This document shows positions 1 through 38,454 of a stretch of DNA of 38,454 bases, piece by piece. The stretch's first letter is position 1. Each line of letters begins with the position of its first letter. The stretch is from Verrucomicrobiia bacterium (lineage in GTDB: Bacteria; Verrucomicrobiota; Verrucomicrobiia; Limisphaerales; Fontisphaeraceae), in the NCBI GenBank assembly GCA_026414565.1, contig JAOAIT010000005.1, positions 1 to 38,454 on the forward strand, read 5' to 3'. Under the pieces are notes generated by a model. It made no database searches, was not told the origin of the DNA, and saw nothing but the letters and a program-made list of their open reading frames with translations. A program made the translations under genes and the position numbers.

Positions 1-2049
1 GGGGCACCCGCAAACTCGAACTCTGGAAACGTGAACCCCGCGCCCGCGGGTGCCCCATTGCAGGCGTGGGTGTTCGAAGCGTTGGGTGTAGCGGAGGGTG
101 TGGGGGTTGTCCTCGACGGTGGTGGGGCTGAGGGGGGTGGCGGTGGTGAAGGTGAGCCGTTCCTTTTGAAGCTGGGCCTTGCGGGCGGGGTCCTGGGCAT
201 GCCAGATGTCTTGCGCCAGCCAGCGGGGGGCGAAGCCGTTGACTTTGACACTGAGGAAATCGCCCATGCCCTCCTGGAAGAGGGGTTTGGACATGCCCGG
301 CCAAAGGGCTGAGGTGGGCCAGCCGGAGGCGTTGGTGGTGAGGGTGAGGGCGGTGGGTGGGGGCGGGGTGTCCCTGCCCGGATCAGGGCTGAAGAGGAAT
401 CGTTTTGTGGAGTGAGGGGGGAGGTTTTCGATCCAAAAGCGGGCGAAGCGATTGGGGGAGCGGTCGGGGAAAGTGGCGGAGACATCCTCATAACTCAAGT
501 CCTGGGGACGTGCGGGGCGGCCCCAGAGTGGGCCGGGTTCGTAGTAGAGCCGGGCGCGTTGGCCGGTGTCGGCGTCCACGAGGGCGTGGGTTTCCTGGCG
601 GAGGCAGGTGGTGATGAGGGAGGCCCAGCCGGAGAAGGGGGCGGCGGTGGGGTTGGCCACCCAGAGGCCCTCGGCTTCGCGGCTGAGGCGGGTGCGGGCG
701 CGCTGGCCGAGCAACCATTCGGCGAGGGCGAAGGGGCGCCAGGCGAAGCGGGCTTTTTCATTCCACTGGCCCTGGGAATCGAGGCTGTAAGGCTGGCCGA
801 CACTCATGCCGGAGCCCCAGGTGTGTTCATCAAAGAGGCACAAGTCCTGCCATAGCTCGGTGAGGCGGGCGCGGGTGGCGGGGTCGAGGGGGCCGAAAAC
901 GGGGGATTGGGCGGCGGTGAGGAAGCGTTTGGCGAAACGGCTGGCGGCGACTTCGCGCGGGGCGCAGGCGGTGCCGTTGGCCCACCAGTCGGTCCATTCG
1001 CCGGTGTATTCCGGGGCGGAGCTGGCGGAGGCTTTTTCGAGGTCGCGCATGGCTTCGGAGACGGTGGTGAGGCGGAGGCGGGGTTGGAGGCCGAGGCGGT
1101 TCCAGGCGGCAACGAAGTCGGCAATGGGCGGGAAGGGGGGATCATTGTCATAGCGCCACATGCTGGTCATGGAGACGGCGAGGACGGGCAGGCGGTAGCC
1201 GTTGCGCTCGAATTCCTGCAGGCGGCTGAGGCAACGTTCATGGGCTTTGCGGAGGGAGGACTCGTCGGTTTTGAGGATGTCGCCCGCGCGCGGGGGGCGG
1301 TAGGTGCCGTCGGCGGCGCGGGGGAGGGGGCCGCGGCGCCATTCGAGGGACTCGAAAAAGAAGAAGCCATCGCCGTAGGGCAGGCTCATGTACACGAAGA
1401 GGCGGCGGCCATCGGGCTGTTTCCACCAGAAGGTGGAGAGGCGGGGGAAGGGGGGGCCGCCGCTGTCGCTGTTAATGCCGGTGAACAGGTAACGGACTCC
1501 GCGGTCCAGGAGGGCTTTGGCGCCGGCGCGGGGGAAGCCGTTGACATCGTTTTGGACGGCGGTTTGGGGACGGAACGATTGCCACAGCTCATCGGGGAGC
1601 CAGTGGGTCATGGTGTGCCATTGTTCGGCGTTCAGGAAGGGAGTGTTGTTGAAGGGCAGGGCGGTGACTTCGAGCTGGCCGTCACGGACGGCCTGGAGGA
1701 AATCCTGGCGGCGGGCGGGGGAGGCTTGTTGCCACCAATCGAGGACGGCGATGGTGGTTTCGGCGGTCCAGTGGAAGCGGGCTTCGGGGGGCAGGGGGCG
1801 GGTGGCGATGATGGCGTCGAGGGCTACGTCGAGGTAGCGCACCTGCAGGTCGCGGCAGACGGCGGGGTGGTCGGTGAAGCCGTAATCGGTGTGCGAGAAA
1901 TGGATGAGGTCAATTTGCTGGACGTGCTGGGGGGCGGGTGCGGCGGTGGCGGGGGGATAAAGGGTAAAGTTGAGCATCAAGCTGGCTGCGAGCAAGCCGA
2001 GGGGCGCGAGCGCGGGGCGCAGGCCGCAAAGCAGTTGTGGGAATTTCAT
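1..2049 (-). CDS. Secreted GH38-like (alpha-mannosidase N-terminal-like) protein, 3' end cut by window
   Basis: An uninterrupted frame of 683 codons runs from an ATG at 2049 down to base 1, so the C-terminus lies outside the window. The N-terminus has a signal-peptide-like stretch (MKFPQLLCGLRPALAPLGLL, then a hydrophobic run ending ATAA). After it comes IDLIHFSHTDYGFTDHP: the early H-x-D pair is what GH38-type catalytic domains use to bind zinc. Further on, QNDVNGFPRAGAKALLDRGV resembles the GH38 segment that carries the nucleophile Asp. The family call rests on these motifs only; the protein could instead belong to a GH38-related uncharacterised family such as DUF5054. It probably acts outside the cytoplasm on a glycan, but the substrate is unknown. 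It lies 61 nt downstream of the phospholipase D gene on the same strand and may share its transcript. Confidence 0.62.
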   Translation of the reverse strand, partial: MKFPQLLCGLRPALAPLGLLAASLMLNFTLYPPATAAPAPQHVQQIDLIHFSHTDYGFTDHPAVCRDLQVRYLDVALDAIIATRPLPPEARFHWTAETTIAVLDWWQQASPARRQDFLQAVRDGQLEVTALPFNNTPFLNAEQWHTMTHWLPDELWQSFRPQTAVQNDVNGFPRAGAKALLDRGVRYLFTGINSDSGGPPFPRLSTFWWKQPDGRRLFVYMSLPYGDGFFFFESLEWRRGPLPRAADGTYRPPRAGDILKTDESSLRKAHERCLSRLQEFERNGYRLPVLAVSMTSMWRYDNDPPFPPIADFVAAWNRLGLQPRLRLTTVSEAMRDLEKASASSAPEYTGEWTDWWANGTACAPREVAASRFAKRFLTAAQSPVFGPLDPATRARLTELWQDLCLFDEHTWGSGMSVGQPYSLDSQGQWNEKARFAWRPFALAEWLLGQRARTRLSREAEGLWVANPTAAPFSGWASLITTCLRQETHALVDADTGQRARLYYEPGPLWGRPARPQDLSYEDVSATFPDRSPNRFARFWIENLPPHSTKRFLFSPDPGRDTPPPPTALTLTTNASGWPTSALWPGMSKPLFQEGMGDFLSVKVNGFAPRWLAQDIWHAQDPARKAQLQKERLTFTTATPLSPTTVEDNPHTLRYTQRFEHPRLQWGTRGRGVHVSRVRVCGCP

Positions 2050-2110
2050 GGGGACAGCTTACGGGAGCGGCCGGGTGGCGTCAAATCCCGGGCGGAAGGT
2101 GGTGAGAGGC

Positions 2111-3241
2111 TCAGGTGTCGAGATGCCGGAGCTGTCGGCGGGCGAGGAGGGGGTCCACGCGGGCCAGGAGGAAGTAGGCCCAGCGTTGTTTGAGTTTTTG
2201 CCAGAGGGAATTGGCCTGTCGCCAAGCGCGTGGTTCGAGGCGCAGGGCATGGGAGAGGTCACGTGCAAACAGCTCGCGGGCGCCCTGGACGGCGGCGGGG
2301 TTGGACAGGCGCAACATCAGCTCGTAATTGATGTGCAGGCTGCGGTTGTCCAGGTTGGCGGAGCCGATGTAGGCGGCGCCGTCAATGATGAGCAGTTTGG
2401 CGTGGAGGATTTGGGGCTGGTATTCGTAGATTTCAATGCCGGCGCGCATGAGGCGGCCGTAGAGGCTGCGGGCGGCGAATTGAGCAACGGGGACATCGGA
2501 TTTGGCGCCGAGGAGGATTTGGACGCGGCCGCCGCGCCTGACGACGCGGCCCAGCTCGCGGCGGATGCGCCAGGTGGGCAGGAAGTAGGCGCTGACGAGT
2601 TGGACGTCGCGGGCGGCGCGCAGGTCCTGGTGGAGTTTCTTTTTCAAGGGATTGCGTCCGCGGCCGGGGCCGGTGAGGAGGATTTCGCAATCGGGGTGCG
2701 GCATTTGACGGCGGAAGGCGCTGCGGCGGAGGCGGGTGAGCCGTGGATGGCGGAAATCGGCGCGGGCGAACATGACGTCGAAGGCCTCGGCCAGGTCTTC
2801 GGCGGGGGGGCCGGCCAAGCGGGCGCCATGGTCACACCAACCGGCGAGGATGCCGTCGCCGGTGTATTCCGGGGCCACGTTGCAACCGCCGACGAAGGCG
2901 ACGGCCTCGTCGCAGACCAACAATTTGCGGTGGTCGCGGAAGCCCCAGCGCCCGAGGGAGAGGGGATTGAACCAGCGGACTTGGCCGCCGGCCTGGCGGA
3001 GGGGTTCCCAGAAAGTGTCCGGCAATTCGATGGAGCCGAAGGCATCAATGAGGACTTGGACGCGGACGCCGCGCTGGGCGGCCTGGGTCAGGGCGGCCCG
3101 GAGGGTTTCGCCGGGGGGGCTGGCGGTGTAGATGTAGGTTTCCAGGCGGATGCTGTGGCGGGAGTCCGCAATGGCCTGGAGTTTGGCTTGAAAATCCTCC
3201 TGTCCGGTCGCCAGCCAGCGGATGTCCGTGCCGTGTGCCAT
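2111..3241 (-). CDS. Cardiolipin synthase-type phospholipase D (two HKD motifs)
   Basis: A 376-residue protein of the phospholipase D superfamily. Two complete HKD motifs are visible: HRKLLVCD (H104, K106, D111) followed by GGCN, and HAKLLIID (H280, K282, D287) followed by GSAN. This arrangement is typical of cardiolipin synthases, which join two phosphatidylglycerols (or PG and PE) at the inner membrane. There is no N-terminal membrane hairpin like that of ClsA; its length and soluble start are closer to ClsB. The frame is open upstream to 3346, but the ATG at 3241 is preferred: homology begins just after it (TDIRWLATGQEDF), and a good -10 box sits only about 10 nt upstream. Other PLD-superfamily transphosphatidylases cannot be excluded. 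Confidence 0.85.
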   Translation of the reverse strand: MAHGTDIRWLATGQEDFQAKLQAIADSRHSIRLETYIYTASPPGETLRAALTQAAQRGVRVQVLIDAFGSIELPDTFWEPLRQAGGQVRWFNPLSLGRWGFRDHRKLLVCDEAVAFVGGCNVAPEYTGDGILAGWCDHGARLAGPPAEDLAEAFDVMFARADFRHPRLTRLRRSAFRRQMPHPDCEILLTGPGRGRNPLKKKLHQDLRAARDVQLVSAYFLPTWRIRRELGRVVRRGGRVQILLGAKSDVPVAQFAARSLYGRLMRAGIEIYEYQPQILHAKLLIIDGAAYIGSANLDNRSLHINYELMLRLSNPAAVQGARELFARDLSHALRLEPRAWRQANSLWQKLKQRWAYFLLARVDPLLARRQLRHLDT

Positions 3242-3251
3242 GGGTGGTGCG

Positions 3252-3279
3252 ATTATAAGGGATGGCGGGCTGAAGACAA
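3252..3279 (-). promoter_or_regulatory. Candidate sigma-70-type promoter for the PLD gene
   Basis: On the minus strand a perfect TATAAT (3252-3257) lies 16 nt from TTGTCT (3274-3279). The predicted start of transcription (about 3245) would leave only about 4 nt before the ATG at 3241, so the mRNA would be nearly leaderless. Found by eye. Confidence 0.45.
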
Positions 3280-3311
3280 CAAGTAGTGGAGCGGGAGGGG
3301 GCGAGAAATAA

Positions 3312-3341
3312 TTGAACTGCCGGGGCGAAAGGCCGTCTAAT
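3312..3341 (+). promoter_or_regulatory. Candidate promoter for the 3409 gene
   Basis: TTGAAC (3312-3317) and TCTAAT (3336-3341) are separated by 18 nt. The start of transcription would be near 3348, about 60 nt before the ATG at 3409. It is divergent from the candidate promoter of the PLD gene. Found by eye. Confidence 0.35.
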
Positions 3342-3408
3342 GGCATGAGTACCCGGTGCGAGTTTGGTTAAGGCAAAAAAGAATCCCAGGCGGTCACCAT
3401 TGAGTCTT

Positions 3409-4428
3409 ATGAAAACAAAAGCATGGTTGATGGGATTGACATTAGTGGGGATGTCCAGCGTGTGGGCAGTTGCCGAGGCGGATGTCCCGCCGGCGGCTGC
3501 CGAGGAGCGGGCCCCGAGGCGGGGGGAATGGGTGCAGCAGATGCGGCGGGCTACGGAGCAGGCGATGGAGGAGATGCGGGAGGCGCTGAAAGCGGCGCAA
3601 CAGAGACTGGCGGAGGCGCCGCGGTTGCTGGCGCAATCGGTGGGGGCCATTCGGCGGGAGCGGGGCCGGCAGATGCCGGTGCGGCCCATTCGGACGCTGG
3701 TGGTCAGTCCGCGGGTGGTGGAGGCCAAGCAAATGGCGGACATGGAGGAAGATCTGGCGGTGATGTCGCGCCTGCTGGCCAAGGATGTGGAGTTTGAGTT
3801 GCGCGAGGAGGACCAGCGGCCGATGAATGTGGTGATCAGCGCCTTTGGGGATCAGGTGCGGGCGCCGGAGGCGATGTATTTGGAGGGGTTTGGGGCGTTT
3901 TTCTATTTGACGGTGGATTTTCCGCTTTTGCCGGAGGCCGCCGCGAAAGCCGACAAACCGGAAGCCCCGCCGATGGACTCGGATTGGGATCGGGCGCGGG
4001 CGGAGCTGTTTGGGGGCGCGCCGGAGGGGCCGCGATGGGTGGCGCCCCGGATTGGTGTGGGGGAGCCACCGCCCCCGCCGGCGTACAAGGCGGAGAAAGT
4101 GGAGGACTTGAAGCGGGTGTTGTTGAGCTGCCTGCGGAATGCGGTGAACATTCGGGGGATGAAGGCGGAGGACTGGGTGCAGGTGTCGGTTTGTTCATTT
4201 CCGCGGGGCGCTGGTGGGGGGGAGGGAGGGATGGCGATGTCCCAGGTCAGCGTGACCACCCTGCAGGATGGCAAAGCGGTGACCCGCAGTTATGGGGGAG
4301 GGGGAGGGGCCGGGCCGCGACAGGGGCAGCTCAATCTGCAGATTAAGCGGAGTGATTTGCAGGCTTACGCGGAGGGCAAGATGACGCTGGAGGAGCTGCG
4401 CAAGAAGGCGCAGATCAGCGTGTATTGA
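3409..4428 (+). CDS. Unrecognised exported protein with a charged helical N-terminal region
   Basis: A 339-residue protein that I do not recognise. The ATG at 3409 gives a clear signal peptide (MKTKAWLMGLTLVGMSSVWA, probable cleavage after VAEA); the longer frame starts at a TTG and has no better signal. After cleavage there is an Arg/Glu/Gln-rich segment of about 50 residues (roughly 38-90) that looks helical and may form a coiled coil. A mixed region follows, with Pro/Gly-rich linkers (PPPPP near residue 220, and two Gly runs near 270 and 300), and the protein ends in KMTLEELRKKAQISVY. No catalytic motif was seen. The next gene begins 46 nt later and also encodes an exported protein of unknown role, so the two may be co-transcribed. 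Two G-quadruplex motifs lie in the 3' part of this gene. Confidence 0.7.
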   Translation: MKTKAWLMGLTLVGMSSVWAVAEADVPPAAAEERAPRRGEWVQQMRRATEQAMEEMREALKAAQQRLAEAPRLLAQSVGAIRRERGRQMPVRPIRTLVVSPRVVEAKQMADMEEDLAVMSRLLAKDVEFELREEDQRPMNVVISAFGDQVRAPEAMYLEGFGAFFYLTVDFPLLPEAAAKADKPEAPPMDSDWDRARAELFGGAPEGPRWVAPRIGVGEPPPPPAYKAEKVEDLKRVLLSCLRNAVNIRGMKAEDWVQVSVCSFPRGAGGGEGGMAMSQVSVTTLQDGKAVTRSYGGGGGAGPRQGQLNLQIKRSDLQAYAEGKMTLEELRKKAQISVY

Positions 4429-4474
4429 GGCGGCGGTTGACCCGGCGGGCGAGGGCCGGTATAGTAGTAAAACC

Positions 4475-5599
4475 ATGGCCATGATGGATATAAATCCCCG
4501 TGGGGCGGCGGCTTTTTACAAAAAAGCCGGCATAGTGGCTTTGGGATTGGCGGCCATTATGGCGGGGGCGGGAGAGCCGATACGTTTTTCCACCAGCGAG
4601 CAGAAGAAGGTTGAACCGGCCAAGGGGGGGGCCAATCCGCTGGAGAAATATTTGGATCGGCCGTTTGAATCGCTGCGTCCGGACAGCTCGCTGGGGCCGG
4701 TGGTGCCGCCGCAGATGTTGCGCATGACGCCGCCCGCACTGCCGGAGAAGAGCGAGCGCGAGAGGGCGGGGTGGCAAAACAGTTGGATTTTTGCGTTGCC
4801 GCAGAATCAGGCGCGGCAGCCGACGGCGGAAGAAGTGTTCAAGGTGGAGCGGGTGGGGCCGGATGGGAGGCCGATGGCCAAGCCCACCTTGATGGAGCAG
4901 TATTTCCAGCATCAAAGCGGCCGGAATAATCCGGAGCGGAGCGGCAAAGAGGGGGAGGGTGGGCCGCCATTTGGCGCGGGGTTGGGCGCCGGGGGGCGGC
5001 CGGGGGTGGATCCGCTGAATCCGGATCGCAGGGAGGATGAGGGGCTGGGGATGCGGCGGGAGCAGGGGGGCAATCCGGCGTTGCGCTCGATTTTGGATCA
5101 GGAGGGGGGGAGCCGAGGCTCGTGGAGCCGCAATACTGTGGATCGGGGGGGGCTGGGGGGTGAGGTGAGTTTGAATGACTTTTTCCGGGCCTCGCAGGAG
5201 GAAATGAAGAAGGAGCGGTTGCGCGAGGAAAGGCGGCAGGAGTACCGGCTGATGTTGGAGAGCCGGACTTATTATGACTTGCAGCAGGGCCGGCGGGAGG
5301 GGGGGCTGGGTTTGAAAACGCCGGGCATGACGGAGGCGCCGACGATTGGTCCGAGTGTGCTGCGGGAGGCCGGGGGCTTGAGCCGGGACTTGAAGCCGCT
5401 CAATTCGCTTAATACGTACGGCACAGAAAGCATGCCGTTACGCAACCCATCGCGCAGTTTGTTTGAAGAGCGGAGGGAAGGCGCGGTGGGAGGGTATAAT
5501 CCGTCGGCGGGTTCCGGGTTGTTGAATGAGACGCCGCGGGCGCCGCAGCAGCAACGGGAGCGTCCGACGGTGCTGCCGGTGCCGAAGCGAGATTTCTGA
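4475..5599 (+). CDS. Unrecognised exported, low-complexity protein
   Basis: A 374-residue protein that I do not recognise. The start contains a hydrophobic run (GIVALGLAAIMAGAG) after two lysines, which suits a signal peptide or membrane anchor. ATG codons at 4475 and 4481 are both possible starts, and no strong ribosome-binding site separates them. The rest is rich in Pro, Gly, Arg and Glu, with many short repeats of charged and glycine residues (roughly 150-260) and a Pro/Arg-rich tail ending in VPKRDF. This suggests a largely disordered periplasmic or envelope protein. It follows the 3409 gene by 46 nt and precedes hemC by 95 nt. No function is assigned. Confidence 0.6.
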   Translation: MAMMDINPRGAAAFYKKAGIVALGLAAIMAGAGEPIRFSTSEQKKVEPAKGGANPLEKYLDRPFESLRPDSSLGPVVPPQMLRMTPPALPEKSERERAGWQNSWIFALPQNQARQPTAEEVFKVERVGPDGRPMAKPTLMEQYFQHQSGRNNPERSGKEGEGGPPFGAGLGAGGRPGVDPLNPDRREDEGLGMRREQGGNPALRSILDQEGGSRGSWSRNTVDRGGLGGEVSLNDFFRASQEEMKKERLREERRQEYRLMLESRTYYDLQQGRREGGLGLKTPGMTEAPTIGPSVLREAGGLSRDLKPLNSLNTYGTESMPLRNPSRSLFEERREGAVGGYNPSAGSGLLNETPRAPQQQRERPTVLPVPKRDF

Positions 5600-5694
5600 G
5601 CAGGGGGAGAGGGCGCACTTCCCATTTGACGGGAGGGACGGGTTCCTCAAGAGTAAGCGGCGCAACCGGCTGGCGGGCCGGCCGGATTGCGAGC

Positions 5695-6723
5695 ATGGCA
5701 AAAGAACGTCCGATCATTCTGGCAACGCGTGGCAGTGCCCTGGCGCTGGCGCAGGCGCATTATATTCTGGAGCAATGCCGGGCGGCGTTTCCGCGGCTGG
5801 CATTTGAGATTAAAATCATCAAGACGACGGGCGACAAACTGCAAAGCGCGTCGCTGGTCAATCCCAAAAGCACGCTGCCGAAGGGATTGTTCACCAAGGA
5901 GCTGGAGGTGGCGCTGGTCAAGGGGCAGGCGGATTTGGCGGTGCATAGTTTGAAGGATTTGCCGGTGGATTTGCCGCCGGGGCTGGCGCTGGGGGCGGTG
6001 GCGAAGCGGGCGGATCCGCGGGATGTGCTGATTTACCGGGATGCCAAGTGGCTTGCGGCGCAGGCTTCGCGTGGGCAGGTGGACGAATGGGCGCCGGGGC
6101 ACGGGGAGCGGCGGGGATGCAAGCCGGGGACGGGATTGGGGGAGCTGCCGCAGGGCTACACGCTGGCCACGAGCAGTGCGCGGCGGCAGGCGCAGGTGCG
6201 GGCGCGGCGTCCGGATCTTAGGCTGGTGGAACTGCGGGGGAATGTGGTGACGCGGCTGGAGAAACTGGCCAACCGGGCGGAATTGGATGCGATTCTATTG
6301 GCGGCGGCGGGTTTGGAGCGGTTGCATTTTCGGATTGATGGGGAGGGGAGGTTGGTGGGGGATGCCGTGCCGGATGGGTTGCTGGCCGTGAAGCTGGAGG
6401 TGCATGAGATGGTGCCGTGTCCGGGGCAGGCGGCCATTGGGATTGAGGTGCGCGCCGGGGATGAGCGGGTGCAGGCGATATGCCAGCGGCTCAATCATTA
6501 CAACACGTGGCAGGCGGTGACGGCCGAGCGGGCGTTTCTGAAGGCGATGGGCGGCGGCTGCCACAGTGCGGTGGCGGCGCATGCGGAGGTGCAAGGCAAC
6601 CATTTGCACATGCAGGCGGTGGCGGAAGTGGGGGGGAAAATGCAACGGGTGGAGGCGCGGCATGCCTTGAATGAGCCGGAGGCGCTGGGCCGGCTGCTGG
6701 CGGCGGAGCTGAGCGGCAAGTAG
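5695..6723 (+). CDS. hemC: Hydroxymethylbilane synthase (porphobilinogen deaminase)
   Basis: A 342-residue cytoplasmic enzyme that joins four porphobilinogens into hydroxymethylbilane in tetrapyrrole synthesis. The family start (ILATRGSALALAQA), the HSLKDLP segment with the catalytic Asp (D88), the ATSSARRQAQ and ELRGNVVTRL motifs, and the cofactor-binding Cys in GGGCHSAVA (C289) are all present. The ATG at 5695 gives the usual N-terminus; the frame is open further upstream but that extension has no homology. The loop between PRDVLI and ATSSARR (about residues 114-157) is some 25 residues longer than in most HemC proteins. No other haem gene is adjacent. The UroD-superfamily gene at 16857 lies 10 kb away and lacks HemE features. 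Confidence 0.95.
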   Translation: MAKERPIILATRGSALALAQAHYILEQCRAAFPRLAFEIKIIKTTGDKLQSASLVNPKSTLPKGLFTKELEVALVKGQADLAVHSLKDLPVDLPPGLALGAVAKRADPRDVLIYRDAKWLAAQASRGQVDEWAPGHGERRGCKPGTGLGELPQGYTLATSSARRQAQVRARRPDLRLVELRGNVVTRLEKLANRAELDAILLAAAGLERLHFRIDGEGRLVGDAVPDGLLAVKLEVHEMVPCPGQAAIGIEVRAGDERVQAICQRLNHYNTWQAVTAERAFLKAMGGGCHSAVAAHAEVQGNHLHMQAVAEVGGKMQRVEARHALNEPEALGRLLAAELSGK

Positions 6724-6779
6724 GCAGGGCAGGCGGGGGATGACGGAAGGGACAAAAGCGATTGTCCGGCGATCCATTT

Positions 6780-7919
6780 ATGACTACGATGAGGCCCATG
6801 AAGAACATGAAAACATGGCTGATGGCGTTAATGGCGGGCGTGTTAAGTTGTCTGTCCACGTGGGGCGCGGCGGGACAGCGTTGGACGGAAGCCCGGGCCA
6901 ACGCATGGCTGGCGGAGAAGGGCTGGCTGGTGGGCTGCAATTTCAATCCCAGCACGGCCATCAATCAGCTTGAAATGTGGCAGGCGGACACTTTTGATCC
7001 GGCGACGATTGACCGGGAGCTGGGCTGGGCGGAGCAGTTGGGGTTCAACAGCATCCGGGTTTTTTTGCATGATATTCCGTGGCGGCAGGACAGCCAGGGG
7101 TTTCTCAAGCGCATCGAGCAATTTCTGCAGATTGCGGACAAGCACAAGATTGGGGTGATGTTTGTGTTGTTTGACAGCGTGTGGCATCCCTTTCCGAAGC
7201 CGGGGCCGCAGCCGGCGCCCAAGCCGTTTGTGCACAACTCCGGGTGGGTGCAATCGCCGGGGCTGGACATTTTGAAGGTGCCGGCGCGGCACGATGAACT
7301 GAAGGGGTACGTGACGGGCATCATTGGGCACTTTCGGAATGATCGGCGGGTGCAGGCATGGGATTTGTTCAACGAGCCGGACAATCGCAACAACAGCAGC
7401 TATGGGCAGTATGAGCCGGAAAACAAGGCGGAGCTGGCCCTGCAGCTTTTGCGGAAGACATTTGGCTGGGCGCGCGAGGTGAATCCGTCCCAGCCGCTGA
7501 CGGCCGGGGTGTGGATAGGCAACTGGGCGGATCCGGCCAAGTTGTCGGCGATGGAGCGGTATTGTCTCGAGGAGTCGGATGTCATCAGTTTTCATTGTTA
7601 CGGGCCGCTGGAGGAGATGCAGCGCTGTGTGAACAATCTGCGGCGTTACCAGCGTCCCCTGCTGTGCACGGAATACATGGCGCGGCCGCAGGGGAGCACG
7701 TTTGATCCGATTTTGGGCTATTTGAAGGAGCAGAAGGTGGCGGCGTACAACTGGGGTTTTGTGGACGGGAAGACGCAGACGATTTTTCCGTGGGACTCCT
7801 GGCGGAAGCCGTACACCAACGAGCCGCCGTTGTGGTTCCACGACATTTTCCGGCGGGATGGCACGCCTTACAAGGCGGAGGAAGTGGAATACATCAAGCG
7901 GATCACCAGGAAAAAGTAA
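6780..7919 (+). CDS. Secreted GH5-like (clan GH-A) glycoside hydrolase
   Basis: A 379-residue exported TIM-barrel glycosidase. After a signal peptide (residues 1 to about 32) come WLVGCNFNPSTAINQLEMW, GFNSIRVFLHD, DLFNEPDN with the likely acid/base Glu199, SFHCYG (H272), and LLCTEYMARP with the likely nucleophile Glu298. These are the clan GH-A landmarks, and the overall length suits a single catalytic domain. The substrate is not visible in the sequence; GH5 members act on many beta-glucans, mannans and related polymers. Several ATGs are possible starts (6780, 6789, 6798, 6807), all leaving a signal peptide. The GH127 gene starts 6 nt after the stop codon, so the two are very likely co-transcribed and may act on the same side-chain-bearing polysaccharide. 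Confidence 0.8.
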   Translation: MTTMRPMKNMKTWLMALMAGVLSCLSTWGAAGQRWTEARANAWLAEKGWLVGCNFNPSTAINQLEMWQADTFDPATIDRELGWAEQLGFNSIRVFLHDIPWRQDSQGFLKRIEQFLQIADKHKIGVMFVLFDSVWHPFPKPGPQPAPKPFVHNSGWVQSPGLDILKVPARHDELKGYVTGIIGHFRNDRRVQAWDLFNEPDNRNNSSYGQYEPENKAELALQLLRKTFGWAREVNPSQPLTAGVWIGNWADPAKLSAMERYCLEESDVISFHCYGPLEEMQRCVNNLRRYQRPLLCTEYMARPQGSTFDPILGYLKEQKVAAYNWGFVDGKTQTIFPWDSWRKPYTNEPPLWFHDIFRRDGTPYKAEEVEYIKRITRKK

Positions 7920-7925
7920 ACTGCT

Positions 7926-9848
7926 GTGGCTGCCTTGTTTTCTGGCCGGCTGCGCCGGGCGTGGATGATGTGGGGGTTGGTGGCGGTGTGGGGCTGGGGT
8001 CTGCAGGGGGCCGAGGCGTTGGTGTGTCCGCCGGTGGGGCGGGTGAAGGCGCAGGATGTCTTCTGGGCGCCGAAATTCCAGGTCATTCGGGAGCGGACGC
8101 TGCCGCATTCATGGCATTACATGCAATGGAATGAACGGGCCTTGCGGCATGCGGCGGGGCAGAAAGTTACGGGTGATCTGAATGGCACGTGGGATGAGGC
8201 GAATCTTTACAAATTTTTTGAGACGATTGCCTATGCCGTGGCGATGCAACGGGATGCGGCGCTGGAGCGGAGGGTGGATGAGCTGGTGGATTTGCTGGCG
8301 CGGGTGCAACGGCCGGATGGGTATGTGCATGTGTATGTTTTGAACTCGGGCAAGCCGCCGTGGGATCCGAAATTTCTGGATGGTTCGCATGATGGTTATG
8401 TGCTGGGGCATCTGATTGAGGCGGCGATTGAGTACCACGGCGCCACCGGCAAAACGAATCTGCTCGGGGTGGCGCGGCGGGCGGCGGATCAGGCGTATGC
8501 GCACTTTCTGGGGCCGCAGGGGCGGCCGGGCTTTTGCGGCCACGCGGAATTGGAAATGGCGCTGGTGGAATTGTACGGGGTGACGCGGGAGCGGCGTTAT
8601 TTGGAGCTGGCGCGCGCGTTTGTGGAGTGGCGGGGACACGGCAAGGTGGAGCCGGCCGGACCGACGCCGCGGGCTTATTTTCAGGATCACCTGCCGTTGC
8701 GGGAGCAGCGCACGCTGGAGGGGCATGCGGTGCGGGCGATTTTTTTTGCGACGGGGGTGGCGGATCTGGCGCGGGAAACTGGCGAGGGGGATTACCGGCT
8801 GGCGGCGCACCGTTTTTGGGACTGCGTGAGCCTGCGGCGGATGGCGATCACGGGGGCCATTGGGCCGCGGGCGGAGCATGAGGCGCTGGGGGAGGATTAC
8901 GAGCTGCCGCATGAGGGATACTATGAATCCTGCGCGGCCTGCGGGCTGGTGGATTTTGCCCACCGGATGTTTTTGCTGGAGCGTGAGGCGGGGGCGGTGG
9001 ATGTGCTGGAGCGGGTGTTGTACAATGCCGTGCTGCATGGATTGGGTTTGAGCGGCACCAACAGCTATTACCAGAATCCGCTGCGGGATCGGAACCGGCC
9101 GCGTTACAACTCCTGGGTGTGTTGTCCGCCGAATTTGTCGCGCACGATATTGCAGGCGGGGCGGTATGCCTATGCGCACACTTCGCGGGAGGTGTATTGC
9201 AATTTGTATGTGGGCGGCACGGTGTCCCTGCCGCTGGCGGGGGGGCGGCTGGAGCTGGAGGTGCGGACGGATTATCCGTGGTCGGGGCGAGGGGAGGTGC
9301 GCGTGCGGCCGGAAAAGCCGCAGCGGGCGGCCCTGTTGCTGCGCTGGCCGGGGTGGTGCCGGGAAATGACGGTGAAAGTGAATGGGGCGGCCGTGCCACC
9401 GCCGCTGGTGCGTGAGCGCGGCTATGTGCGGGTGGAGCGGGAATGGCGCGCGGGGGAGGTGGTGGAGTTGGAGATGGCGATGCCCGTGGAGCGGTGGGTG
9501 GCGCATCCGAATGTGCAGGCGTGCCGCGGGCAGGTGGCTTTGCAACGGGGGCCTTTGGTCTATGGTTTTGAGGGATTGGACAATGAGGGCCAGCCGCTGG
9601 TGGAGCTGGGGGAGGAGCCGCATTTTCAGGTGGAGCATCGCCCCACGTGGCTGGGCGGGGTGACGGTGATCCGGGGGGTGCGGGCGGATGGCCGGCCGTT
9701 TCTGGCCATTCCGTTTTATGCGCTGGCCAACCGGGAATCTTCGGCGCAGGAAGTGTGGGCGGTGCAGCGGGGATGGAAACTGAATGATTCGTGGTGGGAG
9801 GGGCGGTTATATCGGCGGTGGGAGGAGGTGCGGGAGGGGGCCAAATGA
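7926..9848 (+). CDS. GH127 beta-L-arabinofuranosidase (DUF1680 family), exported
   Basis: A 640-residue protein of the GH127 family, which removes beta-L-arabinofuranose from arabinan-type or hydroxyproline-linked sugars. It has an N-terminal signal-like segment (LRRAWMMWGLVAVWGWGLQG), an all-helical barrel with DLNGTWDEANLYKF and LDGSHDGYVLGHL, and C-terminal beta domains. The zinc and catalytic residues of the family are recognisable: E334 and C336 in YYESCAACG, and the C399-C400 pair in NSWVCCPPN, one of which is the nucleophile in the characterised enzyme HypBA1. A GTG at 7926 is taken as the start because it keeps the arginines of the signal peptide; ATGs at 7965 and 7968 are alternatives. 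The gene follows the GH5-like gene by 6 nt. Confidence 0.9.
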   Translation: MAALFSGRLRRAWMMWGLVAVWGWGLQGAEALVCPPVGRVKAQDVFWAPKFQVIRERTLPHSWHYMQWNERALRHAAGQKVTGDLNGTWDEANLYKFFETIAYAVAMQRDAALERRVDELVDLLARVQRPDGYVHVYVLNSGKPPWDPKFLDGSHDGYVLGHLIEAAIEYHGATGKTNLLGVARRAADQAYAHFLGPQGRPGFCGHAELEMALVELYGVTRERRYLELARAFVEWRGHGKVEPAGPTPRAYFQDHLPLREQRTLEGHAVRAIFFATGVADLARETGEGDYRLAAHRFWDCVSLRRMAITGAIGPRAEHEALGEDYELPHEGYYESCAACGLVDFAHRMFLLEREAGAVDVLERVLYNAVLHGLGLSGTNSYYQNPLRDRNRPRYNSWVCCPPNLSRTILQAGRYAYAHTSREVYCNLYVGGTVSLPLAGGRLELEVRTDYPWSGRGEVRVRPEKPQRAALLLRWPGWCREMTVKVNGAAVPPPLVRERGYVRVEREWRAGEVVELEMAMPVERWVAHPNVQACRGQVALQRGPLVYGFEGLDNEGQPLVELGEEPHFQVEHRPTWLGGVTVIRGVRADGRPFLAIPFYALANRESSAQEVWAVQRGWKLNDSWWEGRLYRRWEEVREGAK

Positions 9849-9933
9849 CGGCGGCGCAATGGCGAAGCCCGCAAGCGGCGCCCTAAGGCAGGTTCGACGG
9901 TTTAAGGAGGCCGAGGCGGAGCGCGGTGTCGCG

Positions 9934-11055
9934 CTAGGGTTTCCGGTTCGGGGAATTTCGTTGGAGGAAGGCCGCCGCCAGCGGCTCCAAGAAAGGGCGG
10001 AGCACGTCATAGTGGTCGGCGCCTTTTTTTCGCGGCCAGGAGGAGCCGGCGCGGGCCACCACCAAATCCAGCGAGGGGACTACGACGATCAAGCTGTCAT
10101 ACAATCCCCAGGCCCAGAAGGCATCGGTGGGGAGGTGGCGGAGGGTGGCATCGGTGTTGTTCCACCAGAGCAGGCGGTAATGAGCCGAGGCCCGGCCGAA
10201 TTCGTCGGGGAGGCGGACGGGCAGTTTGGCCAGGGCGGGGTCCGGGGTGTGCAGGGCTTTGACGAAGGAGGGGGGCAGGATGATTTCCTTGTGCCAACGT
10301 CCTTCGCGCAAGTGGAGGTAGCCGATGCGGGCCATGGCGTTGACGTTGGCGTGGAAGCCGGAGCCGAACTCGCGGCGTTTGATGCCGTCGAGGGTGTCGG
10401 GGCGGTAGGCATGATTGCGCCAGCGGAGATCGGTTGGGCGGATGCCCAAGGGGGTGAAAACCCGTTCAAAGAGGAGGTCATGCAGGTCCCGGCCATAGAC
10501 TTTGGTGAGACAATCGGCGAGCCAGTTGGGGCCGGCGTCGCTGTAGCTCCACTGGGTGCCTGGTGCAAAGAGGAGGGGGACGAAGCCGCCGGGTTTGTCG
10601 AAACCTGCGGTGTGCTCGGCGAGCATGCGCAGCGTGATGCGCTCCAGCCAGCCGGTGAGGCGGTTGGTTTCCGGCGGTGTGCCGAACGAGGGGAGGTGCT
10701 TGATGGCGGGGTCATCCAAGGTGACTTTGCCATCTTTGAGGGCCAGACCGAGGACCATGCAGCCGATGGATTTGGAGGTGGACTTGAGGTCGTAGAGGGC
10801 GGTGGGGTCGCCCCATTTCAGGATGACTTTGCCCTGATGCACCACGAGGCCGGAGCCGCCGGCGCTGAGCGCGTAATCGCGCGCGGCAAGGAGTGGGGCC
10901 TCCGCGACGCCCAGTTCGGCGGGGGTGGCCTCCGGCCAGGAGGCGGCAGGGAAAAGCGGGTCGGCGAGGAGCGGAAGGAGGCCGGCGCTGAGGAGCAGCA
11001 GCGATGCCAGCCGGAGCCGCCGCGCCGGGCGGGTTGTGGCAAGCAGGCCGAACAT
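9934..11055 (-). CDS. Secreted serine hydrolase of the beta-lactamase/penicillin-binding protein family
   Basis: A 373-residue protein with a signal peptide (LRLASLLLLSAGLLPLLADP) and a class C beta-lactamase-like fold. The nucleophile motif is S92-T-S-K95 within LKSTSKS, and the second motif is Y171-S-D in QWSYSDAG. Features such as LTLRMLAEHTAG and a late GLYDSLIVVVPSLDLVV strand are typical of the esterase / D-aminopeptidase / EstB-like branch. Antibiotic resistance is not implied: this family is mostly esterases and peptidases of unknown substrate. The next gene upstream on this strand, the isomerase, ends 33 nt before the start, so the two are probably in one transcript. The 3' end faces the GH127 gene, with an 85-nt gap and no clear terminator. 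Confidence 0.8.
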   Translation of the reverse strand: MFGLLATTRPARRLRLASLLLLSAGLLPLLADPLFPAASWPEATPAELGVAEAPLLAARDYALSAGGSGLVVHQGKVILKWGDPTALYDLKSTSKSIGCMVLGLALKDGKVTLDDPAIKHLPSFGTPPETNRLTGWLERITLRMLAEHTAGFDKPGGFVPLLFAPGTQWSYSDAGPNWLADCLTKVYGRDLHDLLFERVFTPLGIRPTDLRWRNHAYRPDTLDGIKRREFGSGFHANVNAMARIGYLHLREGRWHKEIILPPSFVKALHTPDPALAKLPVRLPDEFGRASAHYRLLWWNNTDATLRHLPTDAFWAWGLYDSLIVVVPSLDLVVARAGSSWPRKKGADHYDVLRPFLEPLAAAFLQRNSPNRKP

Positions 11056-11088
11056 GAGGGGGAAGGCAGGGGTACCGGGGGCGCCGGC

Positions 11089-11922
11089 TTATTTTTTCGT
11101 CAGGAGTTTTTTCAGGTGTTTGATGGAGCGCTCGGCCTGGTCCACGGTGCCACATTCCACGGAGAAGACAATGTCCCGTGGGGCTTTGCGGCAGATTTTG
11201 ATGACGCGTTCCCAGTCAATGACGCCGTCGCCGCAGGCGCAGCCCACGGGGGTGCCGGTGACTTTGCCGCGCTCGGCGGCGGAATGTTGGACGCTGATGT
11301 CCTTGGCGTGGAGGTGGACGAGGCGGTCCACGACGCGCTCGAGCCAGGGGTAGGGGTCTTCGCCGGCGAGGTAGCTGTTGCCGGTGTCGAAGTTGATGCC
11401 GATGACGGGGCTTTTGACGAGGGACCAGATTTTGTCCAGTCCGGCCGGGGATTTGCTGTATTGCTGATGACACTCGAGGCCGATGAGGATGCCGCGCGGC
11501 TCGGCCACTTTGGCGGCTTCCATCAAGGTGTAACGCATGAGGACGTGGTCTTCGGCCGGGGTGGTCCAATCGGGTTTGGGGCCTTCATCGGTATTGATGA
11601 CCGGGGCGCCGCATTCGGCGGCGAAGCGGATGGCCTGTTTGAGGTATTCGACGCTGATCTCCGGTTTGATGAGGGGGCAATGGGCGGAGAGGCCGGAGAG
11701 GCGGACTTTGTGGGCGGCGCAGGCGCGCTTGATGCGGAGGGGGTCATCGAGCATGGAGACACTGTGGAAGTAGCCGGCTTCGCTGAGCAGCTCGCGGCCC
11801 CAGTGGACCATGGGTTCGATGAATTTGTAACCCAGTTCGGCGGCTTTCCGGACGCCCCATTCAAAGGGTTTGTCATCGTGCCGGACGAACTCGAGATTGA
11901 TGCCGATGTGGATGTTGGCCAT
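11089..11922 (-). CDS. Sugar phosphate isomerase/epimerase-like TIM barrel protein (xylose isomerase-like)
   Basis: A 277-residue cytoplasmic protein of the AP-endonuclease-2 / xylose isomerase-like superfamily. The metal-binding pattern is visible: E150 in GLECHQQY, D179 in INFDTGNSY, H205 in HLHAKD, and E256 in SVECGT. Such proteins isomerise or epimerise sugars, keto sugars or inositol derivatives; the substrate cannot be told here. The ATG at 11922 begins the conserved strand IHIGINLEF, and the longer frame upstream is non-homologous. It lies between the DUF6807 gene and the serine hydrolase gene on the same strand, so it may be part of the sugar-acid module headed by the YjhG-type dehydratase. 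Confidence 0.82.
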   Translation of the reverse strand: MANIHIGINLEFVRHDDKPFEWGVRKAAELGYKFIEPMVHWGRELLSEAGYFHSVSMLDDPLRIKRACAAHKVRLSGLSAHCPLIKPEISVEYLKQAIRFAAECGAPVINTDEGPKPDWTTPAEDHVLMRYTLMEAAKVAEPRGILIGLECHQQYSKSPAGLDKIWSLVKSPVIGINFDTGNSYLAGEDPYPWLERVVDRLVHLHAKDISVQHSAAERGKVTGTPVGCACGDGVIDWERVIKICRKAPRDIVFSVECGTVDQAERSIKHLKKLLTKK

Positions 11923-12089
11923 AGGAATGAAGGGGTTAGCAGGTTGAATGGTTGAGCAGGGTCTTGAAAGGAAAATGGCACTGCCACCAGCCGACGGGGG
12001 CAAGGCCACGGGAGGCGCCGGGAGGCAAGGCCGTGGGTTTGCCGCAGGTTATGGTGGATGCTGGATTCATGAGGCGGCCGGGGGTGAGG

Positions 12090-13046
12090 CTAGTTGCGGG
12101 GAGCGGCCTTGAGGAAGGCGCGAGAATTGAGAAAATCCACGGTGCGCGCGCCCTGGTGGAGGGTGACGAGGTAGCGCAGGGTGAAGCTCTCGCCGGCGCG
12201 GTAGGTTTGGGGTTGTTGGTCGAGGGCCTGGGTGGCGGAGAGATAGGCAAAGGCGTTGAGCATGGAGAAGAACATGGGCGGGGCGGTGTTCAAGGGGTGA
12301 TTAAAGAGGGTGAGGGTGATTTCGCCGCCATTTACTGGTCCCACCAGGGCGCCCCATTCGCCGCCGACAACGTCCCAGCGGGCCTCGGGGGAGTAGGCGG
12401 CGCCGATGGGGTTTAAGCGGCGGGCCACGCGGTTGAAGGAGGGGAGGGGACGGAGTCCGAGGCCGTGATAGCCTGCGCCGCTGATACGAAAGACATTGGT
12501 GGTGGAGCCGGTGGTGAAAGTGGAATGCCATTCCAGGGAGACTTCCTGCAGTTCGGGATGGACGCGCAGGCGGAGGATGCGCTCTTCGGTGAGCAGCGCT
12601 GCGGGGCGGGGGTCAGGGTCGTGGCGATGGGCCTGTGGGAGCCAGGCCAGGCGCTGGGCCAGGACGGCTTCGCCGCGTTGGTCTATAAAGGCTACGCAAC
12701 GATCTTTGGCCGGGCCGGGCCAGGCGATGGCGACTTGGACGCCGGCGGTGGGGGATTCCTCCCAGAAATTGATGTCGTTGACCTTGAAGGCGAGCATCAG
12801 GCCGTGGTGATGCAAATGGTCGGCGGGGGCGTCGAGCAGCACATTAGTGCCCTGGAGGGTGCAGAGTTCTTTGACGTAAGGCTTGAACTGGGTGTTGGTG
12901 AAAACGTAGAGCAACAGAGGGCGCGCCTGATGGAGGATTTGCAGGTGGTTAGGCCCCTGTTGAAATTGCCAGGTAGCGGGGGCGGCCTGGAGGCGAAGCA
13001 GGGCGGCGCAGGCCACAAGCCCAGCGATCATGCAGGGGAATTTCAT
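12090..13046 (-). CDS. DUF6807 (PmoA-like) exported protein
   Basis: A 318-residue protein with a signal peptide (MKFPCMIAGLVACAALLRLQ, cleavage probably after QAA). It shows the DUF6807 pattern: PYVKELCTLQGTNVL followed by a His-rich APADHLHHHGLMLAFKVND segment, then a beta-rich body. Databases often label the family 'PmoA family', but there is no reason to think of methane oxidation. These proteins are common beside glycan and sugar-acid genes in Verrucomicrobiota and Planctomycetota, and their function is unknown. The His cluster may bind a metal or a sugar (inference). The gene is 88 nt downstream of the YjhG-type dehydratase on the same strand. Confidence 0.78.
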   Translation of the reverse strand: MKFPCMIAGLVACAALLRLQAAPATWQFQQGPNHLQILHQARPLLLYVFTNTQFKPYVKELCTLQGTNVLLDAPADHLHHHGLMLAFKVNDINFWEESPTAGVQVAIAWPGPAKDRCVAFIDQRGEAVLAQRLAWLPQAHRHDPDPRPAALLTEERILRLRVHPELQEVSLEWHSTFTTGSTTNVFRISGAGYHGLGLRPLPSFNRVARRLNPIGAAYSPEARWDVVGGEWGALVGPVNGGEITLTLFNHPLNTAPPMFFSMLNAFAYLSATQALDQQPQTYRAGESFTLRYLVTLHQGARTVDFLNSRAFLKAAPRN

Positions 13047-13134
13047 CGCGGGGAATGCTGCCCAAGAAGGCGTGCTGGCGCAAGCAAAACCTCAACAGTA
13101 GCTGATGTCTGTGCTGGTGAAATCCGGGCCGGCG

Positions 13135-15096
13135 TTAACGTCTGGCTCTGGCCTCCATGAGCCTGGCGCAGATGGCGTCCACATCGAAGACGGCGCCGCC
13201 CCAGGCTCCCCCGCTTACTGATTGCAAGGCCGCCCACAAGCGGGTGGCGGGGGGCAGTTTGGGGTGGGGCGCCAAATCGGGATGAGGGGGGCGGCGTTGC
13301 AGGATTTTTGCCCCGTGGGCGGGACTGACGGGGCGGCCTTTTTCGCCCACCATATTGACGGAGCCTGCGAGGCGGCGCATATCCAAGTGAATGCGGACCA
13401 GGTCGCCATCGCGCAGTTTGCCGAGGGGGCCGCCGGCGAGCGCTTCGGGGCCGATGTGGCCGATGCAGACGCCGGTGGAGACGCCGGAGAAGCGGCCATC
13501 GGTGAGCAAGGCCACCCGGCCGCCGTAGGGCAGGTATTTGAGGGCAGAGGTGACCTGGTAGGTTTCCTCCATGCCGGTGCCGAGGGGGCCGATGCCGGCG
13601 ATGACCATGATGTCGCCGGCGTGGATGCGTTTCTGGCGGATGGCCTCCATGGCGGCGGCCTCGCTGACGAAAACTTTGACGGGGGACTCGTGATGATAGA
13701 CGCCCTGGGGGTCGAGCAGGCGGGGGTCCACGGCGGTGCTCTTGATGACCGCCCCTTCCGGCATGAGGTTGCCTTCGGGGAAGAGGAGGGTGCCGGACAA
13801 ACCCTGGGCGGCCGCCTGGTCCGGGGGAAGGATGACTTCGTCTGGATGCACGCCATCCAGCTTTTGCAGGAGTTGGCGGAATTTGCGGCGGCGGGGGGAT
13901 TTTTCCCAGGCGTCGAGCATTTCGTCCACAGTGGCGCCGGTGATGGTCAAGGCGGCGGTTTCGAGGAGGCCGAGGCGGCGCAGGTGGAGCATGACCTCCG
14001 GCACACCGCCAGCCAGGAAGACGCGGACGGTGGGATGGTGGATGGGGCCGTTGGGGAGCACGCTGACGAGGCGTGGGGTGCGGTGGAGAATGCGGCGCCA
14101 GTCGTTGACGGTGGGGCGGGGGAGGCCGGCGGCATGGGCGATGGCGGGCAGATGCAGGAGGAGGTTGGTGGAGCCGCCGAAGGCGGCGAAGACGGTCATG
14201 GCATTGTGGAGGCTGGCCGGGGTGAGGACGTGAGCGCCGGAGAGGCGGCGTTGTTGCATGCGCACCAGGGCGCGGGCGGAGCGAGTGGCCAGGTCGTGCC
14301 AGACGGGAAACCCGCTGGGGGCCAGTGCGGCGTGGGGTACGGTGAGGCCGAGGGCTTCGCCGACCACCTGGGCGGTGGCGGCGGTGCCGAGGAATTGGCA
14401 GCCGCCGCCGGGGGTGGCACAAGCGCGGCAGCCGTAGTCGGCGGCCTGCTCGAGGGTGATCAGGCCGTGGACGTAGCGCGCGCCGATGGTTTGAATGGCG
14501 GCGGCATCTTCGCCGGATTCCGGGGGCAGGGTGACGCCGCCGGGCACCAGGGCCACGGGCAGATGGCGGGCCGCGGCCAGGGCCATCATCATGGCGGGGA
14601 GGCCCTTGTCACAGGTGGCCACGCCCAGCACGCCCTGGGTGGTGGGGAGGGAGCGGATGAGGCGGCCGAAGATTTGGGCGGCATCATTGCGATAGGGGAG
14701 GCTGTCCATCATGCCGGGGGTGCCCTGGGTGCGTCCGTCACAAGGGTCGCTGCAATAGCCGGCAAAAGGGATGGTTTGGAGGCGTTGAAACTCCCGGGCG
14801 GCGTGGGCCACCAGGTCGCTGATTTCCCAGTGGCCGGTGTGGTAACCCAGAGCAATGGGCCGGCCGGCAGCGTCGCGGAGCCCCCCCTGGGTGCTGAGAA
14901 TGAGGAAATGGGGGCGCCGGAGTTCGGCGGGGTTCCACCCCATGGCGGCATTTTGGGTCATGCCAAACAAGTCGCCGCTGGGGCGGGAGCGGAGGTCGGC
15001 ATCGGTGAGGGGGAGGCGCCCTGGTGGTCCGGGGGCGCGGGTGGCGAGGCGGTAGATGGCGGCGGGGCCGTCAGGGATCAAGGCGTCCGGTTTCAT
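13135..15096 (-). CDS. yjhG: D-xylonate dehydratase, YjhG/YagF type (IlvD/Edd family)
   Basis: A 653-residue Fe-S dehydratase, close to the 655 residues of E. coli YjhG as I remember it. Many stretches are nearly the same as in Yjh[94 protein letters not shown] and [15 protein letters not shown]. The probable cluster cysteines are C119, C162 and C233. The reaction removes water from D-xylonate (or a similar pentonate or hexonate) to give the 2-keto-3-deoxy acid. The ATG at 15096 fits the YjhG N-terminus. The frame stays open far upstream across the nagB gene, but that part is a shadow. It heads a minus-strand set with DUF6807, an isomerase and a serine hydrolase. Confidence 0.93.
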
Positions 15097-15270
15097 GAAC
15101 AGGCAACATGCAGGAGTGCATTTATGCGAGGCACTAGATAGAACAAAGTGTGGCGGGGTGCAATGATAGGTTTTGACTGGAACGGCGGTAGGAGTAAGGT
15201 GATGGCTCAAACGCAACGCCCGCGCCAAGCCTCGTGAGATGGTTTTTGCCGGGGGCAACAGAGTCTGAAT

Positions 15271-16056
15271 ATGGAAGTCATCATTCAACAAGATGCGGAG
15301 GCCGCCTCGCTGTTGGTGGCCAAATTGATCGCCAAAGCGCTGCGTGAGAATCCATTTTTGGTGCTGGGCCTGGCCACGGGCGGCACGATGGAGGCGGTGT
15401 ATGCCCATTTGGTGCGGATGCACAAGGAGGAGGGGCTGGATTTTTCCCTGTGCCGGACGTTTAATCTGGATGAGTATGTGGGGCTGCCACCGGAGGATCC
15501 GAATACGTACCGGCAGTACATGCAGCGGCATTTGTTCAGCCATGTGAACATCAACCCGCGGATGACGCATCTGCCCAATGGCATGGCGGCGGATTTGGAG
15601 CGGGAGTGCGAGGAGTACGAGAAACTGATCAAACGCTTTGGGGGGGTGGATTTGCAGTTGTTGGGGATAGGACGGGACGGGCACATTGGCTTCAACGAGC
15701 CGCTGTCGGCGCTGCTGTCGCGGACGCGGGTGAAGGCGTTGACGCCGACGACGGTGGCGCAGAACGCGATTTACTTTGGGGATCCCAACAAGGTGCCGCG
15801 CCGGGCGATCACGATGGGGGTGGGGACGATTCTGGATGCGCGGCGGTGTTTGTTGCTGGCGACGGGGGCGCATAAAGCGGAGATTGTGGCGAAGGCGGTG
15901 GAGGGGCCGGTGACGGCGATGATTTCGGCGACGGCGTTGCAACTGCATCCCAAATGCACGGTGGTGGTGGACGAGGCGGCGGCGTCCAAGCTGCAGGGGC
16001 ATGAGTATTATCGGTGGATATTCCAGACCGAGCCGGAGTGGGCGGAGTATCGGTGA
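15271..16056 (+). CDS. nagB: Glucosamine-6-phosphate deaminase
   Basis: A 261-residue cytoplasmic enzyme that converts glucosamine-6-phosphate to fructose-6-phosphate and ammonia. The phosphate-binding LGLATGGTM loop, FNLDEYVGL with D67, and [14 protein letters not shown] with D136, H138 and E143 give the full catalytic set. The later segment ([31 protein letters not shown]) also fits NagB. It is followed 3 nt later by a divergent paralog and then a UroD-superfamily gene, with the kinase-MurQ fusion convergent downstream, so it probably serves amino-sugar or peptidoglycan-derived sugar catabolism. The 174-nt spacer to the divergent yjhG has no promoter I would defend. Confidence 0.94.
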
Positions 16057-16059
16057 GCC

Positions 16060-16860
16060 ATGAGTTTAATGCACGCGTTCAAGGTGGAGGCGCTGGCGGT
16101 ACGGGTGTATGACAGCCAGCCCGCGATGGCGGCGGCGGCCGCGGCGGAGGTGCGGGATTATCTGGCCGCGGTGCTGGCCGCGCAGGGGCAGGCGCGGGTG
16201 ATTCTGGCGTCGGCGGCGTCGCAGGAGCAATTTTTGGCGGCGCTGACGGCGCTGCCGGGGGTGGAGTGGGGGCGGGTGCGGCTGTTTCACATGGATGAGT
16301 ATTTGGGGATCAGCGCGGAGCATCCGGCGAGTTTTCGGCGGTTTCTGCGGGAGCGGGTGGAGTTGAAGGTGCGGCCGCTGGCCTTTCATTATATTCAGGG
16401 GGAGGCGCTCGAGCCGTTGCAGGAGATCGAGCGTTACACGGCGCTGCTGAGCGAGGGGCCGGTGGATTTGTGTTGTCTGGGGATTGGGGAGAACGGGCAC
16501 ATTGCCTTTAATGATCCGCCGGTGGCGGACTTTGCGGATCGGCGGGTGATGAAGCTGGTGCAGTTGGACGAGCGATGCCGGCGGCAGCAGGTGGGGGAGG
16601 GGGCGTTTCCGAATCTGGCGGCGGTGCCGCAATACGCCTATACGCTGACGGTGCCGGCGCTGTGTGCGGCGCGGAAGATGGTGTGCGTGGTGCCGGAGCG
16701 GCGCAAGGCGGAGGCGGTGCGGCTGGCGTTGGCGGGGCCGGTGAGCACACAATGTCCGGCCTCGATTCTGCGGCGGCAGCCGCAGGCGGTGTTGTATTTG
16801 GATGCGGAGTCGGCGGCGGAGCTGTCGCCGGAGCTTTTGGGGGGACGGGAGGCTGCATGA
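16060..16860 (+). CDS. Divergent NagB-family sugar-phosphate isomerase/deaminase
   Basis: A 266-residue paralog of NagB belonging to the glucosamine-6-phosphate isomerase / 6-phosphogluconolactonase family. HMDEYLGI (D79) and [14 protein letters not shown] (H147) are kept, but the ring-opening pair is N145 and D152 where the upstream enzyme has Asp and Glu. The phosphate loop reads [11 protein letters not shown] and lacks the GG of the canonical loop. It therefore may act on glucosamine-6-phosphate or on another amino-sugar phosphate; the substrate is not certain. The ATG at 16060 comes 3 nt after the nagB stop, and its own stop overlaps the next start (ATGA), so the three genes appear translationally coupled. 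Confidence 0.85.
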
Positions 16861-17831
16861 GTTTGCCCTTCACGCCGGCGGTGTATGAGCACGCGGCGCG
16901 GTTTGTGGGGCGGACGCCGTGGGAGGTGTCGCGCGATGCGGAGCTGTTGTATGCGGGGCATCGGGCGGCCTGGCTGGCCTACCGGCATACGCCGGTGGTG
17001 GTGGGGATTGATATTTACAATTTGGAGGCCGAGGCCTACGGGGCGCGGGTCACGGTGCCGGAAGGCAACGGCATACCGGCGATCCATGAGCCGTTGGTAG
17101 GGAGTCTGGAGGAGGGGCTGGCGCTGCGTCCATTTGATCCGCAGCGGGATGGGCGTCTGCCGATGGTGATTGGGGTGGGGCAGCGGCTGAAGCACGAGCT
17201 GCCCGAGGCGGATGTGCGAATACCGGTGGCGGGGCCGTTTTCGGTGGCGTTCAACCTGCGGGGCATACAGAACCTGTGCGAGGATGTGGCGTTGCGTCCG
17301 GAATTGACGGCGCGCTGGTTGATGCAACTGGCGGAGCATCAGGCCCGGTTTTGCCGGGCCATTGCGGCGGCGGGGCTGGAGATAGCCTTTTTTGAGTCGG
17401 CCGCGGCGCCGCCGCTGCTGTCGCCGCGGCAATTTCGTGAGGTGGAGCTGCCGGCGTTGAGGCGGATCCTGGCGCTGGCGGCCGAGATTGTGGGGCATCC
17501 TGTGCCGTGCATCATGGGGGGAGACACTTATCGCATTTATGACGACTTGATGTCCACCGGCACGCAATTTGTGGTGTGCAACGTGGAGACGGATCAGGCG
17601 GCGTTTGTGGCGCGGGCGCGGGTGGAGCATCCGCAGGTGCGGATTCGGGTGAACATGGACGCGGCGATTGTAGCGTGCGAGGAGCCGGAGCGGATTTACC
17701 GGGAGATAGATCGGATCGTGGCGCTGACGCGGGGGCATCCCAACTGCCTGCTGGGGACGGGCTGCCTGCCTTACGAGACCCCGCCGGCGAATGTGCAACT
17801 GATCAAGGATTATCTGGCGACTCTGCCCTGA
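16857..17831 (+). CDS. Uroporphyrinogen decarboxylase-superfamily protein of unknown substrate
   Basis: A 324-residue TIM-barrel protein of the URO-D / MtaA superfamily. It has the G-x-D-x-YNLEAEAYGA start segment and a C-terminal LLGTGCLPYETPPAN with Cys303, both typical of the superfamily. The HemE arginine-rich start (RQAGRY) is absent, so it is unlikely to be the haem-pathway decarboxylase. The spot where corrinoid methyltransferases have the zinc-binding H-x-C-G reads CIMGGDT (residues 218-224), so two zinc ligands appear to be missing. The start overlaps the NagB paralog stop by the ATGA arrangement, and the 3' end overlaps the convergent kinase-MurQ gene by 22 nt. The function is unknown; context suggests sugar metabolism. 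Confidence 0.8.
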   Translation: MSLPFTPAVYEHAARFVGRTPWEVSRDAELLYAGHRAAWLAYRHTPVVVGIDIYNLEAEAYGARVTVPEGNGIPAIHEPLVGSLEEGLALRPFDPQRDGRLPMVIGVGQRLKHELPEADVRIPVAGPFSVAFNLRGIQNLCEDVALRPELTARWLMQLAEHQARFCRAIAAAGLEIAFFESAAAPPLLSPRQFREVELPALRRILALAAEIVGHPVPCIMGGDTYRIYDDLMSTGTQFVVCNVETDQAAFVARARVEHPQVRIRVNMDAAIVACEEPERIYREIDRIVALTRGHPNCLLGTGCLPYETPPANVQLIKDYLATLP

Positions 17832-19639
17832 GCGGGACGGCGGCGGGCCAGCCGGCGGACGGCGTGGCGAATGTGCCAGTCGCAGTCCTGGAGGGTGGCG
17901 TGGGCGACTGCGGCGGAGACCCCGGCGAGCTGGGTGACGATGCGGACGGCGCGGGCGCGCAATTTGGCATTGGTGGGGCGCATGTCCACCATCCAATGGC
18001 CCAGGACCTTGCCGAGTTTTACCATGCTGAGGGTGGAGATGAGGTTGAGGGCGAGTTTGGTGGCGGTGCCGGCCTTGAGGCGGGTGGAGCCGGTGAGCAC
18101 TTCGGGGCCGGTGGGAAGGCACAGCGCATGGTGTGGTTGGTCTTCGGGGGGCAGTACGAGGCGCGGATTGCAATGGAGGAGGGCGGTGCGCGCGCCTTGT
18201 TGGCGGGCCTGGCGCAGGGCGGCCAGGACGAAGGGGGTGCGTCCGCTGGTGGCGATGCCAAGGACGACATCGCGGGGGGTGATGCCGCGGCCCACGATGG
18301 CAAGCCGGGCGGCCTCGACGTCATCCTCGGCGCCTTCCACGGCGTGAGAGACGGCAGGCGGCCCGCCGGCCATGATGGCTTGCACCATGTCCGGGGGGAC
18401 GCTGAAGGTGGGGGGGCACTCGCTGGCGTCGAGGATGCCCAGGCGTCCGCTGGTGCCGGCGCCGACATAAAAGAGGCGGCCGCCGTGACGGAAAGCACGG
18501 ACGACGTGGCGGATGAACTGCTCCAAATCGCGGGCGGCGGCGCGCACGGCGTGGGGAGTGTTTTGCTCCTCGCGCAACATCAATTCAATGGCGGCGGACA
18601 AGGGCAGGCGATCCAGGTGGCGGGAGCGGGGGTTGGGTTCTTCAGTGGGGGAGAGCACGGGGCTGAGTTTGAAGGGCGGCGGTGAAGGTGGCGCGGAGGC
18701 AGCAACTTGAGCCCCGGCCATTTGGGCGGCGAGGTGAACGGCGCCCCAGGCGCTTTCGCGGCCGAGTTTGACTACGCGGGCCTGGGGCCAGCGGGCGCGA
18801 ATTTCGCGGGTGACCAGGGCAGCAAAGCGGGGCTGTTTCAAGAGGGTGCCGCCGGCCAGGATAAACTCGACGCGGGCGCGGGGGGGCGCCATGCGCCGGG
18901 CACAGGCGGCGGCGTCGGTGGCGAGATGGATGGCGGCTTCGCGCAGGACGGCTTGGGCGTGGCGGTCGCGGTGATGGGCGGCGTCAAAGACGGTGACGGC
19001 GAGGGCCGCCATCTGGTCCTTGGTGGCGGTTTTGGCCCAGTCAATGAGGTCTTCGGGCACATTCAAATGGAGGCGGGCGAGGAATCGCGCGCCGAGGGAG
19101 GGCCAGCGGCGGGTGTGGTCGTAGATGGCGAGAGTTTGGCGCAGGGCGGTGAGGGCAATCCAATAGGCACTGCCCCAGTCGCCCAGCAGATGGCCCCAGC
19201 CGCCGGTGCGGATGCCGCGTCCGCCAGCCTGGCCGTAGCAGCAGGAGCCAGTGCCACTGAGGACGAGCACGCGGGGGAGGGGCTGGCGGGCGGGTTGAGC
19301 GGCCAGGGCGGTTTCCAGGTCGTTGGTGGCCAGGCAGGGCACATTGGGCCAGCAGCGGGCGGCGGCGCGGCGGATGCGCTCGCGGTCAGATTCCAGGCGC
19401 GCGCCGGGCAAACCGATGGCCACGGCGTCCGGGCGGGGGAAAAGATGGGCGATTTCGGCGAGGAGGCGGGACAACTGATCATCGGAAAGCAAATGGAGGT
19501 TGGCCGGGCCGCCTTCCCAGCGCTGGACTTGCCGGCCATGGACAAACAGGGCGACGGTGGAGGTGCCGCCGCCTTCGATGCCCAGCAGTCTGGGGGAATT
19601 GGGTTTGTGGGCCGGCGTCAATGCCATGGGGCCCATCAT
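17810..19639 (-). CDS. murQ: Fused BadF-type amino-sugar kinase and N-acetylmuramic acid 6-phosphate etherase
   Basis: A 609-residue two-domain protein. Residues 17-310 form a BadF/BadG/BcrA/BcrD-type kinase: LGIEGGGTST, VLSGTGSCCYG, GGWGHLLGDWGSAYW and ILAGGTLL. A linker rich in Ala, Pro and Ser (311-330) follows. Residues 331-600 are a full-length MurQ: TEEPNPRS start, GAGTSGRLGILDASECPPT with E407, AVEGAEDD with E438, SGRTPFV, GPEVLTGSTRLKAGTA and STLSMVKLGKV. MurQ cleaves the lactyl ether of MurNAc-6-phosphate to give GlcNAc-6-phosphate and D-lactate. The kinase half resembles the MurK type, which phosphorylates MurNAc and GlcNAc, so one protein could do both steps (inference). Start codons at 19639, 19636 and 19627 are all possible. 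It follows cysA by 74 nt on the same strand. Confidence 0.9.
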   Translation of the reverse strand: MMGPMALTPAHKPNSPRLLGIEGGGTSTVALFVHGRQVQRWEGGPANLHLLSDDQLSRLLAEIAHLFPRPDAVAIGLPGARLESDRERIRRAAARCWPNVPCLATNDLETALAAQPARQPLPRVLVLSGTGSCCYGQAGGRGIRTGGWGHLLGDWGSAYWIALTALRQTLAIYDHTRRWPSLGARFLARLHLNVPEDLIDWAKTATKDQMAALAVTVFDAAHHRDRHAQAVLREAAIHLATDAAACARRMAPPRARVEFILAGGTLLKQPRFAALVTREIRARWPQARVVKLGRESAWGAVHLAAQMAGAQVAASAPPSPPPFKLSPVLSPTEEPNPRSRHLDRLPLSAAIELMLREEQNTPHAVRAAARDLEQFIRHVVRAFRHGGRLFYVGAGTSGRLGILDASECPPTFSVPPDMVQAIMAGGPPAVSHAVEGAEDDVEAARLAIVGRGITPRDVVLGIATSGRTPFVLAALRQARQQGARTALLHCNPRLVLPPEDQPHHALCLPTGPEVLTGSTRLKAGTATKLALNLISTLSMVKLGKVLGHWMVDMRPTNAKLRARAVRIVTQLAGVSAAVAHATLQDCDWHIRHAVRRLARRRPAQGRVAR

Positions 19640-19713
19640 TTGGCGGAAAAGGCCGTCTGGCAAGCGCAAGTATAGCTCCCGGCGGCGGGAGGGGGGCACG
19701 GGACGTGGCGGTC

Positions 19714-20817
19714 TTAGATGCCTTCGCCCAGGTTGGGGGGCATTTCGATGATCTGGCTGGTTTCGGGGGGAAGGGGCGCGCCTTCCTGGGCGAGGATGCG
19801 GTAGGCTTTGATTTGGAAGGAGACCTCGCAATTATCATGGAGGCCCAGGGCGTTGTATTCCTCCTTGGTCATGCGGGCGCGGAGGGTGAGGCCGGAGGGG
19901 AGCTCCAGTTCAAGGCGCAGCATGATGCCGAGGAAGAACGTGTGGCGGAGGACGGCGCGATAACGGTATTGGGTCAGGTCGGGGGAAATTTGCACGGCAT
20001 AGGGCCGGAAGCCGATGCGCATGGCCTGGCCTTCATTCAGGCCGTGGGCGGGGAATTCCAATTCGCCGCAGCGGGCGCGGCCGTTTTGGACGACTGTTTC
20101 CAGCACGTTCATGACGCCGACGAAGCGGGCCACGAATTCGTTGGCCGGCTGCTCGTACACCTCGCGGGGGGAGCCGATTTGTTCGAGGCGGCCGCGGGAG
20201 AAGATGGCGATGCGGCGGCTGACCTCCATGGCCTCCTCCTGGTCGTGCGTGACGAAGATGGTGGTGAGGTTCAGTTCGTCGTGGAGGTGCACGAGCCATT
20301 CGCGGAGCTCCTGGCGGATTTTGGCGTCCACGGCGCCGAAAGGCTCGTCGAGGAGGAGCACGCGGGGCTGGATGGCGAGGGCGCGGGCAATGGCGACGCG
20401 CTGGCGCTGGCCGCCGGAGAGCTGGTGGGGGTAACGCTGGCTGAGGCCCTCGAGGTCAAACAGCTTCAACAATTCCTGAACGCGGCGGGCCTGGTCGGCG
20501 GGTTTCCATTTTTTGATTTTGAGGCCGAAGGCGATGTTGTCAAAGACGTTCATGGTTTTGAAGAGCGCGTAATTTTGAAAGACGAAGCCGATGTTGCGGC
20601 GTTGGACGGGGACGTGATTGACGCGCTCGCCATGGATGAAGATGTCGCCTTCGGTGGGTTCCTCGAGGCCGGCGATCATGCGGAGGACGGTGGTTTTGCC
20701 GCAGCCACTGGGGCCGAGGAGGGCGAGCAGCTCGCCGTCCTGGACTTCGAGGTTGACGCGGCTGACGGCTTCGACGTTGCCAAAGCGTTTGGTGAGATTG
20801 CGGAGTTGGATGCTCAT
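19714..20817 (-). CDS. cysA: Sulfate ABC transporter ATP-binding protein CysA
   Basis: A 367-residue ATPase that powers sulfate/thiosulfate uptake at the inner membrane. Walker A GPSGCGKTT (35-43), Q-loop QNYALF, signature LSGGQ (133-137), Walker B VLLLDEP (153-159) and the THDQEEAMEV H-loop are all intact. RKNIGF-like VQRRNIGFVFQ and the C-terminal regulatory part (from about 235, with RIGFRPYAVQ) are typical of CysA-type importers. Its start overlaps the cysW stop by 4 nt, so the two are coupled. It is the last gene of the sbp-M14-cysT-cysW-cysA set. Confidence 0.93.
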   Translation of the reverse strand: MSIQLRNLTKRFGNVEAVSRVNLEVQDGELLALLGPSGCGKTTVLRMIAGLEEPTEGDIFIHGERVNHVPVQRRNIGFVFQNYALFKTMNVFDNIAFGLKIKKWKPADQARRVQELLKLFDLEGLSQRYPHQLSGGQRQRVAIARALAIQPRVLLLDEPFGAVDAKIRQELREWLVHLHDELNLTTIFVTHDQEEAMEVSRRIAIFSRGRLEQIGSPREVYEQPANEFVARFVGVMNVLETVVQNGRARCGELEFPAHGLNEGQAMRIGFRPYAVQISPDLTQYRYRAVLRHTFFLGIMLRLELELPSGLTLRARMTKEEYNALGLHDNCEVSFQIKAYRILAQEGAPLPPETSQIIEMPPNLGEGI

Positions 20818-21743
20818 GCGTTCCCTGAATGCCCGGAATTATTTGGCGGCGGGGTTTCGGCGCCTTGCTGGGCCAGCAGCTCCTCGCGGGCCACGCGCCA
20901 CTCCAGCCAGGTTTTAATGACAAGGGTAAGGAGGGCCAGGAGGGCCAGGAGGCTGGCGACGGCGAAGGCCCCGGCCGCATTGTATTCGTTGTAAAGTTTT
21001 TCCACCCGCAGGGGGAGGGTGTCGGTCAAGCCGGCGATGTGACTGGAGACGACGGAGACGGCGCCAAATTCGCCCATGGCGCGGGCGTTGCAGAGGATGA
21101 TGCCATAGAGCAGGCCCCATTTGACGGAGGGGAGCGTGACATGCCAGAAGGTGCGCCAGCCGCTGGCGCCGAGGGTGAGGGCGGCCTGTTCCTGGTCTGA
21201 ACCGGCGGCCTGCATGACGGGAATAAGCTCGCGGGCGACGAAGGGGAAGGTGACAAACAGCGTGGCGAGCACCATGCCGGAGACGGAGAAGACGATGTGG
21301 ATGCCGCGGTCGCGCAGCCACTCCCCCAGGAAGCCCTGAGCGCCGAAGAGGACAACGATCATCAGGCCGGAGACGACGGGGGAGACGGAGAAGGGGAGGT
21401 CAATCAGGGCGGTCAGGATGGACTTGCCGCGGAACTCAAATTTGGCGATGGCCCAGGCGGCGGCCAGACCGAAGAGGCAATTCAGGGGGACGCAGATGGC
21501 GGCGATGGTGAGGGTTAGCTTGATGGCTGCCAGCGTGTGGGGGTGGGTGATGGACTGTTGGTAGTAGTGCCAGCCCCGGCTGAGGGCCTGGGCAAAGACA
21601 TTGGCCAGGGGCAGAAAGAGAAACACGACGGCAAAGGCCATGGCCAGGAGGGTCAGCCCCCAGCGGACCCAGGCGGGTTCATCCGTGCTGCGGCGCAAGG
21701 CCCGGCGGGGCGCGTGCATTTGACTTTTGACGTGGCCTGCCAT
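20814..21743 (-). CDS. cysW: Sulfate ABC transporter permease CysW
   Basis: A 309-residue inner-membrane permease with about six hydrophobic segments, starting with WGLTLLAMAFAVVFLFLPL. The cytoplasmic EAA-type loop that contacts CysA is seen in EQAALTLGASGWRTFWHVTL. IDLPFSVSPVVSGLMIVVLFG and GEFGAVSVVSSHIAG are typical of CysW. The C-terminal tail ends in a short charged segment. It follows cysT by 15 nt and overlaps cysA by 4 nt. Pairing with CysT as a heterodimer is expected from the family. Confidence 0.92.
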   Translation of the reverse strand: MAGHVKSQMHAPRRALRRSTDEPAWVRWGLTLLAMAFAVVFLFLPLANVFAQALSRGWHYYQQSITHPHTLAAIKLTLTIAAICVPLNCLFGLAAAWAIAKFEFRGKSILTALIDLPFSVSPVVSGLMIVVLFGAQGFLGEWLRDRGIHIVFSVSGMVLATLFVTFPFVARELIPVMQAAGSDQEQAALTLGASGWRTFWHVTLPSVKWGLLYGIILCNARAMGEFGAVSVVSSHIAGLTDTLPLRVEKLYNEYNAAGAFAVASLLALLALLTLVIKTWLEWRVAREELLAQQGAETPPPNNSGHSGNA

Positions 21744-21758
21744 GGGAGTTGTTGGGGG

Positions 21759-22583
21759 TTATTCCTGGAAACGTCCGGCCCAGCGTTCGATGGTATTGAC
21801 GACGGCCAGGAGGACGAAGGAGACGGCCAGCAGCACCACGGCCATGGCCATGGCACCGAGGTAGTTGTATTCCTCCAGGCGGGTGACAATGAGGTAGGGG
21901 GCGATCTCGGTACGGTAGGGGAGGTTGCCGCTGATGAAGACGATGGAGCCGTACTCTCCGATGGCGCGGGCAAAAGACAGGGCGAAACCGGTGATCATGG
22001 GTGGCAGGAGCATGGGCGCGATGACCCGGGTAAAGGTACGCCAGCGGCCAGCGCCCAGGCTGGCGGCGGCCTCCTCGACATCGCGTTCGAGGGAGGAGAG
22101 CACGGGTTGGAGGGTGCGGACCATGAAGGGCAGACCGACGAAGGTCAGCGCAATGACGACCCCCAGGGGGGTGAACGCGCCCTTGATGCCCAAGGGCACG
22201 AGGTAACGGCCGAGCCAGCCGTTTTCGGCAAACAAACTGGCCAGCGTCAGCCCTGCCACAGCGGTGGGCAGGGCGAAGGGGAAGTCCACCAGGGCATCCA
22301 CGAGCCGGCGGCCGGGGAATTCGTAGCGGGTGAGGACCCAGGCCAGAAGGGTGCCGAAGAGGGCGTTGATGAGGGCGGCGCACAAAGAAGCGCCGAAGGT
22401 CAGGCGGTAGGCCGCCAGGGCGCGTTCACTGATGGCTTCGCGCCAGAAGTCGGACCAGCTCAGCTCCGCGACCCGCCAGAGCAGGGCGCCGATGGGCAGC
22501 AGCACCACCAGGCTCAAGTAAAAGAGCGTGAAGCCCATCGTCAGGCCGAAGCCGGGCAGCAGGGTGGTTTTGCGCGTGGACAT
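21759..22583 (-). CDS. cysT: Sulfate ABC transporter permease CysT
   Basis: A 274-residue inner-membrane permease with a first membrane segment TLFYLSLVVLLPIGALLW, the DALVDFPFALPTAVAGLTLA segment characteristic of CysT (CysU), and the EAA loop EEAAASLGAGRWRTFTRVI. GEYGSIVFISGNLPYRTEIAP is also typical. It sits 49 nt downstream of the M14-type hydrolase gene and 15 nt upstream of cysW, in one minus-strand run from sbp. Confidence 0.93.
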   Translation of the reverse strand: MSTRKTTLLPGFGLTMGFTLFYLSLVVLLPIGALLWRVAELSWSDFWREAISERALAAYRLTFGASLCAALINALFGTLLAWVLTRYEFPGRRLVDALVDFPFALPTAVAGLTLASLFAENGWLGRYLVPLGIKGAFTPLGVVIALTFVGLPFMVRTLQPVLSSLERDVEEAAASLGAGRWRTFTRVIAPMLLPPMITGFALSFARAIGEYGSIVFISGNLPYRTEIAPYLIVTRLEEYNYLGAMAMAVVLLAVSFVLLAVVNTIERWAGRFQE

Positions 22584-22632
22584 TAGTTTGGCAATCTAGC
22601 TTTTGTCTAAGGTTTTTTTGAAGCGCTGCCAA

Positions 22633-23484
22633 TTACAAATTGGCGGCGTAGGCGATGAACTGGCGATATTCGGCCAGCAACGTGAGGACTGCCTGTGCCA
22701 GCGCCTCGAGTTTGGCGGGCAAAGCGCCAGCGCGCGGACTTTCGAGGATGACATCAAAGGGCTGCGGGCTTTGGTCCGGGGGGCCATGCAACACGCCGGG
22801 GAAACCCTCGCGGATGATTCCGTCGCGGGCGGGAAAGCCGTCAATGATGGTGGCGCGATTGAGGGGCACAAACTTTTCCGCCGCCGCCAGGGCCGGGGGC
22901 AGGAGGTGCTCACTCAGTGAAGCGCCGCTGGCATAGCCGTAGAAGCCGGGGCTGGTGTCGTCGGTGTGCAAGGCAATGAGGCCATGCAGACGGTGGGAGC
23001 GCAGCTCGGCCTCCAGGAGTTGTACTTCGGGTTCCGCGCTGCCGCGCCAGAATTCGCGGTTGAGGTCCCGGCCGGAGGCGGATTCGCGGGTGCCGGCGGC
23101 GAGGCCGGTGGGGTTGCAAAGCGGATAGACATAGAGACAATAGCCTTCGGCCAGGGCGGGTTGACGGGCGCAACGCTCCAGAAGCTCCAAGGCGGCCAGC
23201 ACACCCTCCGGTTCATCCCCGTGCAGGCCGGCGAAGATGGCGATGCGGAGGGGGTCGGCGCCGGTTTGAGGTCCAAGGAAAATGAAGCGGGGAAGCTCGA
23301 TGGTGAGGGGGCCGTTGGAGGCGGTGGATTTTAATGGGGCAAGGTCCAGGAAGGCGGGGTGATGAGCCGCCAGGTTATGGAGCGTGGCAAGACGCTGTTG
23401 GATGAGGGCGCATTCGTGCATGAGCTGATGACGACTGATTGTGTCGTGATTATGCGGTGGAGCAATGAGAGATGCAAGTGGCAT
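22633..23484 (-). CDS. M14-type zinc hydrolase (succinylglutamate desuccinylase/aspartoacylase-like)
   Basis: A 283-residue protein of the M14 metallopeptidase / aspartoacylase superfamily. The zinc ligands H88 and E91 lie in GLHGDEPEG, and the third ligand H173 in ALHTDDTSPG. The substrate-binding NPTG...R...GRDLNREF pattern and a late catalytic Glu (E248 in DVILESPRA) complete the active site. There is no clear signal peptide, so it is probably cytoplasmic. Members cleave carboxy-terminal residues or N-acyl amino acids. It lies inside the sulfate operon, 11 nt after sbp and 49 nt before cysT, which is not where such a gene is usually found. The start at 23484 is the first ATG; 23421 is an alternative. 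Confidence 0.85.
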   Translation of the reverse strand: MPLASLIAPPHNHDTISRHQLMHECALIQQRLATLHNLAAHHPAFLDLAPLKSTASNGPLTIELPRFIFLGPQTGADPLRIAIFAGLHGDEPEGVLAALELLERCARQPALAEGYCLYVYPLCNPTGLAAGTRESASGRDLNREFWRGSAEPEVQLLEAELRSHRLHGLIALHTDDTSPGFYGYASGASLSEHLLPPALAAAEKFVPLNRATIIDGFPARDGIIREGFPGVLHGPPDQSPQPFDVILESPRAGALPAKLEALAQAVLTLLAEYRQFIAYAANL

Positions 23485-23495
23485 GTGTTTTTGAA

Positions 23496-24635
23496 TTATT
23501 GGGATTTGAACTTGCGGCGAAGCATCTGGTCGAATTCGCCGTTTTCGGCAAAGTGCCTTTTTTGGGCGGCCTGCCAGCCGCCGAAGATTTGGTCCACGGT
23601 GACCAGGCGGGTTTCGGGGAATTGGTGGCGGAATTTCTGCAGGACTTCGGGGTTGCGGGGGCGGAAGAAGTGGCGGGCGGCGATTTCCTGGGCTTGCGGG
23701 GTGTAAAGGAATTCCAAGTAAGCGCGGGCGAGGTCGAGGGTTTTGCGGCGCGCGGCGACGCGGTCCACGACGGCGACGGGAGGTTCGGCCAGGATGCTGA
23801 GGGAGGGGACGACGATTTGGACTTTGCCCTTGCCGGCTTCGCGCAGGGCAAGGAGGGCTTCGTTTTCCCAGGCGATCAGGACGTCGCCAATGCCGCGTTG
23901 GATGAAGGTGGTGGCGGCGCCGCGGGCACCGGAGTCCATGATGGGGGTGTTTTGGTAGATGGCGGTGACGAATTCGCGGACTTTGGATTCGTCGCCCTGA
24001 AATTTTTCGAGGGCGAAGGCCCAGGCGGCGAGGTAATTCCAGCGGGCGCCGCCGGAGGTTTTGGGGTTGGGGGTGACGACTTTGACATCGGGGCGGATCA
24101 GGTCGGGCCAGTCGCGGATGCCTTTGGGGTTACCCTGCCTGACGAGGAAGACGATGATGGAGGTGTAAGGGGAGCTGTTGTGGGGCAGGCGTTGCTGCCA
24201 GTTGGTGGGCAGGAGCCGGGCTTTTTCGGCGATGGCATCAATGTCATAGGCCAGGGCCAGGGTGACGACGTCGGCATCGAGGCCGTCAATGACCGCACGG
24301 GCCTGTTTGCCGGAGCCGCCATGGGACTGGAGAATGTTGATTTTCTGGCCCGTTTTATCCAGCCAGAGCCGGGAGAAGACCTGATTAATTTCGGTGTAAA
24401 ACTCGCGCGTTGGATCGTAGGAGGCGTTGAGGAGGCGGGTTTCGGTGGCCGCGTGCAGGGGAAGGGGGAGCAGGCCGGCAAGGGCGAGACTCAAGGCCAT
24501 CCATAGAACGAAGAGCGATTGCCGGGAGGGGATGGTGGGCGGGGCATGAAGGGGACGAAGCCAAACGGCCGGGCGCGGCCCGTGGGGGCGGGCCTGGCTT
24601 TGGGCCAGTGCTTGATTTGTTGTCTGTGGCTTCAT
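23496..24635 (-). CDS. sbp: Periplasmic sulfate-binding protein
   Basis: A 379-residue solute-binding protein that captures sulfate for the CysTWA transporter. The mature part shows the Sbp/CysP family signatures: [71 protein letters not shown] and ENEALLA. The signal region is long: the hydrophobic core ([20 protein letters not shown]) begins only at about residue 41, after a basic, Pro-rich stretch. No other in-frame start leaves an n-region, so the ATG at 24635 is kept. It is first in the operon and divergent from the Rrf2 regulator. Confidence 0.92.
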
Positions 24636-24855
24636 GTCAAGCCGGTTGACAGCGTTAAGATAAAACTAAATCCTACCATGTCAATGTATTATTTTAACAT
24701 TTATAAATCACTCAACAACAGCGTATTGAAAGTGAATAAAGAAAATAAAATTGAAAAATACAATAAATATATGTAAATTGATGGCGTTAAAAAATTCGTA
24801 GAACAGGCGCCGGGAAAAGGCCGGTGGCGTTTGAATTTCTGCGGTTTATGGAATT
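24636..24855. promoter_or_regulatory. AT-rich divergent control region between sbp and the Rrf2 gene
   Basis: This 220-nt spacer is very AT-rich (about 24655-24790) in an otherwise GC-rich window. It contains TTGACA/TGTCAA three times: an inverted pair TGTCAA-N5-TTGACA at 24635-24651 beginning at the last base of the sbp start codon, and TGTCAA at 24679-24684. A weak promoter for the Rrf2 gene (TTGAAA 24751-24756, N17, TAAATT 24774-24779) is possible. The short ORF-like frame in this stretch is not considered a gene. Confidence 0.55.
24657..24684 (-). promoter_or_regulatory. Candidate promoter for the sbp-cys operon
   Basis: On the minus strand TTGACA (24679-24684) and TATCTT (24657-24662) are 16 nt apart. 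Transcription would begin near 24650, inside the TGTCAA-N5-TTGACA inverted repeat and about 15 nt before the ATG. A protein bound to the repeat would block the promoter. Confidence 0.4.
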
Positions 24856-25317
24856 ATGAAACTGACGTCGCGTGGCGAGTATGCATTGCGGGCCCTGGCG
24901 GTGTTGGGGCTGCGGCATGGGCAGGGGGTGGTGAGCATGCAGGAGATCAGCCGGCAACAGAACATACCGAAGCGCTATCTAGAGCATATCCTGAATGATT
25001 TGCGGGAGGCGGGGTTGGTGGAGAGCCGGCGAGGGGTGCGGGGAGGGTATCAACTGGCGCGGCGGCCGGAGGAAATCACGCTGGCGATGGTGTTGCGGCA
25101 TTTGGAGGGGGCGCTGGCGCCGGTGGGATGCGTGAGCCAGCATTTTTACGAGCCCTGTTCGTGTCCTGATGAGGCGCGGTGCGGGATTCGGAGTGTGATG
25201 GCGGAGGTGCGGCAGGCGTTGGTGCAGACGCTGGAGCGTTTTACCCTGGCGGATGTTTGTGAGCGCTACCGGCAACTTCAAGGTCCGGTGGAGGGGCCGC
25301 TGGATTTTGTCATTTGA
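24856..25317 (+). CDS. Rrf2-family transcriptional regulator
   Basis: A 153-residue winged-helix regulator. KLTSRGEYALRALAVLG, the recognition region SMQEISRQQNIPKRYLEHIL and the wing SRRGVRGGYQLAR are typical of Rrf2 proteins. Four cysteines (C92, C101, C103, C109) sit where IscR-type members bind an Fe-S cluster, so it may sense Fe-S or redox state. It is divergent from the sulfate operon, so it likely controls sbp-cysTWA in response to sulfur or cysteine supply, as CymR does in Bacillus (inference). A hairpin terminator follows the gene. Confidence 0.9.
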   Translation: MKLTSRGEYALRALAVLGLRHGQGVVSMQEISRQQNIPKRYLEHILNDLREAGLVESRRGVRGGYQLARRPEEITLAMVLRHLEGALAPVGCVSQHFYEPCSCPDEARCGIRSVMAEVRQALVQTLERFTLADVCERYRQLQGPVEGPLDFVI

Positions 25318-25390
25318 GAGACGAGGCAGGCAGGAATTGGCGGAAGCACTGCTTTGTCTGGTGGGCCCTGGGAGGGCGGGCCTAAGGAAG

Positions 25391-25417
25391 AAGCCGGCCT
25401 TGGAGCCGGCTTTTTTT
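25391..25417 (+). terminator. Rho-independent terminator after the Rrf2 gene
   Basis: AAGCCGGC (25391-25398), a 6-nt loop, and the complementary GCCGGCTT run into seven T residues (25411-25417). It ends the single-gene Rrf2 transcript 74 nt after the stop codon. Confidence 0.85.
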
Positions 25418-25608
25418 GGTGCACAGATTCAGGGATTTTGGCAGGCTGCTTTGCTGGAAGTGGGCCAGGCAATTAAGATTCGGGGATGGCGGGCAGAGGC
25501 GGAGGGGTGAGGGCGACGCATGGAGTGGCGAAAATGGCAGACGATGAGAAAGGCGTGAATGGTGGAGCAAAGTGCCGCACGGGGAGCAGCGGCGGGCCGG
25601 GGGTTTTC

Positions 25609-26925
25609 ATGGGATTACTCCGGGGGTGGCTGTTATTGCAGTTGCTCACGGGCTTGAGCCGGGCTGACGATTCGGGGACGGGACAAGTTACGCCGTGGCA
25701 GACTGCGCCCAATCAAGGATGGGGGTTGCTATCGGCCTTGAAGGAGAGAGGGTTTTCGCCGCGAGTGGTGTATATCAGCGAGGGATGGTGGAATACGACG
25801 GGCGGCCGGGAGAGCGGCGGGGAGGTGGATGCGCTGCTGCGGGCGGAGATGCGCGTGGAGACGGAGCCGACATTGGGCTGGGCTGGGGGGATGTTCCATG
25901 CCTGTCTGCTGGTGCCGCATGGGCGCAGTTTATCGGCGCGGCGGGTGGGGGATCTGATGATCGTCAGCGGTATAGATGCTCCTGATGGTTGGCGGTTGCA
26001 CGAGATTTGGTATGAGCAAAAACTGGCGCAGGAGCGGCTGGCTTTACGGGTGGGGCAACTGGCGGCCGATGAGGAGTTTCCCGCCTCTGTACATTCGCTG
26101 CCGTTCATTCATTCATCTTTTGGCTGGCCGGCCTTGATGGCTTTGAACATGCCCACGCCAGCGTACCCGTTTGCGGTGCCCGGGGTGCGGTTGGGCTGGC
26201 AAATCAGCGACAAATTCCACTGGCGTCAGGGGCTGTATGCGGGGGATCCGCTGGCTTATCATGCGGACGGGCGATTGCGCAACCGGCGGGGAGTGGAATG
26301 GTCATTCAATCATGGCGCTTTTTATCTGAGCGAGTGGCAATGGCATAACGAAACAGGAGCGGAGGGGGTCAAGCCGTGGCGGGTGGCTCTGGGGACTTTC
26401 TGGCACACGGGACGATTTTCCCATGCGCGGTTGGACGACACGGGGCTATCGTTGGCGGATCCGGGCTCCAGCGGTGTGCCGATGGAAAAGGACATGAATT
26501 ACGGCTTTTATCTGGCGGCGGGGCGCATGTTCTGGCAGGAGGCGGCTGATGCCGCCCAGGGATTGGAGTTGTTCATGCGGGTGGCGGGCAGTCCGGCTGA
26601 TCGGAATCCGATGGAGTTCTATCTGGAGGGTGGGCTGGTGTACACGGGGTTGCTGCCGGGGCGCGCCAAAGACAAACTGGGGCTGGGGGTGGTCTATGGG
26701 CAGATGTCGCGCGAGGTGCGCCGGCTGGCCCGCGAAGAGCGGGAGGCGGGAGTGGAAGTGGCGGCGCTGCCGGATTTCGAGGCGGCGGTGGAGGTTACTT
26801 ATCATGCGGTGCTGACCCGGGTGTGGATTTTACAGCCGGTGGTGCAGTGGATTATTCATCCGGGGGGCTCGCGGGAGCTAAATGATGCGGTGGTGGTGGG
26901 AGTGCGGAGCGTGCTGGATTTTTAA
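25609..26925 (+). CDS. Outer-membrane carbohydrate porin, OprB-like
   Basis: A 438-residue outer-membrane beta-barrel protein that resembles OprB-type carbohydrate-selective porins. It has a short signal peptide (LLRGWLLLQLLTGLSRA), repeated amphipathic strands ending in aromatic residues, the NMPTPAYPFAVPGVRLGWQ segment, and the late LQPVVQWIIHPGGSRELNDAVVVGVR strand that is characteristic of OprB. The last residue is Phe, as in many barrel proteins. The frame is open upstream (ATGs at 25486 and 25534), but 25609 gives the signal peptide directly. It probably lets sugars or sugar acids enter the periplasm; it stands alone between two non-coding stretches. Confidence 0.83.
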   Translation: MGLLRGWLLLQLLTGLSRADDSGTGQVTPWQTAPNQGWGLLSALKERGFSPRVVYISEGWWNTTGGRESGGEVDALLRAEMRVETEPTLGWAGGMFHACLLVPHGRSLSARRVGDLMIVSGIDAPDGWRLHEIWYEQKLAQERLALRVGQLAADEEFPASVHSLPFIHSSFGWPALMALNMPTPAYPFAVPGVRLGWQISDKFHWRQGLYAGDPLAYHADGRLRNRRGVEWSFNHGAFYLSEWQWHNETGAEGVKPWRVALGTFWHTGRFSHARLDDTGLSLADPGSSGVPMEKDMNYGFYLAAGRMFWQEAADAAQGLELFMRVAGSPADRNPMEFYLEGGLVYTGLLPGRAKDKLGLGVVYGQMSREVRRLAREEREAGVEVAALPDFEAAVEVTYHAVLTRVWILQPVVQWIIHPGGSRELNDAVVVGVRSVLDF

Positions 26926-27212
26926 GGTGGGTGCGGGTGTTGGAGGAGGGGGGTGCGCTGCGGCGAGGGGGGGCAAAGCTGGGAGGGGCTCGTTGACTGC
27001 TTGAGGATGGGGTGCTGGTGAGCGGCCGAGGGCTGGGGCGTTTTCTGGACAAGGGGGGCGGTTGCGGATGAATTTTTATTTGCTTAAGGCCGAAGCCGTT
27101 ACATAATACTGGGCTGAAATCCGCCCCTGTGGGGCAATCTTTGTGAGCTGGAAGGGGGGCTGCCGCCCGGTGCAACGGCAGCAGTGAATCCAAAACCCAA
27201 GAAGGAATGAAG
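26926..27212 (+). promoter_or_regulatory. Spacer with candidate promoter and small hairpins before the 27213 gene
   Basis: This spacer holds no gene. A possible promoter is TTGCTT (27080-27085), N16, CATAAT (27102-27107). In the leader, GCCCC-TGT-GGGGC and CTGCCG-N10-CGGCAG can form hairpins. A GAAGGA (27201-27206) lies 6 nt before the ATG at 27213 and argues for that start over the ATG at 27207. Confidence 0.35.
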
Positions 27213-28757
27213 ATGAAGAACATTCGTTTGGCGGCGGTGTTTCAAGCAGCCCTCTGGCTGGGAGGGCTGATGATGGCGTTTGAAGTGCAGGCGGGCCGGT
27301 TGTATGTGCCCAACGGCTCCTTTGAACAACCGCGGACAACTTTTGCGGATCCGCGGTTGGAGGCGTGGCAGAAGACGCCCAAGCCATTGTGGTTTGTGGA
27401 GGATCCCCAGGATCCGGTGCGGCAATGGTTCAACCTGAGCGGGCAATTCTTGAACGTGGGGACCAATGATCCGGCGTACATAGACAACGTGCACGGGGCG
27501 CAGGCGGCTTTTTTGTTTGCGCTGCCGGACGTGGGTCTGTTTCAGGAGCTGCGGTGGCCGGCCACGGAGAACGCGCCGGCGGGGGAGGCGCGGTATCGGG
27601 CCGGGCGGGCGTATCGGTTGAGTTTGGGGGTGATGGGGGGCGGGGGCGCGATGGTGCAGGGGGTGCGGCTGCGGGTGGCGTTGTATTACACGGATGCGGC
27701 GTCCAACCGGGTGCCGGTGACCTCGCTGATCATCACCAACACGGCGCAAACGTTCAGCAACTTCAATCATTTCGTAGAGTTTTCGTGTGTGACGGCGAAG
27801 GTGTCGCCGCAGGATCCGTGGGCGGGGCAGGTGATCGGGGTGGAGATTATGTCGCTGGCGGGTTTTGATAACATGGGGGGATATTGGGATGTGGATCACG
27901 TGCGCGTGGAGGAGGTGATACCGGTGCCCAACGGGTCGTTTGAACTGCCGGCGACGCCGTTTGTGGATATTGCGATCACGGGTTGGGAGAAGACGCCCAA
28001 GCCGGTCTGGTTTGATGAGGGGCAGGGTTTTTTGTGGGCGCAGCTTACGGGGGTGTTTGTGAATCCGGCCTCCACCAATGCGGAGCATACGCCGAACATG
28101 GAGGGCGCGCAGGCGATCTGGCTGTTTGCGGTGCCGGAGGTGGGGCTGCGGATGGATCGTTATGCGCGGGATTTGCTGGGGCAGCGGCCGACACCGGAAT
28201 TTGATGCGGTGTATGAGGTGGGGCAGGCGTATGAACTGACGGTGGCGGTATTTGGCGGCGGCGGGGGGATGACGAACGGGGCGAGCATGCGGATTGGTTT
28301 GTATTATTTGGATGAGGCCACCAACCGGGTGCCGGTGGCAGCGACGGCGATTGTGTACACCAATGCGGTGTTTGAGCGATACTTCCGGGATTACAAGGTG
28401 TGGGTGCCGACGGTGAAGCCGACGGACGCGTGGGCGGGGCGACCGATGGGGATCGAGCTGATGTCCACCACGGGGTTTGACAAGCAGGGGGGCTTTTTTG
28501 ACATCGACAACGTGCGGCTGAGGGCGGTGCAGGAGCCGCAATGTCTAACGCCGCGGGTGAGGCAGGGGCAGTTTGAGGTGGTGGTGCGGAGCGAGCCGGG
28601 AGAGGTGCTGGAGGCGTTGACGACATCGAATTTGCGGACGGCGCCGGCTGGGTGGACGTCGGCGGGCCGATTGACGAATCAGACGGGGCATGTCATGTTT
28701 TCCATGCCGGTCTCCGGGTCCGGGGCCGGATATCTGTTGCTGCGACGAGAGCCGTAA
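27213..28757 (+). CDS. Exported protein with two tandem copies of a jelly-roll-like domain
   Basis: A 514-residue secreted protein. After a signal peptide (residues 1 to about 27), two copies of a domain of about 205 residues follow, at about 32-236 and 238-441. Each begins with VPNGSFE, then W-x-KTPKP-x-WF, GAQA-x-x-LFA-P, an ALYY/GLYY strand ending in NRVPV, and closes with a D-x-DxVR or DIDNVR strand. This is like the HpiC1/carbohydrate-binding jelly rolls found in Verrucomicrobiota. A short C-terminal unit (about 453-513) resembles the PG-x-x-x-LE-x-ST domain common on exported proteins of this phylum. A strong ribosome-binding site (GAAGGA) sits 6 nt before the ATG at 27213. The prepilin-like gene follows 21 nt after the stop. 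Confidence 0.75.
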   Translation: MKNIRLAAVFQAALWLGGLMMAFEVQAGRLYVPNGSFEQPRTTFADPRLEAWQKTPKPLWFVEDPQDPVRQWFNLSGQFLNVGTNDPAYIDNVHGAQAAFLFALPDVGLFQELRWPATENAPAGEARYRAGRAYRLSLGVMGGGGAMVQGVRLRVALYYTDAASNRVPVTSLIITNTAQTFSNFNHFVEFSCVTAKVSPQDPWAGQVIGVEIMSLAGFDNMGGYWDVDHVRVEEVIPVPNGSFELPATPFVDIAITGWEKTPKPVWFDEGQGFLWAQLTGVFVNPASTNAEHTPNMEGAQAIWLFAVPEVGLRMDRYARDLLGQRPTPEFDAVYEVGQAYELTVAVFGGGGGMTNGASMRIGLYYLDEATNRVPVAATAIVYTNAVFERYFRDYKVWVPTVKPTDAWAGRPMGIELMSTTGFDKQGGFFDIDNVRLRAVQEPQCLTPRVRQGQFEVVVRSEPGEVLEALTTSNLRTAPAGWTSAGRLTNQTGHVMFSMPVSGSGAGYLLLRREP

Positions 28758-28778
28758 GCTGCCGGAGAGTGCCGCAAG

Positions 28779-29567
28779 ATGAGATGCCGCCCACACCCGA
28801 GCTGGCGGGGCGGCTTCACCCTGGTGGAGCTGCTGGTGGTGGTATTGATTTTGGCGGTGCTGATGGCGCTGGTGCTGCCGGTGCTGGCGTCGGCCAAACA
28901 GGCGGGGCGCAAGGCGGTGTGCATTTCCAACCTGCGGCAGATTGGGCTGGCGGTGCAGGCGTATGCGCATGATTATGAGGGCCGGATTCCTTTTGGGCCC
29001 AAGGCGCCGCCGTTCACCAGCCCGGCCAGTTTTTATCCGTCCACCGGCTCGCCCACCAGTCTGTTATCCATCCAAAACGGGGCGGTGGCGGGTTTGGGTT
29101 TGCTGCTGGCGGAGTATCTGGCCAGCACGCCCAAGGTGTTTTTCTGTCCGGCGTCGGATCAGCCCCTGGATGCGGAGGTGGAGCTGGAGCGGGTGGGGCG
29201 GACGCAGGCGCAGAGCAGTTATTATTACCGGCACGGGGGCAACACGAGGTTGTTTGACACGCCGGGGGCGCCGTTGCCGGAGGCGCCGGTGCTGGGGCGG
29301 CTGGGGTATAACCGGAATGGGGAGCCAATCCGCGCGCTGGCGATGGACACGCAGTTTCTGAGTCCGGAGGATTTGGCGACGTTCAACGTGAAACCGCGCA
29401 CGCATCACCGGCAGCAACTGGTCAGCATATTGTTTGCCGATGGGAGTGTGGCGTCCCGCTCGAATCAGGATGGACGTTACACGGTGGATGTGCGGGATTA
29501 CAGCGACATCCGCGACGCGTTCAGCCGGATTCTGCGCGCCCTGGAGCAGGCGGACAAGGCCCAGTAA
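28779..29567 (+). CDS. Prepilin-type N-terminal cleavage/methylation protein (H-X-DG family)
   Basis: A 262-residue type II/IV pseudopilin-like protein. The GG|FTLVELLVV cleavage and methylation site is at residues 11-20, followed by a hydrophobic helix and SNLRQIGLAVQAYA. The C-terminal part carries the DG motif of the DUF1559-like, H-X9-DG class (HRQQLVSILFADG). Here there are ten residues between the His and DG, not nine. Such proteins are abundant in Planctomycetota and Verrucomicrobiota, and their role in pili or secretion is unproven. It follows the duplicated-domain protein by 21 nt, and its stop lies 7 nt from the convergent ilvN stop. Confidence 0.85.
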   Translation: MRCRPHPSWRGGFTLVELLVVVLILAVLMALVLPVLASAKQAGRKAVCISNLRQIGLAVQAYAHDYEGRIPFGPKAPPFTSPASFYPSTGSPTSLLSIQNGAVAGLGLLLAEYLASTPKVFFCPASDQPLDAEVELERVGRTQAQSSYYYRHGGNTRLFDTPGAPLPEAPVLGRLGYNRNGEPIRALAMDTQFLSPEDLATFNVKPRTHHRQQLVSILFADGSVASRSNQDGRYTVDVRDYSDIRDAFSRILRALEQADKAQ

Positions 29568-29574
29568 GGGACGA

Positions 29575-30051
29575 TCAGGGGGTGCGGGGCAGGGCCACCT
29601 TGCCGGTGCGGGTGAGTTCCAGCACGCCGAAGGTGCTCATGAGGGCGATGAATTTTTCCACCTTGCTTTCGCCGCCGGTGATTTCAATGGTCAGAGATTT
29701 GGGTTGAACGTCCACGATTTTGGCGCGGAAGATGTCGGTGATTTGCATCACTTCGGAGCGGGTTTTGGCATCCACCTTGACCTTGACGAGGGCGAGTTCG
29801 CGGTCCACGTATTCGCCGTCGCGGAAATCAATCACCTCGAGGACATTGATGAGCTTGTCGAGCTGTTTGATGATTTGTTCGAGGGTGGCATCGTCGCCGC
29901 GGGTGACGATGGTCATGCGGGAGATTTTGGGGTCCATGGTGGGCGCCACATTGAGGGTGTCAATGTTGTAGCCCCGGCCGCTGAAGAGGCCGGCCACGCG
30001 GGTGAGGACGCCGAACTTGTTTTCCACCAGGACGGAGATGGTGTGTCGCAT
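29575..30051 (-). CDS. ilvN: Acetolactate synthase small (regulatory) subunit
   Basis: A 158-residue ACT-domain protein that binds valine and activates and feedback-regulates the catalytic acetolactate synthase subunit (IlvB/IlvI) at the start of Val/Leu/Ile synthesis. The ACT start HTISVLVENKFGVLTRVAGLFSGRGYNI is fully conserved, as are TRGDDATLEQIIKQLDKL and VKVDAKTRSEVMQ. The catalytic subunit gene is not in this window. The gene lies 265 nt downstream of ileS on the same strand, with a hairpin terminator and a possible leader peptide in that spacer. Confidence 0.95.
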   Translation of the reverse strand: MRHTISVLVENKFGVLTRVAGLFSGRGYNIDTLNVAPTMDPKISRMTIVTRGDDATLEQIIKQLDKLINVLEVIDFRDGEYVDRELALVKVKVDAKTRSEVMQITDIFRAKIVDVQPKSLTIEITGGESKVEKFIALMSTFGVLELTRTGKVALPRTP

Positions 30052-30136
30052 AGGGTTCAGTTTGTCAGCAGGTTGATTATGTCAGGACTTGTTGCGCATC
30101 CGGTCTGCTGGCGGAGCGGGGCTTGCGGGCGGCCTG

Positions 30137-30173
30137 AAAATCAAAAACCCGCGTCTCTCCTGGAGACCGCGGG
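30137..30173 (-). terminator. Rho-independent terminator between ileS and ilvN (possible attenuator)
   Basis: Read on the minus strand, CCCGCGGTCTC (30163-30173), a 5-nt loop and GAGACGCGGG (30148-30157) form a stem with one bulge, followed by TTTTT (30143-30147) and TTTT (30137-30140). It lies 86 nt upstream of the ilvN start. It may simply end the ileS transcript or serve as an attenuator for ilvN. Confidence 0.75.
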
Positions 30174-30210
30174 CGGCCACGAGGCAAGCACACCAAAGCT
30201 CCGGGCCGCG

Positions 30211-30267
30211 TCAGTCGTTGCCGACTACGCCTACGGCGAAACGCAGCTTGTGTTGCTCTGCCAACAT
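30211..30267 (-). CDS. Possible leader peptide for ilvN attenuation (18 codons)
   Basis: On the minus strand an ATG at 30267 opens a frame of 18 residues, MLAEQHKLRFAVGVVGND, closed by TGA at 30211-30213. Three of four residues in V-G-V-V are valine, and two are leucine. It sits between a promoter-like pair (30277-30305) and the terminator hairpin, 38 nt before its 5' arm, as a classical attenuation leader would. It lacks a ribosome-binding site because the predicted transcript starts about 3 nt before the ATG. The call is by position only and could be chance. Confidence 0.3.
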   Translation of the reverse strand: MLAEQHKLRFAVGVVGND

Positions 30268-30276
30268 GCGGGGCTG

Positions 30277-30305
30277 AACATACAGGCGGTTGGCGGGGCG
30301 GTCAA
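30277..30305 (-). promoter_or_regulatory. Candidate promoter upstream of the ilvN leader
   Basis: On the minus strand TTGACC (30300-30305), 17 nt, then TATGTT (30277-30282). It begins 12 nt after the ileS stop and would allow ilvN to be expressed separately. The same TATGTT -10 is seen before rpsA. Confidence 0.4.
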
Positions 30306-30316
30306 ATGAAATCCAT

Positions 30317-33121
30317 CTAAATCGCGGCGAGGCAGCGGCGGCAGAGGGTGGGATGGTCGGGGTGGGTGCCGACGTCGGATTCCCAATGCCAGCAGCGCTC
30401 GCATTTTTCGCCGGCGGCCTTGTGAACTGACATGGCCAGGGAGGCGTCTTCGGCCAGGTGCAACTGGGAGACGTTGAGGAGCTCGCGGAGGTCTTCGCGG
30501 AGGTGGGCCAGGCGGGCGTAATCCTCGTGGCCCAGCGTGAGGCGGACCTGGGCGTCGAGGGCTTTGCCGATGAGTTTGGCCTGGCGGGCCTTTTCCAGTT
30601 CGGCGAGGGCGAGTTCGCGGACGGCGAAGAGGCGCCGCCAGAGGAGGCGCTGGTCTTCGGGGAGGGGCACGCCCTGGGGCTGCCACTGGCTCAGGTGGAC
30701 CGAGGCGGCGGGGCGGCCGGGGAGGAAATCCCAGGCTTCGTCGGCGGTGAAGACGAGGATGGGGGAAAGCAACTGGCAGAGGCTGGTGGCCAGGCGGTGG
30801 AGGGTGGTTTGGGTGCTGCGGCGGCGGGGGCTGTTGGCGGGGTCGGTGTAGAGACGATCCTTCACCAGGTCATGGTAAATGGCGGAAAGCTCGACGGCGG
30901 CGAACTGGCTGAGTCTTTGGTACACGGTGTGAAATTCGTAGGCTTCATAGGCCTGGAGGACTTCATTTTCCAGGGAGGCCAGCTCGTCCAAAATCCAGCG
31001 GTCCAGGCCGGTGAGCTGGTCTGGGGGGACGGCGTGCTGCGCGGGGTCGAAGTCGTAGAGGTTGGAGAGCTGATAGCGGAGGGCGTTGCGGATGACGCGG
31101 TAGGTTTCGCCGACTTTGCGGATGCGTTCGTCACTGACGACGATGTCATTGCGGTAATCCTGGGAGGAGACCCAGAGGCGGACGACATCGGCGCCGTGGT
31201 CCTTGATGTATTGTTCGGAGGTTTGGGGCTTGAGGTAGCCGCCCTGGCCCTGCTTGCTTTTGGAGATTTTTTCGCGGTCGGCGTCCACCATGAAGCCGTG
31301 GGTGAGCACGGTTTTGAAGGGGGCGGCGCCGTGGGCGGCGAGGGAGAGGAGGAGGGAGGATTGGAACCAGCCGCGATGCTGATCGGAGCCTTCGAGGTAC
31401 ACGTCGGCCTGCCAGTCGTCGGGGTGGTCGGGCGGTTGGCCGTGGCGCAGTTCGGGGCGGCGCATGAGGACGGCGCGGGCGGAGGAGCCGGAGTCAATCC
31501 AGACATCGAGGGTGTCCATGGATTTGGAGGCGGCTTCGGGGCCGGCCCAGTCGTCGGGGCGGAGCAATTTCCAGAGGTCTTCGGCGCTGGTTTCAAACCA
31601 GATCTGGCTGCCGTGTTTTTCGATGAGGCGGGCGGCGGCGCGGACGATGCGGGCGTCGAGGATGGGCCGGCCGTCGGCGTCATAGAACGCGGGCAAGGGG
31701 ACGCCCCAGGCGCGCTGGCGGGAGATGCACCAGTCGGGGCGGGATTCGACGGCGCCTTTGATGCGGTTGACGCCCCAGGCGGGGACCCAGTGGACGCGGT
31801 CAATTTCGGCCAGGGCGCGCTGGCGGAAGCCCTGGTGGTCCACGCGGATGAACCACTGGTCCATGGCGCGGAAGATGACGGGGGTTTTGCTGCGCCAGCA
31901 GTGGGGGTAGCTGTGATGGTAATTTTCCTGGTGGAGCAGCAATTTGCGGGCGCGCAGCTCGTGGAGGACGGCTTCGTTGGCCTCGCTTTTGCCGGGTTTT
32001 TCCAGGATGGATTTGCCGAGCATGGCGGCGGGCATTTGCTGCTCGGCGGGGAGGTCGGGGGTGTGGGTGAAGCAGCCGTCGTCGTTGACGGGGGAGTAGA
32101 TGGGGAGGCCCTCGCGGAGGCCGAGGAGGTAGTCTTCCATGCCGTGGCCGGGGGCGATGTGGACGAAGCCGGTGCCGGTCTGGTTGTCCACGAAGTCATC
32201 GCCGGGGAGGAGGCGTCCGGTGCGCTGGCAGAAGGGGTGCTGATACACCAGCTCTTTGAGGTGCTCGGGGTAGAGGGTGCGGACGATCTGGTAATTTTCC
32301 CACTGGCATTTTTCCGCCACGGTGGGCACGAGCATGGTTTCCAGGATGTAAAGCTCGGCCTCCACCTGGACGACGGAGTAGGTGAAGGCGGAGTTGTAGG
32401 CGACGGCGAGGTTGGCGGGGAGGGTCCAGGGGGTGGTGGTCCAGATCAGCAGGAAGTTGCCGGGATGATCCACGAGGGGGAATTTGACATAGATGCTGGG
32501 GCTGAGGTGGTCTTGATATTCCACCTCGGCTTCGGCGAGGGCGGTGCGGCAGGGGATGCTCCAATAGACGGGTTTTTTGCCGCGGTAGATGAAGCCTTTT
32601 TCCACGAGGTCGGCGAAGAGGCGCAGTTCATCGGCCTCATATTGCTGGTCGAGGGTGAGGTAGGGATGTTCCCAGTCGCCGAGGACGCCGAGGCGTTTGA
32701 ATTGCTGGCGTTGGAGATGGATGAATTTGCGGGCGTAGGCGTCACATGCGCGGCGGATGGCGGCGGGGTCGGTGGCAGCCTGGCCGGTCTTGCGCAATTC
32801 CTGAATGACCTTGAATTCGATGGGGAGGCCGTGGCAGTCCCAACCGGGGACGTAAGGGGCGCAGAAGCCGCGCAGGGATTTGTAACGGATGAGGATGTCC
32901 TTGAGGGTTTTATTGAGGGCCGTGCCGATGTGGACGTCGCCGTTGGCAAAGGGGGGGCCGTCGTGGAGGACAAACTTGGGGGCGCCGGCGCGGGCGCGCA
33001 TGATTTGGTCGTAAAGGCGGGTGGTTTCCCAGCGCTCAAGGCGCTCGGGTTCGCGGGTGACCAGATCGGCCTTCATGGGGAAGTCCGTCCTGGGCAGGTT
33101 AAGTGTTGTCTTGTAATCCAT
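30317..33121 (-). CDS. ileS: Isoleucyl-tRNA synthetase
   Basis: A 934-residue class I synthetase that charges tRNA-Ile. It begins MDYKTTLNLPRTDFPMKADL, with the HIGT form of the HIGH motif at residues 64-67 in PFANGDVHIGTALNK, the editing-domain region near the middle, and the KISKSKQ form of KMSKS near residue 617. The C-terminal zinc site CERCWHW...LCRRC is present, so it is the bacterial type with the zinc finger. No T-box or other leader was seen in the 140 nt upstream. ilvN lies downstream on the same strand. Confidence 0.96.
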   Translation of the reverse strand: MDYKTTLNLPRTDFPMKADLVTREPERLERWETTRLYDQIMRARAGAPKFVLHDGPPFANGDVHIGTALNKTLKDILIRYKSLRGFCAPYVPGWDCHGLPIEFKVIQELRKTGQAATDPAAIRRACDAYARKFIHLQRQQFKRLGVLGDWEHPYLTLDQQYEADELRLFADLVEKGFIYRGKKPVYWSIPCRTALAEAEVEYQDHLSPSIYVKFPLVDHPGNFLLIWTTTPWTLPANLAVAYNSAFTYSVVQVEAELYILETMLVPTVAEKCQWENYQIVRTLYPEHLKELVYQHPFCQRTGRLLPGDDFVDNQTGTGFVHIAPGHGMEDYLLGLREGLPIYSPVNDDGCFTHTPDLPAEQQMPAAMLGKSILEKPGKSEANEAVLHELRARKLLLHQENYHHSYPHCWRSKTPVIFRAMDQWFIRVDHQGFRQRALAEIDRVHWVPAWGVNRIKGAVESRPDWCISRQRAWGVPLPAFYDADGRPILDARIVRAAARLIEKHGSQIWFETSAEDLWKLLRPDDWAGPEAASKSMDTLDVWIDSGSSARAVLMRRPELRHGQPPDHPDDWQADVYLEGSDQHRGWFQSSLLLSLAAHGAAPFKTVLTHGFMVDADREKISKSKQGQGGYLKPQTSEQYIKDHGADVVRLWVSSQDYRNDIVVSDERIRKVGETYRVIRNALRYQLSNLYDFDPAQHAVPPDQLTGLDRWILDELASLENEVLQAYEAYEFHTVYQRLSQFAAVELSAIYHDLVKDRLYTDPANSPRRRSTQTTLHRLATSLCQLLSPILVFTADEAWDFLPGRPAASVHLSQWQPQGVPLPEDQRLLWRRLFAVRELALAELEKARQAKLIGKALDAQVRLTLGHEDYARLAHLREDLRELLNVSQLHLAEDASLAMSVHKAAGEKCERCWHWESDVGTHPDHPTLCRRCLAAI

Positions 33122-33261
33122 CGTGCATCCTTCCCACTCAATCGGGGCGCGACGCTATCATTGGACGCGAGAAAACTCAAAGGGGAAAATCAGGCGGCGC
33201 CGGCGGCGGGGCAGCCGGAGAGAGGCGGGATGGCCAGGGGGAGGTGAGGGGGGGAGGGCGG

Positions 33262-34146
33262 TTAAAAGCGCACGCGCTCGAGGAATTGAAGGCTTTGGGG
33301 GATTTGTTCAGCGGCGGAGGGGGATTCGTCCTCGATGAAGTACCATTTCACCTTGGCGCGGCGGGCGGCGCGGAGCACTTCGGGATAGTTGACCTGGCCG
33401 GTGCCGAGGATGACGTCGTTGGACACATCGGTGCTGCCGGAGAGGCTGCCGCGCTCGACGCCTTTCTTCAAGTCCTTGAGATGGATCAGTTCCCAGCGGC
33501 TGCCGTATTTTTGGAGCCATTTGGCGGGGTCCTGGCCGGGGAAGAAGACCCACAAGACATCCATTTGAAAGGCGACGAATTCTGGTTTGGTTTCTTTGAG
33601 CATGAGGTCCATGAGGGTTTCATTCTGGTAGGGATGAAACTCATAGCCGTGGACGTGGTAGAAGAATTTGATGCCTTCCTTGGCGAGGGCTTCGCCGGCC
33701 TTGTTGAACACGGCGATGGCGGCGCGGGCCTGGGCTTCATCAAAAGGGGGTTTATGCGGAATCCAGGCGCAGCCGGCATATTGGAGGCCGAGGATTTTGG
33801 CTTCCTTGATGACTTCATCAATTTTATCGCGGTATTGTTCGTAGCTGAAGTGGCCGGCAATGGGGACGAGGCCGTAGCTATCGAGGAGTTCCTTGAAGCG
33901 TTGGGGGTGGAGTTTGTAGGTGCCGGCCAGCTCGACGTATTTGATGCCGTAGTCCCGGACTTTGGCGAGCGTGCCGGGCACGTCTTTGGCGAACTCGTTG
34001 CGGAGGCTGTAAAGCTGGAGGCCCACTGGACCGCGGAAACTGCTGCCGATGCCGACCTGTTTTTCCTTGGGGGCGGGAGCGCCCCAGAGGGCGGTTGCCA
34101 TCAAGCAGGCCAATGCCGTGGTGGAGGAAATCATGGATGTTTTCAT
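33262..34146 (-). CDS. Exported sugar isomerase/epimerase-like TIM barrel protein
   Basis: A 294-residue protein of the xylose isomerase-like TIM barrel superfamily with a signal peptide ([20 protein letters not shown], then WGAPA). Visible motifs are [55 protein letters not shown] and a late YFIEDES with the probable metal-binding Glu. The ATG at 34146 is chosen since it opens the signal peptide; the frame upstream is not homologous. Exported members of this superfamily are common in Verrucomicrobiota and Planctomycetota and have mostly unknown substrates. It lies upstream of ileS on the same strand, divergent from rpsA. Confidence 0.82.
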
Positions 34147-34246
34147 GCCGGCGCAAGACATATCACAAAATCGGGTCTTTGCAAAGAATAGAAGTGAGGG
34201 GGGTGGAGCGGAGGCGGGGCATGGCCAAAAAAAGGAAAAAAAAGGC

Positions 34247-34274
34247 TTGTCAAAGCGGGTGGGCTCCTTATGTT
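34247..34274 (+). promoter_or_regulatory. Candidate promoter for rpsA
   Basis: TTGTCA (34247-34252), 16 nt, then TATGTT (34269-34274). Transcription would start near 34281, right where the structured leader begins. Confidence 0.45.
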
Positions 34275-34278
34275 CGCC

Positions 34279-34453
34279 CGTTGCCTGAGCCCCGCGGGTG
34301 CGGGAGCTCATCAGAGGCTGAGAAATGAGCGGTAAACGAGCAACCTAACCTTCAACCTCCGTTGCCGGAGCAACGCATGGCCGGTTAGGCAGCGGAGTCT
34401 TCCGGGGCCCCGAAGGTCCCGACAAGTCTCCTTAAACAAACCACAAAAAACGA
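34279..34453 (+). promoter_or_regulatory. Structured 5' leader of rpsA
   Basis: The 307 nt between the divergent isomerase gene and rpsA hold no gene, but the last 175 nt can fold extensively. GTTGC (34280-34284) pairs with GCAAC (34340-34344) around a hairpin TGAGC-CCCGC / GCGGG-A-GCTCA (34286-34310). Next, CCTAACC (34344-34350) pairs with GGTTAGG (34383-34389) around CGTTGC-CGGA-GCAACG (34360-34375). CTCC (34357-34360) could also pair with GGAG (34394-34397) as a pseudoknot. I do not recognise a known riboswitch in it. It may be an autoregulatory r-protein leader. There is no Shine-Dalgarno sequence before the rpsA ATG. Confidence 0.5.
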
Positions 34454-36139
<1,686 letters not shown>

Positions 36140-36162
36140 ACGGCCTGCTCCGGGGATTGCAG

Positions 36163-36195
36163 CCCGGTGGACTGGCGACAGTCCACCGGGTTTTT
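36163..36195 (+). terminator. Rho-independent terminator after rpsA
   Basis: A perfect 11-bp stem, CCCGGTGGACT (36163-36173) and AGTCCACCGGG (36180-36190), with a 6-nt loop and TTTTT (36191-36195), then GTTT. Confidence 0.93.
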
Positions 36196-36273
36196 GTTTG
36201 GCGGCGGGGCGGCGAGGCGGGGGGCGGGATGGCGCCATTTCGGCTTTGCGCGGTTTGGCCGGGGTGTTAATAG

Positions 36274-37989
36274 ATGGGCATGAAGCCGAAGTTTTTGTGC
36301 CATACGTTTTTGGCGTTGCTGGCAGGGGTATGGGTGGTTGGGGCGGCGGAGAAGCTGGATCGCGGTCTGGTGGCCCTGCCGCGCGGCGAGGGCCATGTGT
36401 ATGTGGGATGGCGGTATCTGGCCGGGGATCCGACAAATTTGATGTTCGAGGTTTATCGGAGCGCCGCGCCGGAGGGGCCGTTTGAGCGCCTGGCCATTGT
36501 GCGGGAGACGAGCAATTACGTGGATTTGCTGGCGGGGGATAAAACGTGGTACTACACGGTCACGCCCTATGGGGAGGCTCCCCAGGCGGCGGCGGCGGTG
36601 AAGGTCAATGCGGGGGAGGCGCCGCGGCAGTATGTGTCGCTCAAACTGCAGGGGAGTTACAAGGCGCAGAAAATTGGGTTGGGCGATTTTGACGGGGATG
36701 GCCGGCTGGATTACCTGGTGAAACAACCGGATTTCAACACTGATCCGTACCAGCAACCGGGATACTGGAAGAAGAGCGAGACTACGTACAAACTGGAGGC
36801 TTATCGTCATGACGGCACCTTTTTGTGGCGATATGACATGGGGTGGGCGATTGAGGCGGGCATCTGGTATTCGCCGATTGTGGTGTATGATGTGGATGGG
36901 GACGGGCGGGCGGAAGTGTATTGCAAGGCCGGGGAGGGGGATCCGCGGGAGCCCACCGGCCATGTGCGCACCGGGCCGGAGTATTTGGTGAAGCTGGATG
37001 GGCTGACCGGCAAGGAATTGCAGCGGGTGGCGTGGCCCAGCCGGGAGGGGATGGAGGATTATAATTACTACTCACGGAATCTGCTTGGGGTGGCGTATTT
37101 GGATGGCCAGAATCCCAGCCTGATCGTGATTCGGGGCACGTATCGGTTGATCAAGGTGCAGGCGCTCAATGCGAAATTGGAGCCGATATGGTATTGGGAG
37201 GCCAGTGGAGAATACCAGTCATACCGCGGACAGGGGATGCATGGGATGCATGCGGCGGATGTGGATGGGGATGGGCGGGACGAGATCATCTTGGGTGCCG
37301 CGGTATTGGATGACAACGGCAAGGGTTTGTGGAATACACGCAAGGGGCATCCGGATGTTTGTTATGTGGCTGATATAGATCCGCATCGTCCGGGGCTGGA
37401 GATTTTTTATGGGATTGAACCGGGGCGGCAGAGCAACACGGTATGCCTGGTGGAGGCGCGGACGGGCCAACAGATTTGGGGCAACCCGGAAATCACGGTG
37501 CATGTGCACGGGCAGGGGATGGTGGGGGACATCATTCCAGAGGAGCCGGGGATGGAGTGCTACGCGGGGGAGGCCAAGGGGGGGAGCAATTACTGGCTTT
37601 ATGCGGCGAGTGGGAAGTTGATTCACAAGGAAGATCTGGGCGAGCTGTCGCCCAAGGCCATATACTGGTTGGATGGCCCGACGAAGATGATGGCGCTGGG
37701 GGGTGGCCGCAACGGGCGGATTCTGCGTTATGGGGGCGAAAAGGTGGGGGAATTCCAGGGTACCATCATCGGGGTGGCGGATTGTCTGGGGGACTGGCGG
37801 GAGGAATTGATCACGGCGTTGGAGGGGGAAATCCGGATTTACACGACCACCACGCCGTCCAATTACCGGCGGCCCTGCCTGCTGCAGGACCGGCTGTACC
37901 GGAATGACGTGGCGGTGCAGACGATGGGGTATTTTTATCCGCCGCAACTGAGCGCCCCGTTGAATCTGATGCCCCAGGTGCCGCGGTGA
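36274..37989 (+). CDS. Rhamnogalacturonan lyase, PL11 family, exported
   Basis: A 571-residue beta-propeller lyase of the YesW/YesX type that cuts the rhamnogalacturonan I backbone of pectin by beta-elimination. The start has a signal peptide (FLALLAGVWVVGAAE), then the family opening LDRGLVALPRGEGHVYVGWRYL. Calcium-binding D-x-DGDGR loops occur at least three times: GDFDGDGRLD, YDVDGDGRAEV and ADVDGDGRDEI. Other PL11 landmarks are YYSRNLLGVAYLDG, GQGMHGMHAADV and VHVHGQGMVGDI. ATGs at 36274 and 36280 are both possible starts. It fits with the GH127 and other glycan enzymes in the window as part of pectin degradation. Confidence 0.93.
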   Translation: MGMKPKFLCHTFLALLAGVWVVGAAEKLDRGLVALPRGEGHVYVGWRYLAGDPTNLMFEVYRSAAPEGPFERLAIVRETSNYVDLLAGDKTWYYTVTPYGEAPQAAAAVKVNAGEAPRQYVSLKLQGSYKAQKIGLGDFDGDGRLDYLVKQPDFNTDPYQQPGYWKKSETTYKLEAYRHDGTFLWRYDMGWAIEAGIWYSPIVVYDVDGDGRAEVYCKAGEGDPREPTGHVRTGPEYLVKLDGLTGKELQRVAWPSREGMEDYNYYSRNLLGVAYLDGQNPSLIVIRGTYRLIKVQALNAKLEPIWYWEASGEYQSYRGQGMHGMHAADVDGDGRDEIILGAAVLDDNGKGLWNTRKGHPDVCYVADIDPHRPGLEIFYGIEPGRQSNTVCLVEARTGQQIWGNPEITVHVHGQGMVGDIIPEEPGMECYAGEAKGGSNYWLYAASGKLIHKEDLGELSPKAIYWLDGPTKMMALGGGRNGRILRYGGEKVGEFQGTIIGVADCLGDWREELITALEGEIRIYTTTTPSNYRRPCLLQDRLYRNDVAVQTMGYFYPPQLSAPLNLMPQVPR

Positions 37990-38021
37990 GCGGCAAGGAT
38001 GGCCAAGAGGGGGAGAAAAAA

Positions 38022-38069
38022 GGCTGTTGCCAAAATGGATTCTGCGGCCTATAAGTTTTAACAACAGCC
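38022..38069. repeat. Perfect 8-bp inverted repeat downstream of the PL11 gene
   Basis: GGCTGTTG (38022-38029) and CAACAGCC (38062-38069) are separated by 32 nt. Six A residues precede the left arm, so it would look like a terminator only when read on the minus strand, where no gene was seen. Confidence 0.5.
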
Positions 38070-38196
38070 CAAAGAACCGATTGCATTCCATGAATGTTGG
38101 GTGCCATGCATCAATGGGAAGGCAGTTTTGCATGTGTGCAGCAAACTGTTGTGGCGCAGGAGATTGGAGCAGTCCCAAAAATGAATGCACCCTGAT

Positions 38197-38225
38197 TTGT
38201 GGCGGCCGTCGGCCCGGGTTATATT
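38197..38225 (+). promoter_or_regulatory. Candidate promoter for the last gene
   Basis: TTGTGG (38197-38202), 17 nt, then TATATT (38220-38225). Transcription would start near 38232, about 34 nt before the ATG at 38266. Confidence 0.4.
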
Positions 38226-38265
38226 GAAGTCGAAGTTGTAACACTCGCGTAACAAAAATCCTCCC

Positions 38266-38454
38266 ATGAAAAGCATTTGCAGTTTGTTGTGGGTAAGTGC
38301 TGCTCTGGTGGCGCAGGCGGCGTTGGTGGGGCCGAACGGGTATCAGGAGAACTTCAGCACGCAGCCTGGGGTGGGGGACTGGAGCACGTTGAGCATGAGT
38401 GGGAGTTCGACGTCCAGCGGGGTGAGCAATGATTTGGTGAGTGCGGCGCAGGCG
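38266..38454 (+). CDS. Start of an exported protein, cut by window end
   Basis: An ATG at 38266 opens a frame of 63 codons that is still open at the end of the window. It starts with a signal peptide (MKSICSLLWVSAALVAQAAL) and continues with a Gly/Ser/Thr-rich segment (PGVGDWSTLSMSGSSTSSGV). The rest of the protein is not visible, so the family cannot be told. It has a candidate promoter upstream. Confidence 0.6.
   Translation, partial: MKSICSLLWVSAALVAQAALVGPNGYQENFSTQPGVGDWSTLSMSGSSTSSGVSNDLVSAAQA

Follow-up and report, generated by a model that had tools for sequence, protein, structure and literature searches.

A single gene in the window, the whole stretch of 38,454 nucleotides analysed here, joins a BadF/NAGK-type sugar kinase to a MurQ-type etherase, and sequence comparison together with a structural model makes it very probable that the product is a bifunctional MurNAc kinase/MurNAc-6-phosphate etherase (MurK-MurQ). 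The fusion is real and widespread in Verrucomicrobiota. The N-terminal kinase would transfer phosphate from ATP to the O6 position of free MurNAc, D107 serving as the base, and the tethered MurQ domain would remove D-lactate from MurNAc-6-phosphate via E407 and E438, with the resulting GlcNAc-6-phosphate expected to pass to NagA-like and NagB enzymes. The complete conversion of MurNAc to GlcNAc-6-phosphate may accordingly be assigned to one gene in this phylum, which would explain why no separate MurNAc kinase has to be expected there. The chemistry is already known, and the arrangement appears to be what is new. Among the titles and beginnings of abstracts listed in searches of open-licence literature, none concerned a BadF-MurQ fusion; the word 'fused' does not occur in the available text of PMC10465942, nor 'fused' or 'fusion' in that of PMC5061867, PMC5790795, PMC13041923 and PMC4432640. 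The open-licence papers listed likewise included no study of MurQ-based peptidoglycan salvage in Verrucomicrobiota.

Gene structure and domain assignment

The gene is located on the minus strand, with 609 codons at 17813-19639 and the stop codon at 17810-17812, and it is read as one frame of 609 residues ending in a terminal stop, which is also a single frame in relatives, whereas the plus-strand reading of 17810-19639 is broken by an internal stop. The preliminary description had given the same span, which holds, and lacked the strand, which is now supplied; its account of one polypeptide composed of a BadF-type kinase, a Pro/Ala linker and MurQ is borne out by the translated frame and by Pfam and NCBIfam matches. 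A URO-D/MtaA-type methyltransferase-like gene at 16857-17831 on the plus strand overlaps the fused gene tail to tail, the two 3' ends sharing 22 bases.

The kinase domain comprises residues 17-310 (18710-19591, minus strand) and matches BcrAD_BadFG (PF01869) at residues 19-300 with 77.8 bits against a cut-off of 31.5, while the AnmK domain PF03702 is absent from the six Pfam families matched by the protein. The top NCBIfam model for this part, NagK_SO3507, scores 77.5 bits, far below its cut-off of 370. Among solved structures, 8zo3, a Clostridium acetobutylicum kinase acting on MurNAc and GlcNAc, is the closest to the kinase half (E 4.9e-27, and E 4.7e-56 with a profile), followed by the hexokinase of Sulfolobus tokodaii and human NAGK. 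The phosphate-binding GGGT motif, SGTGS, GGWGH and the catalytic Asp can all be recognised.

An Ala/Pro-rich linker (residues 311-330; 18650-18709, minus strand) leads to the MurQ-type etherase domain at residues 331-598 (17846-18649, minus strand), and across 19 alignment rows the linker varies from 25 to 43 residues and is unconserved in sequence. The etherase domain passes the NCBIfam MurQ models NF003915 (at 331-598, E 1.2e-102, 343 bits, cut-off 168) and NF009222 (284.9 bits, cut-off 255), and narrowly misses the equivalog model TIGR00274 (297.4 versus 302). SIS-type Pfam models, including those of SIS domains of the glucokinase regulatory protein (GKRP), match within residues 366-530, and among solved structures the etherase half matches the MurQ entries 4s12, 4lzj and 1nri. 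The two glutamates named in the preliminary description, E407 (18419-18421, minus strand) and E438 (18326-18328, minus strand), are both present, and we take them to be the catalytic glutamates of MurQ; each is Glu in 37/37 fused rows, and Glu is also found in 66/66 and 64/66 other rows, respectively. From the alignments, L006 was left out of A1 and 36 of 96 candidate rows out of A3.

The AlphaFold2 model, built as a single chain from 60 sequences, has a mean pLDDT of 93.2 and a pTM of 0.77, with pLDDT below 50 at residues 1-10, 315-320 (in the linker) and 607-609. Its comparison with known structures by VIA-align gave Z scores of 35.0 to MurQ 4lzj, 34.6 to 4s12, 31.8 to MurK 8zo3 (rmsd 2.7 over 292 residues) and 24.6 to Tannerella MurK 8oqw.

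Each half of the protein thus has a well-matched stand-alone counterpart. MurK of C. acetobutylicum is the best match of residues 15-309 in both sequence and fold, and shares the GGWGH loop and the Asn preceding the catalytic Asp, but it is a separate protein of 306 residues, and its GIDGGG and GDEGS motifs carry Asp and Glu where the fused protein has Glu and Trp. The MurQ proteins of Haemophilus influenzae (4lzj) and Yersinia enterocolitica (4s12) are 42% and 44% identical to the etherase half, respectively, and contain both catalytic glutamates, but they lack a kinase domain. The murTKQ operon of Tannerella forsythia, as described in the available text of PMC10465942 and PMC5790795, offers the closest parallel in reaction order, since a kinase and then an etherase act on free MurNAc, as is predicted for the fused route; its genes are, however, separate, and its kinase is distant (16% identity, Z 24.6) and has another specificity loop.

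The order of the domains, kinase followed by MurQ, is also the order of the reactions. The likeliest benefit of the fusion is the 1:1 dosage of the two activities and the closeness of the two sites, since the linker sequence is not conserved and was modelled with low confidence; a true channel carrying MurNAc-6-phosphate between the sites is a matter of speculation. A one-polypeptide enzyme of this kind would provide a direct test bed for the tethering or channelling of that intermediate.

Distribution of the fusion

The preliminary description proposed a search by domain architecture, and a frame test with domain profiles showed, for 42 of 58 genomes of the order (Limisphaerales), a single open frame containing both domains; in three of the 42 (G032, G054 and G056) a contig end truncates the gene inside a domain. 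Because both domains share one frame in so many genomes, an assembly error is ruled out. The remaining 16 genomes include five without any match (G006, G035, G040, G045 and G049), three in which fragments lie at contig ends (G004, G015 and G047), seven with remote matches only, and G038, in which a kinase of the fused type stands alone as a complete frame of 374 residues (L186, G038:C60). MurQ gave no match in the G038 genome, so this kinase may have lost its etherase half, or the frame may be broken. Across the phylum, the fusion was found in 10 of 115 genomes of at least 90% completeness, drawn from a larger group. A search of the source genome with the fused gene matched that gene alone.

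Among 130 loci, 52 contain both domains in one frame (47 once five repeats are removed), with the kinase N-terminal to MurQ in all 52. From at least 590 candidates, the best 80 were kept on the basis of how closely they resembled the fused query, and their counts accordingly do not represent a random sample; these 80 comprise 22 fused loci (21 from Verrucomicrobiota by title and one from Anaerolineales), 16 with a separate kinase gene next to murQ (in Poribacteria, Bacillota, Alphaproteobacteria and Planctomycetota) and 42 in which murQ alone was recognised. The adjacent, unfused pairs in these 16 of the best 80, together with C. acetobutylicum MurK being the closest solved kinase, agree with the parallel to the Clostridium MurK drawn in the preliminary description. 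In the split loci L088, L091 and L122, murQ comes first. A candidate second fusion in Gemmatimonadales (L084) was discarded, as by eye the part preceding MurQ looks like read-through upstream of the real start.

Kinase motifs and substrate range

The predicted catalytic base, D107 (19319-19321, minus strand), corresponds to D95 of Tannerella MurK, which is the catalytic base according to the available text of PMC10465942, and is Asp in 33/33 main fused-clade and 17/17 split kinases that have a letter at this position. Two other motifs deviate from the common form. The Glu of GIEGGGT is present in 32 of 33 main fused-clade rows with a letter there, whereas all 17 split kinases have Asp; Asp also occurs in L029, L030, L073 and L013, the last having been thinned out before the 33-row count. 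The Glu of GDEGS is missing from 34/34 main-clade rows (L056 has Asp there) and present in 16 of 19 split kinases and in L029. The preceding Asp (D154), whose MurK counterpart binds O1 in Tannerella (PMC10465942, available text), is kept in 34/34 main-clade rows.

The preliminary description took these motifs as a sign that the substrate may differ, a suggestion that found no support: human NAGK also has Glu in GIEGGGT and, according to the available text of PMC9477735, phosphorylated MurNAc to levels like those of GlcNAc. As the changes are clade-wide and one of them is common to NAGK, they contain no independent hint of another substrate, although the lost Glu of GDEGS may have brought about a shift in specificity.

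In Tannerella MurK, S133-P134-L135 and T94 make room for the lactyl group (PMC10465942, available text). By alignment mapping, T94 corresponds to N106 of the fused protein, S133-P134-L135 to Gly-Gly-Trp, and N119 to C133; C. acetobutylicum MurK has Asn, Gly-Gly-Trp and Ile at these three places. Human NAGK also has Gly-Gly-Trp in the loop, and both NAGK and C. acetobutylicum MurK are reported, in the available portions of the sources, to be active on MurNAc. Within the main clade, the loop is Gly-Gly-Trp in 27 and Gly-Gly-Arg in 7 of 34 kinases, and position 106 is variable (n=33: Asn 14, Ser 7, His 5, Glu 4, Asp 3). R81, which is Arg in 22 of 33 main-clade rows, was considered as a binder of the lactyl carboxylate; the idea was not retained as a finding because 14 of 17 split kinases have Arg one position later, and the alignment of this loop could be shifted by one position.

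GlcNAc is probably a further substrate of the kinase, since the nearest characterised kinase, C. acetobutylicum MurK, accepts both sugars (PMC5790795 and PMC4432640, available text). One protein would then direct both peptidoglycan sugars into GlcNAc-6-phosphate.

Pathway genes and genomic neighbourhood

In the genome of origin, whose assembly is 97% complete, AnmK, the AmpG-like permease model TIGR00901, PTS EIIC and GH3 gave no match, which makes free MurNAc released outside the cytoplasm the likeliest source of substrate; judged from these gene searches, neither PTS uptake of MurNAc nor entry of anhydroMurNAc is apparent. The NagA and MurNAc uptake genes that the preliminary description had singled out for checking were thus recovered in part: a NagA-like protein is encoded, scoring 144.6 bits against a cut-off of 225.65, and no uptake gene of the AmpG-like (TIGR00901) or PTS EIIC type was matched. 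The free MurNAc might be supplied by the exo-muramidase NamZ, which is present with both its domains (L156:7566-8798, G000:C28; E 1e-81). NamZ occurs in 31 of 42 genomes of the order with the fusion versus 11 of 16 without it, so it was rejected as a co-occurring partner across the order, and its link to the fusion is circumstantial, being no commoner with than without. The NamZ match of many relatives lies within an open frame of approximately 780-860 residues, which may represent a fusion of its own, and within 7 kb of NamZ the genome of origin has one gene of the beta-lactamase family and another for a PIG-L deacetylase.

The later step of the proposed route is represented in the window by nagB, encoding glucosamine-6-phosphate deaminase, at 15271-16056 on the plus strand, opposite to the fused gene (TIGR00502, 292.8 bits, cut-off 236.9), which is followed in tandem by a second, divergent NagB-like gene at 16060-16860, also on the plus strand, that scores 103.6 bits, below the same cut-off. 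The notion of a conserved amino-sugar neighbourhood was nevertheless abandoned, as NagB was found near the fusion in only 2 of 43 loci, both of the source genus. The gene mnmE is near the fusion in 12 of 43 loci, the hit at L140 being weak, with flank lengths that differ among loci. On the other side of the fused gene, the region 19714-24635 (minus strand) encodes ABC transporter components, namely a CysA-like ATPase, a solute-binding protein and two permease-looking frames, amid which lies an aspartoacylase/succinylglutamate desuccinylase-like gene at 22633-23484.

Alternative explanations

Several other readings of the same architecture have to be weighed. It is unlikely, though credible, that the kinase serves mainly GlcNAc or another amino sugar, and that the fusion merely packages the use of GlcNAc together with that of MurNAc-6-phosphate obtained from elsewhere. 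The best NCBIfam kinase model is indeed a NagK model (NagK_SO3507, well short of its cut-off), both 8zo3 and human NAGK bind GlcNAc according to their structure titles, position 106 is Asn where Tannerella MurK has Thr, and in G038 the kinase of the fused type occurs alone. However, no other source of MurNAc-6-phosphate is seen in the genome, in which neither AnmK nor PTS EIIC was matched, and in several phyla the kinase accompanies murQ, either as a fusion or as a neighbouring gene.

It is very unlikely that one domain regulates the other and that one of the active sites has fallen out of use in the cell. The model for such an arrangement is GKRP, a MurQ-related SIS protein that forms complexes with glucokinase, an actin-like-fold sugar kinase (titles of 3w0l and 4lc9), and the MurQ domain matches the GKRP SIS domains; that pair, however, consists of two proteins with a regulatory role, whereas the fused protein is one chain, the main clade has retained the catalytic residues of both domains, and the score to the MurQ subfamily model is strong. 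Hardly any weight falls on the idea that kinase and etherase end up as separate polypeptides, through translation or processing, leaving the fusion purely formal. An in-frame Met, M307, is present at the start of the linker, but no purine-rich ribosome-binding site was seen by eye upstream of it in the window sequence, a relative of approximately 80% identity (L002) has a linker without Met, and the frame is uninterrupted in 42 of the 58 Limisphaerales genomes.

Origins of kinase-MurQ fusions

Phylogenetic trees comprised 58 of 68 rows for the kinase and 83 of 113 for MurQ, five repeated loci and low-scoring domains having been removed beforehand. In the midpoint-rooted kinase tree, 34 fused rows lie on one side together with the long-branched split pair L032/L033; L029/L030 (assigned to Puniceicoccaceae through the repeat L095) and L073 (Anaerolineales) are placed with kinases that are not fused. 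The MurQ tree groups 32 fused rows with the unfused L090 (98/90) and sets L029, L030 and L073 apart. A single clade of all fused rows was rejected by the MurQ tree (p-AU 0.022) but not by the kinase tree (p-AU 0.187).

A rarer architecture suggests that kinase-MurQ joins arose more than once. At L037 (1489-3138, minus strand), L038 (556-2202, plus strand) and L160, a ROK-family kinase is fused to a shortened MurQ-like domain, in which the first catalytic Glu is kept and the second is placed by eye in a GEED motif, the alignment being displaced by one; this fusion was found in 3 of 60 genomes of its Verrucomicrobiota family, in two genera. Being built on another kinase family, it looks independent of the BadF-MurQ fusion. 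A broader and rather improbable idea is that SIS proteins of the MurQ family and sugar kinases of the actin fold are intrinsically prone to associate with each other, an association that would have been fixed by fusion more than once in bacteria (in the main BadF-MurQ clade of Verrucomicrobiota, perhaps separately in Puniceicoccaceae and in Anaerolineales, and in ROK-MurQ); the GKRP-glucokinase pair of vertebrates would then be a late regulatory use of this ancient association, and the fused enzymes may pass MurNAc-6-phosphate on across a shared interface. At L041-L050, two MurQ-like halves occupy one frame in 10/10 loci, and the one frame of this set that was scanned with Pfam (L042:550-2445, minus strand) has a match to the GKRP N-terminal SIS domain.
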